From Jiangella muralis (GTDB taxonomy: Bacteria > Actinomycetota > Actinomycetes > Jiangellales > Jiangellaceae): a stretch of DNA of 64,000 nt. The DNA is taken from assembly GCF_001270745.1 (NCBI RefSeq), contig NZ_LFXL01000025.1, forward strand, positions 1-64,000. The letters run 5' to 3'. The notes below the pieces were generated by a model. It was not told where the DNA came from. It saw nothing but the letters and a program-made list of their open reading frames with translations, and made no database searches. The first letter of the stretch is position 1. Each line of letters starts with the position of its first letter. This document shows positions 1 through 64,000 of the stretch, one piece after another. A program made the position numbers and the translations under genes.

Positions 1-193
1 ATAAACAAACTTGGCATCAACCAAACATCATCAGGCACACTGTTGAGTTCTCAAAAATCGGGCGCACCCACAAGACACCCCGCTAGGGCATCAGCGTGAG
101 ACGCTGGTGATCCGAATGTGGATCTTCTTCGGTCAACACCAGGCGGTTGGCCTGGTGGACGGTTCTGGAACCAGAACCCCTGCCCGAAGCAGT
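1..193 (-). promoter_or_regulatory. 16S rRNA operon leader (5' transcribed region)
   Basis: Read on the minus strand this stretch contains TTGAGAACTCAACAGTGTGC (complement of about 35-54), the sequence that precedes the 16S rRNA gene in many actinobacterial rRNA operons. Two short hairpins lie upstream of it: CCAGGC-GGTTG-GCCTGG (139-155) and GTTCTGG-AA-CCAGAAC (161-176). The 16S gene would begin to the left of base 1, so no mature rRNA is included. tyrS directly upstream of the operon fits this placement. Leader identity rests on recalled sequence similarity, not on an alignment. Confidence 0.75.
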
Positions 194-199
194 TCCTTC

Positions 200-228
200 A
201 CTCTACTGCGTCCGGCCCGTCGAGACAA
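200..228 (-). promoter_or_regulatory. sigma-70-type promoter of the rRNA operon
   Basis: On the minus strand a -35 TTGTCT (complement of 223-228) and a -10 TAGAGT (complement of 200-205) are separated by exactly 17 bases. The promoter lies upstream of the rRNA leader and points toward it. Transcription would start near 193. rRNA operons usually have several promoters; I found only this convincing one in the 220 bases downstream of tyrS. Confidence 0.65.
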
Positions 229-333
229 ACCGTTTCGCAGTTCCGCCACCCGGCGCTGACCGGACCCAGACAAGGGTCTGCTCAGTGAGCTGAAGTGGTG
301 GTGACTCTGCAGGCCGGCCGCCGTTCCCGGCGT

Positions 334-380
334 CCCGCTCCCCTTGAGCCGAAGAGAAACTTACGGTCCCGGGGAGCGGG
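334..380. terminator. inverted repeat downstream of tyrS, possible terminator
   Basis: CCCGCTCCCC (334-343) pairs perfectly with GGGGAGCGGG (371-380) across a 27-base loop. It sits between the tyrS stop codon (448) and the rRNA promoter, where a terminator would insulate the operon. There is no T tract on either side, so termination is inferred from position only. Apart from this hairpin, 229-447 shows nothing else I can identify. Confidence 0.4.
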
Positions 381-447
381 AGTCAAATCCTGACCCGGCG
401 AATCGTTGTGACGGCCGTCTCATGCGCGTTTGCCCAGGTCAGAGCCG

Positions 448-1725
448 TCAAGCGAGCTCGACGCCACCGACCGTGCGCTTCCCGCGACGGAGCACGAGGA
501 AGCGGCCGTGCAGAAGATCATCGCGACCGGGACGATCTTCCGGCGCCAGGCCGGGGTCGAGCCGGACGTTGTTGACGTACGCGCCGCCGTCGGAGATGGC
601 TCTGCGGGCCGCGGATCGCGACTCGACGAGCCCCGACTGGACGAACAGGTCGACGTACGAGGGCAGCTCCTCCCCCGTCTCCAGCGGACGCGCGCCGGCT
701 TCGTCGAGCGCGGCCTTGAGCGTGCCGGCGTCGAGCTCGTCGAGCGCCCCCATGCCGAACAGCGCCTTCGACGCGGCGATGACCTTGGCGGTCTCGTCGG
801 CCCCGTGCAGCATCGACGTGAGGTCGGACGCCAGCGCGCGCTGTGCCGAGCGGGCCGCCGGTTTCTCCGTCACCTCGCGTTCCAGTTCGGCGATCTCTTC
901 CTGGGACCGGAAGCTGAACACCTTGAGGTAGCCGACGACGTCGCGGTCGTCGGCGTTGACCCAGAACTGGAAGAACGCGTACGGGCTGGTCATCTCGGGA
1001 TCGAGCCAGACGGTGCCGGACTCGGTCTTGCCGAATTTCGTGCCGTCGGCCTTGGTGATGAGCGGGGTGGCCAGGACGTGCACCGACTGCCGCTCGACGC
1101 GGTGGATGAGGTCGGCGCCGCTGGTGAGGTTGCCCCACTGGTCGCTGCCGCCGGTCTGCAGGACGCAGCCGTACCGGCGGTACAACTCGAGGTAGTCCAT
1201 GCCCTGCAGGATCTGGTAGCTGAACTCGGTGAAGCTGATGCCCTGGTCGCTGTTGAGCCGGGCGCTGACCGACTCTTTGGACAACATGCGGCTGAGCCTG
1301 AAGTGCTTGCCGACGTCGCGCAGGAAGTCGATGGCCGACAGCGGAGCCGTCCAGTCGAGGTTGTTCACCATGCGCGCCGGATGCGGCCCGTCGAAGTCGA
1401 GCAGCGGCTCGATCTGCTTGCGGATGCGCTCGACCCAGCCGCCGACGGTGTCGCGGTCGTTCAGCGTGCGCTCACCGGTCATCTTGGGATCGCCGATCAG
1501 TCCCGTCGCGCCGCCGACCAGCGCCAACGGGTCGTTGCCGGCCAGCTGGAGGCGTCGCATGGTGAGGATCTGCACCAGGTTGCCGATGTGCAGGCTCGGC
1601 GCCGTGGGATCGAACCCGCAGTAATAGGTGACCGGACCGGCTGCCAGAGCGGAGCGCAACTCCTGCTCGTCGGTGGACAGCGCGATGAGCCCGCGCCAGT
1701 GCAGCTCGTCCAGGATGTCGGTCAC
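448..1725 (-). CDS. tyrS: tyrosyl-tRNA synthetase
   Basis: Charges tRNA-Tyr in the cytoplasm (class I aminoacyl-tRNA synthetase). The protein is 425 residues, normal for bacterial TyrRS. The N-terminal Rossmann domain carries the HIGH-type signature PSLHIGNL (near residue 48), and the KMSKS-type loop reads KFGKTES. The last ~65 residues look like the S4 RNA-binding domain (LVESRSAARRAISDGGAYVNN). I chose the GTG at 1725 because GAGGA lies 6 bases upstream and the protein then begins VTDILDELHWRG, as in homologues; an in-frame ATG at 1776 would add 17 unlikely residues. It is the last minus-strand gene before the rRNA operon. Confidence 0.96.
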   Translation of the reverse strand: MTDILDELHWRGLIALSTDEQELRSALAAGPVTYYCGFDPTAPSLHIGNLVQILTMRRLQLAGNDPLALVGGATGLIGDPKMTGERTLNDRDTVGGWVERIRKQIEPLLDFDGPHPARMVNNLDWTAPLSAIDFLRDVGKHFRLSRMLSKESVSARLNSDQGISFTEFSYQILQGMDYLELYRRYGCVLQTGGSDQWGNLTSGADLIHRVERQSVHVLATPLITKADGTKFGKTESGTVWLDPEMTSPYAFFQFWVNADDRDVVGYLKVFSFRSQEEIAELEREVTEKPAARSAQRALASDLTSMLHGADETAKVIAASKALFGMGALDELDAGTLKAALDEAGARPLETGEELPSYVDLFVQSGLVESRSAARRAISDGGAYVNNVRLDPGLAPEDRPGRDDLLHGRFLVLRRGKRTVGGVELA

Positions 1726-1795
1726 GGTCGGTCCTCGATCTGCTCGATTCGGAATGGACACCCCATGATCCCGCACCGCTTGAGCGCGGCGCGAA

Positions 1796-2428
1796 TCACT
1801 TACGGCGCTTGGGCACGTGCGGCCGGTACGGCGACACCGTCGGCTCTCCGTCCAGCCAGAACCGCCACGGGAACGCGACGCCGTCGCCGCCGTCGCCGCT
1901 GACGCCGACCCGCGGTCCGGTCCGCACCCGGCCGCCGTCGACCGGCGGGCCCGGGAGCAGCTGCGTCGGCGAGCCGGGAGCGCACAGGTCGACGCCGTTG
2001 TCGGGGCGGCCGAGGCCCAGGGCGGACGTCAGACGGGCCGGGCCGCGGGCGTACTCGCGTGCCGTCCGCGCGGACAGCCGCCGGGACGCGGCCAGCGCGG
2101 CGCCCTCGATCACCTCGCCGGCCCGCAGCAGCACCGCCGTCGCCGTCCCGTCGACGTCGCACACCACGTTCGCGCAGAAGTGCATGCCGTAGGTGAAGTA
2201 GACGTAGAGGTGGCCGGCCGGCCCGAACATGACGGCGTTGCGCGGGGTGCGGCCGCGGAACGCGTGCGAGCCGGGATCGTCGGCGCCCTGGTACGCCTCG
2301 ACCTCGGTCAGCCGCACCGCCACCGTCCCCTCTGGCGTCGTGTGCCGCAGCACGCTGCCGAGCAGGTCAGGTGCCACGTCGAGGCCTGGACGGGCCAGGA
2401 ACGCGCGGTCGATCGTCGCCGTCTCCAC
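1796..2428 (-). CDS. mpg: alkyladenine DNA glycosylase (3-methyladenine DNA glycosylase, AAG/MPG family)
   Basis: Base-excision repair enzyme that removes alkylated purines such as 3-methyladenine. The 210 residues match the ~200-residue family in order: DLLGSVL, then [31 protein letters not shown] and [15 protein letters not shown], which cover the catalytic Glu and the Tyr that intercalates into the DNA. The tail ends in basic KRRK. The start is GTG at 2428 with no strong ribosome site, so it is only moderately certain. The gene lies 70 bases upstream of tyrS on the same strand and may be co-transcribed with it. This is a different fold from TagA and AlkA. Confidence 0.92.
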
Positions 2429-2450
2429 CGCGCCAGTATCGACGACGGCG

Positions 2451-2720
2451 TCAGACCGGCGGCAGCGGGACGCGCAGGCTCGTCGTCCCCTGGAGGTCCA
2501 GCCACGCCGCGTCGGGCGCCCGGACCAGCCGCAGGATGACGTGCTCGCAGCTCGGGCAGCGCGCCACCCAGCCCTGCGCGTGGCCGTAGACCCGTAGGTC
2601 CGCGACCCGGCGGGTGTCGCCGCAGCTCACACAGCGTCCGGTGGCGGCGGTGACGTCGACGGCGAACAGCTCGGCGAGCGGGCCGGCCAGGGCGTTGCCG
2701 TCCTGGTAGTCGTCAGTCAT
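2451..2720 (-). CDS. small zinc-ribbon protein, DUF6510-like
   Basis: An 89-residue protein with two CxxC pairs (CVSCGDTRR near residue 30 and [11 protein letters not shown] near residue 55) that should bind one zinc as a rubredoxin-like ribbon. No signal peptide or membrane segment is visible. It starts at ATG 2720, one base after the stop of the upstream reductase, so the two are co-translated and expressed together with the Moco protein before them. I recall this small protein accompanying the same two redox genes in other actinobacteria, where it is named only as a domain of unknown function. Its role is unknown; electron transfer or cofactor assembly for the pair is inference. Confidence 0.75.
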
Positions 2721-2721
2721 G

Positions 2722-3486
2722 TCAGTCTCCTGTCGGGCCGAATCGCTCGGTGCGGATGCGGCGCGGATCGTGGCCCAGGCCGACCAGCGTGTTCGCCACC
2801 TTCTCGACGAACCCGGTCGGGCCGCAGACGAAGCACGTCGGCTCGAACTGCGGCGGCCAGCCGTACAGCTCCAGGTCGGCGGGGCCGACGCGGCGCGGCG
2901 GCCGCACGGACCCGGCCGGCGCCGACCGGGTGAAGAGCGTGACGATGTCGAGCCCGCCGTCGTCGCGGGCGGCGCGGCGCAGCTCGGACGCGTAGAACTG
3001 GTCGGACGGCGAGCGGACGGAGTGGATGAGCCGGAACGGCGCCCGGCTGCGCGCCTCACGCCGGGCCCGGACCATCGCCATCAGCGGGACGATGCCCGAC
3101 CCGCCCGCCACCAGCAGCGCCGGCACCGTCCGCGACGGATGCCAGACGAACCAGCCGCCGACCGGGCCGCGCAACTCGACCGGATCGCCGACGGCGAACG
3201 TGTCCGTCAGGTACTCCGACACCTCACCGCCATTCACCCGTTGAATGGTGAGCTCGACGCGGTCACCGTCGGCCGGCGCGGCCAGCGAGTAGCTGCGCTG
3301 GGTGCTGTAGCCGTCCTCGTCCGTCAGCCGGACGTCGACGTGCTGCCCGGGCACGTGACCGGGCCAGCCGGGGACGTCGAGCAGCAGCGTCCGGGCGGTC
3401 GCGGTCTCGCTGCGGATGCCGACGAGGGTTGCGACGCGCCACTCGAGGCGGGCGTTCAATCGCCCGCGTAACGCTGCTCGCGCCAC
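2722..3486 (-). CDS. FAD/NAD(P)-binding oxidoreductase, ferredoxin-reductase family
   Basis: A 254-residue flavoprotein reductase of the ferredoxin-NADP reductase superfamily. The FAD-binding barrel has RSYSLA near residue 81 and GQHVDVRL before it. The NAD(P) domain has GGSGIVPLMAM near residue 147 and CGPTGFVE near residue 221. There is no C-terminal 2Fe-2S domain, so it must pass electrons to or from another protein. GTG start at 3486 overlaps the end of the Moco protein gene by 31 bases, and its stop is one base from the zinc-ribbon gene. The likely partner is the neighbouring Moco protein, by analogy with reductases that feed sulfite-oxidase-like enzymes; the substrate is not known. Confidence 0.88.
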   Translation of the reverse strand: MARAALRGRLNARLEWRVATLVGIRSETATARTLLLDVPGWPGHVPGQHVDVRLTDEDGYSTQRSYSLAAPADGDRVELTIQRVNGGEVSEYLTDTFAVGDPVELRGPVGGWFVWHPSRTVPALLVAGGSGIVPLMAMVRARREARSRAPFRLIHSVRSPSDQFYASELRRAARDDGGLDIVTLFTRSAPAGSVRPPRRVGPADLELYGWPPQFEPTCFVCGPTGFVEKVANTLVGLGHDPRRIRTERFGPTGD

Positions 3487-4055
3487 GGGTCACCGTAGTT
3501 GTGGTAGCCGACGCCCTCCCAGAACCCCGGCTCGTCGAACTCCATCAGCTGCAGGCCGCGCACCCACTTCGCCGACTTCCAGAAGTACAGGTGCGGCACC
3601 AGCAGCCGGGCCGGCCCGCCGTGCTGCGGCGCCAGCTCGGAGCCGTCGAACTCGTAGACCACCCACGCCCGGCCGTCGAGCAGGTCCTCGAGCGGCAGAT
3701 TCGTCGTGTAGCCCCCGTAGCAGTGCGCCAATGCGTAGTCGGCCGTCGTGTCGACGTCCTCCATCAGCAGGTCCAGCGACACCCCGCGCCACGTGGTCGC
3801 CAGCTTGGACCACTTCGTGACGCAGTGGATGTCGACCGTCGGTTCCTCGGCCGGCAGCTCGAGCAGTTCGTCCCACGTCCACCGGTACTCCTGGCCGGTC
3901 TCGCTGGCGATGGTGAACTCCCACCGGTCCAGCGAGATGTTCGGCGTCGGACCGGCGGACAGCACCGGGAAGTCCTCGGTCAGGTACTGCCCCGGCGGCA
4001 GCTGGACGTCAGCGTCGTGCCTTCTCCTCCGGAACCCCGGAGACACGATCCCCAT
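3456..4055 (-). CDS. sulfite-oxidase-like molybdopterin-dependent oxidoreductase
   Basis: A 199-residue Moco-domain protein of the sulfite oxidase/MsrP (YedY) superfamily. The expected Mo-ligating cysteine is in DIHCVTKWSK, and the family blocks YGGYTTNLPLEDL and GGPARLLVPHLYFWKSAKW are present. There is only the catalytic domain: no heme domain, no dimerisation domain and no Tat signal, so it is likely cytoplasmic. ATG at 4055 was chosen with GGGTGG upstream. It is the first gene of the three-gene redox operon with the reductase and the zinc-ribbon protein. The natural substrate is unknown; sulfoxide reduction is one possibility from family knowledge. Confidence 0.88.
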   Translation of the reverse strand: MGIVSPGFRRRRHDADVQLPPGQYLTEDFPVLSAGPTPNISLDRWEFTIASETGQEYRWTWDELLELPAEEPTVDIHCVTKWSKLATTWRGVSLDLLMEDVDTTADYALAHCYGGYTTNLPLEDLLDGRAWVVYEFDGSELAPQHGGPARLLVPHLYFWKSAKWVRGLQLMEFDEPGFWEGVGYHNYGDPWREQRYAGD

Positions 4056-4159
4056 CGTTCCACCCCGTTTCCCTCGCGCCTGCGGACGCGCCCTCCCACC
4101 CTGGGCACATGGTCCTCTCACCTAGGTCCGGAGTCCAGAGCATTCGGGAGGTCGGTTCG

Positions 4160-5188
4160 TCAGGCGCCGAACTCGGCCCGAACGCCCAGGAGCCGGACCG
4201 GGCGGCGGTCGGTGAACCGGGCGAGCGCCACCAGCGCGGCCGCGGCCAGCGCATCGGCGTCGCTCGTGGGCTCGGCCAGCTTGTGGCCGTGGGTGGAGGT
4301 GAAGAACGGGGCGTACCGGACCTTGACGACGACGCGGACGGCCGGGCGGCCCTCGGCGACGACCTCGCCGGCGACCTCGTGCGCCAGCCGCGTGACCTCG
4401 CGGACGACCTCGTCCCAGTGCTCGAGGTCGTGCTGGTAGGTGAACTCCTTGCCGTGTGACCTGGCCAGCCACGCCTCGCCGCTGACCCGCGCCGACGCGA
4501 CGCCGCGGGCCACGCGGACCAGCCACGGTCCGATGGTGGGCCCGAACCGTTTCGCGACGGTGTCGGGGTGGGTGGTGGCGAGGTCGCGGACGGTGTGGAT
4601 GTCGAGCTCGGCGAGCTTCTTCGCCGTCTTCGCGCCGACGCCCCACAGCGCGTCCGTCGAACTCTCGCCCAGCACGTCGAACCAGGAGTCGTAGGTGAGC
4701 GTGGCGACGCCGGCCGGCTTGCCGAACCCGGTGGCCAGCTTGGCCTGCAGCTTGTTCTCGCCGATGCCGACGGTGCAGTCGAGGTCGGTGGCCTCGCGGA
4801 CCCGGCGCTGGATGCTGCGGGCGGTGGCCTCGGGGTCGTCGTCGCCCGCCGCTCCGGCGTCGATGAACGCCTCGTCCCAGCCGAGCACCTCGACGGTGCC
4901 GAACTCGCGCAGCGTCATCATGACGTCGTCGGAGACGGCCTCGTAGGCGGGCTTGTCGACCGGCAGGAAGACGGCGTCGGGGCAGCGTTTCAGCGCCGTG
5001 CGCAGCGGCAGGCCCGAGTGGACGCCGAACGCGCGGGCCTCGTACGACGCGGTGGCGACGACGCCGCGCTTGGACGGGTCGCCGTCACCGCCGACGACGA
5101 CCGGCAAGCCGGCCAGCTCGGGACGTCGCAGCACCTCGACGGCAGCGATGAACTGGTCGAGGTCGACGTGCAGGACCCAGCGGGGCAC
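4160..5188 (-). CDS. dinB: DNA polymerase IV (Y-family, DinB)
   Basis: Error-prone translesion polymerase of 342 residues. The first catalytic carboxylate block is HVDLDQFIAAVE at the N-terminus, the second is the variant GWDEAFID rather than SIDEA(Y/F). Palm/thumb motifs GIGENKLQAKLATGFGKP and an HhH segment (ALWGVGAKTAKKLAEL) follow, then the little-finger domain. The protein stops right after that domain, with no C-terminal QxxLF-type clamp-binding peptide; mycobacterial DinB2 is described as lacking this too. It stands alone on the minus strand with ~100 empty bases downstream. No LexA site was recognised upstream. Confidence 0.93.
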   Translation of the reverse strand: MPRWVLHVDLDQFIAAVEVLRRPELAGLPVVVGGDGDPSKRGVVATASYEARAFGVHSGLPLRTALKRCPDAVFLPVDKPAYEAVSDDVMMTLREFGTVEVLGWDEAFIDAGAAGDDDPEATARSIQRRVREATDLDCTVGIGENKLQAKLATGFGKPAGVATLTYDSWFDVLGESSTDALWGVGAKTAKKLAELDIHTVRDLATTHPDTVAKRFGPTIGPWLVRVARGVASARVSGEAWLARSHGKEFTYQHDLEHWDEVVREVTRLAHEVAGEVVAEGRPAVRVVVKVRYAPFFTSTHGHKLAEPTSDADALAAAALVALARFTDRRPVRLLGVRAEFGA

Positions 5189-5224
5189 GTGACCATTCTG
5201 GCCCGACGCACCGACAGCGCGGAT

Positions 5225-6085
5225 TCAGCGGCCGGGGTCCTGCGGGTCGGTGGGGTCCGTCGGGTCGGCCGGGTCGGCCGGGTCCGCGGGGTCGGCCGGC
5301 TCAGCCGGGTGGTCGGTGGCGGCGCGCCAGACGTCGTCCGCCGCGGGCTGCTCGTCCGTGACGGAGCCGGGGGCGGTCTCGCCGGGGGCGGCGTCGGCGG
5401 CGGCGCGTTCCTTCGCGACCGCCGTGCCGCTGGCGTCGTACTCGACCTCACCGGCCGGCTCGGGCGCGGCGCCGGACGTGCCGGCGACCGGGAACCGCTC
5501 CGCGTCGTCGAGGTGGTCGTCGTGGCGGGCGGGGGCCCCGCCGAGGAAGTCGCGGATGCGCTGGCCGTACGCCGTCGCCTTGGAAGGGTCGACGGGGAAG
5601 GTGACGTCCTCGACGATGCGGGCGAAGGTGTCGCGGACCTTCGCCGTGCCGGCGTCGGCGGCCGCGCCGCCGATGATCGAGGTGACCTGGTCCTGCACCG
5701 ACGTGATGGTGTCGCCGACGAACTCGCGGATGCCGGAGTCGTGGACCGGGCAGCGCGGCAGCGCCGACTTCACCGGGCGGACCAGCCGCTGCCGCCGTCG
5801 CCACGCCGGATCGTGCAGATACGCCTGGCCGTCGACCGCGTACCGGCAGATCAGTCCCTCGAACGCCAGCGCGTCGAGATCGTCGGCCATGGCGGCCGTC
5901 GGGTGCTCGTCGAACCGCAGCGCCCACAGCCGGCCGTTCACGACGGCGGCGTTGTCGACCGCGCGGCCCTCGTCGTCGAAGACGGTGGGCAGGTAGGCCC
6001 AGGTGTAGGCGGCGGTCAGCGGCAGCCGGGCCACCCGCTCGTCCTGGACGTCGCCCGGCTGGATGGTCCTGGGACTGTGCGCCAT
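5225..6085 (-). CDS. uncharacterised protein with phage/replisome-type N-terminal domain and Asp-Pro tail
   Basis: A 286-residue protein of unknown function. Residues ~5-110 (TIQPGDVQDERVARLPL, then EGLICRYAVDGQAYLHDPAW) resemble the N-terminal winged-helix-like domain of replication-related proteins common in actinophages (the 'leaves few enemies: DEGR, GLI.RY' pattern). The C-terminal ~90 residues are acidic and low in complexity and end in repeated PADPADPADP/TDPTDP, which is probably disordered. Start: ATG 6085 has AAGGAG 6 bases upstream; an in-frame ATG at 6100 overlaps that site and is rejected. No phage genes surround it, so it is either a domesticated relic or a host gene. Confidence 0.6.
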   Translation of the reverse strand: MAHSPRTIQPGDVQDERVARLPLTAAYTWAYLPTVFDDEGRAVDNAAVVNGRLWALRFDEHPTAAMADDLDALAFEGLICRYAVDGQAYLHDPAWRRRQRLVRPVKSALPRCPVHDSGIREFVGDTITSVQDQVTSIIGGAAADAGTAKVRDTFARIVEDVTFPVDPSKATAYGQRIRDFLGGAPARHDDHLDDAERFPVAGTSGAAPEPAGEVEYDASGTAVAKERAAADAAPGETAPGSVTDEQPAADDVWRAATDHPAEPADPADPADPADPTDPTDPQDPGR

Positions 6086-6192
6086 GGTCGGCTCCTTCAT
6101 GTGCTCCGTCGGCTGCTTCGAATCTACGTCAGCTCCGGCCCGGCGGGACGGGGCTACGCTCGACCCAGGAGCAGTTCGAGGGGGCGGTCGTC

Positions 6193-6576
6193 ATGACCGG
6201 ACAAGTCGTACACTTCGAGATCCCCGCCGACGACGTCGAGCGGGCCCGCGAGTTCTACCGCACCGCCTTCGGCTGGGACGTCACGCCGATGCCGGAGGTC
6301 GACTACACCGTCGTCTCCACCACCCCGGTCGACGAGGCCGGACGGCCCAAGGAAGCGGGCGCCATCAACGGCGGCATGTTCACCCGCGACGCCGACCGGC
6401 CCGGTCCGATCGTGACCATCGGTGTGGACGACGTCGACGCGGCGCTGACGGCGGTGCAGCGGCTGGGCGGCGCGGTGGTCCTGCCGAAGGCCGAGGTCAT
6501 GGGGATGGGGTACGCGGCCTACTTCCGCGACAGCGAGGGTAACGTGCTCGGCCTCTGGCAGGCCGCCGCCGGCTGA
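6193..6576 (+). CDS. VOC (glyoxalase/bleomycin-resistance fold) family protein
   Basis: A 127-residue single VOC module starting HFEIPADDVERAREFYRTAFGW and ending in the usual YFRDSEGNVLGLW. The beta-alpha-beta-beta-beta halves are complete. Likely metal ligands are the His near residue 7 and the Glu in DSEGN. Members bind small molecules or metals; the sequence gives no substrate. It begins at ATG 6193 behind a G-rich ribosome site and is a single-gene unit, divergent from the minus-strand gene at 5225-6085 and ending 44 bases before the LacI operators. Confidence 0.85.
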   Translation: MTGQVVHFEIPADDVERAREFYRTAFGWDVTPMPEVDYTVVSTTPVDEAGRPKEAGAINGGMFTRDADRPGPIVTIGVDDVDAALTAVQRLGGAVVLPKAEVMGMGYAAYFRDSEGNVLGLWQAAAG

Positions 6577-6620
6577 CGCCTCGAGCGCCCGGTCGTCATG
6601 AGAACGTCTTGCGGCGCGAC

Positions 6621-6657
6621 CTAAACCGGTATAGGCTCCGAACCTAAACCGGTTTAG
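6621..6657. promoter_or_regulatory. paired LacI-family operators
   Basis: CTAAACCGGTTTAG (6644-6657) is a perfect 14-bp palindrome with the central CpG typical of LacI-family operators. A second, imperfect copy, CTAAACCGGTATAG, lies at 6621-6634. Their centres are 23 bp apart, about two helical turns. They lie 34 bases before the lacI-type gene that opens the sugar operon, so autoregulation of the whole locus is likely. Confidence 0.8.
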
Positions 6658-6690
6658 AGGAGCAGCTACCGCCGACGGAGGCGCCCGCCG

Positions 6691-7734
6691 ATGCCCACCG
6701 AACGACCCACCATCGCCGACGTCGCGGAGCGGGCGGGCGTCAGCAAGGGGCTGGTGTCGTTCGCGTTGAACGACCGGCCGGGTGTGTCGCCGCAGACGCG
6801 GGAGCGGATCCTCGCGGCGGCCCGCGACCTGGGCTGGCAGCCGAGCCTGCGGGCCCGCGCGCTCTCGGTGAACCGGGCATTCGCGCTGGGCCTGGTCATC
6901 ACGCGGGATCCGGAGATCATCACCGGCGACCCGTTCTATCCGTCGTTCATCGCGGGCGTGGAGCGGGAACTGGCGCCGGCGGGCCAGGCGCTGGTGCTGA
7001 GCGTCGTCCCGGACGAAGAGGCCGAGCTGGCCGCCTACCGGAAGCTGGTCGAGGACCGCAGGGTGGACGGCATCTTCATCACCGACCTGCGGCACGACGA
7101 CGCCCGTATCGCACTCGCCGACGAGTTGGGCGTCCCCGCCGTCACACTGGGCCGGCCGGAGGGGGCGTCGCCGTTTCCGGCGGTGTCGATGGACGACCGG
7201 GCCGGCATCGAGGCCGCCGTCGACCACCTGGTCGGGCTCGGCCACCGCAGCATCGCGCACGTCGCCGGGCCGGCCCGCATGCTGCACGGCAGCCGCCGCC
7301 GGAAGGCGTTCGAGGACGCGATGGCCCGCGCGGGCCTCCGGGCGACGATGATCGTCGAGACGGACTTCCGGGCGGCGGACGGCGCCCGCGCGACCCGCGA
7401 CCTGCTCGCCCGCCAGGAGGACCCGACCGCCATCGTCTATGCGAACGACCCGATGGCGATCGCCGGGCTCGGCGTGGCGCAGCGGTCCGGGCTGCGGGTG
7501 CCCGAGGAGCTCTCGATCACCGGCTTCGACGGCAGCGATGTGGCCGAACACATCTTCCCCGCGCTCAGCACCGTGGCGACCGACGCCGTCAGCTGGGGCG
7601 CCGTCGCCGCGCGGGTGCTGCTGCAGGAGATCGCCGGCGAGGAGCCCGGCGACACCGAGCTGCCGCCGGCGCGGTTCATCCCTCGTGAGTCGACCGCGGC
7701 GAGCCCCGAACCCATCCCCCGGGCGGAGCGCTGA
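6691..7734 (+). CDS. LacI-family transcriptional repressor of the sugar operon
   Basis: A 347-residue regulator. Residues 5-55 form the LacI HTH plus hinge (TIADVAERAGVSKGLVSFALN, with the hinge-region LGWQPSLRARAL). The rest is a periplasmic-binding-protein-like effector domain (FALGLVITRD, VDGIFITDLR, YANDPMAIAGLGVAQ). It should bind the two palindromes just upstream and release them on binding a sugar. The next gene starts 29 bases downstream on the same strand, so the repressor is probably the first gene of its own operon. Effector identity is unknown; a mannoside-type oligosaccharide is a guess from the GH130-like gene. Confidence 0.92.
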   Translation: MPTERPTIADVAERAGVSKGLVSFALNDRPGVSPQTRERILAAARDLGWQPSLRARALSVNRAFALGLVITRDPEIITGDPFYPSFIAGVERELAPAGQALVLSVVPDEEAELAAYRKLVEDRRVDGIFITDLRHDDARIALADELGVPAVTLGRPEGASPFPAVSMDDRAGIEAAVDHLVGLGHRSIAHVAGPARMLHGSRRRKAFEDAMARAGLRATMIVETDFRAADGARATRDLLARQEDPTAIVYANDPMAIAGLGVAQRSGLRVPEELSITGFDGSDVAEHIFPALSTVATDAVSWGAVAARVLLQEIAGEEPGDTELPPARFIPRESTAASPEPIPRAER

Positions 7735-7763
7735 CCCCGTCCGTACGACAGAAGGAGACGACC

Positions 7764-9065
7764 GTGCAACGACGCACCCGAGTCGCCGCCGCGGCGCTGA
7801 CCGCGGCCGGCCTGCTCACCGTCGCGGCCTGCGGCGGCGATGACGACGACGCGGCCACCGGCGGCGGCGCTGACGGCGAACGCGGCGACATCACCATCTG
7901 GTACTCGAACAACGAGGCCGAGGTCGCGTGGGGCGAGCAGATGGTGGAGGCCTGGAACGCCGAACACCCGGACGAGCAGATCGAGGCGCAGGAGATCCCG
8001 GCCGGCGCGAGCAGCGAAGAGGTCATCGGCGCCGCCATCACGGCCGGCAACGCGCCGTGCCTGATCCTCAACACCGCGCCCGTGGCGGTCCCCGACTTCG
8101 AGCGGCAGGGCGGCCTCGTGTCGCTTTCCAGCTTCGACGACGGCGCCAGCTACGTCGAGGAGCGCAGCGGCGACGTCGCCGAGCAGTACCAGTCGGCGAG
8201 CGGCGAGTACTTCCAGCTGCCGTGGAAGTCGAACCCGGTGATGATCTTCTACAACAAGGCGATGTTCACCGCCGCCGGCCTCGACCCGGAGAACCCGCCG
8301 CTGGGCACGTACGACGAGTTCCTCCAGACCGCCCGCACGCTGGTGGAGTCGGGTGCCGCGCCGAAGGCGATCTGGCCGGCCCCGACCAGCGAGTTCTTCC
8401 AGAACTGGTTCGACTTCTATCCGCTCTACGCGGCCGAGACGGGCGGCACGCCGCTGGTCGAGGACGGCGCGGCGACGTTCGCCGACGACGCCGGGCAGAG
8501 CGTCGCGGAGTTCTGGAAGACGCTGTACGACGAGGGCCTGGCCAGCCGTGAGACCTACCAGGGCGATTCCTTCGCCGACGGCCAGGCGGCGATGGCGATC
8601 GTCGGCCCGTGGGCGATCAGCGTGTACGGCGAGAACATCGACTGGGGCGCCGTCCCCGTCCCGACGTCCGCCGGCACCGCCCCGGAGGAGACCTACACGT
8701 TCAGCGACGCCAAGAACATCGGCCTCTACACCGCGTGCGAGAACCAGGCGACGGCGTGGGACGTGCTGAAGTTCGCCACCAGCGAGGAGCAGGACGGCCT
8801 GCTGCTGGAGCTGACCGGCCAGATGCCGATGCGCCAGGACCTCCCCGGCACCTACCCGGACTACTTCGCCGCCAACCCGGCCTACGAGGCGTTCGGCGAT
8901 CAGGCCGCCCGCACGGTCGAGGTCCCGAACATCCCGAACTCCGTCGCCGTGTGGCAGACGCTGCGCGACGCGTGGTCGCAGTCGGTGATCTTCGGCGAGG
9001 GTGACCTCCAGGAGTCGCTGGACGGCGCCGCCGACGAGATCGACGGCCTGGCCGGCCAGTCCTGA
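7764..9065 (+). CDS. carbohydrate ABC transporter substrate-binding lipoprotein
   Basis: A 433-residue extracellular solute-binding protein (family 1). It has a lipoprotein signal with lipobox TVAAC (Cys at ~23) followed by an acidic/Gly linker, then the mature domain beginning GDITIWYSNNEAEV. Features such as PWKSNPVMIFYNKAMF and GQAAMAIVGPWAISVY are typical of oligosaccharide binders. It starts at GTG 7764 behind AAGGAG. It supplies the two downstream permeases; no ATPase gene lies in the locus, so a shared MsiK-type ATPase elsewhere is expected, as in other actinobacterial sugar importers. Confidence 0.92.
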   Translation: MQRRTRVAAAALTAAGLLTVAACGGDDDDAATGGGADGERGDITIWYSNNEAEVAWGEQMVEAWNAEHPDEQIEAQEIPAGASSEEVIGAAITAGNAPCLILNTAPVAVPDFERQGGLVSLSSFDDGASYVEERSGDVAEQYQSASGEYFQLPWKSNPVMIFYNKAMFTAAGLDPENPPLGTYDEFLQTARTLVESGAAPKAIWPAPTSEFFQNWFDFYPLYAAETGGTPLVEDGAATFADDAGQSVAEFWKTLYDEGLASRETYQGDSFADGQAAMAIVGPWAISVYGENIDWGAVPVPTSAGTAPEETYTFSDAKNIGLYTACENQATAWDVLKFATSEEQDGLLLELTGQMPMRQDLPGTYPDYFAANPAYEAFGDQAARTVEVPNIPNSVAVWQTLRDAWSQSVIFGEGDLQESLDGAADEIDGLAGQS

Positions 9066-9078
9066 CCGGCGGCCGGAC

Positions 9079-10038
9079 ATGACGGTCGTCGACTCCGGCG
9101 CGCGGGCGGGCGGCACCTCGCCGCCCGCCCGGCACCAGAAGAACGCACGGCGACAGCGCGCACGCGTGCTGGGCCGCAACCCGTCCGGCCTGCTGTTCAG
9201 CGCGCCGTACCTGGCGTACGTGCTGGTCGTGTTCGCGGTACCGCTGGGCTTCGCGGTGTGGATGTCGTTCCACGACTACCTCTTCGCCGCGCCCGGCGCC
9301 GACGTCGACCGGCCGTTCGTCGGGCTGGACAACTACACCGACGTCCTGACCGATCCGGACGTACGCCGCTCGTTCGTCAACATCGGGATCTTCCTGGTCA
9401 TCAACGTGCCGCTGACGGTGGTGCTGTCGCTGGTGCTGGCGACGCTGCTCAACCAGGCGGTCCGGGCCCGGGTGTTTCTGCGGGTCGCCTTCTACGTCCC
9501 GTACGTGACGGCGTCGGTGGCGGTCGTGGGCGTCTGGCTGTTCCTGTTCAGCGGGAACGGGCTGGTCAACGAGGTGCTGGGGCCGTTGGCGCCGGATCCG
9601 CCGTGGCTGATCAACTCGTTCTGGGCCATGCCGACGATCGCGTTCTTCGTCACCTGGAAGCAGCTGGGCTTCTACATCCTGCTGTACCTGGCGGCGCTGC
9701 AGAACGTCCCGCGCGAGCTGTACGAGGCGGCGGCGACGGACGGGGCGGGCCGGCTGCGGACGTTCTGGTCGGTGACGGTGCCCGCGGTGCGGCCGGCGAC
9801 AGTGCTGGTGCTGCTGCTGTCGACGATCATCGGCGCGAACCTGTTCACCGAGCCGTACCTGCTGACGGGCGGCGGCGGGCCGAACGGCGCGTCGGCGTCG
9901 CCGGTGCTGATCATGTACCAGCGCGGCATCGAGCAGGGCACGCCCGGCGTGGCCGCGGCCATCGGCGTGATCCTCGTCCTGTTGGTGCTGCTGGTCGCGT
10001 GGCTGCAGCGGCGCTTCGTCGGAGGTGGTGAGTCGTGA
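9079..10038 (+). CDS. carbohydrate ABC transporter permease (MalF type)
   Basis: A 319-residue inner-membrane permease with a ~35-residue cytoplasmic N-terminus and six predicted membrane spans, the first being LLFSAPYLAYVLVVFAVPLG. The EAA loop that contacts the ATPase reads ELYEAAATDGAGRLRTFWS. ATG 9079 follows the binding-protein stop by 13 bases. The reading frame is open further upstream, but earlier starts lie inside the binding-protein gene. Its stop overlaps the next permease by 4 bases (GTGA), so the pair is translationally coupled and should form a heterodimer. Confidence 0.93.
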   Translation: MTVVDSGARAGGTSPPARHQKNARRQRARVLGRNPSGLLFSAPYLAYVLVVFAVPLGFAVWMSFHDYLFAAPGADVDRPFVGLDNYTDVLTDPDVRRSFVNIGIFLVINVPLTVVLSLVLATLLNQAVRARVFLRVAFYVPYVTASVAVVGVWLFLFSGNGLVNEVLGPLAPDPPWLINSFWAMPTIAFFVTWKQLGFYILLYLAALQNVPRELYEAAATDGAGRLRTFWSVTVPAVRPATVLVLLLSTIIGANLFTEPYLLTGGGGPNGASASPVLIMYQRGIEQGTPGVAAAIGVILVLLVLLVAWLQRRFVGGGES

Positions 10039-10868
10039 GCCGCCGGTCGTCGGTGCTGCGCTACGTCGTGCTCGGCGCGGGCGCGCTGGCCTTCCTCTTC
10101 CCCTTCTACTACATGGTCGTCGGCTCGCTGCAGGAGTCGCCCGACCCCACCCCGGCGGGCGCGTTCCCGGACCCGTCGAACCTGACGCTGGACAACTACG
10201 CCGACATCGACGGGCGCATCGACCTGGTGCAGGGGCTGGTGAACTCCGGCATCTTCACCGGCGGGGTGATCCTCGGGACGGTCGTGTTCGGCGTGCTGGC
10301 CGGGTACGCGCTGGCGGTGCTGCGGTGGCGCGGCCGCGGGACGACGTTCGCGCTGGCCCTGCTGGTGCAGGTGGTGCCGTTCCAGCTGCTGATGATCCCG
10401 CTGTACGTGTTGATCGCCCGCGACTACGGGCTGGCCGACAGCTACCTCGGGATGATCCTGCCGTTCGCGATCAACTCGACCGCGGTGATCGTGTTCCGCG
10501 CCTACTTCCTGCAACTGCCGCGCGAGCTGTTCGACGCCGCGGCCGTGGACGGCGCGGGCGATCTGCGCACCCTGTGGAACGTCGCGTTGCCGCTGGTCCG
10601 GCCGGTGCTGCTGACCGTCGTCCTGATCACGTTCATCGGGCCGTGGAACGAGTTCCTGTGGCCGTTCCTCATCACCAAGGACCAGTCGATGCAGCCGCTG
10701 GCAGTGTCGCTGGCCAACTACATCAGCAACGTGGCGGCCTCGGCGGCCAACCCGTTCGGCGCCGTGCTGGCCGGCGCCGTCGTCCTGGCGGCACCCGCCG
10801 TCGTCCTGTTCATCGTCTTCCAGCGCTACTTCACCAGCACGAACATCGATTCCGGCGTGAAAGGCTAG
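10035..10868 (+). CDS. carbohydrate ABC transporter permease (MalG type)
   Basis: A 277-residue inner-membrane permease, second half of the sugar importer. Six membrane spans are apparent, starting with YVVLGAGALAFLFPFYYMVV. The EAA loop is ELFDAAAVDGAGDLRTLWN, followed by PLVRPVLLTVVLITFIG and the MalG-like tail YFTSTNIDSGVKG. GTG start at 10035 overlaps the stop of the partner permease. The GH130-like gene follows 2 bases after its stop. Confidence 0.94.
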   Translation: MSRRSSVLRYVVLGAGALAFLFPFYYMVVGSLQESPDPTPAGAFPDPSNLTLDNYADIDGRIDLVQGLVNSGIFTGGVILGTVVFGVLAGYALAVLRWRGRGTTFALALLVQVVPFQLLMIPLYVLIARDYGLADSYLGMILPFAINSTAVIVFRAYFLQLPRELFDAAAVDGAGDLRTLWNVALPLVRPVLLTVVLITFIGPWNEFLWPFLITKDQSMQPLAVSLANYISNVAASAANPFGAVLAGAVVLAAPAVVLFIVFQRYFTSTNIDSGVKG

Positions 10869-10870
10869 GC

Positions 10871-11956
10871 ATGCCCGTCTCCACCACCGTCCCGTACACG
10901 CTGACCCGGCTTGGGGTCGTCATGGCGCCCGAGGACGGCAACCCGCTCGAGGCCGAGGGGGTGCTCAACCCGGCGTCCGGCCGCGACCCGGACGGCGTCC
11001 TCTACCTGCTCCCCCGGCTGGTCGCGGCCGGCAACGTCTCGCGCGTCGGCCTGGCCCGGGTGGTCATCGACGACGACGGCGTGCCGGTCGGCGTCGAGCG
11101 CGAGGGCGTCGTCCTGGAGCCGGACCGGGCCTGGGAGCGCGGCGCGTCGCACAGCGGCGTCGAGGACCCGCGGGTGACGTTCGTCCCGGCGCTCGGGCTG
11201 CACGTCATGACGTACGTCGCGTACGGGCCGCTGGGGCCGCGCACGGCGCTGGCGGTGTCGGACGACCTGCGGACGTGGCGGCGGCTCGGGCCGGCGCTGT
11301 TCGCGTACGACGACGACCTCGACGTCGACCTCAACCTGTTTCACAACAAGGACACCGTGTTCTTCCCGACGCCGGTGACGTCGCCGTCCGGGGTCGTGAG
11401 CCTCGCCGTGCTGCACCGGCCGATGTGGGACCTCGGCGAGATCCGCCCCGGTCAGGGCGTCGTGCTGCCGCGCGGCGTGACGGACGAGCGGCACAGCGTC
11501 TGGATCTCGTACGTCCCGCTGGCGTCGGTGCTGGCCGACGTCCGGAACCTCGTGCACTGGCGCGAGCACCGGTTCCTGGCCGGCCCGGAGCACCCGTTCG
11601 AGGAGCTGAAGATCGGCGGCGGGCCGGCGCCGCTGCGCGTCCCCGAGGGCTGGCTGCTGCTGCACCACGGCGTCACCGGCGTGCTCGCGTCGGGCGTCGA
11701 CCAGCAGCAGAAGGTCAACTACGCCGCCGGCGCCCTGCTGCTCGACGCCGGCGACCCGTCCGTCGTGCTGGCCCGGACCCCGCAGCCGCTGCTGGCGCCC
11801 GAGACCGACGACGAGCGCAGCGGCATCGTGCCGAACGTCGTCTTCCCCACCGCGATCGAAGAGATCGGCGGCGCGCACTACGTCTTCTACGGCATGGCCG
11901 ACAGCAAGATCGGCGTCGCCCGGCTGGATCGCACTGGACACTTCACCGGCACCTGA
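10871..11956 (+). CDS. GH130-like glycosidase/phosphorylase
   Basis: A 361-residue cytoplasmic protein with the repeating blade pattern of five-bladed beta-propeller enzymes of glycoside hydrolase family 130: GVLNPASGRDPDGVLYLLPR, HSGVEDPRVTFV, DLNLFHNKDTVFFP, LKIGGGPAPLRV, WLLLHHGV and GIVPNVVFPTA. GH130 members are beta-mannoside phosphorylases or beta-1,2-mannosidases; which of these applies cannot be read from the sequence. There is no signal peptide, so it should process sugar brought in by the ABC importer two bases upstream. The ATG at 10871 is the first in-frame start after the permease stop. Confidence 0.82.
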   Translation: MPVSTTVPYTLTRLGVVMAPEDGNPLEAEGVLNPASGRDPDGVLYLLPRLVAAGNVSRVGLARVVIDDDGVPVGVEREGVVLEPDRAWERGASHSGVEDPRVTFVPALGLHVMTYVAYGPLGPRTALAVSDDLRTWRRLGPALFAYDDDLDVDLNLFHNKDTVFFPTPVTSPSGVVSLAVLHRPMWDLGEIRPGQGVVLPRGVTDERHSVWISYVPLASVLADVRNLVHWREHRFLAGPEHPFEELKIGGGPAPLRVPEGWLLLHHGVTGVLASGVDQQQKVNYAAGALLLDAGDPSVVLARTPQPLLAPETDDERSGIVPNVVFPTAIEEIGGAHYVFYGMADSKIGVARLDRTGHFTGT

Positions 11957-11974
11957 CCTGGAAGGAGAGCCGCG

Positions 11975-13960
11975 ATGACGCGGACCTCGTGGACGGCGGC
12001 GCTGGCCGCTCTGGTACTCGGCTCGGGCGGGCTGGCCGCGACCGCGGCGGAGCCCGCCGAGACGCTGGCGAACACCGCGCACCTGGACTTCCTGCTCGAC
12101 CACGCCTCCCCTGCCGGCGAACCAGGGCACACGACGTACCGGCTGGCCGAGGAGCCGGAGCTGACCTTCCCCTGGACGTACGCCGACGCGCGGGCGGGCG
12201 GGACGTTCGAGCGGATCGGCGGCGGACGGCTGGACCCCGCGACCGGGCACTGGTCGCAGGGCGCGTACAACGCCGACGACGTGTCCCGCGCGGCCGTCGT
12301 CTACCTGCGGCACTGGCAGCAGACCGGGTCTTCCGCCAGCCGCGAGAGCGCCTACGAGCTGCTGCGCTCGCTCGCCTACCTGCAGACCGCCAGCGGGCCC
12401 GACGCCGGCAACGTCGTGCTGTGGATCCAGCCCGACGGGACGCTGAACCCGAGCGCCGAGCCGGTCGAGCTGCCCGACCCGTCCGACTCCGGGCCGAGCT
12501 ACTGGCTGGCGCGGACGATCTGGGCGTTCGGCGAGGGGTACGCGGCGTTCGAGGCCGCCGACCCGGCGTTCGCCGGCTTCCTGCGGGACCGGCTGCGGCT
12601 GGCCGTCGACGCGGTCGACCGGCAGGTCCTGACGCGGTACGGCGAGTACACCGTCGCCGATGGCCTGCGGGTGCCGTCGTGGCTGATCGTGGACGGCGCG
12701 GACGCGACGGCCGAGGCGGTGCTCGGGCTGGCGGCGTACGTGGAGGCGGCACCGTCCGATGCCGCGGCGGCCGACGCGCTGCGGAAGCTGGCCGAGGGCG
12801 TCGCCGCGATGGGCGGCGGCGACCCGGACGCGTGGCCGTACGGCGCCGTCCTGCCGTGGGCGCAGTCGCGGTCGATGTGGCACGCGTGGGGGTCGCAGAT
12901 GCCGGCGTCGCTGGCCGCGGCCTCGACGGCGCTGGGCGCGCCCGCGCTGCTGCGCCCGGCCGTCCTGGACTCGGCCCGGTTCGTGCCGACGCTGCTGACG
13001 GCGGGCGGCGCGGACAACGGGTGGATGCCGACGCCGACCGAACGGGTGCAGATCGCCTACGGCGTCGACTCGCGGCTGCAGTCGCTGCTGGCCGTGGGCG
13101 CGGCGGCGGACCGGCCCGGGTTCGACCAGCTGGCTGGGCTGACGGCGGCGTGGTACTTCGGCGCGAACGCCGCCGGGTCTCCGATGTACGACCCCGCGAC
13201 CGGCGTGACGTACGACGGCGTCGCGGCCGACGGGACGATCAACCGGAACAGCGGCGCGGAGAGCACGATCCACGGGCAGCTGTCGATGCTGGCGCTCGAC
13301 GCCCACCCCGAGGTGCGGGCCCGCGCCGCGGGGCTGACGGACGTCGAGGCGCGGGACGGGCTGCGGCTGGTCGAGGCCGAGGCGGCGACGTCGACGACCG
13401 GGACCGTGCGGGCGCCGGACGCCGCGTGGACCGGCGAGTCGCTGTGGAGCGGGTCACTGCTGGCGCTCGACACGGGCGACACCGCGACCTTCGACCTGGG
13501 CCCGTCGGACCTGCCGCGGCTGGTCGAGCCGGTGTCGTGGCTGCCGCTCGGCGGGTCGGCGCGGTCGGTGTGGACGGCGTCCGGACGATCGATCGGCGCG
13601 CTGGAGCACCGCGTGGGAGCGCAGGGGCTGACCGCGATCCCGGGCGCGTTGCTGCCGCTGCCGCTGCGCCGGCCGGTGCCCGCGGGCGCATCGTCGGTCT
13701 CCGTGACGGCGTCGCGCGGCGCGGTCGAGCTGGACGCGCTGCTGGTCCGGCCGGACGTGTCCCGGCTCGCCCTGGCCGGTGACGGCGGCGCGCGGGCCGA
13801 ACTGCTGCACTCGGCCGCGGCGACGCCCCGGCGGGTCGCCGTCGACGGGCCCGGGACGGTGCGGGTGTACGACGACGCCGGCCGGTTGCAGACGACGCGC
13901 GAGCTGACCGGCCGGACGACGATCACGCTGCGGCCGGGCGGCTTCGCGGTCGTGGGCTGA
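11975..13960 (+). CDS. secreted (alpha/alpha)-toroid glycosidase-like protein of unknown specificity
   Basis: A 661-residue exported protein, with a signal peptide at residues 1-~25 ending ATAAEP. Residues ~30-460 have the helix-rich pattern of (alpha/alpha)6 glycosidases and lyases: YNADDVSRAAVVYLRHW, SMWHAWGSQMPASLAAA, WYFGANAAGSPMYDPATG and NRNSGAESTIHGQL, the last like the catalytic-region NxNxGxEST of such enzymes. The C-terminal ~190 residues look like one or two beta-sandwich modules (LVEAEAATSTTGT start). GGAGAG precedes ATG 11975. As the last gene of the LacI-controlled operon, it may cut a polysaccharide into the oligosaccharides that the importer takes up. I could not assign a family. 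Confidence 0.7.
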   Translation: MTRTSWTAALAALVLGSGGLAATAAEPAETLANTAHLDFLLDHASPAGEPGHTTYRLAEEPELTFPWTYADARAGGTFERIGGGRLDPATGHWSQGAYNADDVSRAAVVYLRHWQQTGSSASRESAYELLRSLAYLQTASGPDAGNVVLWIQPDGTLNPSAEPVELPDPSDSGPSYWLARTIWAFGEGYAAFEAADPAFAGFLRDRLRLAVDAVDRQVLTRYGEYTVADGLRVPSWLIVDGADATAEAVLGLAAYVEAAPSDAAAADALRKLAEGVAAMGGGDPDAWPYGAVLPWAQSRSMWHAWGSQMPASLAAASTALGAPALLRPAVLDSARFVPTLLTAGGADNGWMPTPTERVQIAYGVDSRLQSLLAVGAAADRPGFDQLAGLTAAWYFGANAAGSPMYDPATGVTYDGVAADGTINRNSGAESTIHGQLSMLALDAHPEVRARAAGLTDVEARDGLRLVEAEAATSTTGTVRAPDAAWTGESLWSGSLLALDTGDTATFDLGPSDLPRLVEPVSWLPLGGSARSVWTASGRSIGALEHRVGAQGLTAIPGALLPLPLRRPVPAGASSVSVTASRGAVELDALLVRPDVSRLALAGDGGARAELLHSAAATPRRVAVDGPGTVRVYDDAGRLQTTRELTGRTTITLRPGGFAVVG

Positions 13961-13967
13961 GGCGGAG

Positions 13968-14198
13968 TCAGAGGACGGCGCCCCGCGGCGCGATCTCGAC
14001 GGCGGCCACACCTCGGGCGAACACCACCACGAGCCGGTCGCCGTGCCGGGCGCGGAGCACGCCGGAGTCCTGCGAGAGCGCCGCGATGGCGCGGTCGACG
14101 ACCTCGTCCTCGCCGACGTCGACCTCGTCGATGGTGACGTCCATCTGCGCTCCGCCGATGAACTTGACCCGCAGGACTACTGTCGTCGAGCCGACCAT
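13968..14198 (-). CDS. small uncharacterised protein
   Basis: A 76-residue protein with no family I recognise. It reads as alternating beta strands and one helix (VVLRVKFIGG, then AQMDVTIDEVDVGEDEVVDRAIAAL, cut here only for description), with no cysteines, signal or membrane segment. A good GAGGAGC ribosome site precedes ATG 14198, which makes translation believable. It is convergent with the secreted glycosidase gene (7-base gap) and divergent from the genes at 14481 onward. Function unknown. Confidence 0.55.
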   Translation of the reverse strand: MVGSTTVVLRVKFIGGAQMDVTIDEVDVGEDEVVDRAIAALSQDSGVLRARHGDRLVVVFARGVAAVEIAPRGAVL

Positions 14199-14260
14199 GG
14201 GTGCTCCTCGGCCGGGAGCCTGAATTGCTCCGCATCTCCACCCTACCCCGGCTGCGGCCG

Positions 14261-14318
14261 CCCATGATCATCAACCTTTCGTGCTGCCATCACGGCGCCA
14301 GAGATTGATGATCATGGG
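14261..14318. repeat. intergenic inverted repeat, ATGATCAT family (copy 1)
   Basis: CCCATGATCATCAA (14261-14274) pairs perfectly with TTGATGATCATGGG (14305-14318) across a 30-base loop that contains GCTGCCAT and CAC. Related elements occur at 34331-34382 and 41452-41508. This copy lies in a divergent intergenic region between 14198 and 14481, so it is not a simple terminator. Confidence 0.8.
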
Positions 14319-14480
14319 AGCTCACCCCTGGACTACGCGCGATGGCACCGAAGGGTTGCGGGCGTCAGCCGGCGGTCTCGGCTCGGATCGCGTCGGCCGC
14401 CATCCGCAGGTCGCGCCAGTCCGTCGTTCCCAGCCGCGCGTCCCACCGCCATGGATCCTCCTCGCACTAGGCTGCGGCCC

Positions 14481-14903
14481 ATGGTGGACGACGGCGACCG
14501 GCCGGCGACGGCCGGGGACGTGCACGCGTTGGCGCTGGCGATGCCGCACGTCACCGTGTACCCGGGCACCGAGCGCAAGCCCGTCTACCAGGTGGGCGGC
14601 CGGTCGTTCGTGTTCTTCCGCAACCCGCGGCCGGACGCCGTCGACCCGGAGACCGGCGAGCGGTACGACGACGTCATCGTGCTGTGGGTGGAGTCCGAGG
14701 CGGAGAAGGAGGCGCTGGTCCAGGACCCGCGCACGCCGTACTTCACGACACCGCACTTCGCCGGGCACCGGTCGGTGCTGGTGCGGGCCGGCCGGCTGGG
14801 CGAGCTGACCCGCGCCGAGCTGGCCGAGCAGGTCCAGGACGCGTGGCTGGCGCGCGCCTCGAAGACCCGGGCCGCCGCCTGGCTGCGCGACCATGGACGG
14901 TAA
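14481..14903 (+). CDS. MmcQ/YjbR family protein
   Basis: A 140-residue CyaY-fold protein of the MmcQ/YjbR family. Recognisable blocks are VHALALAMPHVT, KPVYQVGGRSFVFF, ALVQDPRTPYFTTPHFAG and SVLVRAGRLGELTRAELAE, ending AWLARASKTRAAAWL. Members are small putative DNA-binding proteins with no proven role. I chose ATG 14481; an in-frame start at 14451 would add 10 unconserved residues. Its stop overlaps the start of the methyltransferase gene by 11 bases, so the two would be co-translated. Confidence 0.8.
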   Translation: MVDDGDRPATAGDVHALALAMPHVTVYPGTERKPVYQVGGRSFVFFRNPRPDAVDPETGERYDDVIVLWVESEAEKEALVQDPRTPYFTTPHFAGHRSVLVRAGRLGELTRAELAEQVQDAWLARASKTRAAAWLRDHGR

Positions 14904-15612
14904 CCGCGCCGCCTGGGACGACGCGTCCCTGAAGCACGTCCGCGAGTACGACGAACTGCTGGCCGAGCGCGAGCTGCTCGGGCCGGTGCTGGCGGCGGCG
15001 CCGGAGGTCGTGCACCTGCAGAGCGGTCACGGCCTCGACGACCCGGCGCTGGTGCGGGCCGGCGCGCGCTCGGTCGTCGGGGTGGACTTCAGCGCGGTCG
15101 CGGTGGCGGCTTCCCAGCGGCGGGTCGTCGAGCTGGGGCTGCCGTGCCGGTACGTCGTCGGCGAGCTGCCCGGCGCTCCCCTGCGCGACGGCTGCGCCGA
15201 CCTCGTCTACACCGGCAAGGGCGCGCTGATCTGGCTGCCCGACCTGCACGCCTGGGCCTGCGACGTGGCACGGCTGCTGCGTCCGGGCGGGTCGCTGTTC
15301 GGCTACGAGGCGCACCCGGCGGTGCGGCTGTGGACCTGGGACGCCGACGAGCCGCGGATCCGGCCGGACCGCGGCACTTCGAGCGTCAGCACGTCAACGA
15401 CACGTTCCCGGCCCGCGGCGCGGTGGAGCGGCAGGCGACGCTCGGCGAGATCGTGACGGCGGTCGTCGCGGCCGGGCTGGAGGTGCGTCACCTCGCCGAG
15501 TACCCCGACCCGTTCTGGCGCCCGGACGGCGGTCGACGCGGCCGCCTGGCGCGGGCGGCTCCCGAACGCCTTCTCGCTGCTCGCCACCCGTCCCAAGTTG
15601 ATCTTGGAGTAA
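14893..15612 (+). pseudogene. class I SAM-dependent methyltransferase, two compensating frameshifts
   Basis: The N-terminal ~155 residues are a normal Rossmann methyltransferase: motif I VVHLQSGHGLDDP, then VVGVDFS, and YTGKGALIWLPDL with DVARLLRPGGSLF. Near 15370-15378 the frame breaks: the expected continuation FERQHVNDTFPARGAVERQA runs in another frame (one base missing). Near 15527-15533 the frame returns (one base extra) and ends DAAAWRGRLPNAFSLLATRP before TAA at 15610. With both shifts corrected, the protein would be ~240 residues and look complete. So this is either two sequence errors or a real gene with a scrambled ~50-residue middle. The 3' end runs into an 18-bp inverted repeat. 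Substrate unknown. Confidence 0.75.
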
Positions 15613-15674
15613 CTTGCGGAGCTGCCGGGGGAAATGTCCGATCAATACCGCCGTTTCTCCAAGATCAACTTGGG
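15592..15674. repeat. 18-bp perfect inverted repeat between convergent genes
   Basis: CCCAAGTTGATCTTGGAG (15592-15609) and CTCCAAGATCAACTTGGG (15657-15674) are perfect complements separated by 47 bases. Each arm is itself a small hairpin (CCAAG-TTGAT-CTTGG). The left arm contains the last codons of the methyltransferase, and the right arm contains the stop codon of the macro-domain gene. It could terminate transcription from both sides. A related core (CCGAG-TTGAT-CTCGG) occurs in the hairpin at 61151-61181. Confidence 0.85.
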
Positions 15675-16196
15675 GTGGCGCGGCGCCGGGGGTCAGCCGT
15701 CCAGGCGGCGGTGAGCAGGTCGTACGCCGGGCGGTCGAAGGCGACCAGCCGGATCAGCTCCACCTCGGTGGACACGGAGCGGACGGTGTCGACGGCGATG
15801 CTGGGCGGCCTGGTCGGGCGGGTAGCCGAAGACGCCGGTCGAGATGGCCGGGAACGCCACCGACCGGGCGCCCAGCGAATCGGCCACCGACAGCGCACTC
15901 CGGTAGCAGGACGCCAGCAGCGACGCCTCGCCGGCCGATCCCCCGCGCCAGACCGGCCCGACGGTGTGGATGACGTGGCGGATGGGCGGGTCGAGGTCGA
16001 AGGCGGGCGTCGCGACGGCGGAACCCGGCGGGCAGGGCGCCAGCGCCGCCCCGGCCTCCTTCAACCGCGGCCCCGCGGCCCGATGAATGGCGCCGTCGAC
16101 CCCGCCACCGCCACGCAGCGACGATTTGGCCGCGTTGACGATCGCGTCGACGTCCTGGCGGGTGATGTCGCCCTGAACCACCTCGACCCGGGCCAT
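15665..16196 (-). pseudogene. macro-domain ADP-ribose-binding protein, frameshifted
   Basis: The N-terminal ~130 residues are a clear macro domain: [43 protein letters not shown] and [18 protein letters not shown]. Such proteins bind or hydrolyse ADP-ribose derivatives such as O-acetyl-ADP-ribose. At about 15802 one extra base shifts the frame. The expected end, [20 protein letters not shown] then [13 protein letters not shown], continues in the next frame down to the TGA at 15665. Uncorrected, translation runs on to 15693. The ATG at 16196 is 10 bases after argH stops, so it trails the arginine operon. Confidence 0.8.
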
Positions 16197-16206
16197 GCCG
16201 CCGAAC

Positions 16207-21157
<4,951 letters not shown>

Positions 21158-21161
<4 letters not shown>

Positions 21162-22315
21162 GTGGAGTACGCCGAGTTCTCGTGCACGTAGTCGTGCGTG
21201 AGGTCGCTGGTCAGGATCGTCGCGGTTGCCGGTCCGGCGTTCAGCTCGACCAGCACGTGCACGTCGCGGCCGGTCAGATCGACCGACGTCGATGGCTCGC
21301 CGAACCGGGTGCCGCCGGCGACGCAGACCTTGACCCCGTTCATCGAGATGTCGATGCGCTCCGGCTCGAACGCGGCCCGGGTGGTGCCGACGGCGGCCAG
21401 CACCCGGCCCCAGTTCGGGTCGTTGCCGAAGACGGCGGCCTTGAACAGGTTGCTGCGGGCGACGGCACGGGCGACCTCGACGGCGTCGTCCTCGCTCGCG
21501 GCGCCGGTGACCTCGATGGCGATGTCGTGGTGCGCACCCTCGGCGTCGTGCCAGAGCTGCTCGGCGAGGTCGGCGCAGACGGCCCGCACCGCCTCGGTGA
21601 GGTCCGGCGCGGACGGCGTGACGCCGGACGCGCCGCTGGCCAGCAGCGCGACGGTGTCGTTGGTGGACATGCAGCCGTCGGTGTCGAGCCGGTCGAACGT
21701 GCTCGTCGTGGCCGCCCGCAGCGCGGCGTCGAGCGTGGCCGCGTCGGCGACGGCGTCGGTGGTGATGATGACCAGCATGGTGGCCAGCGCGGGCGCCAGC
21801 ATGCCGGCGCCCTTGGCCATGCCGCCGACGACCCACCCGTCGCCCGCCGCCGTCGCCTGCTTCGCGACGGTGTCGGTCGTCATGATCGCCTCGGCCGCCG
21901 CGGGCCCGCCGTCCGGCGACAGCTCGGCGTGGGCGGCCCGGATGCCCTTCTCCAGGATCGGCCGGTCCAGCGGCTGGCCGATCAGCCCGGTGGAGCAGAC
22001 GCCGACGTCGAAGGCCTGCCCGCCGGTCAGCTCGGCCACCAGCTCGGCGCTGGCGTGCGTCGTCTGGAACCCCTCGGGGCCGTTGTAGCAGTTGGCGCCG
22101 CCGGAGTTCAGGACGACGGCGCTCAGCTGCCCATCACTGATGGTCCGCTCGCTCCACAGCACCGGGTTCGCCTTGCACCGGTTCGACGTGAACACGGCGG
22201 CCGCGGCGTGCTGTGGGCCGTCGTTGACGACGAGCGCGACATCGGGCTTGCCGCTGGGCTTGAGCCCGGCGACGACGCCCGCGGCCCGGAACCCGGCCGC
22301 CGCGGTGACGCTCAC
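21158..22315 (-). CDS. argJ: bifunctional ornithine acetyltransferase/N-acetylglutamate synthase
   Basis: Recycles the acetyl group from N-acetylornithine to glutamate. The 385-residue precursor cleaves itself at an Ala-Thr bond: [10 protein letters not shown] is followed by [10 protein letters not shown], with the nucleophilic Thr starting the beta chain near residue 180. Other blocks are [31 protein letters not shown] and [13 protein letters not shown]. The GTG at 22315 (VSVTAAAGF) overlaps the argC stop by 4 bases. Whether it also makes N-acetylglutamate from acetyl-CoA cannot be told from sequence. Confidence 0.96.
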
Positions 22316-23352
22316 GGCGCCACCCCCGTCGTCGGCAGGCCGAGTGTCTCGGGCAGCCCGAGCGCGAGGTTGGCGGACTGGACGGCCGCGCCCGCGGTGC
22401 CCTTGGTGAGGTTGTCGATGGCGGCGACCGCGACCAGCCGGCCGGCCGCCTCGTCGACCGTCACCTGAACGTGGGCGGTGTTCGCGCCCAGGACGGCGGC
22501 CGTGGTGGGCCACTGCCCCTCCGGCAGCAGGTGCACGAACGGCTCGTCGGCGTAGGCCGCCTCCCACGCGGCCCGCACGCTGCCGCCGTCGCCGACCAGT
22601 TTGGCCGTCACGGTGGCGAGGATGCCGCGGCTCATCGGGACCAGCGTGGGCGTAAACGAGAGGGTGACCGGCTGACCGCCCGCCAGCTGGAGGTTCTGCT
22701 GGATCTCCGGGATGTGCCGGTGCCCGCCGCCGACGGCGTACGGGGTGGCCGCGCCGAGGATCTCGCTGGCCAGCAGGTGCGGCTTCAGCGACTTTCCGGC
22801 GCCGGACGGGCCACAGGCCAGGACCGCGACGATGTCGTCGGGCGCGACGACACCGGCGGCCAGGCCGGGCGCCAGTGCGAGCGTGACGGCGGTGACGTTG
22901 CAGCCCGGGACGGCGATGCGCCGCGCGCCCGGGAGCGCGTCGCGCTGCTTGTGGCCATCGGCGTGCACCAGCTCGGGCAGGCCGTAGGGCCAGCTGCCGG
23001 CATGCTCGGTGCCGTAGAACTTCTGCCAGGCGGCGGCGTCGGTGAGGCGATGGTCGGCGCCGCAGTCGAGCACCAGGACGTCGTCGGGCAGCTGCGCGGC
23101 GATCTCGGCCGACGCGCCATGCGGCAGCGCCAGGATCACCACGTCGTGCCCGGCCAGCGCCTCGGCCGTCGTCGGTTCCAGCGTGCGGTCGGCCAGCTCG
23201 ATCAGCTGCGGGTGGTGCACGCCCAGCTTCTCGCCCGCCTTGGAGTGCGCCGTCACCGTCCCCACGCCGAACTCGGGATGCGCGAGCAGCAGGCGCAGCA
23301 GTTCGCCGCCCGCGTAACCGCTCGCTCCCGCGATTGCCACAGTCGCTCCCAT
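22312..23352 (-). CDS. argC: N-acetyl-gamma-glutamyl-phosphate reductase
   Basis: NADPH-dependent reduction of acetylglutamyl phosphate; 346 residues. The N-terminal nucleotide fold is [19 protein letters not shown], and the active-site Cys lies in [30 protein letters not shown] and [13 protein letters not shown] are typical of the C-terminal half. It is the first gene of the operon. ATG 23352 abuts the proximal ARG box, so repressor binding would block both transcription and the start region. Confidence 0.96.
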
Positions 23353-23388
23353 GCGAATGATTATGCAGAGTCTCGCAAATTCATGCAA
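23353..23388 (-). promoter_or_regulatory. two tandem ARG boxes (ArgR operator) upstream of argC
   Basis: On the minus strand TTGCATGAATTTGCGA (complement of 23373-23388) and CTGCATAATCATTCGC (complement of 23353-23368) both match the TGCAT-N-AATTCAT style of actinobacterial/Bacillus ARG boxes. Their starts are 20 bp apart, the spacing for one ArgR hexamer. They stand out as AT-rich islands directly before the argC start codon. Confidence 0.8.
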
Positions 23389-23451
23389 CGTGGTGGCCGT
23401 CACGCCGGAATTCGGATGCGGCCGGTCGCCGGAGTTCGCGAGGATGGTCGC

Positions 23452-24414
23452 ATGCCACAAGTCACCGCGTCCGGAGTCCGCGCCACCTGGGAGTCGCTGC
23501 CCGCCGCCGTGCGGGCCGGCATCGAGGAGGTGCTCGGTTCGCGGGTCCTCGCCGCCGACAACCAGGCCGGCGGCTTCTCCCCCGGGCTGGCCGCACGCGT
23601 GCGCTGCGCCGACGGCGGTCGGGCGTTCGTCAAGGCGGTCGGCACGCCGCTCAACCCCGACTCGCCGGACCTCTACCGGCGCGAGATCGACGTCGCGGTG
23701 GCGCTGCCGCCGGAGGTGCCGGCGCCGCGGTTCCGCGGTTCCTACGACGACGGCGACTGGGTGGCGCTGGTCTTCGACGAGGTCGACGGCCGCATGCCGC
23801 ACGAGCCCTGGCGGCCGGACGAACTGCGGCTGGTGGTCGACGCGGTGACGGAGCTGTCGCGGTCGCTGACCCCGTGCCCGGTGCCGTCGCCGCCGCTGGC
23901 CCACGACGAGATGCGCGAGCCGATGCTCGGCTACCGGTCGCTGGCGGCCGATCCGCCGGACGACCTCGACCCGTGGGAGCGGCGGCACCTCGACCGGCTG
24001 GCCGACCTGGCCGCGTCCTCGTTGGACGTGGTCGGCGGCGACACCCTGGTCCACTACGACCTTCGGGCCGACAACGTACTGCTGTCCGCGTCGGGTGTCT
24101 GGTTCGTGGACTGGCCGTGGGCGTTCCGCGGCGCGGCGTGGCTCGATTCGGTGCTGCTGTTGCTGAACGCCGCGTACCACGGCCACGACCCCGAGCCCTA
24201 CCTCGACGGTCACCCGCTGCTCGACGGCGTCGACCCGTGGCACGTGACGGCGGTGCTGGCCGGGTTCGCCGGCTTCTTCGGCGCCTACGGCCGGCAACCA
24301 CCGCCGCCCGGGCTGCCGACGGTGCGCGCCTTCCAGCTCGCCCAGCACGCGACGACCTTGGCCTGGGTGCGCCGGCGGACCGGCTGGGAGCGACCGCTCA
24401 GCGAGGTGCGATGA
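23452..24414 (+). CDS. aminoglycoside phosphotransferase (APH) family protein
   Basis: A 320-residue kinase-like protein. The catalytic (Brenner) motif [11 protein letters not shown] is near residue 199, followed by [10 protein letters not shown] in place of the metal-binding D-x-D/G. Upstream, [16 protein letters not shown] supplies the ATP-anchoring Lys. Length and motifs fit APH/choline-kinase proteins, which phosphorylate varied small alcohols; resistance should not be assumed. GAGGA precedes ATG 23452. It is divergent from argC and stands alone. Confidence 0.82.
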
Positions 24415-24468
24415 GTGACGGATCCAGGTCGCCCCAGCAGCACTGATCCCGCACCCATCTCCGGGGAC

Positions 24469-25287
24469 TCAGAGCGGGTCGTCCGGGCCGGCGGTGGGGA
24501 GGCGGAGGACCCGCGCGTCCTGAGCCAGGATGTCGTCGCGCAGCGCCAGCAGCGACTCGGGAGTGTCGGTGCCGGCCCGGAAGAACCGGCCGGTCAGCTC
24601 GTCGAGCGTGCCCTCGCCGATCGCGGCGACCAGCTCGACGGCGCGCTCCGGCGGTGTCCAGCCGGTGAACCCCGCGTGCACCGGCATCGACGTCGACATC
24701 ACCGTGCGGACGGTGCCGGGCGCGAGGTCGAAGGCACGCACCCCGGCCGCGCCGTACTGAGCGGCCAGCTGCGCGGTGAACCGGGCCAGCGCGCCCTTCG
24801 AGATGGCGTAGCCGGTGTAGGCGGAGGTCGCCCGGTAGGCCATGCCGCTGCTGATGTTGACGACCCGGCCGCCGCCCGCCGCCAGCATGCCGGGCAGGAC
24901 GGCGTGCGTGACCAGCAGCGGGCCACGCAGGTTGACCTCGATGACGCGCCAGGTGTCGGCGGGGTCGGTGTCGAGGAACGGCTCCTCGACCGGCTCGATC
25001 GCGCCGGCGTTGTTGACCAGCAGCCCGACGGCGCCCAGCTCGGTCTCGACGGCGCCCACAGCCGCCGCGACGGCTTCCGGGTCGGCGACATCGGCCGCGA
25101 CGGGGATCGCGGTGCCGCCGGCCGTCCGGCACAGCGCCGCCACCTCGTTCAGCGCGGCGGCATCGCGGGCCAGCAACCCGACGGACCAGCCGCGCTCCGC
25201 CAGCCCGGTCGCGACCGCCCGGCCGATGCCCCGGCCGGCGCCGGTGACCAGCGCCGTCCGGGCCGGGGGCACTCCGTCCGCCGTCAT
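24469..25287 (-). CDS. short-chain dehydrogenase/reductase
   Basis: A 272-residue classical SDR. The cofactor motif is [10 protein letters not shown] near residue 15, then [13 protein letters not shown], catalytic Ser in [11 protein letters not shown] and the Tyr/Lys pair in [15 protein letters not shown] after the second strand suggests an NADP preference, which is a weak inference. ATG 25287 overlaps the pheT stop by 4 bases, so it is translated with the phenylalanyl-tRNA synthetase although no functional link is obvious. Substrate unknown. Confidence 0.9.
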
Positions 25288-27775
25288 GCGCCGCGCAGGA
25301 CCGCGCCGGTGCGCTCGGCGGCCGCGGCCACGGCGGCGTCGCGGGCGGCGGTGGTCTCGTCGACGGTGAGCGTGCGGTCGGGCGCGCGGAACCGCAGCGC
25401 GTAGGCCAGCGACTTCTTGCCGTCGCCGAGCTGCGCGCCGGTGAACACGTCGAACAGCCGCACCGACTCGAGCAGCTCGCCGGCGCCGGAGCGCAGCGCG
25501 TCCTCGACGTCGGCGGCCGGGACCGCGAGGTCGACGACCAGCGCGACGTCCTGGGTGGCGACGGGGAACGTCGGCACGGACGGCGCGCGCACCGGCTCGT
25601 CGCCCACGCCGTCCGGGAAGAACCGGTCCAGCTCGAGCTCCATCGCGCTCGTGCGCGCAGGCAGGCCGAGCGCCGCGACGACCCGCGGGTGCAGCTCGCC
25701 GGCGTGCCCGACCAGGGTGTCGCCCACGTACAGGGCGGCGCAGCGGCCCGGATGCCAGGGCGCGTGCTCGTCCTTCTCGACCCGCAGGGTCACGCCGGCC
25801 GACCGGGCGACGACCCGCGCGGCCTCGACGGCGTCGGCCCAGACCGCGGGGCGACCGGCGCCCCACCAGCCGGCCGGTTCGCGCTCACCGGCCAGCGCGA
25901 CGGCGATGCGGCGCGGCTGCGACGGCACCGCGGCCAGCAGGTCGGCCAGCTCGGCGTCGGTGGGCCGGCGGTCGACCGGCAGCCGCGGCGGCACCGGCAG
26001 CGCGCCCGGCTCCGGCCGGAACACCAGCCCGGCCTCGAACACGGCGACGTCCGTCGCGCCACGGCCGACGTTGCGCCGCAGCGTCGTGAGCAGGCCGGGC
26101 AGCAGCGTCGTGCGCAGCAGCGGCTGCTCCTCGGAGAGCGGGTTGGCCAGCCGCAACGCGACCCGGCGGGCGTCGTCGGCCGGGAAGCCGAGGGCGTCGA
26201 AGTCGGCCGCGCCCACGAACGGGTACGACGGCGCCTCGACGTAGCCGGCCGCGGCGACGGCCCGCTCGACCCGGCGGCGCAGCCGCTGCGACGGCGTGAT
26301 GCCGCGCCCGGCCGGGGCGACCGGCAGCACCGACGGCACCGCGTCGTAGCCGTGCAGCCGGGCCACCTCCTCGACGAGGTCGTACGGGTCGGTGAGGTCG
26401 GGCCGCCAAGTCGGCGGGGTGACGGCGATGCGCTCGTCCCCGGCCGGCGCCACCGCGGCGCCCACGGCCGTGAGCAGCGACGTCACCTCGTCCGCCGGGT
26501 AGTCGATGCCGACGACGCGCGCGGGCAGGCCGGCCGGGATCTCGATCGGGGCCGGCGCCGGAACCGCGCCCGCCACCGTCAGGCCCGGCTCCTGCGTGGC
26601 CCCGCCGAGCGCGACCAGCAGGTCGACCACCCGCTGCGCCGCGACCGCGGGCAGGGCGGGGTCGACGCCGCGCTCGAACCGCTTGGACGCCTCGCTGGGC
26701 AGCTTGTGCCGGCGCGCCGTGCGGGCGATGCCGGTGGCCTCGAAGTGCGCCGCCTCGACCACGATGGTCGTGGTGGCGTCGCTCAGTTCGGTCGACCCGC
26801 CGCCCATGACGCCGGCCAGGCCGATCGGCCCGGAGTCGTCGGTGATCAGCAGGTCGTCGGGGTCGAGCGCGCGGACGGCGCCGTCGAGCGTCGTCAGCTT
26901 CTCCCCCGCGACCGCCCGCCGGACGACGATCGGGCCGCGCAGCGCGTCGCGGTCGTAGCCGTGGATCGGCTGGCCCAGCTCGAGCATGACGACGTTGGTG
27001 ATGTCGACGGCCAGCGAGATGGGCCGCATGCCGGCCAGCTGGACCCGTCGCTGCAGCCACCGCGGGCTCGGCGCCGCCGGGTCGAAGCCGGTGACCGTGC
27101 GGGCCGCGAAGACGGGACACCGCGCGGCGTCCTCGACCCGCACCGGGTAGCCGTCGGCGCCGGTGGTGTCGACGTCGTCCCGCACGCCGGGGTCGGTGAA
27201 CGGCACCCCGTACGCCGTCGCCGCCTCGCGGGCGACGCCGCGCACGGACAGGCAGTAGCCGCGGTCGGGCGTGACCGCGATGTCGAGGACGTCGTCGCGC
27301 AGGTGCAGCAGCTCGACGGCGTCGGCCCCCGGCGCCGCCTCGTCCGGCTGCAGCACGATGATGCCGTCGTGGTCGTCGCCCAGGCCCAGCTCGCGGGCCG
27401 AGCAGATCATGCCGTCGGACACGTTGCCGTACGTCTTGCGCGCGGAGATCGCGAACCCGCCGGGCAGCACCGCGCCGGGCAGCGACACGACGACGAGGTC
27501 GCCGGCGGCGAAGTTGTGCGCGCCGCACACGATGCCGCGCGGCTCGGCCTCGCCGACGTCGACCGAGCACCAGCGGATGGTCTTGCCGTTCTTCTGCGGC
27601 TCGTCGGCGAACTCGAGCACCCGGCCGACGACCAGCGGGCCGCTGACGTCCGCGCCGGCCTCGTGGACCGTCTCGACCTCGAGTCCGGCCCGGATCAGCC
27701 GGGCCGCGACGTCGCGCGCGCTGACGCCGTCGGGCAGCGCCGCGTAGTCGCGCAGCCAGCTCAGTGGGACGCGCA

Positions 27776-27776
<1 letters not shown>
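25284..27776 (-). CDS. pheT: phenylalanyl-tRNA synthetase beta subunit
   Basis: An 830-residue beta chain of the cytoplasmic alpha2-beta2 enzyme. Regions in order are the N-terminal [12 protein letters not shown], the tRNA-binding EMAP-like domain (~40-150, [20 protein letters not shown]), B3/4 editing domain, B5 ([20 protein letters not shown]), the class II-like core, and the C-terminal ferredoxin-fold anticodon domain ([20 protein letters not shown]). The start shares one base with the pheS stop (TGATG), so subunits are coupled 1:1. Nothing unusual was seen. Confidence 0.97.
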
Positions 27777-28894
<1,118 letters not shown>

Positions 28895-28896
28895 CT

Positions 28897-28925
28897 ACTC
28901 ACGCGGGGCTCGCAACCCCGCGAGT
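28897..28925 (-). terminator. hairpin in the pheS leader / MOSC 3' end
   Basis: ACTCACGCGGGG (28897-28908) and CCCCGCGAGT (28916-28925) form a GC-rich stem with a two-base bulge and a 7-base loop. It sits in the 55 bases between the MOSC stop and the pheS start, so it could terminate MOSC transcription or attenuate pheST. No Phe-rich leader peptide was found on the minus strand here, so amino-acid attenuation is not supported. Confidence 0.4.
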
Positions 28926-28940
28926 CTACGCGGCACCGGG

Positions 28941-29480
28941 TCAGACGGGGGCCAGCGGCCGGTGCGGCTCCGGCGGGGTCTCGACGGCGATCGGGTCACC
29001 CGGGCGGACCTCGCCGCCGACCAGCACGATCGCCATCACCCCGGCCCGGCGGACGATCTCACCGTCCGCGTCGCGGCCGACGACCTCCTTCAGTACGCCC
29101 GGCTGGAAGTCGTCGATCTGGTAGCAGGGGTTGCGCAGCCCGGTGACCTCGATGACGGCCTCCGCGCCCAGCCGCAGCCGGGTACCCGTCGCCAACCCGA
29201 GGAGGTCGACGCCGCGGGTGGTGACGTTCTCGCCCAGCTGGCCAGGGCCGACGGCGAACCCGGCGGCGGTGAGCTCGTCGTGCAGTTCGGCGTGGATGAG
29301 GTGCACCTGGCGCAGGTTCGGCTGGCTGGGATCGCGCCGCACGCGGGACCGGTGCTTGACCGTCGTCCCGGAGTGCGCGTCGCCGTCGACGCCGAGCCCG
29401 GCCAGCAGCGTGATCGCCGGCCGGTTCGGCTTGCCGAAGCTGTGGGTGGGACTGGAGCTGACCGCGGTGATCTGCCCCAT
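28941..29480 (-). CDS. MOSC domain protein
   Basis: A 179-residue MOSC (Moco sulfurase C-terminal) protein of the YiiM type: ITAVSSSPTHSFGKPN, GLGVDGDAHSGTTVKH, LGENVTTRGVDL and the conserved cysteine in GLRNPCYQIDDF, followed by GVLKEVVGRDADG. Members act on molybdopterin cofactor or reduce N-hydroxylated compounds. There is no NifS-like partner nearby. ATG 29480 shares a base with the stop of the upstream PPOX gene (TGATG). It is possibly co-transcribed with pheST downstream. Confidence 0.9.
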   Translation of the reverse strand: MGQITAVSSSPTHSFGKPNRPAITLLAGLGVDGDAHSGTTVKHRSRVRRDPSQPNLRQVHLIHAELHDELTAAGFAVGPGQLGENVTTRGVDLLGLATGTRLRLGAEAVIEVTGLRNPCYQIDDFQPGVLKEVVGRDADGEIVRRAGVMAIVLVGGEVRPGDPIAVETPPEPHRPLAPV

Positions 29481-29980
29481 CAGTGCCCGTGGCCGTGACC
29501 GTGGCCGTCCTGCTCCTCGTCCGGGACGAGGTGCGGCGGGAAGCCGCCGGTCGCGATGGGCCCCCACCGCTGCGGCGTGATGCGCAGCAGCGACTTGCCC
29601 TGCCGGTGCATGGCCTCGCGGTAGCCGTCCCAGTCCTCGTGCTCGCCGGCGACGTTGCGGTAGTACTCGACCAGCGGCTCGACGGAATCGGGCAGGTCGA
29701 TGATCTCGGCCGGCCCGTCGACCTGCACCCACGCGCCGCCGAAGTCGTCGGAGAGCACGACGATGCTGGCGCGCGGCCGGCTCCGGACGTTGGCCGCCTT
29801 GGCGCGGTCGGGGTAGGTGGAGACGACGATGCGCCCGGAGTCGTCGACGCCGCAGGTGACCGGCGACGCCTGCGGGCCGCCGTCGGCACGGGTGGTGATG
29901 ACGACGCCGTGGTGGCGCGGCCGGACGAACTCGAGCAGCCCGGCGAGATCGACGGTGGTGTTCGTGGCGATGTTCGGCAT
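29480..29980 (-). CDS. PPOX-class (FMN/F420-type) split-barrel oxidoreductase with His-rich tail
   Basis: A 166-residue split beta-barrel flavin/F420-binding protein of the PPOX class: HGVVITTRADGGPQASPVTC, IVVSTYPDRAKAANVRSRPR and WVQVDGPAEIIDLPD. Actinobacterial members of this size often use F420, which fits the F420-type LLM gene divergent from it. The last nine residues, DGHGHGHGH, form a His-Gly run that could bind metal. ATG 29980; it overlaps the MOSC gene by one base. Substrate unknown. Confidence 0.85.
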   Translation of the reverse strand: MPNIATNTTVDLAGLLEFVRPRHHGVVITTRADGGPQASPVTCGVDDSGRIVVSTYPDRAKAANVRSRPRASIVVLSDDFGGAWVQVDGPAEIIDLPDSVEPLVEYYRNVAGEHEDWDGYREAMHRQGKSLLRITPQRWGPIATGGFPPHLVPDEEQDGHGHGHGH

Positions 29981-30015
29981 GGGGCCACCTTAAGAGGATT
30001 GCGTAGTCTCGGCGC

Positions 30016-30849
30016 ATGCTCCCCGACACCGAACTGCGGGTCGTCCTGCCCAACGAGTCGCCCGCCATGGAGCCGTCCCAGCTGACCGAACTCGCGGTCC
30101 GCGCCGAGCAGCTCGGCTACGGCGCCGTCCTGCTGCCCGACCACCTGCTGCCGCCCGAGCCGTACGGCCCGGCCTACGGCGGCGTCTACGAGCCGCTGAC
30201 GACGCTGGCGTTCCTCGCGGCGGCGACGGAGCGCATCGGGCTGGGGATGTCGGTGCTGGTGCTGCCGCTGCGCGAGCCGTTCCTCGTCGCCAAGCAGGCC
30301 GCGACGGTGCACCGGCTGTCCGGCGGGCGGCTGACGCTCGCCGTCGGGGCCGGGTGGGTGCGGTCGGAGTTCGACGCCGCCCGCGCCGACTACGCGGGCC
30401 GCGGCCGCTACGTCGAAGACGCGTTGCGCCTGATCCGGACCCTGTTCTCCGGCGCCACCTCGTACGACGACGAGCGGTTCGGCTACGCGGGCGTGTTCGA
30501 GCCGCGGCCGCTGACGCCGCTGCCGATCGCCGTCGGCGGCACCACGGACGCGGCGCTGCGCCGAGCAGCGGCGCTGGCCGACGAGTGGCACGCGTTCGCG
30601 CTCGACGCCGACGGGTTCGCGTCGCGGCTGGCGGTGCTGCGCTCGCTGCGCGAGACCGGCCCGCTGGCCGGGCAGCCGCTGCGCGCGGGCACCCGCATCG
30701 AGTGGGCCGGCGGACAGGACGAGCTGGCCGCCGCGGTGAAGTCGGTGCACGCGCTCACCGCCGCCGGCGCCGACTCCGTCGCCATCTGGTTCGGTGACGA
30801 GGACGGCTTCGGCGAGCGGATGGAGGAGTTCGCGGCCGCCTTCGCGTGA
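30016..30849 (+). CDS. LLM-class F420-dependent oxidoreductase
   Basis: A 277-residue luciferase-like TIM barrel: AVRAEQLGYGAVLLPDHLL, LGMSVLVLPLREPFLVAKQA, LSGGRLTLAVGAGWVRSEF and RPLTPLPIAVGG. The non-prolyl cis peptide and phosphate-binding regions match F420-dependent enzymes more than FMN ones, though this distinction is by eye. It starts at ATG 30016, 35 bases from the divergent PPOX gene; the two may share a promoter region. The substrate is not known. Confidence 0.88.
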   Translation: MLPDTELRVVLPNESPAMEPSQLTELAVRAEQLGYGAVLLPDHLLPPEPYGPAYGGVYEPLTTLAFLAAATERIGLGMSVLVLPLREPFLVAKQAATVHRLSGGRLTLAVGAGWVRSEFDAARADYAGRGRYVEDALRLIRTLFSGATSYDDERFGYAGVFEPRPLTPLPIAVGGTTDAALRRAAALADEWHAFALDADGFASRLAVLRSLRETGPLAGQPLRAGTRIEWAGGQDELAAAVKSVHALTAAGADSVAIWFGDEDGFGERMEEFAAAFA

Positions 30850-30860
30850 CGGCCGCCGCC

Positions 30861-30880
30861 GGCCTCGCCCACGCGAGGCC
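30861..30880 (+). terminator. hairpin after the LLM oxidoreductase gene
   Basis: GGCCTCGC (30861-30868) and GCGAGGCC (30873-30880) form a perfect 8-bp stem with a CCAC loop, 11 bases after the stop codon. A second hairpin, GGGTCGT/ACGACCC (30894-30900/30908-30914), follows. No T run is present, as is common in actinobacterial terminators. Confidence 0.5.
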
Positions 30881-30959
30881 TGCCACCAGCGGGGGGTCGT
30901 TCAGTCGACGACCCGCCGAGGGCCGTTCGTTCGTCGGCCGGCCGGGAGCCGTCGATCGG

Positions 30960-31239
30960 CGACGCGGCCGGGGCCGTTCGCCGGCCGCTCGCCACGTGCT
31001 TTTCCGAGCGGTACGTAGACCCCTCCCCGGGCCCGGGTGGGGCCCACCCTATGGGCGGGCACCGACAACGTCGGCCGACCGCGGCCGCGCCCGGACCAGG
31101 ACGGCCGCCCACCGGGCGACGCGGCCGGGGCCGTTCGTCGGCCGCTCGCCACGTGCTTTTCCGAGCGGTAGGTAGACCCCTCCCCGGGCCCGGGTGGGGC
31201 CCACCCTATGGGCGGGCACCGACAACGTCAGCCGACCGC
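30960..31239. repeat. 123-bp tandem duplication in an intergenic region
   Basis: 30960-31082 and 31117-31239 are near-identical: I count three differences in 123 bases, with a period of 157. Each copy contains the palindrome CCCGGGCCCGGG and the string CTATGGGCGGGCACCGACAA. A partial fragment of the unit start (GGCCGTTCGTTCGTCGGCC) occurs at about 30921-30939. The second copy overlaps the last codons of the VapB-like gene. The 356-base gap 30850-31205 holds these repeats and two hairpins, and no gene that I can support. Confidence 0.85.
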
Positions 31240-31421
31240 AGCTCGTCCAGATCGGCGCCCCAGCCCACGCCCGGCAGCCCCAGCAGGACGTCCTTCGTCA
31301 GCGGCACGCCGACCAGGCGGCGCAGCGCGAGATCGACCGCCGCACGTCTCGTCGTCACCCCGTATCGCCGCATGACCTCGCCGACGAGTTCGTCGTCGAG
31401 CTCGATGGTTGTGCGTGTCAT
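31206..31421 (-). CDS. VapB-like antitoxin, no toxin partner
   Basis: A 71-residue protein of the type II VapB family: the ribbon-helix-helix start [20 protein letters not shown] is followed by [16 protein letters not shown] and the C-terminal [13 protein letters not shown], the part that normally threads into the VapC active site. ATG 31421 ([10 protein letters not shown]) is preferred over an in-frame start at 31436. No PIN-domain ORF follows in 30850-31205; instead the gene runs into the 123-bp repeat. It may be an orphan left after loss of the toxin gene. Confidence 0.7.
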
Positions 31422-31436
31422 GCGGCCAGCATGCAC

Positions 31437-32246
31437 CTACCGCGTGCCGCGGCGGCGCGCCCGGGCGGAGCCGTAGAGGCAGACGGCGGCGGCGGTGGCG
31501 AGGTTGAGGCTCTCGGCGCGGCCGTAGATCGGGACCCGGACGACGTGGTCGGCCAGTGCGGCGACGTCGTCGGGCAGGCCCCATGCCTCGTTGCCGAACA
31601 GCCACGCCACCGGGCCGGCCAGCAGGCCGTCGTCCTCGGCGCCGTCGAGGTCGAGGTCGCCGCCGCCGTCGGCCGCCAGCACCGTCAGCCCGCGCTCGCG
31701 CAGCCCTGCCACCGCGTCGGCCGCGGGCACGCCGGACACCACCGGCAGGTGGAAGACGCTGCCGGCCGACGCCCGCACGGCCTTGCCGCCCTGCGGGTCG
31801 GCCGAGCCGTGGGTGAACACGACGGCGTCCGCTCCGGCCGCGTCGGCGCAGCGGACGACCGTGCCGGCGTTGCCCGGGTCGCGGGCCTCGGCGAGGACGG
31901 CGACCAGCCGCGGCTGCCCCGCCAGCGCTTCCGACAGGTCCACCGTCAGCGACCGGCACACCGCGACCAGCCCCTGCGGCGTCACGGTCTCCGACAGCGC
32001 GGCCAGCGCGGCGTCGTCGGCCATGGACACCGGGATGCCGGCGTCGTCGGCGGCCGCCACGATCGGCGACCACCGGGCCGCGGCGTCCGCCGTCACGAAC
32101 AGCTCCACCACCCGGCCCGGCCCGGCCGCGACCGCCTCACGGACCGCCTGCGGGCCCTCGGCGAGGAACAGCCCTGCCTTCTCGCGGGCGGGCCGGCGCA
32201 GCAACTTGTGCGCCTCACGCACCCGGCCGGACCGTTCGGTCAGCAT
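31437..32246 (-). CDS. TrmH/SpoU-family RNA 2'-O-methyltransferase
   Basis: A 269-residue SPOUT methyltransferase, probably acting on 23S rRNA. The N-terminal ~90 residues form the L30e-like substrate-binding domain (KAGLFLAEGPQAVREAV). The C-terminal trefoil-knot domain has motif 1 LAEARDPGNAGTVVRCADA, motif 2 WLFGNEAWGLPDDV and motif 3 VRVPIYGRAESLNLATAAAV. It follows rplT, the usual actinobacterial location of this methyltransferase (tsnR-like neighbours). Exact target site not determinable. Confidence 0.9.
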   Translation of the reverse strand: MLTERSGRVREAHKLLRRPAREKAGLFLAEGPQAVREAVAAGPGRVVELFVTADAAARWSPIVAAADDAGIPVSMADDAALAALSETVTPQGLVAVCRSLTVDLSEALAGQPRLVAVLAEARDPGNAGTVVRCADAAGADAVVFTHGSADPQGGKAVRASAGSVFHLPVVSGVPAADAVAGLRERGLTVLAADGGGDLDLDGAEDDGLLAGPVAWLFGNEAWGLPDDVAALADHVVRVPIYGRAESLNLATAAAVCLYGSARARRRGTR

Positions 32247-32263
32247 GGGTCTCCAGGATCCTT

Positions 32264-32320
32264 CCGGTGATCATGATCCCTGGCGGTCACCCTGCGACCG
32301 CCAGAGCACATCATCACCGG
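32264..32320. repeat. nested inverted repeat between rplT and the SpoU gene
   Basis: An inner perfect hairpin, CTGGCGGTC (32280-32288) with GACCGCCAG (32296-32304), is enclosed by CCGGTGAT (32264-32271) and ATCACCGG (32313-32320). The outer arm contains TGATCATGAT, reminiscent of the ATGATCAT repeats elsewhere. It lies upstream of the methyltransferase start and downstream of the rplT terminator. Confidence 0.65.
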
Positions 32321-32329
32321 AACAGACGA

Positions 32330-32359
32330 AGACCGGGCCTGCCGATGCAGGCCCGGTCT
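32330..32359 (-). terminator. terminator of infC-rpmI-rplT
   Basis: AGACCGGGCCTGC (32330-32342) pairs perfectly over 13 bp with GCAGGCCCGGTCT (32347-32359), with a 4-base loop. On the minus strand it follows the rplT stop by 17 bases and leads into TCTTCGTCTGTTCC, which is T-rich for this genome. Confidence 0.8.
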
Positions 32360-32376
32360 CGGCGAACGATCGACGC

Positions 32377-32757
32377 TCAGGCCGCCGGCGCGTTGCGGTC
32401 GGCGGGCAGCGCGGCGCGCGCGACCTCGACCAGTGCCTTGAACGCGCCCGGGTCGTTGACGGCGAGGTCGGCGAGCATCTTGCGGTCGACGTCGACCTCG
32501 GCCAGCCGCAGGCCCTGGATGAAGCGGTTGTACGTCAGGCCCTCGGCGCGGGACGCCGCGTTGATGCGGGTGATCCACAGCTGCCGGAAGTCGCCCTTGC
32601 GCTGCTTGCGGTCGCGGTAGGCGTAGACGAGCGAGTGGGTGACCTGCTCCTTCGCCTTCCGGTACATCCGGGAGCGCTGACCCCGGTAGCCGCTGGCCCG
32701 CTCGAGGGTCTGACGGCGCTTCTTGTGGGCGTTGGCCGCCCGCTTCACGCGTGCCAC
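32377..32757 (-). CDS. rplT: 50S ribosomal protein L20
   Basis: L20 binds 23S rRNA early in 50S assembly. The 126 residues start [19 protein letters not shown], with the basic [20 protein letters not shown] and the conserved [20 protein letters not shown]. It is the third gene of the infC-rpmI-rplT operon, 59 bases after rpmI, and is followed by a strong terminator. Confidence 0.98.
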
Positions 32758-32816
32758 TGGTACTCCTTGCTGAGTTCGGCCACACCGGCCGAAGGGGTGA
32801 ACTGGACGGTCGCCGC

Positions 32817-33011
32817 TTACTTGCCGAGCAGCTTCTTGATGCGGCCCTGGTCGGCCTTGGCCACCTCAGTGGTGCCGGCGAGCTTCCGCGTCAGCGTGGA
32901 CGGCTTGTGCTCCAGGTAGTGGCGGCGGTTCGCCTTCTGGCGCAGCACCTTCCCGCTCCCGGTGATGCGGAACCGCTTGCTCGAGCCGCTGTGCGTCTTG
33001 TTCTTCGGCAT
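32817..33011 (-). CDS. rpmI: 50S ribosomal protein L35
   Basis: The 64-residue basic protein L35 of the large subunit: [20 protein letters not shown], then [16 protein letters not shown] and the final KLLGK. ATG 33011 lies 18 bases after the infC stop. Middle gene of the operon with infC and rplT. Confidence 0.98.
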
Positions 33012-33029
33012 GGCGCCGTGTACTCCTCG

Positions 33030-33710
33030 TCAGTCTTCGTTGTCGGGGGTGGGACGAACGACCTCGGGCCGGTCGGCCTTCTCGGCCTCGGCCGCCGCCC
33101 GGCTCGCCGCGCGCTCGACCCTCTCGGCCTCGTCGTCGGCGTCCCGCTGCGCCTGCCGCTCGACCTTCGCCGCTTCCTTCTCGGCCTTGGCGTCGGCCTT
33201 CTTCCGGTGCGGCCCCAACACCATGATCATGTTGCGGCCGTCCTGCTTCGGCGACGACTCGACGAAACCGAGCTCGGTGACGTCCTCGGCCAGCTTCTGC
33301 AGCAGCCGGAAGCCGAGCTCCGGGCGCGACTGCTCGCGGCCACGGAACATGATGGTGACCTTGACCTTGTCACCCTCGGCAAGGAAGCGTTCGACCGCGC
33401 GCTTCTTGGTCTCGTAGTCGTGCTTGTCGATCTTGGGGCGGAGCTTCTGCTCCTTGATCAGGACGTGCGACTGGTTCCGGCGAGCCGCGCGCTCCTTCAT
33501 GGCGGACTCGTACTTGAACTTGCCGTAGTCCATGAGCTTGGCCACCGGCGGCCGGGCGCCGGGCGCGACCTCGACCAGGTCGAGATCGGCCTCCGCCGCA
33601 AGCCGGAGCGCGTCCTCGATGCGGACGATGCCGACCTGCTCACCGTTGGGGCCGACGAGCCGGACCTCCGACACGCGGATCCGGTCGTTGATGCGGGGCT
33701 CTGCGCTGAT
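33030..33710 (-). CDS. infC: translation initiation factor IF-3
   Basis: A 226-residue IF-3. The N-domain begins [20 protein letters not shown], and the linker holds [19 protein letters not shown]. The C-domain has [16 protein letters not shown] and [18 protein letters not shown], followed by an unusually long charged Ala/Glu/Lys/Arg tail of ~50 residues. I place the start at an ATC codon (33710): AGGAGG lies 5 bases upstream, homologues begin here, and no ATG/GTG/TTG occurs near. A non-AUG start is the hallmark of infC autocontrol in other bacteria (AUU in E. coli). The frame stays open to 33983, but that region is leader. Confidence 0.92.
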
Positions 33711-33858
33711 GCCTTCCTCCTGAATTCGACGGGGTGATGCCTCGACCACGCCGCGGAAACACGAATGGCCTCCGCGAACGTACATCGCAGAGGCCAAACC
33801 CATCGGCGTCGCGGCCCATTCCTGAACCACGACCACAAGGGCGTCCAACGGACGCCCT
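33711..33858 (-). promoter_or_regulatory. structured 5' leader of infC-rpmI-rplT
   Basis: On the minus strand the leader holds a perfect 9-bp hairpin (AGGGCGTCC/GGACGCCCT, 33838-33846 and 33850-33858, 3-base loop) followed by TGTGGTCGTGG, then a 10-bp stem (33767-33776 with 33786-33795, one G-U pair). The ribosome site AGGAGG is at 33716-33721. L20 or IF-3 feedback through such leaders is known in other phyla; here the function is inferred from position. The rest of 33859-33975 shows nothing definite. Confidence 0.5.
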
Positions 33859-33975
33859 GACCAGGGAACCCGACGATCTGTGCGATCGTTGCGGGTGGGA
33901 GCGGACTCCGCTTGCTGGCCGCCCCACTCGAGGGTTCGAGTCAGACGGTCCGGTCGGTGTGAGAGCCTACCATGA

Positions 33976-34323
33976 ATGAGCACGCCAGATCACATCGCTT
34001 CCCAGGCCGGTCGCGACATCGCCGACGTCCCCGCCGTCGAGGTCATCTCCACGGCCGCCGTCCACCTCATGAGCGCCGCCGCCGTCCATCTCGGACTGGC
34101 CGAGGATCTCCCGGAGCACCGCGATCTCGACGAGGCGCGGTCACTGATCGAGGCGCTCGCCGGCCTCATCACCGCCGCCGCCCCGTCGCTGGGGACGCAC
34201 CACGCGGGGCCGTTGCGGGACGGCTTGAAGACGCTGCAGCTGGCGTTCCGCGAGACGTCGCCCATGCCCGATGCCGTCGGCGAAGGGCCCGGGGAGAAGT
34301 ACACCGGGCCGGTGTACTCGTAG
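33976..34323 (+). CDS. DUF1844 family protein
   Basis: A 115-residue protein conserved beside infC in actinobacteria. The helix-rich core [20 protein letters not shown], then [20 protein letters not shown] and [16 protein letters not shown], matches DUF1844. There is no signal or membrane segment. The ATG at 33976 ([12 protein letters not shown]) is divergent from the infC leader, and the two transcripts may overlap at their 5' ends. Function unknown. Confidence 0.88.
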
Positions 34324-34330
34324 CGCTCCG

Positions 34331-34382
34331 ATGATCATCAAAGTTTCAGGGGGTCCTGGCGCCGCTTTTCTTTGATGATCAT
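34331..34382. repeat. intergenic inverted repeat, ATGATCAT family (copy 2)
   Basis: ATGATCATCAAAG (34331-34343) pairs perfectly with CTTTGATGATCAT (34370-34382) across a 26-base loop. It lies between the convergent DUF1844 and SseB genes, where it could act as a two-way terminator. It shares the arm core with copies at 14261 and 41452. Confidence 0.8.
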
Positions 34383-34395
34383 GGGGCGAACGGGG

Positions 34396-34968
34396 TCAGC
34401 CCATCAGGGCGCGCCGGACCCGGCGGCGGACGCGACGCCAGACGCCGCCGCGAACGGCGCCGCCGTCGTCAGCCACCGTGGGGTCGGCTCGGCCGACGCC
34501 GGGCCAGGGGCCGAGCGGACGCCAGCCGGAGGCGAGGGAACGCAGGTCGGCTGCGTCGACGGCGAACATGACGGGGCCGGCGAGGTCGATGACGAGGGCT
34601 TCGGCGCCGTCGGCGAGGGCGGCCTCGGCGGCGCTGCGGGTCGGCACCGGGGACGGGCGGGCCGCGGGGTTCCAGCGGTGCAGCGACTCGACGCAGGTGA
34701 AGGCGAGCAGCCCTCGGCGGCCGTCGCGGCCGGTGGTGAGGACCGTCGCCATGGCGGTCTCCTTCTCCGCGCCGGTGGCGTCGACCGACTCGGCGACCGC
34801 GACCACCGGGATCAGCAGCCGGCCGGCCGCCAGCGCCGCGAGCACGTCGGCCGAGCCGCCCTCGCCCCGCTCGTACGCGGCCAGTGCGGCCACGATGCGG
34901 GGGTCGGCCGCGCCGTCGTCATCGCCGAAGGGCGTGGACGGCACGCGGCGTCGGGGCACAGCGGTCAC
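34396..34968 (-). CDS. SseB family protein
   Basis: A 190-residue protein with the SseB N-terminal domain: DVLAALAAGRLLIPVVAVAE, then KETAMATVLTTGRDGRRGLL and ALVIDLAGPVMFAVDAADLR. SseB-like proteins in actinobacteria are uncharacterised; this one sits in its usual place next to DUF1844-infC. The C-terminus is strongly basic (WRRVRRRVRRALMG) and may contact nucleic acid or membrane. GTG start at 34968. It is divergent from the kinase gene. Confidence 0.85.
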   Translation of the reverse strand: MTAVPRRRVPSTPFGDDDGAADPRIVAALAAYERGEGGSADVLAALAAGRLLIPVVAVAESVDATGAEKETAMATVLTTGRDGRRGLLAFTCVESLHRWNPAARPSPVPTRSAAEAALADGAEALVIDLAGPVMFAVDAADLRSLASGWRPLGPWPGVGRADPTVADDGGAVRGGVWRRVRRRVRRALMG

Positions 34969-35148
34969 GGGCGGCGACCATAGCCCGCCGACGCGCCCGG
35001 CGCCATCCGATTGGCGGTATTGGTCCGCAGCAATGCCCCCAATAGCGACATACCGGACGGACGCTCACGAGCGGCGACGTATCGGGCGGGGCTCATCGGC
35101 GGACCGTGTCGATCGGCTCAGGTCCTTCGGTGAACGTACACTCCCCCC

Positions 35149-37275
35149 GTGGACCTCTCCGTCTCCGACGCACCGGTGGGCCGTCTTCTCGACGGACGCT
35201 ACCGGATCGAGGCGCTTCTGGCGCGCGGCGGGATGGCAACGGTCTACAAGGCCACCGACACCCGTCTCGACCGCGCCGTCGCGCTGAAGATCATGCACGC
35301 CGAGCTGGCCGCCGACGACGACTTCGTGGCCCGGTTCATCGACGAGGCGCGTGCCGTCGCGCAGCTGTCCGACCCCAACGTCGTCAACGTGTTCGACCAG
35401 GGCGAGGACTCCGGCGCCGTGTACCTGGCCATGGAGTACATCAACGGCCGCACGCTGCGCGACGTCCTGCACGAGCGGGGGCGGCTGGGCGCCGACCTCG
35501 CGCTCGAGGTGGCCGAATCGGTGCTGTCGGCGCTGGCCGCGGCGCACCGGGCCGGCATCGTGCACCGCGACGTCAAGCCCGAGAACGTGCTGGTCGGCAA
35601 CGACGGACGGGTGAAGGTCGCCGACTTCGGGCTGGCCCGGGCCAACAGCAGCTCGTCGAAGACCACCCGCGGCCTGCTGGGCACCGTCAGTTACATCTCC
35701 CCCGAGCAGGCGCTCGGCGAGCGGGCCACACCGCGCTCGGACGTCTACTCGGCCGGCATCATGCTCTACGAGGTGCTCACCGGGAAGACGCCGCACGAGG
35801 GGCCGACGGACTTCGTGGTGGTCCGCAGCCACATCGACGACGACGTCCCGCCGCCGTCCGAGGCGGTGCCGCTGCCGCCCGCCGTCGACGACCTCGTGCT
35901 GACGGCCACGGCGCGCGAGCCGATGGAGCGCTACGCCGACGCCGGGGCGTTCCTCAACGCCATCCGGTCCACCCGCGCGGCCATCGCCGGCATCCCGCTA
36001 CCCGAGCCGGACGACGACCCCGAGCTCACCGCCGTGCACGCCGAGCCGCGCGACTCCGCGGGCGTCACCCTCGACGAGGCGCTGGCCGGCACCGTGCTGG
36101 CCGGTCAGGTCGGACGGGTCGAGCCGGACGAGCGGACCGCGCCGGACGAAGACGAGACCGGCGACGAGGCCGGCGACGCCGCACCGGCCGACGACCGCTG
36201 GGCCGGCGAGGACAGCCAGCCGGGCTCGACCCGCCGCATCGACGCGCCGCTGTCGATCCGGTTCACCGAGGACGACACCGACGCCGGCGCCGGCGCGGCG
36301 CCGCCGGCCGGCTCGCGGGCCGCCCGGCAGGCCGAGGCGCGTGCCCGCACCAGCAGCCACCGCCGCACCGAGCAGACCCGCGGCCGCCGCGGCCTCTACC
36401 TGTTCCTGTTCGTGCTGCTGCTGGCCATCGGCGTCGCGACGGCGGCGTGGTGGTACGGGTCCGGACGGTGGGAGTCGACGCCGTCGCTGCTCGGCCTCAC
36501 CGCCGAGCAGGCCGAGGCGCGCGCCGACGATTCCGGGTTCAACGCGGTCAACGGCGGTGAGCAGTACTCCGAGTCGGTCGAGGCCGGCCAGATCGTGAGC
36601 ACCGATCCGGCGCCCGGCGAACGGCTGCTCGGCGGCGCCGAGATCAGCTACGTGCTGTCACTCGGCCCGGAACGCTACGAGGTCCCGGAGCTGGTCGGGC
36701 AGACCGTCGACCAGGCGAATGAGCTGGCGGCGCCGCTGTCGATGATCATCCGCGTCGAGGACGAGGTCTACCACGACGAGGTGGAGGCCGGGCTCATCCT
36801 GACCCAGAGCGTCGAGCCGGGCGAGCAGGTGCGCCGCGACACCGAGGTCGCCGTCACCGTCAGCCGCGGGCCGCAGCCGCTGGAGATCGAGAACTTCACC
36901 GGCCGTTCCGCCGACGAGGCGCAGGCCGCGCTCGCCGAGGCCGGTTTCACCGTCGACAGGCAGGAACAGAGTTCCGAGGACGTCGAGGCCGGTCTGGTGA
37001 TCTCCCAGGATCCCGCCACCGGTAGCGGTTTCCGTAACGACGAGATCACGATCGTCGTCTCATCCGGACCGGAATTGATCGAAGTTCCGAATGTGCGTGG
37101 CGAAAGAGTGGAAAAGGCCGAGGAAATCCTCCGCGAAGCGGGCTTCGTGCCCGAGGCCGTCGATCTCTTCCCGGAGTTCGGCAGCAGCGGCCGCGGCGAC
37201 CGCGTCCAGAACCAGGAACCCGCCGCCGGCACGCCGGCGCCGCGCGGCTCGACCGTCCGCATCATCTACTTCTGA
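35149..37275 (+). CDS. serine/threonine protein kinase with four PASTA domains (PknB/PknL type)
   Basis: A 708-residue membrane kinase. Kinase domain ~13-275: glycine loop LLARGGMATVYKA, Lys in ALKIMHAEL, catalytic HRDVKPENVLV (~142), DFGLA and GTVSYISPEQA. A charged juxtamembrane segment (~280-410) precedes one membrane span (~415-437, LYLFLFVLLLAIGVATAAWW). Four extracellular PASTA repeats follow at ~443, ~507, ~575 and ~641. PASTA domains bind peptidoglycan fragments or lipid II, so the protein should sense the wall. Position just before nfo and DAHP synthase resembles the pknL neighbourhood of mycobacteria. GTG start at 35149. Confidence 0.93.
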   Translation: MDLSVSDAPVGRLLDGRYRIEALLARGGMATVYKATDTRLDRAVALKIMHAELAADDDFVARFIDEARAVAQLSDPNVVNVFDQGEDSGAVYLAMEYINGRTLRDVLHERGRLGADLALEVAESVLSALAAAHRAGIVHRDVKPENVLVGNDGRVKVADFGLARANSSSSKTTRGLLGTVSYISPEQALGERATPRSDVYSAGIMLYEVLTGKTPHEGPTDFVVVRSHIDDDVPPPSEAVPLPPAVDDLVLTATAREPMERYADAGAFLNAIRSTRAAIAGIPLPEPDDDPELTAVHAEPRDSAGVTLDEALAGTVLAGQVGRVEPDERTAPDEDETGDEAGDAAPADDRWAGEDSQPGSTRRIDAPLSIRFTEDDTDAGAGAAPPAGSRAARQAEARARTSSHRRTEQTRGRRGLYLFLFVLLLAIGVATAAWWYGSGRWESTPSLLGLTAEQAEARADDSGFNAVNGGEQYSESVEAGQIVSTDPAPGERLLGGAEISYVLSLGPERYEVPELVGQTVDQANELAAPLSMIIRVEDEVYHDEVEAGLILTQSVEPGEQVRRDTEVAVTVSRGPQPLEIENFTGRSADEAQAALAEAGFTVDRQEQSSEDVEAGLVISQDPATGSGFRNDEITIVVSSGPELIEVPNVRGERVEKAEEILREAGFVPEAVDLFPEFGSSGRGDRVQNQEPAAGTPAPRGSTVRIIYF

Positions 37276-37276
37276 C

Positions 37277-38149
37277 ATGGCCGGCGCACTCGCCCTCCTG
37301 GGCACCCACCTCCCTGCCGCCGGGAAGCCGGCCACCGTGCCCGAGCGGGCCGCCGGCATGGGCGCGTCGTCGGTACAGGTGTTCCTCGGCAACCCGCGCG
37401 GCTGGGCGGCGACGCCCGGCGACCCGGCCACCGACGACGCCTTCCGCGCCGCCGCGGCCGAGCACGGCCTGACGGTCCTGGTGCACGCCGCGTACCTGGT
37501 CAACCTCGGCAGCCCGGTGCCCGAGACCGCGCGCCGCTCGGCCGCCGCGCTGGCGCACTCGCTGCGCCGGGCCCGCCAGGTCGGCGCCGCCGGCGTCGTC
37601 GTCCACACCGGCTCCTGCGTGACGGCGGGAAGCCGCGACGACGCGTTGCGGCAAGTCCGCGAGCTGCTGCTGCCGCTGCTGGACGAGCTCGACGGCGCCC
37701 CCGGCGGGCCGGAGCTGCTGCTGGAGCCGACCGCCGGCCAGGGCCAGTCGCTGTGCGCGACCATCGACGACCTCGAGCCGTACCTCGGCGCGCTCGACCA
37801 CCATCCGCGGGCGCGCGTGTGCCTCGACACCTGTCACCTGTACGCGGCCGGTCACGACCTCGCGGCGCCGGGCGGCATGACGGCGATGCTGGACCGGTTC
37901 GCCGACGTCGCCGGCGCGGACCGGCTGGCGGCCGTCCACGCGAACGACTCGATGGACGGCTGCGGCTCGTTCCGCGACCGGCACCAGCGCATCGGCAAGG
38001 GACACATCGGCGCCGCCGCCTTCGGCGAACTGCTGCACCACAAATCGGTCGCCGGATTGCCGGTCGTGCTGGAGACGCCGGGCGGCCCACCGGCTTATGC
38101 CGAAGATCTTTCGATGCTGAAGGAATTACAACCGAGTTCCCAGAAATAG
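37277..38149 (+). CDS. nfo: endonuclease IV (AP endonuclease)
   Basis: A 290-residue TIM-barrel AP endonuclease. Zinc-ligand blocks are VLVHAAYLVNLGSP, VVVHTGS, LLLEPTAGQG, RVCLDTCHLYAAGHD, AAVHANDSMDGCGSFRDRHQ and VLETPG, as in Nfo. It cuts 5' of abasic sites in base-excision repair. ATG 37277 is one base after the kinase stop, so they are likely co-transcribed. It is slightly longer than E. coli Nfo only by terminal residues. Confidence 0.93.
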   Translation: MAGALALLGTHLPAAGKPATVPERAAGMGASSVQVFLGNPRGWAATPGDPATDDAFRAAAAEHGLTVLVHAAYLVNLGSPVPETARRSAAALAHSLRRARQVGAAGVVVHTGSCVTAGSRDDALRQVRELLLPLLDELDGAPGGPELLLEPTAGQGQSLCATIDDLEPYLGALDHHPRARVCLDTCHLYAAGHDLAAPGGMTAMLDRFADVAGADRLAAVHANDSMDGCGSFRDRHQRIGKGHIGAAAFGELLHHKSVAGLPVVLETPGGPPAYAEDLSMLKELQPSSQK

Positions 38150-38158
38150 CAACATGAG

Positions 38159-38236
38159 AGGTCAAGTGACCTGATTGTGACCAACTGTCTTACTCCCCGG
38201 ACAACCCTGTCGAACTAGGCTTTCGGTGCCCTAGTT
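38159..38236 (+). promoter_or_regulatory. inverted repeats upstream of the class I DAHP synthase gene
   Basis: AGGTCA-AG-TGACCT (38159-38172) is a perfect palindrome, and AACTAGG (38213-38219) pairs with CCTAGTT (38230-38236) over a 10-base loop. Both lie in the 119-base gap before aroF and could be an operator and a leader hairpin. No Trp/Phe/Tyr-rich leader peptide was seen. Confidence 0.4.
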
Positions 38237-38268
38237 TCGAGGCTGGGGACGAGGCGGGAGGTCGCGTC

Positions 38269-39324
38269 ATGGTGGTCGTGATGTCGCCCGAAGCGACGCC
38301 GGAACAGGTCGACGCCGTCGTGGCACGGGTCCGCACCACGGGCGGCGAGGCGTTCGTCAGCCGCGGTGTCCGGCGCACCATCATCGGCCTCGTCGGCGAC
38401 GTCGACGACTTCCGCGCCCTCAACCTGCGCAGCCTGCCCGGCGTGGCCGACGTCATCGCCATCTCCACGCCGTACAAGCTGGTCAGCGTCGACCACCAGC
38501 CGGCCCGCGGCACCGTCGTCGTGGGTAGCGGCACCGGTGCGCGTCCGGTCCTGATCGGCCCCGACACCTTCACGCTGATCGCCGGCCCGTGTGCTGTCGA
38601 GTCGCTGGAGCAGACGCTCGAGGCGGCCGAGATGGCCAAGGCGGCCGGCGCCACCATGCTGCGCGGCGGCGCGTTCAAGCCGCGCGCCGCGCCACGGGAG
38701 TTCCAGGGCCTGGGCAGGGTCGGCCTGCACATCCTGGCCGAGGTCCGCGAGGTCACCGGCCTGCCCGTCGTCACCGAGGTGATCGACCCCGCCGACGTCG
38801 ATCTCGTCAGCGGGTACGCCGACATGCTGCAGGTCGGCGCGCGCAACATGCAGAACACCGCGCTGCTGCAGGCGGTCGGCCGGGCCGGCAAGCCGGTGCT
38901 GCTCAAGCGCGGCATCCAGGCCACCGTCGACGAGTGGCTCATGGCCGCCGAGTACGTCGCCCAGCGCGGCAACCTCGACATCGTGCTGTGCGAGCGCGGC
39001 ATCCGCACGTTCGAGACCGCCACGGCGACGACGCTCGACATCGCGGCCATCCCGATCGTGCAGCGGCTCTCACACCTGCCGGTCATCGTCGACCCGTCCC
39101 ACTCGGCCGCGCGGCGCGACCTCGTGCTGCCGCTGTCACGGGCGGCCATCGCGGTCGGCGCCGACGGCATCCTCGTCGACGTCCACCCCGATCCAGAGGC
39201 GGCGCTGTGCGACGGCCCGCAGTCGCTGGCCGGCGCCGACGTCCGCGAGCTGGCGTCGACGCTGCGGCGGCTCGTCCCCGCCTCGGGCCGCGTGCTGGGC
39301 GAGCCCTCCCCCGCGGTGATGTGA
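38269..39324 (+). CDS. aroF: 3-deoxy-7-phosphoheptulonate synthase, class I (AroF type)
   Basis: First step of the shikimate pathway: PEP plus erythrose 4-phosphate to DAHP. The 351 residues comprise an N-terminal ferredoxin-like regulatory domain (~1-85, MVVVMSPEATPEQVDAVVAR) and the type I-beta catalytic barrel: LIAGPCAVES, MLRGGAFKPRAAP, QVGARNMQN, VLLKRGIQAT and VDPSHSAARRDLV. GGGAGG precedes ATG 38269. The N-terminal domain suggests feedback by an aromatic end product. A second, unrelated DAHP synthase lies at 50200-51561. Confidence 0.94.
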   Translation: MVVVMSPEATPEQVDAVVARVRTTGGEAFVSRGVRRTIIGLVGDVDDFRALNLRSLPGVADVIAISTPYKLVSVDHQPARGTVVVGSGTGARPVLIGPDTFTLIAGPCAVESLEQTLEAAEMAKAAGATMLRGGAFKPRAAPREFQGLGRVGLHILAEVREVTGLPVVTEVIDPADVDLVSGYADMLQVGARNMQNTALLQAVGRAGKPVLLKRGIQATVDEWLMAAEYVAQRGNLDIVLCERGIRTFETATATTLDIAAIPIVQRLSHLPVIVDPSHSAARRDLVLPLSRAAIAVGADGILVDVHPDPEAALCDGPQSLAGADVRELASTLRRLVPASGRVLGEPSPAVM

Positions 39325-39325
39325 G

Positions 39326-40228
39326 TCAGCCGACCCGGGCGAGTTCCGGTTCGGGCGTGGCCGCCTGCTGCCGGCGGTGCGCGCGGATCGAGTAGGCCAG
39401 CGCGGCCGCCCACACCAGCACGACCACCACGTACACGACGGCGCGCACCCCGCCCGGCGCGTCGACCCAGTCGCTGCGCAGGATGGTGCGGCCGTTCGTC
39501 AGCACGATCATGCCGCCGACGGCCGAGCCGAGCACCCGCGGCGGGACGATGCGCACCAGCCATGCCGCGATCGGCGCGGCGAGCACGCCGCCGGCCAGCA
39601 GCACGCCGACCCACGCGAAGTCGATGTTCTCGGTGCCGAGGCCGATCAGGAAGCCCACGCTCGCCGCGACCGCGACGAGGAACTCGCTGGTGTCGATCGA
39701 GCCGATCACCTTCCGCGGCTCCATGCGGCCGCTGGCCAGGATCGCCGGGGTGCCGACCGGGCCCCAGCCACCGCCGCCGGTCGAGTCGACGAACCCGGCG
39801 ACCAGCCCGAGCGGCGTGAGGAACCGGCGGCCGAGCGGCTTCGGGTCGCGGCGGACGGGCAGGCCGCGCAGCGTGAACCGCACCAGCAGGTAGACGCCGA
39901 GCGCCAGCAGGATCAGCGACATCACCGGCGCGGCGGCGTCGGTGGACAGGCTCGACAGGAACGTCGCGCCGGCGAACGCGCCGGCCGCGCCCGGCACCCC
40001 GATCTTCGCGACGACCTTCCAGTCGACGTTGCCGAACCGCCAGTGCGACATGCCGGAGACCAGCGTGGTGCCGATCTCGGCCAGGTGGACGGTGGCCGAC
40101 GCGGCCGCGGGGTTCGCCGTCACGGCGAGCAGCAGCGTGCTGGAGGTGACGCCGTACGCCATGCCGAGGCTGCCGTCGACGAGCTGGGCGGCGAAACCGA
40201 CCAAGCCCAGCAGGACGAGGGTACGCAC
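39326..40228 (-). CDS. TauE/SafE-family sulfite/organosulfonate exporter or anion permease
   Basis: A 300-residue membrane protein with ~8 spans in two halves. The N-terminal half has LVGFAAQLVDGSLGMAYGVT, the C-terminal half GLVAGFVDSTGGGGWGPVGT, the twin family motifs. Members move sulfite, sulfonates or other small anions. GTG 40228 was chosen because GGAGG lies 7 bases upstream. It lies convergent to the DAHP synthase gene (1-base gap). An AACTAT/ATAGTT palindrome is upstream, and the sulfate uptake locus is 1.4 kb away, supporting a sulfur role, but only by context. Confidence 0.88.
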   Translation of the reverse strand: MRTLVLLGLVGFAAQLVDGSLGMAYGVTSSTLLLAVTANPAAASATVHLAEIGTTLVSGMSHWRFGNVDWKVVAKIGVPGAAGAFAGATFLSSLSTDAAAPVMSLILLALGVYLLVRFTLRGLPVRRDPKPLGRRFLTPLGLVAGFVDSTGGGGWGPVGTPAILASGRMEPRKVIGSIDTSEFLVAVAASVGFLIGLGTENIDFAWVGVLLAGGVLAAPIAAWLVRIVPPRVLGSAVGGMIVLTNGRTILRSDWVDAPGGVRAVVYVVVVLVWAAALAYSIRAHRRQQAATPEPELARVG

Positions 40229-40259
40229 CCGGCCGCCTCCCAACCACTTAACCCGTCAG

Positions 40260-40275
40260 AACTATAGGAATAGTT
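40260..40275. promoter_or_regulatory. palindrome upstream of the TauE/SafE gene
   Basis: AACTAT-AGGA-ATAGTT is a perfect 6+6 inverted repeat in an AT-rich patch 32 bases before the GTG start. It is a plausible operator or -10 region; the regulator is unknown. Confidence 0.4.
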
Positions 40276-40359
40276 GCCTAGGTCGGGATTGTGGTCAACA
40301 GATGGACGCCAACGTCTCGCACTGCGGACGGCGGCGAGTGCGGCCAGGAGGCGTGACCG

Positions 40360-41382
40360 TCAGGTGCGGAGCAGGCCGGCCAGCACGCCGGCCGCTCGCT
40401 TGGCGTCCTCGGCGCTGACGTCGAGGTGGGTGATGAGCCGCACGAGCCCGGGGCCGACGGTGCCCGTCAACACGCCCGCCTCCGCGGCCGCCGCCACCAG
40501 GCCGGCCGCACGCTCCCCCACGTCGAGGATGACAACGTTGGTCTCGACCGCCGAAGGGTCCACGGCCGCCGGATCGACGTCGGCCACCGCCTCGGCGATG
40601 AGGCGGGCGTTCGCGTGGTCGTCGGCGAGGCGGTCGACGTGGTGGTCGAGGGCGTAACTGCCCGCGGCCGCGAGCACGCCGGCCTGCCGCCAGCCGGCGC
40701 CGAGCCGCTTGCGCCACACCCGCGCCTCCGCGATCGCCGCGGCCGGGCCCACCAGCACCGAGCCCACCGGCGCGCCCAGGCCCTTGGACAGGCAGACCGC
40801 GACGGTGTCGAAGAGGCGGCCGTAGTCGGCCAGCGGCACGCCGGTCGCGACGTGCGCGTTCCAGAGCCGGGCGCCGTCGAGGTGCAGTCGCACGCCGACC
40901 GGCGACACCAGCTCGCGCAGCGCCCGCAGCGAGTCCAGCGGCTGCACCGTGCCGCCGGCGAAGTTGTGCGTGTTCTCGACCGCGACCGCCGCCGTCGACA
41001 CCAGGTACGGTCCGGCGTCGGGGGTCATGAGGCGGCGGACGGCGGCGAGGTCGACGTGGCCGCGGGGGTCGGACCAGGTGCGCGTCGTGACGCCCTGCGT
41101 GACGGCGTGGGCGCCCAACTCGGCGCGGACGACGTGCGCCCGCTCCTCGCACAGCAACTCCTGCCCCGGCGCGACCAGCGACCGCACCCCCAGCACGTTC
41201 GCCAGTGACCCGCTGACGGTGAACAGGCCGGCCTCGTGGCCGAGCAGCCCGGCGACCCGCTCCTCGAGCGCGCGCACGGTCGGGTCCTCTCCGTAGACGT
41301 CGTCGCCGGTGTCGGCGGTCGACATCGCGGCCAGCATGGCGGCGGTGGGCCGGGTGACGGTGTCGCTGCGCAGGTCGATCAC
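40360..41382 (-). CDS. ltaE: low-specificity L-threonine aldolase
   Basis: A 340-residue PLP enzyme that cleaves L-threonine/allo-threonine to glycine and acetaldehyde. The N-terminus [27 protein letters not shown] and [12 protein letters not shown] are diagnostic. The PLP-binding lysine lies in [15 protein letters not shown], and the cofactor-binding Asp in [15 protein letters not shown] 41382 is preferred over an in-frame ATG at 41481, which would add 33 unconserved residues. It stands alone on the minus strand. Confidence 0.92.
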
Positions 41383-41451
41383 GCCCCACACTCTAGGTCG
41401 ACTCGGCGCATGGGCGGCAGACGTGCCGATGGGCCGGGTGCTGCCGAGCCG

Positions 41452-41508
41452 GCCATGATCATCCACCTTTTCGGCTGCCATAGCACCTCAAAGGTTGGAT
41501 GATCATGG
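41452..41508. repeat. intergenic inverted repeat, ATGATCAT family (copy 3)
   Basis: CCATGATCATCCACCTTT (41452-41469) pairs with AAAGGTTGGATGATCATGG (41490-41508), with a one-base bulge. The loop begins TCGGCTGCCAT, nearly the same as in the copy at 14261, so the loop as well as the arms is conserved. It lies in a divergent intergenic region. Confidence 0.8.
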
Positions 41509-41598
41509 TGGATGTCATGCTCGGGGACGCGCGGCCCCGGTTCCCACGATGCGGATGGCCGGTTGCTTTCCCACAAGGCTCGTAGGAAATTGGGTGAC

Positions 41599-41670
41599 GT
41601 GCCCAGGCTGCTGCTCACCCAGCGACGCGCCGTCGATCTGATGCGCGTCGCCAGCCAGCTCTGTCACTGA
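41599..41670 (+). CDS. cysteine-containing leader peptide of the sulfur locus
   Basis: A 23-codon ORF from GTG 41599 to TGA 41670. It reads LLLTQRRAVDLMRVASQLCH at its C-terminal end. This fits the R-R-x-V-D-L-x-R-x-x-S-x-L-C pattern of short leader peptides that I recall before sulfur-assimilation and sulfur-transport genes in many actinobacteria. An AGGAAA site lies upstream. The penultimate Cys codon (TGT, rare in this genome) would let ribosomes sense cysteine supply. It ends 47 bases before the winged-helix gene and the sulfate transporter operon. Confidence 0.75.
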   Translation: MPRLLLTQRRAVDLMRVASQLCH

Positions 41671-41717
41671 CTCCCGCACCCCCGCACGTCGTTCGCCCCA
41701 TCCCCCGGGAGTCACCC

Positions 41718-42044
41718 ATGTCCCTGTCGCATCCCGCCGACACCGGCGAGGCGCCGATCGCCCTCGCGCAGCCGGGGTTCCACCTCGACCACGCCGCCCG
41801 GATCGCCGTGGTCGACGGGTGGGCCGTTGCGCTGACGTTCCGCGAGTTCGAGCTGCTCGCGTACCTGATCGAGAACCAGCGCCGCGCCATCACCCGGCCC
41901 GAGCTGCTCGGCCAGGTCTGGCCGCTGGGCACGCAGGCCGGCAGCCGCACCGTCGACGTTCACATCAGGCGGTTGCGGGTGAAGCTGGGCCGGCACGGGC
42001 GGCGGATCCGCACGCTCCGCGGCCACGGCTACCGACTGGACTGA
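41718..42044 (+). CDS. winged-helix (OmpR/PhoB-type) regulator lacking a receiver domain
   Basis: A 108-residue DNA-binding protein consisting of the C-terminal effector domain of response regulators only: LTFREFELLAYLIENQRRAI, TRPELLGQVWPLG, then RTVDVHIRRLRVKLGRHGRR and IRTLRGHGYRL. About 30 residues precede it, with no phosphorylation domain. Actinobacterial proteins of this build often sit with sulfur or nitrogen genes. Here it is between the leader peptide and the sulfate ABC operon, so it probably controls that operon. The 103-base gap to the next gene contains GAGCG/CGCTC (42054-42068). Confidence 0.82.
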   Translation: MSLSHPADTGEAPIALAQPGFHLDHAARIAVVDGWAVALTFREFELLAYLIENQRRAITRPELLGQVWPLGTQAGSRTVDVHIRRLRVKLGRHGRRIRTLRGHGYRLD

Positions 42045-42147
42045 CCACTATCTGAGCGAATCTCGCTCGACATACGAGACTCATCCTATTGTCTACTAAT
42101 CCACCGTGATTACTATGATCCATCCGATCCGAGGGGGCACCACACTC

Positions 42148-43185
42148 ATGTACACCCGTACCAGAGCAGCAGTGACCACGTTCGTCCTGGTCGGCGGCCT
42201 GGCGCTGGCGGCCTGCGGGGGCGACGACGCCGGCGCCGCGTCCGGCGGCGGCGAGGAGACGACGCTGTCGATCGTGGGCTTCGCGGTCCCCGAGGCGGCC
42301 AACGTCGCGATCGCCGAGGAGTGGAGCCAGACCGACGAGGGCGCCGGCGTGCGCTTCCGCAGCTCCTACGGCGCGTCCGGCGACCAGAGCCGGGCGGTCG
42401 AGTCCGGGCTCGAGGCCGACTACGTCCACTTCTCCGTCAGCAGCGACGTCACCCGGCTGGTGGACGCCGGCCTGGTGGACGAGACCTGGGACGACGGCCC
42501 GACGAAGGGCGTGGTGTCGTCGTCGGTGGTCGTGCTGGCGGTCCGGCCCGGCAACCCGGAGAACATCCAGGACTGGGACGACATCGTCAAGCCGGGCATC
42601 GAGATCGTCACGCCGAACCCGGCGTCGTCCGGCGCGGCCCGCTGGAACGCGCTGGCCGCCTGGGGCCACGTCGCGGCGAACGGCGGCACCGACGCCGAGG
42701 CCGAGGAGTTCGTCCGCCAGCTGTTCGCCAACGTCGTCGCGCTGCCCAACAGCGGCCGCGACGCCACCACCAGTTTCCTCGGCGGCACCGGCGACGTGCT
42801 GCTGGCCTACGAGAACGAGGCGATCCTCGCCACCCAGAACGGCGAGGAGCTGGACTGGGTGCTGCCCGAGACCACGATCCTCATCGAGAACCCGGGCGCG
42901 GTGCTCAGCGACGCCGACCCGAAGGCGCAGGAGTGGCTCGACTTCGTGCTCAGCGAGGACGGCCAGCGCCAGTTCGCGCTGAAGGGCTTCCGGCCGGTCA
43001 TCGACGGCGTCGACACCAGCGGCGTCGAGGGCGCGCTGGACCCGGACGACCCGTTCCCGGCGCCAGCGCACCTGCTCACCGTCGAGAACGACTTCGAGAG
43101 CTGGAGCGCGCTGTCGGACAAGTTCTTCGCCGAGGACGGCGGCATCATCACCGGGATCATCGCCGAGTCCGGAAAGGCGCAGTGA
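42148..43185 (+). CDS. sulfate ABC transporter substrate-binding lipoprotein
   Basis: A 345-residue Sbp/CysP-type binding protein. Signal peptide with lipobox LALAAC (Cys ~23). The mature domain has SIVGFAVPEAANVAIAEEWS, RSSYGASGDQSRAVESGLEA, HFSVSSDVTRLVDAGLV and TPNPASSGAARWNALAAWG, which are the sulfate-binding signatures. GAGGGGG lies 10 bases before ATG 42148; an in-frame ATG at 42106 is rejected because it would displace the signal peptide. Its stop overlaps the CysT start (GTGA). Confidence 0.93.
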   Translation: MYTRTRAAVTTFVLVGGLALAACGGDDAGAASGGGEETTLSIVGFAVPEAANVAIAEEWSQTDEGAGVRFRSSYGASGDQSRAVESGLEADYVHFSVSSDVTRLVDAGLVDETWDDGPTKGVVSSSVVVLAVRPGNPENIQDWDDIVKPGIEIVTPNPASSGAARWNALAAWGHVAANGGTDAEAEEFVRQLFANVVALPNSGRDATTSFLGGTGDVLLAYENEAILATQNGEELDWVLPETTILIENPGAVLSDADPKAQEWLDFVLSEDGQRQFALKGFRPVIDGVDTSGVEGALDPDDPFPAPAHLLTVENDFESWSALSDKFFAEDGGIITGIIAESGKAQ

Positions 43186-43976
43186 GCTCAGTGCGGCTCA
43201 CCCGCGGGTCCGGGCTGGGGCTGGGCGTCGCCCTGCTCTGGTTCAGCCTGCTGGTGCTGATCCCGCTGGCGGCGGTCGTCGCGACGGCCGCAGCCGGCGG
43301 GTGGGACGGGTTCTGGCAGGCGGTGACGAACGAGCAGACGGCGGCCGCGATCCGGCTCACGGTCGGGACGGCGCTGCTGGTCACCGTCGTGAACGTGGTG
43401 ATGGGGACGCTGATCGCGTGGGTCCTGGTGCGCGACCGGTTCCCCGGGCAGCGGGCGCTCGAGGTACTGATCGACGTGCCGTTCGCGCTGCCGACGATCG
43501 TCGCCGGGCTGGTGCTGCTGTCGCTGTACGGGCCGGACAGCCCGCTCGGCCTCGACGTCGCCAACACCCGGGCCGCGGTGTTCCTGGCCTTCCTGTTCGT
43601 GACGCTGCCGTTCGTCGTCCGGACGGTGCAGCCGGTGCTGGCCGAGCTGGACCGGGAGGTCGAGGAGGCGGCGGCGTCGCTGGGCGCGTCGCGGCTCGCG
43701 ACGTTCCGCCGGATCATCCTGCCGGCGCTGGCCCCGGCGATCGCGGCCGGCGCGGCGCTCTCGTTCGCCCGCGGCGTCAGCGAGTACGGCTCGCTGGTGC
43801 TGCTGTCGGGCAACCTGCCGCTGCGGACGGAGGTGACGTCGGTGCGCATCCTCAGCAGCATCGAGAACGACAACCTGGGCAACGCGGCGGCGGTGGCGAC
43901 GGTGCTGCTGGCGATCTCGTTCGCGGTGATCGTGGCGCTCGACGTCATCCAGCGTCGGGTGGGCCGCCGTGGGTAG
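43182..43976 (+). CDS. cysT: sulfate ABC transporter permease CysT
   Basis: A 264-residue inner-membrane permease with six spans, starting LGVALLWFSLLVLIPLAAVV. DVPFALPTIVAGLVLLSLYG and the EAA loop EVEEAAASLGASRLATFRRI are those of CysT/CysU. GTG 43182 overlaps the binding-protein stop; a second GTG at 43191 is possible. It overlaps CysW by 8 bases. It forms a heterodimer with CysW. Confidence 0.93.
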   Translation: MSSVRLTRGSGLGLGVALLWFSLLVLIPLAAVVATAAAGGWDGFWQAVTNEQTAAAIRLTVGTALLVTVVNVVMGTLIAWVLVRDRFPGQRALEVLIDVPFALPTIVAGLVLLSLYGPDSPLGLDVANTRAAVFLAFLFVTLPFVVRTVQPVLAELDREVEEAAASLGASRLATFRRIILPALAPAIAAGAALSFARGVSEYGSLVLLSGNLPLRTEVTSVRILSSIENDNLGNAAAVATVLLAISFAVIVALDVIQRRVGRRG

Positions 43977-44781
43977 GGGCCGCGGGCCCGGCCGGTGGGT
44001 GGCCCGCGCGATCGTGACGGCGTACCTGGTGCTGCTGGTCGCGTGGCCGCTGTGGCTGGTCGCGCAGCACACCATCGCCGACGGCCTCGACGGCCTGCGC
44101 GGCATCGTCGACGACCCGGACGTCGTGCACGCGCTGCGGCTCACCGTCGTCGTCGCGGTCGTCTCGGTCGTGCTGAACACGGTGTTCGGGGTCGGCATCT
44201 CGCTGCTCGTCGTGCGCTACGCGTTCCCCGGGAAGCGGCTGCTGAACGCGCTGCTGGACGTGCCGCTGTCGGTGTCGCCGATCGTGGTCGGGCTGGCGCT
44301 GGTGCTGGTCTACGGCGGGCGGTCCGGCTGGTTCGGCCCGGCGCTGGAGTCCGCCGGCCTGCAGGTGATCTTCTCGACGCCCGGCATCATCCTGGCGACG
44401 ACGTTCGTCGCGCTGCCGCTGGTCATCCGCGAGGTCGTGCCCGTCCTGGAGGAGATCGGCACCGAGCAGGAGCAGGCGGCACAGAGCCTCGGCGCGACGG
44501 CGGCACAGACGTTTCGCCGCATCACGCTGCCGGCCATCCGCTGGGGCGTCACCTACGGCGTGGTGCTCAGCCTGGCGCGGTCGCTGGGCGAGTTCGGCGC
44601 CGTCAAGGTCGTCTCCGGCAACGTCCTCGGCGAGACCCGCACCGCGACCCTCGTCGTCGAGGAGAAGTACCTGAACTTCGACCAGGGCGGCGCCTACGCC
44701 ACCGCGTTCCTGCTCGCGCTGGTCGCCGTCGCCTGCATCGTCGTCGTCTCGATCATCCGGCCGAAGGAGGGACCCCGATGA
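43969..44781 (+). CDS. cysW: sulfate ABC transporter permease CysW
   Basis: A 270-residue inner-membrane permease. [20 protein letters not shown] parallels CysT, and the EAA loop is [20 protein letters not shown]. The conserved [19 protein letters not shown] follows. GTG start at 43969 lies inside the end of cysT, and its stop overlaps cysA (ATGA), so the transporter genes are tightly coupled. Confidence 0.94.
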
Positions 44782-45779
44782 GCATCGAGGTCACCGGCGT
44801 GTCCAAGCGCTTCGGCGACTTCGTCGCGCTCCAGGACGTGTCCGTCAGCATCCCGTCCGGGCAGCTCACCGCGCTGCTCGGCCCGTCGGGCGGCGGCAAG
44901 TCGACGCTGCTGCGGATCATCGCCGGGCTGGAGTACGCCGACGCCGGCACCGTCGGTATCGAGGGCCTGGACGCCACCGCGCTGCCCGCCCGCAAGCGCG
45001 GCGTCGGCTTCGTCTTCCAGCACTACGCCGCGTTCAAGCACCTCACCGTGCGGCGCAACATCGCGTTCGGGCTGGAGATCCGCAAGCGTCCGAAGGACGA
45101 GATCCGCCGCCGGGTGGACGAGCTGCTCGCGCTGGTGCACCTGGAGCAGTTCGCCGAGCGGCTGCCGGCGCAGCTGTCCGGCGGCCAGCGGCAGCGGATG
45201 GCGCTGGCCCGCGCGCTCGCCGTCGAGCCGAAGGTGCTGCTGCTGGACGAGCCGTTCGGCGCGCTGGACGCGAAGGTCCGCAAGGAGCTGCGCGAATGGC
45301 TGCGCCGGCTGCACGACGAGGTGCACGTCACCACGGTCTTCGTCACGCACGACCAGGAAGAGGCGCTGGAGGTGGCGGACGAGATCGTCGTGGTCAACGA
45401 GGGCCGGGTGGAGCAGATCGGCACTCCGGACCAGCTCTACGACGAGCCGGCCAACGATTTCGTCATGCGCTTCCTCGGCCCGGTGACGCAGCTGGGCGAC
45501 CTGCTGGTCCGTCCGCACGACGTCGCGCTGTCGCCGGGCGCGGACGACCCGGACGCCGTGGCCGGGCGGGTCGCGCGGGTGGTGCGGGTCGGGTTCGAGG
45601 TGCGGGTCGAGGTCAGCACCGGCGAGCAGGTCGTGCTGGCCACGCTGACCCGGACGGAGTTCCTGCGTCTGGGCGTCGGCGTCGGGGCGACGGTGTCCGT
45701 GCGGGTGGTGCCCGGCGCTCCCGTCGTCGCGGTGCCGGGTTCTGTCGTTCGATCGGGTCTGGAGGTTCCCGCAAGATGA
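44778..45779 (+). CDS. cysA: sulfate ABC transporter ATPase CysA
   Basis: A 333-residue ATPase. Walker [14 protein letters not shown]-loop [13 protein letters not shown], signature [15 protein letters not shown], Walker [13 protein letters not shown] and the switch His in [15 protein letters not shown] are all intact. The C-terminal ~100 residues form a TOBE-like domain ([15 protein letters not shown]). AAGGAGG precedes ATG 44778. Final ABC component of the sulfate importer, overlapping the FMN reductase gene by 4 bases. Confidence 0.95.
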
Positions 45780-46300
45780 GCATCGTGACAGTGGTCGGCA
45801 ATCCGCGGCCGGGGTCGCGCACGCTGGGCGTGGCGACGGCGCTGACGGCGGCCGTGGCCGCGCGCTCCGGCGTCGCGGAGGGGCCGGTGCACGACCTCGC
45901 CGGGTTCGGCGGGCAGTGGCTCGGCCCGCTCTCCCCCGACGGCGAGCAGGCGCTGGCCGCCGCGGCGGAGGCGTCGGTGCTGGTCGTGGCCACGCCGACG
46001 TACAAGGCCAGCTACACCGGGCTGCTCAAAGCGTTCCTCGACCGGCTGCCCGGCGGCGCGCTGCGCGGAACGGTCGCCGTGCCGGTGACGGTGGCCGCGG
46101 CGCCCACCCACCGGTTCGTCGCCGACCTGCAGCTGCGCCCCGTCCTCGCCGAGCTGGGCGCCAGCCTGCCGGTGCCGTCGTTCGTGGTGGAGGAGCGGGA
46201 ACTGCCCGACCTGCTGGCGCTGGCCGGGCGCTGGGCCACCGACCACGGCCCCGTCCTCACCGCGACGGCGGGCGCGCTGGCCGCGGCCGCGGCGGCCTGA
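45776..46300 (+). CDS. NADPH-dependent FMN reductase-like flavoprotein
   Basis: A 174-residue flavodoxin-fold reductase: [19 protein letters not shown] (FMN phosphate loop) and [20 protein letters not shown]. It resembles SsuE-type reductases that supply reduced FMN to sulfonate monooxygenases. Translational coupling to cysA supports a role in sulfur assimilation, although no monooxygenase is in the locus. It ends convergent with the large regulator gene, overlapping it by 44 bases. Confidence 0.88.
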
Positions 46301-49088
46301 CGGCGGCGAGTCCGAGGCCGGCGAGCGCGTCGGCGCCGGACGCGTCGGCGCCGGCCAGCAGCAGCGTCCTGGCTCGCTGGTAGGGGCAGCCGGCGTCCTC
46401 GAACGCGGCGGCCGTCGAGAGCAGGCGGTCGCGGTCGTCGTCGAGCAGCGCGAACGCACGCTCGACGATGGCGCCGGCGACGGGGTTGCCGTCGACGACC
46501 GGCCGGGCGGCCGCGAGCCGTCCGGCCGCGCCGGGGTGATCGGCCAGGACGGCGGCCTCGGCTGCCAGCGCGACGTGCCAGTGCAGCAGGATCCCGGTGC
46601 GCCACGGCGCCGGCCCGTCGTCGCCGTCGTCGAGTCCGTTCAGAGCCTCGGCCGCCCGTCCCTGGTGCAGCAGCGCGATGGCGTCGAGGGTGGGGCTGTA
46701 GCCGGCCCGGTCGGCAGGGCCGACGCCCAGCTGGTCGAGGATCGCGAGCCAGTCGGCCCGGGCGGCGTCGTCACCGCGCAGGCCATGGACCATCGCGACC
46801 GCCGCGGCGACCGGTCCGAAGCCGCGGGACGGCGGGCGGCCCGCCTGGGTCCAGGAGTCGACGAACCGGCCGCTGGCGGCGATGACGTCGGTGGCGTGGC
46901 CCGCGAGCGCGTCGGCCACGATCAGCTGTGAGGTGGCGAGATGCCCGACCTCGGCCAACGGCGGCAGGTCGCGCAGCCGCCGCCCCCACCGTCGCGCGGC
47001 CGGCAGGTCACCGACGCCGATGCCGGCCGCCGTGGCGATGAACAGGGCGTCGATCAGCTCGTCGGCGCTGTCCGGGGTGAGCGGCACGGTGTCGAGCAGG
47101 TCGACGCGGCGGCGCGCGGTGGCAGCGGCGGCGAAGGTGTCGCCGGCCCGCCGCCGCGCCGCGGTCAGCGCCTGGAGGGCGGCGCACTCCGCCAGCGGGT
47201 CGTCGAGCCGGGCGGCCAGTTCGACGGCCTGCTCGGCGCGGGCGGTCAGCTCCGCCGCCGACGTCGCCGGACCGGCCGGCCCGGCGGGACCGTCGGGGCC
47301 GGCGAAGAACGCGTAGCCGAGGGCGACGCAGTCGGCCAGCGCCACCGCCGCCCGGGCCGCCGGGTCGGCGCCGGCCAGTTCGCGCACCCGGGCCAGCAGG
47401 CCGGCCGGCTCGTCGCGCGGCGGCGGCTCGGCGAACGTCCCGGCCTTGCGGACGTAGGTAGTGACCGCCGTGGCGAGGTCGTGGGCGGCGCCGGCGTGGT
47501 CGCCGGCCCGCAGGGCGGCGTCGGCGGCGGCCTGCCAGAGCCGGTAGGCGTCTGCGCCGCGCATGCGGCACGCGGCGACGTTGGCGGCCCGCCGCAACGC
47601 GGTGGCCGCCGCCGCCGGGTCGTCGGCGAGGGCGGCCGCCTGTTCGTAGCGCTGCTGAGACTCGCCGGCCAGGTTGCGGGTGAACGTCAGGCCCGCCAGC
47701 GCCAGCGCGAGCCGGTGGGCGTCGGCGCGGTGTCCGGGCCGGCCGGCCGCCCAGCCGAGCGCGGCGCGCAGGTCGTCGGCGACCGCGTCGAACCCGGCCC
47801 GCCAGGCGCCGCTACTGGGCGACGGATCGCCCAACTCGGCGGCCATCGTCAGGCACCAGCCCAGCTGCCGGGCCCGGGTCGCGTCGTCCTCGCCGGCCGC
47901 GGCGAGCCGTTCGGCGCCGTACTGCCGGATGGTCTCGGCCGCCCGGTAGCGGGTGACTCCGGCCGCCGCCGCGACGCTCAGCAGGTGCTGGTCGGCGAGC
48001 CGGGCCAGCCCGTCGACGACCTCGCCGGGCGCCGGCGGAGCGAACCCGGCCACCGTCTCGGCGTCCGCGGCGGTGAACGGCGAGACGAACACCGAGACCC
48101 GGCGCAGCAGCGCCAGGTCGCGCTCGGCCAGCAGCGCCTGGCTCCAGTCCAGGACGGCCCGCACCGAGCGGTGGCGGTCGTCGGCCCGGTAGCCGCCGAC
48201 CAGGAGCCGCAGGTGGTCGGAGAGCCCCGCGACCAGCCCGTCGAAGCCCAGCGCGGGCAGGCGGGCGGCGGCCAGCTCGATGGCCAGGGCCACCCCGTCC
48301 AGCTTGCGGCACACGTCGGCGACCTGGTCCAGGTCGGCCGCCTCGACGGTCCAGCCGACGGCCGCGGCACGGTCGGCGAACAGGGCGACGGCGTCGGAGT
48401 CACCGTCCAGGGACAGCGGCGGCACCGAGTAGACCCGTTCGAACGGCACCGACAGCCGGGCCCGGCTGGTGGTCAGCACGTGCACCGACGGGCAGCGCGC
48501 CAGTAGCCGCTCGACGAACGGGGCCACGCCGCCGGGCAGGTGCTCGCAGTTGTCCAGCACCAGCAGGGCGCGCCGGTCGGCCAGGGCGGCCGTCACCGAG
48601 TCGTCGATGCCGCGGCCCTGCTGCTCGCCGACGCCGAGCGCGGCCGCCACCGCGGACCCGACCATCGAGGGGTCGGTGACCGGCACGAGGTCGACGAACC
48701 ACACGCCGTCGGCGAAGTCGCCGGCCAGGTCGGCGGCGACGGCCAGCGCCAGCCGGGTCTTGCCGACACCGCCCGGGCCGACGGCGCTGACCTGACGATG
48801 CGCGCCGACGGCCGCGCGCAGCTCACGGCGTTCCCCGGCCCGGCCGATGAACGGGTTCAGCGGCGCCGGGAGCCCGGCCAGCGCCTGGCTGGTGCGTTCG
48901 GTGTGGGCGGCCTCGGCCGCGATTCCCGCGAGTGCGCGACGATCGGGCGCCCCGAGCTTGCGCAGCAGCGACGACACGTGGGTCTCGACCGTGCGCACCG
49001 AGATGACCAGCTGCGCGGCGATCTCGGCGTTGCTGCGGTGGTCGCCGACCAGGGCCAGGACCTCGGCCTCGCGAGCCGAGATCGCCAT
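46257..49088 (-). CDS. large ATPase regulator with N-terminal LuxR-type HTH
   Basis: A 943-residue regulator. Residues 1-60 are a LuxR/GerE HTH (ISAREAEVLALVGDHRSNAE, then SVRTVETHVSSLLRKLG). Next is an NB-ARC/AAA-type ATPase with Walker A VGPGGVGKTRLAL and Walker B ALLVLDNCEH. The rest is a ~500-residue helical, TPR-like region rich in Ala. In most LAL regulators the HTH is C-terminal; here it is at the N-terminus. I chose ATG 49088 (MAISAREAEV); a GTG at 49142 would add 18 residues. It is divergent from a VOC gene, with a palindrome between. Signal unknown. Confidence 0.85.
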   Translation of the reverse strand: MAISAREAEVLALVGDHRSNAEIAAQLVISVRTVETHVSSLLRKLGAPDRRALAGIAAEAAHTERTSQALAGLPAPLNPFIGRAGERRELRAAVGAHRQVSAVGPGGVGKTRLALAVAADLAGDFADGVWFVDLVPVTDPSMVGSAVAAALGVGEQQGRGIDDSVTAALADRRALLVLDNCEHLPGGVAPFVERLLARCPSVHVLTTSRARLSVPFERVYSVPPLSLDGDSDAVALFADRAAAVGWTVEAADLDQVADVCRKLDGVALAIELAAARLPALGFDGLVAGLSDHLRLLVGGYRADDRHRSVRAVLDWSQALLAERDLALLRRVSVFVSPFTAADAETVAGFAPPAPGEVVDGLARLADQHLLSVAAAAGVTRYRAAETIRQYGAERLAAAGEDDATRARQLGWCLTMAAELGDPSPSSGAWRAGFDAVADDLRAALGWAAGRPGHRADAHRLALALAGLTFTRNLAGESQQRYEQAAALADDPAAAATALRRAANVAACRMRGADAYRLWQAAADAALRAGDHAGAAHDLATAVTTYVRKAGTFAEPPPRDEPAGLLARVRELAGADPAARAAVALADCVALGYAFFAGPDGPAGPAGPATSAAELTARAEQAVELAARLDDPLAECAALQALTAARRRAGDTFAAAATARRRVDLLDTVPLTPDSADELIDALFIATAAGIGVGDLPAARRWGRRLRDLPPLAEVGHLATSQLIVADALAGHATDVIAASGRFVDSWTQAGRPPSRGFGPVAAAVAMVHGLRGDDAARADWLAILDQLGVGPADRAGYSPTLDAIALLHQGRAAEALNGLDDGDDGPAPWRTGILLHWHVALAAEAAVLADHPGAAGRLAAARPVVDGNPVAGAIVERAFALLDDDRDRLLSTAAAFEDAGCPYQRARTLLLAGADASGADALAGLGLAAVRPPRPRPARPPSR

Positions 49089-49145
49089 GGTGGTCGCCCG
49101 CTTCGACACCTCGCCCAGTATTCCGTACGAGCTACGTGACACGAC

Positions 49146-49160
49146 CCGTGCTCGGCACGG
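49146..49160. promoter_or_regulatory. palindrome in the divergent regulator/VOC promoter region
   Basis: CCGTGC-TCG-GCACGG is a perfect 6+6 inverted repeat in the 136-base gap between the large regulator gene and the VOC gene. It is a candidate operator for the regulator; the evidence is position and symmetry only. Confidence 0.4.
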
Positions 49161-49224
49161 ATGCGGGCGCGCCGGGCACGGCGAGAGGCTGGTTCAGCAG
49201 GTACGTTCCACCGAGGAGGCCGCC

Positions 49225-49566
49225 GTGAGCCACGGCATCAAGACCATCATCGTCCCGGTCCGCGACCTGGGCCGGGCGCGGGCGCTCTACGGCAGCGTCC
49301 TGGGCGTGCGGCCCTACGCCGACGAGCCCTACTACGTCGGGTTCCGGGTCGGCGACCAGGAGATCGGGCTGGACCCGAACGGTCACGGCCACGGCATGAC
49401 CGGCCCCGTCGGCTACTGCCACGTGGGCGACGCCGCCGCGGCCCTGCGCCGAGCCGTCGAGGCGGGCTGGCGCACCCGTCAGGACGTCAAGGACGTCGGC
49501 GCCGGGCAGCTGGCCGCCGTCGTCGAGGACCCGAGTGGCAACCTGCTCGGCTTCCTCCAGCGCTGA
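49225..49566 (+). CDS. VOC family protein
   Basis: A 113-residue VOC module: TIIVPVRDLGRARALYGSVL, RVGDQEIGLDPNGHGHGMTG and AAVVEDPSGNLLGFLQ. GAGGAGG precedes GTG 49225. It is divergent from the large regulator and 34 bases upstream of a second VOC gene, so the pair is likely co-transcribed and may answer to that regulator. The ligand is unknown. Confidence 0.85.
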   Translation: MSHGIKTIIVPVRDLGRARALYGSVLGVRPYADEPYYVGFRVGDQEIGLDPNGHGHGMTGPVGYCHVGDAAAALRRAVEAGWRTRQDVKDVGAGQLAAVVEDPSGNLLGFLQR

Positions 49567-49600
49567 TCACCCGAACCCCGCAACCGAAGGGAACCCCATC

Positions 49601-50203
49601 ATGACCACCATCGATCACCTCACCCTCGAGGTGGCCGACCCCGCGGCCGCCGCCGGCTTCTACACCGACGTTCTCGGCCTGGGCGAGCGGGTCCGGGTGC
49701 GGCCCGCGGGCGCGCCGGCGACCGGCTTCAGCGGCTTTACGCTGTCGCTCGTCGCGTCCCAGCCGAGCACCGTCGACGCGCTCGTCGCCGCCGCCGTCGA
49801 GGCCGGCGCCACCGTGCTGAAACCGGCCTCGAAGTCACTGTGGGGCTACGGCGGAGTCGTCGCGCCCCCGGACGGGACGATCGTGACGTTCGCGTCGACG
49901 TCGAAGAAGGACACCGGCCCGGCCACCAGGCAGGTCGACGACCTCGTCCTCCAACTGGGCGTCGACGACGTGGCCGCGAGCAAGCAGTTCTACGCGGACC
50001 GCGGCCTCACCGTCGCGAAGAGCTTCGGCCGGAAGTACGTCGAGTTCGACACCGGCGCCGTCACGCTGACCCTCAACCGGCGCAAGTCCCTCGCCAAGGT
50101 CGCCGGCGTCGACCCGGACGGCTCCGGAGCGCACGGCGTCGTCATCGCCGGCGCGGACGGCGCGTTCACCGACCCGGACGGGTTCGTCTGGGAACAGAGC
50201 TAG
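49601..50203 (+). CDS. two-module VOC/glyoxalase family protein
   Basis: A 200-residue protein. The first VOC-type half begins TIDHLTLEVADPAAAAGFYT and is followed by a second half (DDLVLQLGVDDVAASKQFYA, ending GAFTDPDGFVWEQ). Actinobacterial proteins of this build are annotated only as glyoxalase-like. AAGGGA lies before ATG 49601. Its stop overlaps the convergent class II DAHP synthase stop by 4 bases. Substrate unknown. Confidence 0.82.
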   Translation: MTTIDHLTLEVADPAAAAGFYTDVLGLGERVRVRPAGAPATGFSGFTLSLVASQPSTVDALVAAAVEAGATVLKPASKSLWGYGGVVAPPDGTIVTFASTSKKDTGPATRQVDDLVLQLGVDDVAASKQFYADRGLTVAKSFGRKYVEFDTGAVTLTLNRRKSLAKVAGVDPDGSGAHGVVIAGADGAFTDPDGFVWEQS

Positions 50204-51561
50204 TTCGGGGACTCGAGCAGCTCGGCGACGAGGAAGGCCAGTTCCAGCGACTGGGTGCGGTTCAGCCGCGGGTCACAGACGGTCTCGTAGCGGCTGCCCA
50301 GGCCGTCCTCGGCGATGGGGTCGCCGCCGCCGACGCACTCGGTGACGTCGTCGCCGGTCAGCTCGACGTGGATGCCGCCGGGGTGGGTGCCCAGCGCCCG
50401 GTGCACCTCGAAGAAGCCGCGTACCTCGTCGACGACGTCGTCGAAGCGGCGGGTCTTGTGGCCGCTGGCCGCCTCGTAGGTGTTGCCGTGCATCGGGTCG
50501 CAGATCCAGGACGCGACCAGGCCGTCGGCGGTCGCCTTCTGGACCAGCGCCGGCAGCGCGTCGCGGATCTTCCCGGCGCCCATGCGGGTGACGAAGGTCA
50601 GACGGCCGGGCTCGCGTTCGGGGTCCAGCTTGTTGGCCAGCGCGAGCAGGTCGTCGGGCGTCGTCGTCGGCCCGACCTTGACGCCGATGGGGTTGCGGAT
50701 GCGGGCCGCGAACTCCAGGTGAGCGCCGTCGAGCTGGCGGGTCCGCTCGCCGATCCACACGTAGTGCCCGGACACGTCGTACGGCGCGCCGGTGCGGGAG
50801 TCGACGCGGGTCAGCGCCAGCTCGTAGTCGAGCAGCAGCGCCTCGTGGCTGGAGTACAGCTCGACGGTGCGCAGCTGGTCGGCGTCGATCTCGATGGCCC
50901 GCATGAACGACAGCGCCTGCTCCAGCCGCCCGGCCAGCCGCTCGTAGCGCTGCCCGGCCGGCGACGTGCGGACGAAGTCGGTGTTCCAGGCGTGCACCTG
51001 GTGCAGGTCGGCGAACCCGCCGCCGACGAAGCCGCGGGTGAGGTTCAGCGTGGCCGCCGACGCGTGGTACGCCCGGACCATGCGGTGCGGGTCGGGCTCG
51101 CGGGCGTCGGGCGTGAACTCGAAGTCGTTGACGATGTCGCCGCGGAAGGCGGGCAGCGTGACGCCGTTGCGGGTCTCGGTGGACTTCGACCGCGGCTTGG
51201 CGTACTGGCCGGCCAGCCGGGCGATCTTCACGACCGGGACGCTGGCGGCGTAGGTGAGCACGACCGCCATCTGCAGCAGCGTCTTCAGCTTGTTGCGCAC
51301 GTTGTCGGCGCTGACCCCGGCGAACGTCTCGGCGCAGTCGCCGCCCTGCAGGACGAACGCTTCACCGCGGGAGACGGCGGCCAGCCGCTCGCGCAGCACG
51401 TCGCACTCGCCGGCGAACACCAGCGGCGGCATGGCGCGCAGCTGCGCGACGGCGTCCTGGACGGCGGCGGGGTCGGGCCACTCGGGCTGCTGGCCGGCCG
51501 GCAGCGCGCCGACGGCCTCCGTCAGCTCGGTGTACAGCGCAAGGTCCTCCGGAGAGTTCAC
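50200..51561 (-). CDS. aroG: 3-deoxy-7-phosphoheptulonate synthase, class II (plant type)
   Basis: A 453-residue class II DAHP synthase, the type of M. tuberculosis AroG. Signatures: FVLQGGDCAETFAGVSADNV, KIARLAGQYAKPRS, YHASAATLNLTRGF, HFAA-type region HLEFAARIRNPIGVKVGPTT, and WICDPMHGNTYEA. It catalyses the same reaction as the class I enzyme at 38269-39324. GTG 51561 is the start of best fit (MNSPEDLALYTELTE); the ribosome site is weak. It stands alone, divergent from pfp. Confidence 0.95.
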   Translation of the reverse strand: MNSPEDLALYTELTEAVGALPAGQQPEWPDPAAVQDAVAQLRAMPPLVFAGECDVLRERLAAVSRGEAFVLQGGDCAETFAGVSADNVRNKLKTLLQMAVVLTYAASVPVVKIARLAGQYAKPRSKSTETRNGVTLPAFRGDIVNDFEFTPDAREPDPHRMVRAYHASAATLNLTRGFVGGGFADLHQVHAWNTDFVRTSPAGQRYERLAGRLEQALSFMRAIEIDADQLRTVELYSSHEALLLDYELALTRVDSRTGAPYDVSGHYVWIGERTRQLDGAHLEFAARIRNPIGVKVGPTTTPDDLLALANKLDPEREPGRLTFVTRMGAGKIRDALPALVQKATADGLVASWICDPMHGNTYEAASGHKTRRFDDVVDEVRGFFEVHRALGTHPGGIHVELTGDDVTECVGGGDPIAEDGLGSRYETVCDPRLNRTQSLELAFLVAELLESPN

Positions 51562-51693
51562 GTGTTACAGGGTAGGCCGCGGCGTGTTCCGGCGGCCGCG
51601 GACGCCCACACCCCGGACAGCCCGCCGTAACGGCGCGCGCGCCGAATGTAGGGTGTCAGGCGATCCGTCCCTCCCGACAGAAGGTCACCTCAC

Positions 51694-52908
51694 ATGCCCG
51701 AGAGCACACCGGTGCGCAAGGTCGCGATGCTCACGGCCGGCGGCCTGGCCCCGTGCCTGTCGTCGGCCGTCGGCGGCCTGATCGAGCGGTACACCGAGAT
51801 CGCGCCCGAGGTCGAGGTCATCGCCTACCTCGACGGCTACGCGGGCCTGCTGACCGGCCGCTCCATCACCGTCTCGCCCGAGATGCGGGCCACGGCGTCG
51901 CGGCTGCACCGGTTCGGCGGCTCCCCCATCGGCAACAGCCGGGTCAAGCTCACCAACGTCGCCGACTGCGTCAAGCGCGGGCTGGTCCAGGAGGGCCAGG
52001 ACCCGCTGCACGTGGCCGCCGAGCAGCTCACCCGCGACGGCGTCGACGTGCTGCACACCATCGGCGGCGACGACACCAACACCACGGCCGCCGACCTCGC
52101 CGCTTACCTCGCGACCAACGACTACGAGCTGACCGTCGTCGGGCTGCCGAAGACCGTCGACAACGACATCGTGCCGGTGCGGCAGAGCCTGGGCGCCTGG
52201 ACGGCCGCCGAGCAGGGCTCGATCTACGCCCGCAACATCATCGCCGAGCATTCGTCCAACCCGCGCATGCTGATCGTGCACGAGGTCATGGGCCGGCACT
52301 GCGGCTGGCTGACGGCGGCGACGGCGCGCGTCTACCGCAAGTGGCTGGCCGCGCAGGAGTGGGCGCCCGAGCTGGGCGTCGACCCGCGCCGCTGGGACGT
52401 CCACGCCGTGTACCTGCCGGAGCAGAAGCTCGACCTCGACGCCGAGGCCGGCCGGCTGCGCTCGCTGATGGACGAGCTGGGCTGCGTCAACATCTTCCTG
52501 TCCGAGGGCGCCGGTGTCGACGCCATCGTCGGCGAGCTCGAGGCGGCCGGCGAGGAGGTCCCGCGCGACCCGTTCGGCCACGTCAAGATCGACAAGATCA
52601 ACCCCGGCGCCTGGTTCGCGAAGCAGTTCGCCGCCCGCGTCGGCGCCGAGAAGGTCATGGTGCAGAAGAGCGGCTACTTCAGCCGGTCCGCCGCGGCCAA
52701 CTCCGACGACCTGCGGCTGATCAAGAGCTGCACCGACCTCGCCGTCGAGTGCGCGCTGCGGCACGAGGGCGGGCTGATCGGGCACGACGAGGAGCGCGGC
52801 GGCCGGCTGCGCGCCATCGAGTTCGACCGCATCAAGGGCGGCAAGGAGTTCGATCCGTCCACGCCCTGGTTCGCCGACCTGATCGGGGCGATCGGGCAGC
52901 CGGCCTGA
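51694..52908 (+). CDS. pfp: pyrophosphate-dependent 6-phosphofructokinase
   Basis: A 404-residue PFK-family enzyme. TIGGDDTNTTAADLA has Asp where ATP-PFKs have Gly (GGDGS), the mark of pyrophosphate use; LPKTVDNDIV carries the catalytic Asp and the adjacent Lys, and HEVMGRHCGWL binds sugar phosphate. It interconverts fructose 6-phosphate and fructose 1,6-bisphosphate reversibly. The start is ATG 51694, 14 bases after AGAAGG. Its stop overlaps the only usable start of the acyltransferase gene. Confidence 0.93.
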   Translation: MPESTPVRKVAMLTAGGLAPCLSSAVGGLIERYTEIAPEVEVIAYLDGYAGLLTGRSITVSPEMRATASRLHRFGGSPIGNSRVKLTNVADCVKRGLVQEGQDPLHVAAEQLTRDGVDVLHTIGGDDTNTTAADLAAYLATNDYELTVVGLPKTVDNDIVPVRQSLGAWTAAEQGSIYARNIIAEHSSNPRMLIVHEVMGRHCGWLTAATARVYRKWLAAQEWAPELGVDPRRWDVHAVYLPEQKLDLDAEAGRLRSLMDELGCVNIFLSEGAGVDAIVGELEAAGEEVPRDPFGHVKIDKINPGAWFAKQFAARVGAEKVMVQKSGYFSRSAAANSDDLRLIKSCTDLAVECALRHEGGLIGHDEERGGRLRAIEFDRIKGGKEFDPSTPWFADLIGAIGQPA

Positions 52909-54998
52909 CTTCCCCCGCGACGGCGACAGCCGGAGCCGAGGCACGTCCTCGGTTCCGGCCGGACGTCGAGGGCCTGCGCGCCGTCGCGGTGCTGCTCGTG
53001 CTCGCCTACCACGCGGGCCTGCCGCTGGTCAGCGGCGGGTTCGTCGGCGTGGACGTGTTCTTCGTCATCTCCGGGTTCCTCATCACCGGGCTGATCCTGC
53101 GCGAGGTCGAATCGACCGGGCGGCTGCGGCTGGGCCGCTTCTACGCCCGCCGGATCCGCCGGCTGCTCCCCGCGACGGCGGTCGTGCTGGCCGCGACGGC
53201 CGGGCTGACGATCCTGCTGCTGCCGCCGCTGCGCTGGCCGTCGGTGGCCGGCGACATCGCGGCGTCGGCGACGTACGTGGTGAACTGGGGCCTGGCCGCG
53301 AACTCGGTCGACTACCTGGCCGCGGGCGACGCGCCCAGCCCCGTGCAGCACTTCTGGTCGCTGGCCGTCGAGGAGCAGTTCTACGTCGTCTGGCCACTGC
53401 TGATCATCGCGCTGGTGTGGTGGCGGCGGCGCCGCCGCGGCGGATCGGTGCGGCGGACGCTGCTGGCCGGGCTCGCGGTGGTCGCGGTCCCGTCGTTCGC
53501 GTGGTCGGTGCACCTGACGGCGGCGGCGCCCGGCGCGGCGTACTTCGTGTCGACGACGCGGGCGTGGGAGCTGGCGGCAGGTGCGGCGGTGGCGATCGGC
53601 GCGCGGCGGCTGGAGCGGCTGCCGGCGTGGGCGTCCGGCGCGCTGGCCGGCGGCGGGCTCGCGGCCGTCGGCTGGGCGGCGCTGAGCTACGACGCGGCGA
53701 CGGCGTTCCCGGGCGTGGCGGCGCTGGTGCCGGTGCTCGGGACGGCAGCGGTGATCGCGGCGGGCGTGGCGAGCGTGCGTACGGTGCCGGGGCGTGTTCT
53801 CGGGAGCGCACCGATGCGGTGGGTGGGCGGGCTGTCGTACTCGCTGTACCTGTGGCACTGGCCGCTGCTGCTGACCGCCGGCGCGGTGTGGGGCGCGCTG
53901 TCGCCGCAGCAGGGCACGCTGGTGGTGCTGGCCGCGTTCGTGCCGGCCTGGCTCACGCACCGGCTGGTCGAGGCGCCGATCCATCACGCCCGTGTGCTCG
54001 CCGTCCGGCCGCGGCGGGCGTTCGCCGTCGGGGTGGCGGCGACGGCGACGGCGCTGCTGGCCGCGCTGGTCACCGTCAAGGCGGTCCCGGAGTACGCGAC
54101 CGCCGACGCCGCGCCCGGCGCCGCCGTCCTCGCACCCGACCCGGCCGGCGACCCCGACGGCGTCCCCGTCGACCAGGTGCCCGCGATGACGCCGGACCCG
54201 ATCGACGTCCCCGAGGACAACCCGGACATCTATCCCGATGGCTGCCAGCAGAACGCCGAGGACGCCGACCTCGCCAGTTGCGCGTATGGCGACCTCGACG
54301 CCGGCCGCGTCATCGCGCTGGCCGGCGACTCGCACGCGGCGCAATGGCAGCCCGCGCTGGACGTGCTGGGCGAGCGGTACGGCTGGCGGATCGAGACCTA
54401 CACGAAGTCGTCCTGCGGGTTCTTCTCCGTCGAGGTCACGACGGCGGCCGGCGCGCCGTACACGTCCTGCCGAGACTGGAACGAGGCGCTGCTGGACCGC
54501 CTGACCGGGCCGGACCGGCCGGACCTCGTGGTGACGTCGGGCAGCAACTCCTACCGGGTGTGGGAGGACGGCCGCGAGCTGGACGACGACGCCAGCGCCG
54601 ACCGGCTGGCCGACGGGCTGCGCGACAGCTGGCAGGCGGTGCGCGACGCCGGGGTGGAGCTGGTCGTGCTGGAGAACACGCCGTGGCTCGAGCAGGACCC
54701 GGCCGAATGCGTCAGCGCGAAGCCGGACCGCCTCACCGAGTGCGCCCAGCCGCGCGCCGACGCCGTCGAGAAGGCCGGCGACGAACAGCGGGTCGCCGCC
54801 GGTCAGCTGGGCAACGTCGACGTCGTCGACCTCAACCGGGCCATCTGCCCGACCGACGAGTGCCCCGCGGTCATCGGCAACGTGGTGGTCTGGCGCGACG
54901 ACCACCACCTCACCGCGACGTACGCGCGCAGCCTCACATCGCACCTGGACCCGCAGCTGCGCCCGTACCTCGCCCCGGTCCGCCGGTCAGCCGCCTAG
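52905..54998 (+). CDS. membrane acyltransferase with SGNH domain (OafA/YrhL type)
   Basis: A ~697-residue acyltransferase-3 protein. The start of the domain, FRPDVEGLRAVAVLLVLAYH, contains the catalytic His; GVDVFFVISGFLITGLIL and HFWSLAVEEQFYVVWPLL follow in a ~10-span membrane region. The C-terminal extracellular domain is SGNH-type (ALAGDSHAAQW, later WRDDHHLTATYA with the catalytic Asp/His). It should O-acetylate an envelope glycan. No ATG, GTG or TTG lies between the pfp region and the conserved N-terminus; the best start is CTG 52905, overlapping the pfp stop as CTGA. It ends 12 bases inside the convergent PBP gene. Confidence 0.85.
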   Translation: MTSPATATAGAEARPRFRPDVEGLRAVAVLLVLAYHAGLPLVSGGFVGVDVFFVISGFLITGLILREVESTGRLRLGRFYARRIRRLLPATAVVLAATAGLTILLLPPLRWPSVAGDIAASATYVVNWGLAANSVDYLAAGDAPSPVQHFWSLAVEEQFYVVWPLLIIALVWWRRRRRGGSVRRTLLAGLAVVAVPSFAWSVHLTAAAPGAAYFVSTTRAWELAAGAAVAIGARRLERLPAWASGALAGGGLAAVGWAALSYDAATAFPGVAALVPVLGTAAVIAAGVASVRTVPGRVLGSAPMRWVGGLSYSLYLWHWPLLLTAGAVWGALSPQQGTLVVLAAFVPAWLTHRLVEAPIHHARVLAVRPRRAFAVGVAATATALLAALVTVKAVPEYATADAAPGAAVLAPDPAGDPDGVPVDQVPAMTPDPIDVPEDNPDIYPDGCQQNAEDADLASCAYGDLDAGRVIALAGDSHAAQWQPALDVLGERYGWRIETYTKSSCGFFSVEVTTAAGAPYTSCRDWNEALLDRLTGPDRPDLVVTSGSNSYRVWEDGRELDDDASADRLADGLRDSWQAVRDAGVELVVLENTPWLEQDPAECVSAKPDRLTECAQPRADAVEKAGDEQRVAAGQLGNVDVVDLNRAICPTDECPAVIGNVVVWRDDHHLTATYARSLTSHLDPQLRPYLAPVRRSAA

Positions 54999-57020
54999 GA
55001 ATGCCTCCAGCAGCGGGCCGGCGGTGCGCGAGCCGGACTCGCCGTCCTCGACGAACGCCGCGACGGCGAGGTCGCCCTGGGTGGCGATCATCCAGGCATG
55101 CAGGCGGATCTCACCGTCGGCGTCGTACTCCGCGGTGCCGGTCTTCGCGCCGACGGGGTCGCCGGGGACGTCGCCGAGGAAGGCGCCGCTGCCGTCCTCG
55201 ACCACGGCGCGCATGAGGTCCTGCAGGACGGCCGCCTCGTCGGCAGTCAGCGTGCTCTCGGGCGCCGCGGCGGCCGGGTCGACCAGCGTCGGCGCCACGG
55301 TGTGCCCGGCGGCGACCGAGGCGGCCACCGTCGCCATGGCCAGCGGCGACGCCAGCACCTCGCCCTGGCCGATCATCGACGCGGCGTGCGCGGTGCCGTC
55401 GGCCTCGGCCGGGACGGCGCCGAGGAAGGCCGGCGCGCCGGCCTGGTACTCGGCGCCGAGCCCCAGCGACGCCGCGGCCTGCGCCAGCGCGGCCTGGTCG
55501 GCGACGCCGTTCTGGCTGATGAAGGCCGTGTTGCAGGAGTTCGCGACGGCCTGGCGCAGGGTGATGTCGCCGATGGCGCCGGACGGGTAGTCGTCGTAGT
55601 TCTCGAACGCGCGGCCGTCGACGGTGACCGTCGGGGTGCACGGCACGGTCGACTCGGCGGTCAGCCCGGCGCGCAGCAGCGCCAGCGACGTCACCACCTT
55701 GAAGGTCGAGCCGGGCGCGTACTGCCCGACCGTCGCCGTCGAGTAGCCCTCGCCGCCCGGCCCGCTGGCGGCGGCCACGACGGCGCCGGTGGACGGCTGG
55801 ATCGCGACGATGGCGCTGGCCGGGCCGACGTCGGCGAGGATGCTCTCGGCGCGGGTCTGCAGGTCGATGTCGAGCGTCGTCGCCAGCGGGGTGCCGGCCA
55901 CCGGCTCGCGCTCGAACAGCACCTCCGGCTCGGCCGGCGCGGGCTCCTCGGCCTCGGCCGACGGGGACGCGCTGGGGTCGGTCGTGGCATCGGCGGACGG
56001 CTCCGGCGGCACCAGCTCGACGACGATCCCGGGCGTGCCGCCGAGCTGCGCGTCGTACTGCTCCTGGAGCCCGGACAGCCCCACGATGTCGCCGGCCTCG
56101 ATGCGGTCGGAGGCCTCGACCTGCTCGGCCGTCGCCTCACCGACGGTGCCGAGGATCGGCCGGGCGAAGTCGCGGGTCGGGGCCAGCGCACGGGTGTCCT
56201 CGATGGCGGCGGCGCCCTCGATGGCCGCGATCTGGTCCAGCAGCGGTGCGGCGTCGCCCTCGCGCAGCGTGATGGCCTCGACGAACGCACGCTCCCCCGC
56301 GTTCTGCACACGCTCGGTGAAGCCGGCCGGGTCGACGCCCGCCAACTCGGCCAGCGACGCCGCGGAAGCGGGCGCCAGCGCGGCGTCGACCTGGGTCTTG
56401 TCGATGCCGACCCGGTAGACCGGGCGCTCAGTGACGACGACCTCGCCGCCCGCGCCCAGGATGTCCGCGCGCTGGGCCTGGCTCCGGGACAGGTCGAGGG
56501 TGGCGCCCTCGGTGAGCTGCGGGTGCAGGATGGCCGGCGACCAGTCGACGGTCCAGCCTGCCTCGGTGTCCTCGGCGACGCGCAGGGTCGCGGTGGTCTG
56601 ATACGTCCAGTCGAACTGATCCGGCGAGCCGTCGGCGGGCGTCTCGGCCGGGGTGGTGGCCGCTTCCGTGGGAGGCGCGGACCCCGTCGGCGCCTTGCCT
56701 GGCGCGCTGAGCCGGTCGAAGTCCCAGGCGATGTCGATCGTCACCTCACGGGTGTTCTCGTCGACCTCGGTGATCTCGTCGAACCCGATCCGGTACATCA
56801 GGTCGCCCATGCCCGCTTTGATCGCCTCGACGGCGGCCGCAGCGGCCTCGGGGGTGGTGTTGCCGAGCGGGACATCGGTGAAGTCACCGTTGACGAGCGC
56901 GCCGGCCAACGCCTCGGCGACCGGTGTGGCGTCGGGCGGGTCGTCGCCGCTGCACCCCGCCGCCGTCGCCACCAACACGCCCCCGGCCACCAGCGCGAAC
57001 GCCCTGTTCGTCCCGATCAT
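54987..57020 (-). CDS. lipoprotein penicillin-binding transpeptidase (class B PBP, MecA_N-like)
   Basis: A 677-residue class B PBP anchored as a lipoprotein (lipobox ATAAGC, Cys ~23). Residues ~30-170 look like the NTF2-like MecA N-terminal domain (ALAGALVNGDFTDVPLG, MYRIGFDEITEVDE). A PBP dimerisation domain follows, then the transpeptidase: YAPGSTFKVVTSL (nucleophile Ser in STFK), AVANSCNTAF (SxN) and GAKTGTAEYD (KTG). It cross-links peptidoglycan outside the cell. The MecA-type layout allows low beta-lactam affinity, which is inference. ATG 57020 with GGGAG. It lies 207 bases downstream of the beta-lactamase gene on the same strand. Confidence 0.92.
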   Translation of the reverse strand: MIGTNRAFALVAGGVLVATAAGCSGDDPPDATPVAEALAGALVNGDFTDVPLGNTTPEAAAAAVEAIKAGMGDLMYRIGFDEITEVDENTREVTIDIAWDFDRLSAPGKAPTGSAPPTEAATTPAETPADGSPDQFDWTYQTTATLRVAEDTEAGWTVDWSPAILHPQLTEGATLDLSRSQAQRADILGAGGEVVVTERPVYRVGIDKTQVDAALAPASAASLAELAGVDPAGFTERVQNAGERAFVEAITLREGDAAPLLDQIAAIEGAAAIEDTRALAPTRDFARPILGTVGEATAEQVEASDRIEAGDIVGLSGLQEQYDAQLGGTPGIVVELVPPEPSADATTDPSASPSAEAEEPAPAEPEVLFEREPVAGTPLATTLDIDLQTRAESILADVGPASAIVAIQPSTGAVVAAASGPGGEGYSTATVGQYAPGSTFKVVTSLALLRAGLTAESTVPCTPTVTVDGRAFENYDDYPSGAIGDITLRQAVANSCNTAFISQNGVADQAALAQAAASLGLGAEYQAGAPAFLGAVPAEADGTAHAASMIGQGEVLASPLAMATVAASVAAGHTVAPTLVDPAAAAPESTLTADEAAVLQDLMRAVVEDGSGAFLGDVPGDPVGAKTGTAEYDADGEIRLHAWMIATQGDLAVAAFVEDGESGSRTAGPLLEAFLGG

Positions 57021-57132
57021 CGCTCCCCGTTCCTGCCCCGTCGTCCGACACACCCGAGGGTGTGTCTCCCGGGCGACACACCATAGCGCCAATGCACGTT
57101 CGCCCCGCGCTCACCGAAGGCCGTTCCCGCCG

Positions 57133-57205
57133 CTGGAGGTCTGCCGTCACATCCGACTGCAGACCCCCATCGCGATGGAGGTCTGCAGTCACATCCGACG
57201 GCAGA
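57133..57205. repeat. 42-bp tandem repeat with internal palindrome
   Basis: GGAGGTCTGC-(C/A)-GTCACATCCGAC is repeated at 57135 and 57177 with a 42-base period. The units meet at CCATCGCGATGG (57168-57179), which is flanked by CTGCAGACC and GGTCTGCAG to make a longer inverted repeat (57157-57187). It lies between the beta-lactamase stop (57228) and the PBP start (57020), so it may be a terminator, an operator or a dispersed repeat. Confidence 0.7.
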
Positions 57206-57227
57206 GCTCCAGCGTGCCGAACGACCA

Positions 57228-58115
57228 TCAGCCGAGCCGCCGCACCACCAGCCGGGCCACGTCGGCCAGGGCGGCGTCGACGCGCGGGGCGTCACGTTCC
57301 GCGCGGCGGCTCATCGCAACCATGACGATCGGCTGGCCGGCCGGGTTCCACGCCACCCCGGCGTCGTTGTTGCTGCCGTAGTCGCCGGCGCCGGTCTTGT
57401 CGGCCAGCCGCCAGCCGTCCGGCAGCACGTCGCGGAAGCGCGGACCGGACGTCGTGTTCGCCAGCATCCAGTCGCGCAGCCGCCGCCGGTCGCCGGATCG
57501 CAGCAGGTCGCCGACGAGCAGGCCGGCGAACGTGCGGGCCAGTGCCGCCGGCGTCGAAGTGTCGCGGACATCGCCCGGCTCGGCCGAGTTCAGCTCGATC
57601 TCCCAGCGGTCCAGCCGGGTCGCGTCGTCGCCGATCGACCGGGCGAACGCGGTCAGCCCGCGCGGCCCGCCGAGCTCGCGCAGCAGCAGGTTCCCGGCGG
57701 CGTTGTCGCTGTAGCGGATCGCGGCGTCACACAGCTCCGCGACGGTCATGCCGGTGTCGACGTGCTCGGCCGTGATCAGCGAGTTCGGCACGATGTCGGC
57801 CGGCGGGTACCAGACGCGGTGCTCCAGCCGGGACACGTCGAGGTCGCGCAGGACGGCGGCCGCGGCGATCGACTTGAACACCGACAGGATCGGGAACCGG
57901 TCGCCGGGCCGGTGCGCGAGCCGGGCGCCGGTCGCGAGGTTCGTGGCGCTGACGCCGAGCGTGACGTCGTAGGCGCGCTCCAGCTCGCGGACCGCCGGGT
58001 CCAGACCGGAGCCGGACGCACCGGCGCTGCCGGTGCCGAGCAGGCCGGCCGACGCGGCCAGCGGGACGGCCAGGCCGGCCCGCAGAACGGTGCGGCGGCT
58101 GAGCGGACGGGTCAT
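57228..58115 (-). CDS. class A beta-lactamase, Tat-exported
   Basis: A 295-residue serine beta-lactamase. The N-terminus MTRPLSRRTVLRAGLAVPLA is a twin-arginine signal. The class A motifs are complete: SVFK (active Ser 70-type), YSDNAAGN (SDN), EIELN (Glu166-type with Asn170) and DKTGAGDYGSNND (KTG). It hydrolyses beta-lactams outside the membrane. GAGGAGG precedes ATG 58115. It is divergent from a LysR regulator with a T-N11-A site between them, the arrangement of inducible AmpR-type or BlaA-type systems. Substrate range cannot be read from sequence. Confidence 0.93.
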   Translation of the reverse strand: MTRPLSRRTVLRAGLAVPLAASAGLLGTGSAGASGSGLDPAVRELERAYDVTLGVSATNLATGARLAHRPGDRFPILSVFKSIAAAAVLRDLDVSRLEHRVWYPPADIVPNSLITAEHVDTGMTVAELCDAAIRYSDNAAGNLLLRELGGPRGLTAFARSIGDDATRLDRWEIELNSAEPGDVRDTSTPAALARTFAGLLVGDLLRSGDRRRLRDWMLANTTSGPRFRDVLPDGWRLADKTGAGDYGSNNDAGVAWNPAGQPIVMVAMSRRAERDAPRVDAALADVARLVVRRLG

Positions 58116-58198
58116 CGGTTCCTCCTCGGGCGGTACGGCCAACGCCGCCACCGTCGCAAGGCGGCCGCGGCGATGTCCAAGACGCAACCGCCACCGAT

Positions 58199-58217
58199 CC
58201 ATGCCGAATGGGTATGG
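58199..58217. promoter_or_regulatory. LysR-type T-N11-A binding site between bla and its regulator
   Basis: CCAT (58199-58202), 11 bases, then ATGG (58214-58217) is a symmetric T-N11-A element in the 111-base bla/lysR divergent gap, 10 bases before the LysR start. LysR proteins bind such sites, so it could mediate both autoregulation and bla induction. Confidence 0.55.
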
Positions 58218-58226
58218 TGGCTGCCC

Positions 58227-59117
58227 GTGGACCTGTTGCGGCACCTCGAGGCGTTCGTCGCAGTGGCCGAGGCGCGCAGCTTCACCCGCGGCGCCGACGT
58301 CTGCGGCGCCCCGCAGCCGGTCGTCAGCCGGCGAGTCGCCGCGCTGGAACGCGATCTCGGCACGACCCTGCTGCACCGCACGTCCCGGCAGGTCGAGCTG
58401 ACCGACGCCGGCCGCACCCTGCTCCCCCACGCGGCCGACCTCATCGCCCGGGCCGGGCACTTCCGCGAGCTGGCCGCCACGGCCCGCGCCGCGGGACTGA
58501 GCGCGGGCATCCCGGCCGGGCCGGACCCGCGAGCGCTGGTGGCCGCCCGCCGCCTGGCCGCCGCGGCCGGCGTCACGCTGACCTTCACCGAGCAGCTGGC
58601 CGCCGAGCGGGCCGCGCTCGTCCGCCGCGGCCGGCTCGACGTCGCGCTGCTGCCGTGCCCTCCTGACGAGGAGGAGACCGGCGCCGACCTCGGCGCCGCC
58701 ACCGCGACCGACGACCTGCGCGGGCGGCGGCTGCACCTGGACCAGCTGCGCCGCTCCGGCGGCGACGACGGGCGGCCGCGGGCGCTGCACCTGTCCGCCG
58801 AGGACGACGTGCCGTGGGTGCGCGACCCGGTGCGCCGCGCCGCCCGGCTGGCCGGGTTGCTGGACGGCCAGCTGCGCGTCGGCACGTCCGGCACCGAGGC
58901 GCTGACCTGCGCGCTCGAGTACGGCGACGCGATCCTGTGCACGCCCGCCTGGGCCGCGGCGCACCGGTTGCGCTGGCGCCCGCTCGGCGACGTCGCGGTG
59001 CGCCGCACGTACGCCGTCGCCGGCCGGGCGCAGGTGCCCCGCGAGCTGGTCGGCGCCGTCCTGCCGGCGCTGGCCCGGGCGGCCGGGCTGGTCGCCGACC
59101 CGGAGGAGCCGCGATGA
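58227..59117 (+). CDS. LysR-family regulator of the beta-lactamase (BlaA/AmpR-like)
   Basis: A 296-residue LysR protein. The HTH is VDLLRHLEAFVAVAEARSFT, then GAPQPVVSRRVAALERDLGT and LLHRTSRQVELTDAGRTLL. The effector domain (~95-290) is shorter in its hinge than typical and contains LPCPPDEEETG. GTG 58227 starts the conserved HTH; longer in-frame ORF upstream is not coding. It is divergent from bla and overlaps the beta-lactamase-like gene downstream (ATGA). By analogy with S. cacaoi BlaA it should activate bla when beta-lactam damage is sensed. Confidence 0.88.
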   Translation: MDLLRHLEAFVAVAEARSFTRGADVCGAPQPVVSRRVAALERDLGTTLLHRTSRQVELTDAGRTLLPHAADLIARAGHFRELAATARAAGLSAGIPAGPDPRALVAARRLAAAAGVTLTFTEQLAAERAALVRRGRLDVALLPCPPDEEETGADLGAATATDDLRGRRLHLDQLRRSGGDDGRPRALHLSAEDDVPWVRDPVRRAARLAGLLDGQLRVGTSGTEALTCALEYGDAILCTPAWAAAHRLRWRPLGDVAVRRTYAVAGRAQVPRELVGAVLPALARAAGLVADPEEPR

Positions 59118-60034
59118 CGACATCCGACGCGTTCGGGTTCTCCGGCGAGGCGGTGCGCACGGCGCACGACATCCGCGCCGACTGGGCCGCCACCGGACTG
59201 CGCGGCGCCCTCTACGCCCGCAACGTCGACACCGGCGAGGACCTCGGGTTCGACGTGCACGCGCCGTACGCGCTGGCGTCGGTGAGCAAGCTGCCGCTGG
59301 CGCTGGTGGTGCTCGACCTCATCGCCGCCGGCGAGCTGGACCCCGCGCACCCCGTCGACCTCGTCCCCGGCGCCATGACGCCCGGCCCGACCGGCGCGGC
59401 GCTGTTCCGGCACCCGAGCCGCGTCGCGTTGGAGGACCTGCTGCTGCTCATGCTCTCGGTGAGCGACAACGCCGCCGCCGACGCCGTCTTCGCGCTGGTG
59501 CCGCCGGAGCGGGTCACGGCGACGCTGCAGGACTGGGGGTGCGACGGCATCGTCGTGCGGCACCCGATGCGGCGGCTGTACGAGGCCGCGGCGGCGGTCG
59601 CACCGGACGACCCCATGCTGGCGCTGGAGCTGGCGGTGCGCGCGACCACCGACGGCGGCGGGCACGTGTTGCCGACGCTGGACGTCGCGGCGGCGACCAG
59701 CGGGACGGCGGCCGGGCTGGTGGCGCTGGTCGAGCGGATCTGGACCGACGACGTCAGCGTCCCGGCGGCGACGGCGCGGCTGCGCGAGCTGCTGGGCCAC
59801 CAGGTGCGCCAGCGGATCGGCGCCGAGCTGGCCGCGGACGCCGTCACGGTCAGCAGCAAGACCGGCACGTTCCTCAACCTGCGGCACGAGGCCGGCATGG
59901 TCACCACGTCGACCGGCGACCGCGTCGCCGTCGCCGCCCTCACCGCGTCGACCGTCGCCGCCCGGTCACAGCCCGAGGCCGACCGCGCGATCGGCCGGGC
60001 CGCCCGCGCCGCCGTCGACGTGCTGAGGGTCTAG
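59114..60034 (+). CDS. cytoplasmic beta-lactamase-like protein (BlaB-like)
   Basis: A 306-residue serine hydrolase of the beta-lactamase/PBP fold. Active-site elements are kept: ALASVSKLPLAL (SVSK), LSVSDNAAADAVF (SDN) and VSSKTGTFLNL (KTG). No Glu166-type ELxN is obvious, and there is no signal peptide, so it stays in the cytoplasm. ATG 59114 overlaps the LysR stop by 4 bases, so it is made together with the regulator. In S. cacaoi, BlaB is a protein of this kind needed with BlaA to induce the beta-lactamase, although it does not act as a beta-lactamase. The same sensor role is inferred here. Confidence 0.82.
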   Translation: MTTSDAFGFSGEAVRTAHDIRADWAATGLRGALYARNVDTGEDLGFDVHAPYALASVSKLPLALVVLDLIAAGELDPAHPVDLVPGAMTPGPTGAALFRHPSRVALEDLLLLMLSVSDNAAADAVFALVPPERVTATLQDWGCDGIVVRHPMRRLYEAAAAVAPDDPMLALELAVRATTDGGGHVLPTLDVAAATSGTAAGLVALVERIWTDDVSVPAATARLRELLGHQVRQRIGAELAADAVTVSSKTGTFLNLRHEAGMVTTSTGDRVAVAALTASTVAARSQPEADRAIGRAARAAVDVLRV

Positions 60035-60438
60035 CGGTCGCCCTCGATCGCGAAGAGGTTGCCGTCGGGATCCTTGAACCAGGCGACCTTGCCGCCGCCG
60101 GCGCGGGGCGAGATCCCCTTCTCGTCCGTCCCGTAGTCGAAGCCGCTCTCGAGCACGCCGTCGTACTGCTCGAAGGTCACGCCGTTCGCGGTCAGCTGGT
60201 CGACCATCCGCTCGACGTCGTCGACGTACCAGGTCGCCAGGGTCGCGGTCGAGCTGCCGGCGTGGTCGGGCGACGGGTAGACGACCAGCGACTCGTGGCC
60301 GCCCGAGCCATAGACCTTGCTGCCGTCGGCGTCGGTCCGTGCCGCCGAGAGCCCCAGCTTTCCTTCGTAGAACTCCGTCGCCCGGATCATGTCGGTCACC
60401 GCGATCATCGCGTTCATTCGGTAACTGCTCAAACCCAT
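60031..60438 (-). CDS. VOC family protein
   Basis: A 135-residue VOC module: MNAMIAVTDMIRATEFYEGK, WYVDDVERMVDQLTANGV and [24 protein letters not shown] precedes ATG 60438. It overlaps the zinc-ribbon gene by 10 bases upstream and the convergent BlaB-like gene by 4 bases. Ligand unknown; nothing ties it to beta-lactams beyond position. Confidence 0.85.
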   Translation of the reverse strand: MGLSSYRMNAMIAVTDMIRATEFYEGKLGLSAARTDADGSKVYGSGGHESLVVYPSPDHAGSSTATLATWYVDDVERMVDQLTANGVTFEQYDGVLESGFDYGTDEKGISPRAGGGKVAWFKDPDGNLFAIEGDR

Positions 60439-60623
60439 GGATCCTCCTTTGCCAGGCGATCCGGCCATTCTCCCGGACGCACCACGACCAGGCCGCCGCA
60501 GCCGCAGCGGGCATAGCCGACGAAGCCGTCGCCGGTCCGGTGCCAGGACGTCACGCGGTCCGGCCGGACGGCGGCGCCGCACCGGCCGCAGCCGCGGATC
60601 ACTTCCACGAGTCGCTCGCTCAT
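60429..60623 (-). CDS. small zinc-ribbon protein
   Basis: A 64-residue protein with two cysteine pairs, CGRCGAAVRP near residue 12 and ARCGCGGLVVV near residue 39, which should form a zinc ribbon; it ends WPDRLAKEDPWV. ATG 60623 is chosen over an in-frame ATG at 60659. Its stop overlaps the VOC start, so the pair is co-translated. It is divergent from the CGNR gene, with only ~25 bases between the starts. Function unknown. Confidence 0.6.
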   Translation of the reverse strand: MSERLVEVIRGCGRCGAAVRPDRVTSWHRTGDGFVGYARCGCGGLVVVRPGEWPDRLAKEDPWV

Positions 60624-60648
60624 GACTCCACCGTGCTGTAATGACATT

Positions 60649-61167
60649 GTGCATTTCAACCATTACAGCGACGAGGGCGCGCAGCTCGCCGCCGCCGTGG
60701 TGAACGCCCGCCTCGACTCCCCCGCCGACGTCGCCCGGCTGGCGGCCGATCACGACCTGCTGCTGGAATGCCCGCCGGACGAGTCCGACGTGACCGGGCT
60801 GCGGCGCTGGCGGACGGCGCTGGCCGGCGTCGTCGACGCGCCGACGTCCGGTGAGCGCATCGAGGCGCTGAACCGGCTGCTCGCCCGCGGCACCGCGCAC
60901 CCGCGGATCAGCCTGCACAACGGACCGCCGCACGTGCACTTCCGCCCCGACGACGTGCCGCCGGAACGGCAGTTCGCGGCGATCACGGCGTTCGGGCTGG
61001 CGTGGTTCCTGACCCAGCGCGGGCTGCACCGGCTGGGCCGCTGCGCCGCCCCCGACTGCACCGTCGCCTTCGCCGACGTCACCCGCAACGGGCAGCAGCG
61101 CTACTGCTCGCCCCGCTGCGCCAACCGCCAGGCCGTCCGCCGCCACCGCACCCGCCACCCGAGTTGA
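60649..61167 (+). CDS. CGNR zinc-finger regulator (ABATE domain)
   Basis: A 172-residue putative stress-linked transcription factor. The N-terminal ABATE-type domain has FNHYSDEGAQLAAAVVNARL, and the C-terminal CGNR finger has CAAPDCTVAFADVTRNGQQR, then YCSPRCANRQAVRRHRTRH. I prefer GTG 60649 (homologues begin HFNHYS) to ATG 60622. TGTAAT (60637-60642) is 6 bases upstream, so the message may be leaderless. GTAATG/CATTAC (60638-60643/60661-60666) surrounds the start and may be its own operator. The stop codon lies in the loop of the downstream hairpin. Confidence 0.82.
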   Translation: MHFNHYSDEGAQLAAAVVNARLDSPADVARLAADHDLLLECPPDESDVTGLRRWRTALAGVVDAPTSGERIEALNRLLARGTAHPRISLHNGPPHVHFRPDDVPPERQFAAITAFGLAWFLTQRGLHRLGRCAAPDCTVAFADVTRNGQQRYCSPRCANRQAVRRHRTRHPS

Positions 61168-61181
61168 TCTCGGGTGGCGGG
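61151..61181. terminator. bidirectional hairpin terminator
   Basis: CCCGCCACCCGAG (61151-61163) and CTCGGGTGGCGGG (61169-61181) form a perfect 13-bp stem with loop TTGAT, between convergent CGNR and copper-ATPase genes. The TGA of the CGNR gene is formed by the loop (61165-61167). Confidence 0.8.
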
Positions 61182-61191
61182 CGGGACGGGG

Positions 61192-63270
61192 TCAGCGGGC
61201 CAGCTGGTCCGGGCGCAGGTTCAGCCGCCGCAGCAGCTGAGCGTTGGCCGCGACGATGACCGTCGACGCGGTCATGGCGACCGCGGCGGCCGCCGGCGGG
61301 AGCACGAACCCGATCGGCGCGAGCACGCCGGCCGCGAGCGGCACGGACACCAGGTTGTACCCCGTCGCCCATACCAGGTTCTGCACCATCTTCCGGTAGC
61401 TGGCCGTCGACAGCCGGCGGGCCGAGACGACGCCGCGCGGGTCGTCGGAGGCCAGGACCACGCCGGCGGACTCGACCGCGACGTCCGTCCCGGCGCCGAT
61501 CGCCACGCCCACGTCGGCGCGGGCCAGCGCGGGCGCGTCGTTGACGCCGTCGCCGACCATGGCGACCGACAGGCCGCGCTGCTGCAGCGACGTCACCGCG
61601 GCGTCCTTGTCCTCCGGCAGCACCTCGGCGAACACCTCGTCGATGCCGACCTTCGCCGCCACCGACTCCGCCACGTTGCGGGCGTCGCCGGTGATCATCA
61701 CCGTGTGCACGTTCTCCGAGCGCAGCAGGGCGACCGCCTCGCGCGACTCCGGCCGGATCTCGTCGGCCAGCGCCAGCGCGCCGAGCACCTCGCCGTCGCG
61801 GACGACGTAGAGGACGGTCGAGCCGGCGGCGGCCCACTCGTCGACGGACGGGGCGACGGCCTCGGGCACCGTCAGCTCCAGGTCGCGCAGCAGGCCGGGC
61901 CCGCCGACCGCGACCTGCGCGCCGTCGACGACCGCGCGGACGCCCTTGCCGGTCAGCGAGCGGAACTCGGTCGCCGCCGGAATGTCGCCGCGCTCGGACG
62001 CCGCCGTCACGACGGCCCTGGCCAGCGGGTGCTCGGAGTCGCGCTCGGCCGCGGCGGCCAGCGCCAGCAACTCGTCCTCGGACACCGGACCGGCGGCCGC
62101 GACGCCGGAGACCGCCGGGCGGCCCATCGTCAGCGTGCCGGTCTTGTCGAACAGGACGGCGTCGACCTGGCGCATGCGCTCCAGCGCCAGCCGGTCCTTG
62201 ACCAGGATCCCGGCCCGGGCCGACATCGCCGTGGAGATCGCGATCACCAGCGGGATGGCCAGCCCGAGGGCGTGGGGGCAGGCGATGACCAGCACCGTCA
62301 CGGTCCGTTCGACCGCGTCCGACGCCTCGCCCAGTAGCGCCCACACGACGAACGTCAGGGCGCCGACGCCGAGGGCGAACCAGAACAGCCACGCGGCGGC
62401 GCGGTCGGCCAGCGCCTGCGCCCGCGAGCTGGACGCCTGCGCGTCGGCCACCAGGCGCTGGATGCCGGCCAGCGCGGTGTCGTCGCCGACGGCGTTGACC
62501 TCGATGCGGATGGCGGTGTCGGTGGCGACGGTGCCAGCGACGACGCGGTCGCCCGGCCCGCGGGTGACGGTCTTGGACTCGCCGGTGACGGTGGACTCGT
62601 CGACCTCCGCGGTGCCCTCGGCGACGACGCCGTCGGCGGGCACCCGGCCGCCGGAGCGGACCAGGACGACGTCGCCGACGGCCAGCTCGGCCAGCGGCAC
62701 CTCGGCCACCGTCCCGTCCGCGGCCACCCGTTCGGCGGTGTCGGGCAGCAGCTCGGCCAGCGCCTGCAGCGCACCCGACGCCTGCCCGAGCGCGCGCATC
62801 TCCAGCCAGTGGCCGAGCAGCATGACGACGATCAGCAGCGCCAGCTCCCACCAGAAGTCGAGGTCGAGGCTGCCGATCTCCAGCGTGGTCAGCCCGCTCG
62901 CGACGAACGCGACGGTGATGGCCAGCGAGATCAGCGTCATCATGCCGGGCAGCCGGTCGGCCAGTTCCGCCTTGGCGCCGGCGAGGAACGGCCAGCCGCC
63001 GTAGAAGAACAGGAACGTGCCGACGACCGGCGGGATCCACGTCGCCCAGCCGGGCACCTCGTACCCGACCAGGTCGGCGAACATCGTGCTGAAGCCGACC
63101 ACGGGGACGGCCAGGACCAGGCTCACCCAGAACTTGTCCCGGAACATGCTGCCGTCGCCGTGCCCGGCGTGCTTGTCGTGTCCGGAGTGCCCCGCGGGCG
63201 CACTCGCGTGGCCGGCGTGATCGTGAGCGCTGCGATGCTCCGTCGCGACGGCGTGCTCGTGCTGTTCCAT
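61192..63270 (-). CDS. copB: CopB-type copper-translocating P-type ATPase
   Basis: A 692-residue P1B ATPase. The N-terminus is His-rich (residues 1-42, with HDHAGHASAPAGHSGHDKHAGH, cut: HDHAGH...GHDKHAGH), not a CxxC metal domain. The membrane metal motif is CPH (VIACPHALGLAIPL), the mark of CopB-type pumps. Actuator TGES, phosphorylated Asp in DKTGTLTMGRP, HP motif SEHPLA and hinge GDGVNDAPAL are intact. It should export copper (or silver). ATG 63270 was chosen, 9 bases after AGAGGTG; GTG 63276 is an alternative. A CsoR-like operator lies 39 bases upstream. Confidence 0.92.
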   Translation of the reverse strand: MEQHEHAVATEHRSAHDHAGHASAPAGHSGHDKHAGHGDGSMFRDKFWVSLVLAVPVVGFSTMFADLVGYEVPGWATWIPPVVGTFLFFYGGWPFLAGAKAELADRLPGMMTLISLAITVAFVASGLTTLEIGSLDLDFWWELALLIVVMLLGHWLEMRALGQASGALQALAELLPDTAERVAADGTVAEVPLAELAVGDVVLVRSGGRVPADGVVAEGTAEVDESTVTGESKTVTRGPGDRVVAGTVATDTAIRIEVNAVGDDTALAGIQRLVADAQASSSRAQALADRAAAWLFWFALGVGALTFVVWALLGEASDAVERTVTVLVIACPHALGLAIPLVIAISTAMSARAGILVKDRLALERMRQVDAVLFDKTGTLTMGRPAVSGVAAAGPVSEDELLALAAAAERDSEHPLARAVVTAASERGDIPAATEFRSLTGKGVRAVVDGAQVAVGGPGLLRDLELTVPEAVAPSVDEWAAAGSTVLYVVRDGEVLGALALADEIRPESREAVALLRSENVHTVMITGDARNVAESVAAKVGIDEVFAEVLPEDKDAAVTSLQQRGLSVAMVGDGVNDAPALARADVGVAIGAGTDVAVESAGVVLASDDPRGVVSARRLSTASYRKMVQNLVWATGYNLVSVPLAAGVLAPIGFVLPPAAAAVAMTASTVIVAANAQLLRRLNLRPDQLAR

Positions 63271-63308
63271 GGTCACGTCACCTCTCGTTGCCTCGGACCA
63301 TGGAACAC

Positions 63309-63327
63309 AATACCCCCTAGGGGTATT
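63309..63327. promoter_or_regulatory. CsoR-like copper operator
   Basis: AATACCCCCTAGGGGTATT is a perfect inverted repeat (8-bp arms, CTA centre), matching the ATACCCC...GGGGTAT pattern of actinobacterial CsoR sites. It lies directly before the copper ATPase gene; no csoR gene is in the window. Confidence 0.8.
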
Positions 63328-63332
63328 CCTAC

Positions 63333-64000
63333 TCAGGTGAACGTGACGATGACCGCGTCGGCGCCGGGGTCGGGCTCGACCTCGAGGACGGCGATCCGGC
63401 CGGCCGCGCGCACGTCGCCGAGCAGCGCACCGGCCGCCTCGACGTCACCCGGGCGCACCCGCGCGACCGCTCGCGGCACGTCCGTCCGCAACGACAGCCG
63501 CGCCTCGGACTTCGCCTTGCGCACCGCCCCGATCAGCGCCGACGCCGTCGCGAACAGCTCCGCGTCGCCGTCCACACCGGCCACCGACGGCCACGGCGCC
63601 AGGTGCACCGAGCCGTCGCGCCACCACGACCAGACCTCCTCGGTGACGAACGGCAGGAACGGCGCGAACAGCCGCAACTGCGCCGTCAGCGCCCGCCGCA
63701 GCGCCGCGCGGGCCGACGCCGCGCCCGCGTCGTCGCCGGAGTCGCCGTAGGCGCGCGCCTTCACCAGCTCGACGTAGTCGTCGCAGAAGTCCCAGAAGAA
63801 CCGCTCGGTGACCTCGAGCGCGCGGGTGTGGTCGTAGTCGTCGAGGGCGCGGGTCGCGGCCGCGACGGTGTCGTCGAGCGCGGCCAGGACGGCGCGATCC
63901 AGCGGCGCGGTGACCTCGGCGTCGTCGGCCACCGGGCCGAGACCCAGCACGAACCGGCTGACGTTGAGGAGCTTCATCGCCAGCCGGCGGCCGATCTTCA
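63333..64000 (-). CDS. valS: valyl-tRNA synthetase, C-terminal part (cut by window edge)
   Basis: The last 221 residues of ValRS; the start lies right of base 64000. IGRRLAMKLLNVSRFVLGLG is the end of the catalytic core, and the helical anticodon-binding domain follows (FFWDFCDDYVELVKARAYGD, LRLFAPFLPFVTEEVW). The protein ends VIVTFT without the long C-terminal coiled-coil arm of many bacterial ValRS. It ends 6 bases from the copper operator and is transcribed toward the ATPase gene. Confidence 0.92.
   Translation of the reverse strand, partial: KIGRRLAMKLLNVSRFVLGLGPVADDAEVTAPLDRAVLAALDDTVAAATRALDDYDHTRALEVTERFFWDFCDDYVELVKARAYGDSGDDAGAASARAALRRALTAQLRLFAPFLPFVTEEVWSWWRDGSVHLAPWPSVAGVDGDAELFATASALIGAVRKAKSEARLSLRTDVPRAVARVRPGDVEAAGALLGDVRAAGRIAVLEVEPDPGADAVIVTFT

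Follow-up and report, generated by a model that had tools for sequence, protein, structure and literature searches.

Pairs of genes for a LysR-type regulator and a BlaB-like protein adjoin either a class A beta-lactamase gene (bla) or the gene of a class B penicillin-binding protein (PBP) in several actinobacterial lineages. The reading that we favour, with fair but limited confidence, is that the pair forms a penicillin or wall-stress switch acting on the gene divergent from it, bla or PBP depending on the lineage, that the pair differs between species at a single PBP retained in Jiangellaceae, and that its target in the DNA studied here is bla. This DNA is a window of 64,000 nucleotides from Jiangella muralis, a soil actinobacterium. 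Its cluster is of a known kind; what is new is the association of LysR-BlaB pairs with PBPs across lineages and the occurrence of different regulator pairs beside one PBP. The first-pass annotation had placed four genes side by side in the window, and a check of the open reading frames confirmed that all four are real and correctly placed, with the expected motifs:

54987-57020, minus strand: class B PBP of the lipoprotein type, with PBP_dimer and transpeptidase domains and a sub-threshold MecA_N match.
57228-58115, minus strand: bla, class A beta-lactamase with a Tat-type signal (open reading frame, motifs and profile match).
58227-59117, plus strand: lysR, BlaA-like LysR-type regulator with an HTH domain; the GTG start ('VDLLRHL') is the most likely one.
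59114-60034, plus strand: blaB-like gene for a probably cytoplasmic SxxK/SDN/KTG protein from which the class A general-base Glu is absent.

The lysR gene is divergent from bla and is followed on its own strand by blaB, which it overlaps by 4 bp, while the PBP gene lies downstream of bla and on the same strand as bla. The divergent region between the bla start (58115) and the lysR GTG (58227) measures 111 bp; alternative upstream starts of lysR are possible at 58173 and 58212. Since the four-gene arrangement recurs across the order, it is more than a chance neighbourhood; an estimate of chance adjacency was discarded as it was built on an assumed PBP density. In a scan of named genomes, the record nearest to the window BlaB came from J. 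endophytica (94% identical). Six PF00905 matches occur in the window genome. At C16 it carries a second bla-LysR-blaB cluster, which shares 41-46% identity with that of the window and had no PBP in the 20 kb read there.

The description of Bla as a Tat-exported class A beta-lactamase was borne out by a twin-arginine stretch (RRTVLRAGL at residue 7, motif only), a complete catalytic set (SVFK78, SDN136, ELN174, KTG240) and a score of 296 bits against the NCBIfam class A model (cut-off 200). In LysR, the HTH is the sole domain recognised by Pfam (75.9 bits). The BlaB-like protein carries SVSK56, SDN117 and KTG249. Among 25 aligned BlaB sequences S56, K59, S117, D118, T250 and G251 are invariant, as are R257 and E259 past the KTG motif, and K249 is nearly so. 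No invariant Glu was found in these 25 sequences between SDN and KTG, the omega-loop region, so the earlier statement that no ELxN is visible holds. The proposal of a cytoplasmic protein agrees with the lack of a signal peptide visible by eye; BlaB is probably a cytoplasmic, PBP-like protein which could probably be acylated, the deacylating Glu being absent. Its predicted structure (pLDDT 91.4) is closest, among solved structures, to 2wuq, the BlaB of Streptomyces cacaoi (TM 0.84/0.91). It seems very improbable that BlaB is a beta-lactamase or a drug trap instead of a regulatory partner: the protein does match the Pfam Beta-lactamase2 family (137 bits), but it reaches only 65.5 bits against the NCBIfam class A cut-off of 200, lacks both the invariant Glu and a recognisable signal peptide, and resembles most a regulator.

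With full bla motifs, a divergent lysR followed by blaB, and a BlaB devoid of the general-base Glu, the window genes belong to the BlaL/BlaA/BlaB family, whose gene order in S. cacaoi is like that of the window. A 2003 paper reportedly calls BlaB a penicillin-binding protein in its title. In S. cacaoi a class A beta-lactamase is controlled by a LysR-type activator and BlaB, according to the accessible part of PMC3610667. The window resembles this system in combining a class A bla with a LysR-type regulator and BlaB, and in the fold and motifs of BlaB; it differs by SDN in BlaB where 2wuq has SDG, and by the PBP gene after bla. Moreover, 2wuq scores 406 bits to L102, a BlaB of the second-cluster type, versus 214 bits to the window BlaB, so that the match proposed by the first-pass annotation stands at the level of the family, the second-cluster type being the nearer relative.

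The PBP (N-terminus ...AAGC, Cys23) carries STFK438, SCN495 and KTG626, and matches two Pfam families, Transpeptidase (120 bits) and PBP_dimer (68 bits). Its earlier designation as a MecA-type lipoprotein PBP survives in part: the lipoprotein-type N-terminus, transpeptidase and PBP_dimer domains are present, but MecA_N remains sub-threshold (20.7 bits, Pfam cut-off 22), and the NCBIfam MecA/B/C/D models give 19.5-44.6 bits, far under their cut-offs of 750-1500. MecA_N was just above the cut-off in two orthologues from the genera Phytoactinopolyspora/g6. These results bear on the idea that, in the window, bla and the PBP are induced together as a single resistance unit, combining drug destruction with target bypass by a low-affinity PBP, which we regard as rather doubtful. 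A profile of 13 orthologues, which favours it, retrieved PBP3 (7bn9), PBP4 and low-affinity PBP5 as best solved relatives, PBP2a coming further down; the window sequence alone, as well as the MecA scores, point the other way, a PBP2/FtsI-type protein and PbpA preceding PBP5, and such rankings cannot be read as beta-lactam affinity. The mycobacterial PBP-lipo (Rv2864c, MAB_3167c) is likewise an actinobacterial predicted lipoprotein class B PBP, a likeness by description, and the accessible part of the PBP-lipo text contains no mention of a LysR-BlaB pair (PMC9170245).

We then compared gene order within Jiangellales, sampled as 22 genomes of one family. A PBP orthologue was present in 20 of them, the two others being 75 and 81% complete. 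The LysR-BlaB pair adjoins the PBP in 18 of the 20 PBP-bearing genomes, and a further split case (G013) has a LysR gene cut by the contig end beside the PBP. The joint proposal of the first-pass annotation depended on linkage of the PBP to bla in related genomes. Of the 12 Jiangella genomes, 10 do have bla beside the PBP, as does one more whose contig breaks off within lysR, and the two Haloactinopolyspora genomes show this linkage too. Loci were classified by HMM labels, a partner being sought within 4.5 kb. Those with the PBP comprised 10 with bla, 2 with bla and a gene named UK1 (Haloactinopolyspora), 4 with UK1 and 2 with the PBP alone; the other loci were bla without PBP (11), BlaB without LysR (11) and one cut by a contig end. 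The second cluster of the window genome and 10 similar ones in the order showed no PBP in the fetched stretch. In the six Phytoactinopolyspora/g6 loci there is no bla, and a LysR-BlaB pair of a different clade is divergent from UK1-PBP (four loci) or from the PBP (two loci). UK1 encodes an exported-looking protein of about 285 residues directly before the PBP:

UK1: L085:7269-8090, L086:7233-8087, L087:6046-6897, L088:8049-8897, L090:6916-7806, L092:7356-8201.

UK1 is present in six of the 22 genomes, always next to the PBP, and none of the 12 Jiangella genomes gave a match; the two proteins tested had no Pfam match over the cut-off, and a protein database held 21 entries at E<=1e-10, the query proteins apparently included.

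Alternatively, the PBP might be a core enzyme that the order expresses constitutively, with the bla-LysR-BlaB module merely adjacent and exerting no control on it in Jiangella, a serious contender to which we give somewhat less than equal weight. One Jiangella genome (G008) keeps the PBP with bla, lysR and blaB absent at that locus, and a phosphofructokinase gene lies close to the PBP in many loci of the order; both observations favour this alternative. On the other hand, the same PBP is flanked by two distinct LysR-BlaB pairs, and in Haloactinopolyspora bla, UK1 and the PBP are closely spaced on one strand.

A search of the class detected BlaB (E<=1e-60) in 57 of 246 genomes, including 37 of the 224 outside the order. 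Of the BlaB loci outside the order, all 44 of which were fetched, 36 had a LysR gene upstream on the same strand and 8 did not. The divergent partner of these 36 pairs was bla in 22 (counting L284, where bla is in two pieces), a PBP in 8 and neither in 6. The neither class includes two loci with PBP remnants recognised by eye (L262 and L271) and one with bla downstream (L251). At another of its loci, a clade II LysR-BlaB pair has as divergent neighbour a Tat-signal protein resembling the metallo-beta-lactamase fold (L275:7852-9198, by eye). All 8 PBPs linked in this way passed the Pfam cut-offs for both Transpeptidase and MecA_N, and PBP_dimer was detected in 2 of them. The comparison of gene order across actinobacteria that had been suggested thus revealed LysR-BlaB pairs adjoining PBPs elsewhere, without bla, and this recurrence with other PBPs argues against mere adjacency. 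In support of a constitutive PBP, its relatives elsewhere mostly lack an adjacent BlaB: PBPs at E<=1e-80 were found in 47 genomes outside the order and lay beside a BlaB of the class search in only 2 (G186 and G242), although this threshold leaves out most of the 8 linked PBPs. In 16 further PBP loci, several of them short contigs, no BlaB was seen. Among the best 80 of 413 BlaB relatives in named genomes, a PBP was found in 4, all Jiangellaceae, and no PBP match was obtained at the 74 non-duplicate loci, all from outside the order, left from these best 80 of 413 after removal of 6 duplicates. Sixty-one genomes belong to a family that is probably Streptosporangiaceae, judging from its BlaB relatives in Microbispora, Planomonospora, Nonomuraea and others. 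With thresholds picked after earlier results were known, a PBP-type BlaB (at least 445 bits) was present in 11 of them and the PBP subgroup (at least 620 bits) in 10, the two adjoining in 8; BlaB lacked an adjoining PBP in G074, G219 and G270, and the PBP an adjoining BlaB in G256 and G288. A crude GC-frame gene caller was inconsistent and kept out of the counts, for which HMM hits were used.

The BlaB tree (97 rows from fetched loci, near-copies excluded) separated two clades. The first, of 61 rows, contains the window BlaB and comprises 53 rows with bla in the locus, 6 with bla and PBP and 2 with none. The second, of 36 rows, contains the BlaB of Phytoactinopolyspora/g6 and comprises 16 rows with PBP (L262 and L271, which have PBP remnants only, being counted), 15 with none and 5 with bla. 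Forcing the two PBP-linked groups of Jiangellaceae, which were chosen after earlier results were known, into one clade was rejected for BlaB (AU 1.2e-131) and, on a quick tree, for LysR (AU 2.6e-7). In the PBP tree, the sequences from the order form one group (SH-aLRT 89, 13 rows), and linked PBPs from outside the order occupy three further places. The orthologous PBP would thus have stayed in Jiangellaceae, accompanied by a PBP-type pair in Phytoactinopolyspora/g6 and by a bla-type pair with bla in Haloactinopolyspora and Jiangella.

Two conserved blocks were recognised between bla and lysR:

58174-58186, plus strand: TGTCCAAGACGCA element, predicted LysR site and part of the bla promoter.
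58197-58218, plus strand: conserved ATCCATGCCGAATGGGTATGGT block with a T-N11-A palindrome and a -10-like TATGGT, putatively serving lysR.

The TGTCCAA and T-N11-A blocks are conserved in all 11 aligned Jiangella loci; TGTCCAA is also found in both Haloactinopolyspora loci, and in 12/12 Jiangella/Haloactinopolyspora loci tested. In 160-bp stretches upstream of lysR, the exact heptamer was present in 58 of 135 LysR-BlaB loci, a count inflated by related species, when about 0.7 was expected. All 58 copies are located 50-61 bp ahead of the LysR match, and the reversed heptamer was not found in the same 135 stretches. The remaining 77 loci lack the exact heptamer, many carrying a one-mismatch version in the same position. 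Of 14 clade II loci with a PBP partner, 13 contain GTCCAA, 8 of them as part of the full heptamer; the element is lacking at L283. The (T)GTCCAA element, 50-61 bp before lysR, is therefore common to bla-type and PBP-type loci, and because partners of both kinds were found, LysR-BlaB probably serves either target. A 15-base pattern around TGTCCAAGACGCA had no other match in the genome at 0 or 1 mismatch. At up to two mismatches, the genome-wide operator pattern gave 18 matches (1 exact, 17 with two) versus 22 for the reversed control and was rejected, as was a match 2.5 kb from another beta-lactamase-like gene, which falls within a ClpC-like reading frame.

In the mechanism that we favour, LysR would act on the gene divergent from the LysR-BlaB pair, with BlaB as its sensor or signal-processing partner. 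The target would be a class A beta-lactamase for one clade of pairs (that of the window and, by score, the S. cacaoi type) and, in several lineages of the other clade, a MecA_N-type class B PBP. In the window, LysR-BlaB would most likely control bla directly; its relatives suggest that, in some of them, wall-building enzymes are under the direct control of a switch of this type. In staphylococci, the bla and mec systems (BlaR1-BlaI and MecR1-MecI) employ one kind of penicillin-sensing switch for a beta-lactamase or for a MecA_N-type PBP. LysR-BlaB appears to share this choice of target across lineages, by analogy only: the regulators are unrelated, BlaB resembles class A enzymes and is probably cytoplasmic, and the LysR-BlaB side has no membrane sensor-protease. 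If LysR-BlaB does control PBPs as well as beta-lactamases, it would be an actinobacterial counterpart of staphylococcal bla/mec logic, made of unrelated parts and with a PBP-like sensor, and lineages in which a PBP is the only divergent target would offer a concrete route to what BlaB senses. In Gram-negative AmpR systems a LysR regulator is also divergent from a beta-lactamase gene; no BlaB partner is known there, whereas the regulator of the window is encoded with a PBP-like protein. The literature searched contained nothing on LysR-BlaB with a PBP, which is no proof of novelty as the S. cacaoi BlaB paper lay outside its coverage; in the accessible part of one review, LysR, BlaB and Jiangella do not occur (PMC6273383).

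Three features were noted in the gap between bla and the PBP gene:

57080-57096, minus strand: promoter-like sequence TGCATTGGCGCTATGGT ahead of the PBP gene, a candidate promoter for it.
57119-57226, minus strand: long inverted repeat forming a very strong hairpin, in this strain.
57047-57081, minus strand: GTGTGTC/GACACAC inverted repeat, three half-sites in all, immediately ahead of the PBP gene.

Nine of 11 Jiangella loci have a gap of only 47-126 bp; that of the window measures 207 bp and that of L079 305 bp. The shortness of the gap in most loci is unfavourable to a constitutive PBP, while the common strand and conserved order of bla and the PBP favour their joint induction. A similar promoter-like sequence was recognised by eye in the gap of 10 of the 11 loci (the exact 13-mer TTGGCGCTAGGGT in 8, the window not among them), neither GTCCAA nor TTGGAC occurs in any of the 11 gaps, and the whole window gap folds at -128.7 kcal/mol (z -7.3). 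Taken together, the promoter-like element, the hairpin and the missing (T)GTCCAA argue against simple read-through in this strain; along with the G008 locus, they fit a constitutive PBP and weigh against a joint unit. The PBP may nevertheless rise with bla by read-through in some species, and in this strain probably has a promoter of its own as well. One relative (L076) has a stretch that, by eye, resembles the GTGTGTC/GACACAC repeat; the pattern GTGTGTC-N7-GACACAC has no match in the window, whose own repeat differs in spacing. In L079, the gap holds a set of similar GGAGGTCTGC repeats, built differently from the repeat at 57119-57226.

A broader reading, which we hold unlikely, is that LysR-BlaB serves actinobacteria in general as a switch for wall damage, in which BlaB would read peptidoglycan peptides recycled into the cytoplasm and not the drug. 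It would have been wired repeatedly to a beta-lactamase or to a MecA_N-type PBP, the pair being swapped at the Jiangellaceae PBP and the target kept. BlaB paralogues without LysR sit in operons of oligopeptide/dipeptide ABC transporters with peptidases (L010:800-13543, L113:1792-8797, L273:2557-12998 and others; L273 and the others by eye), which hints at a peptide ligand and fits this reading. The L010 operon additionally encodes an S9/class C-type fusion, an M20 peptidase and an MR/MLE enzyme, and L273 has one open frame with two BlaB domains. At L276, L280 and L285, the LysR gene is divergent from BlaB instead of preceding it, and a gene for a secreted-looking protein follows BlaB.
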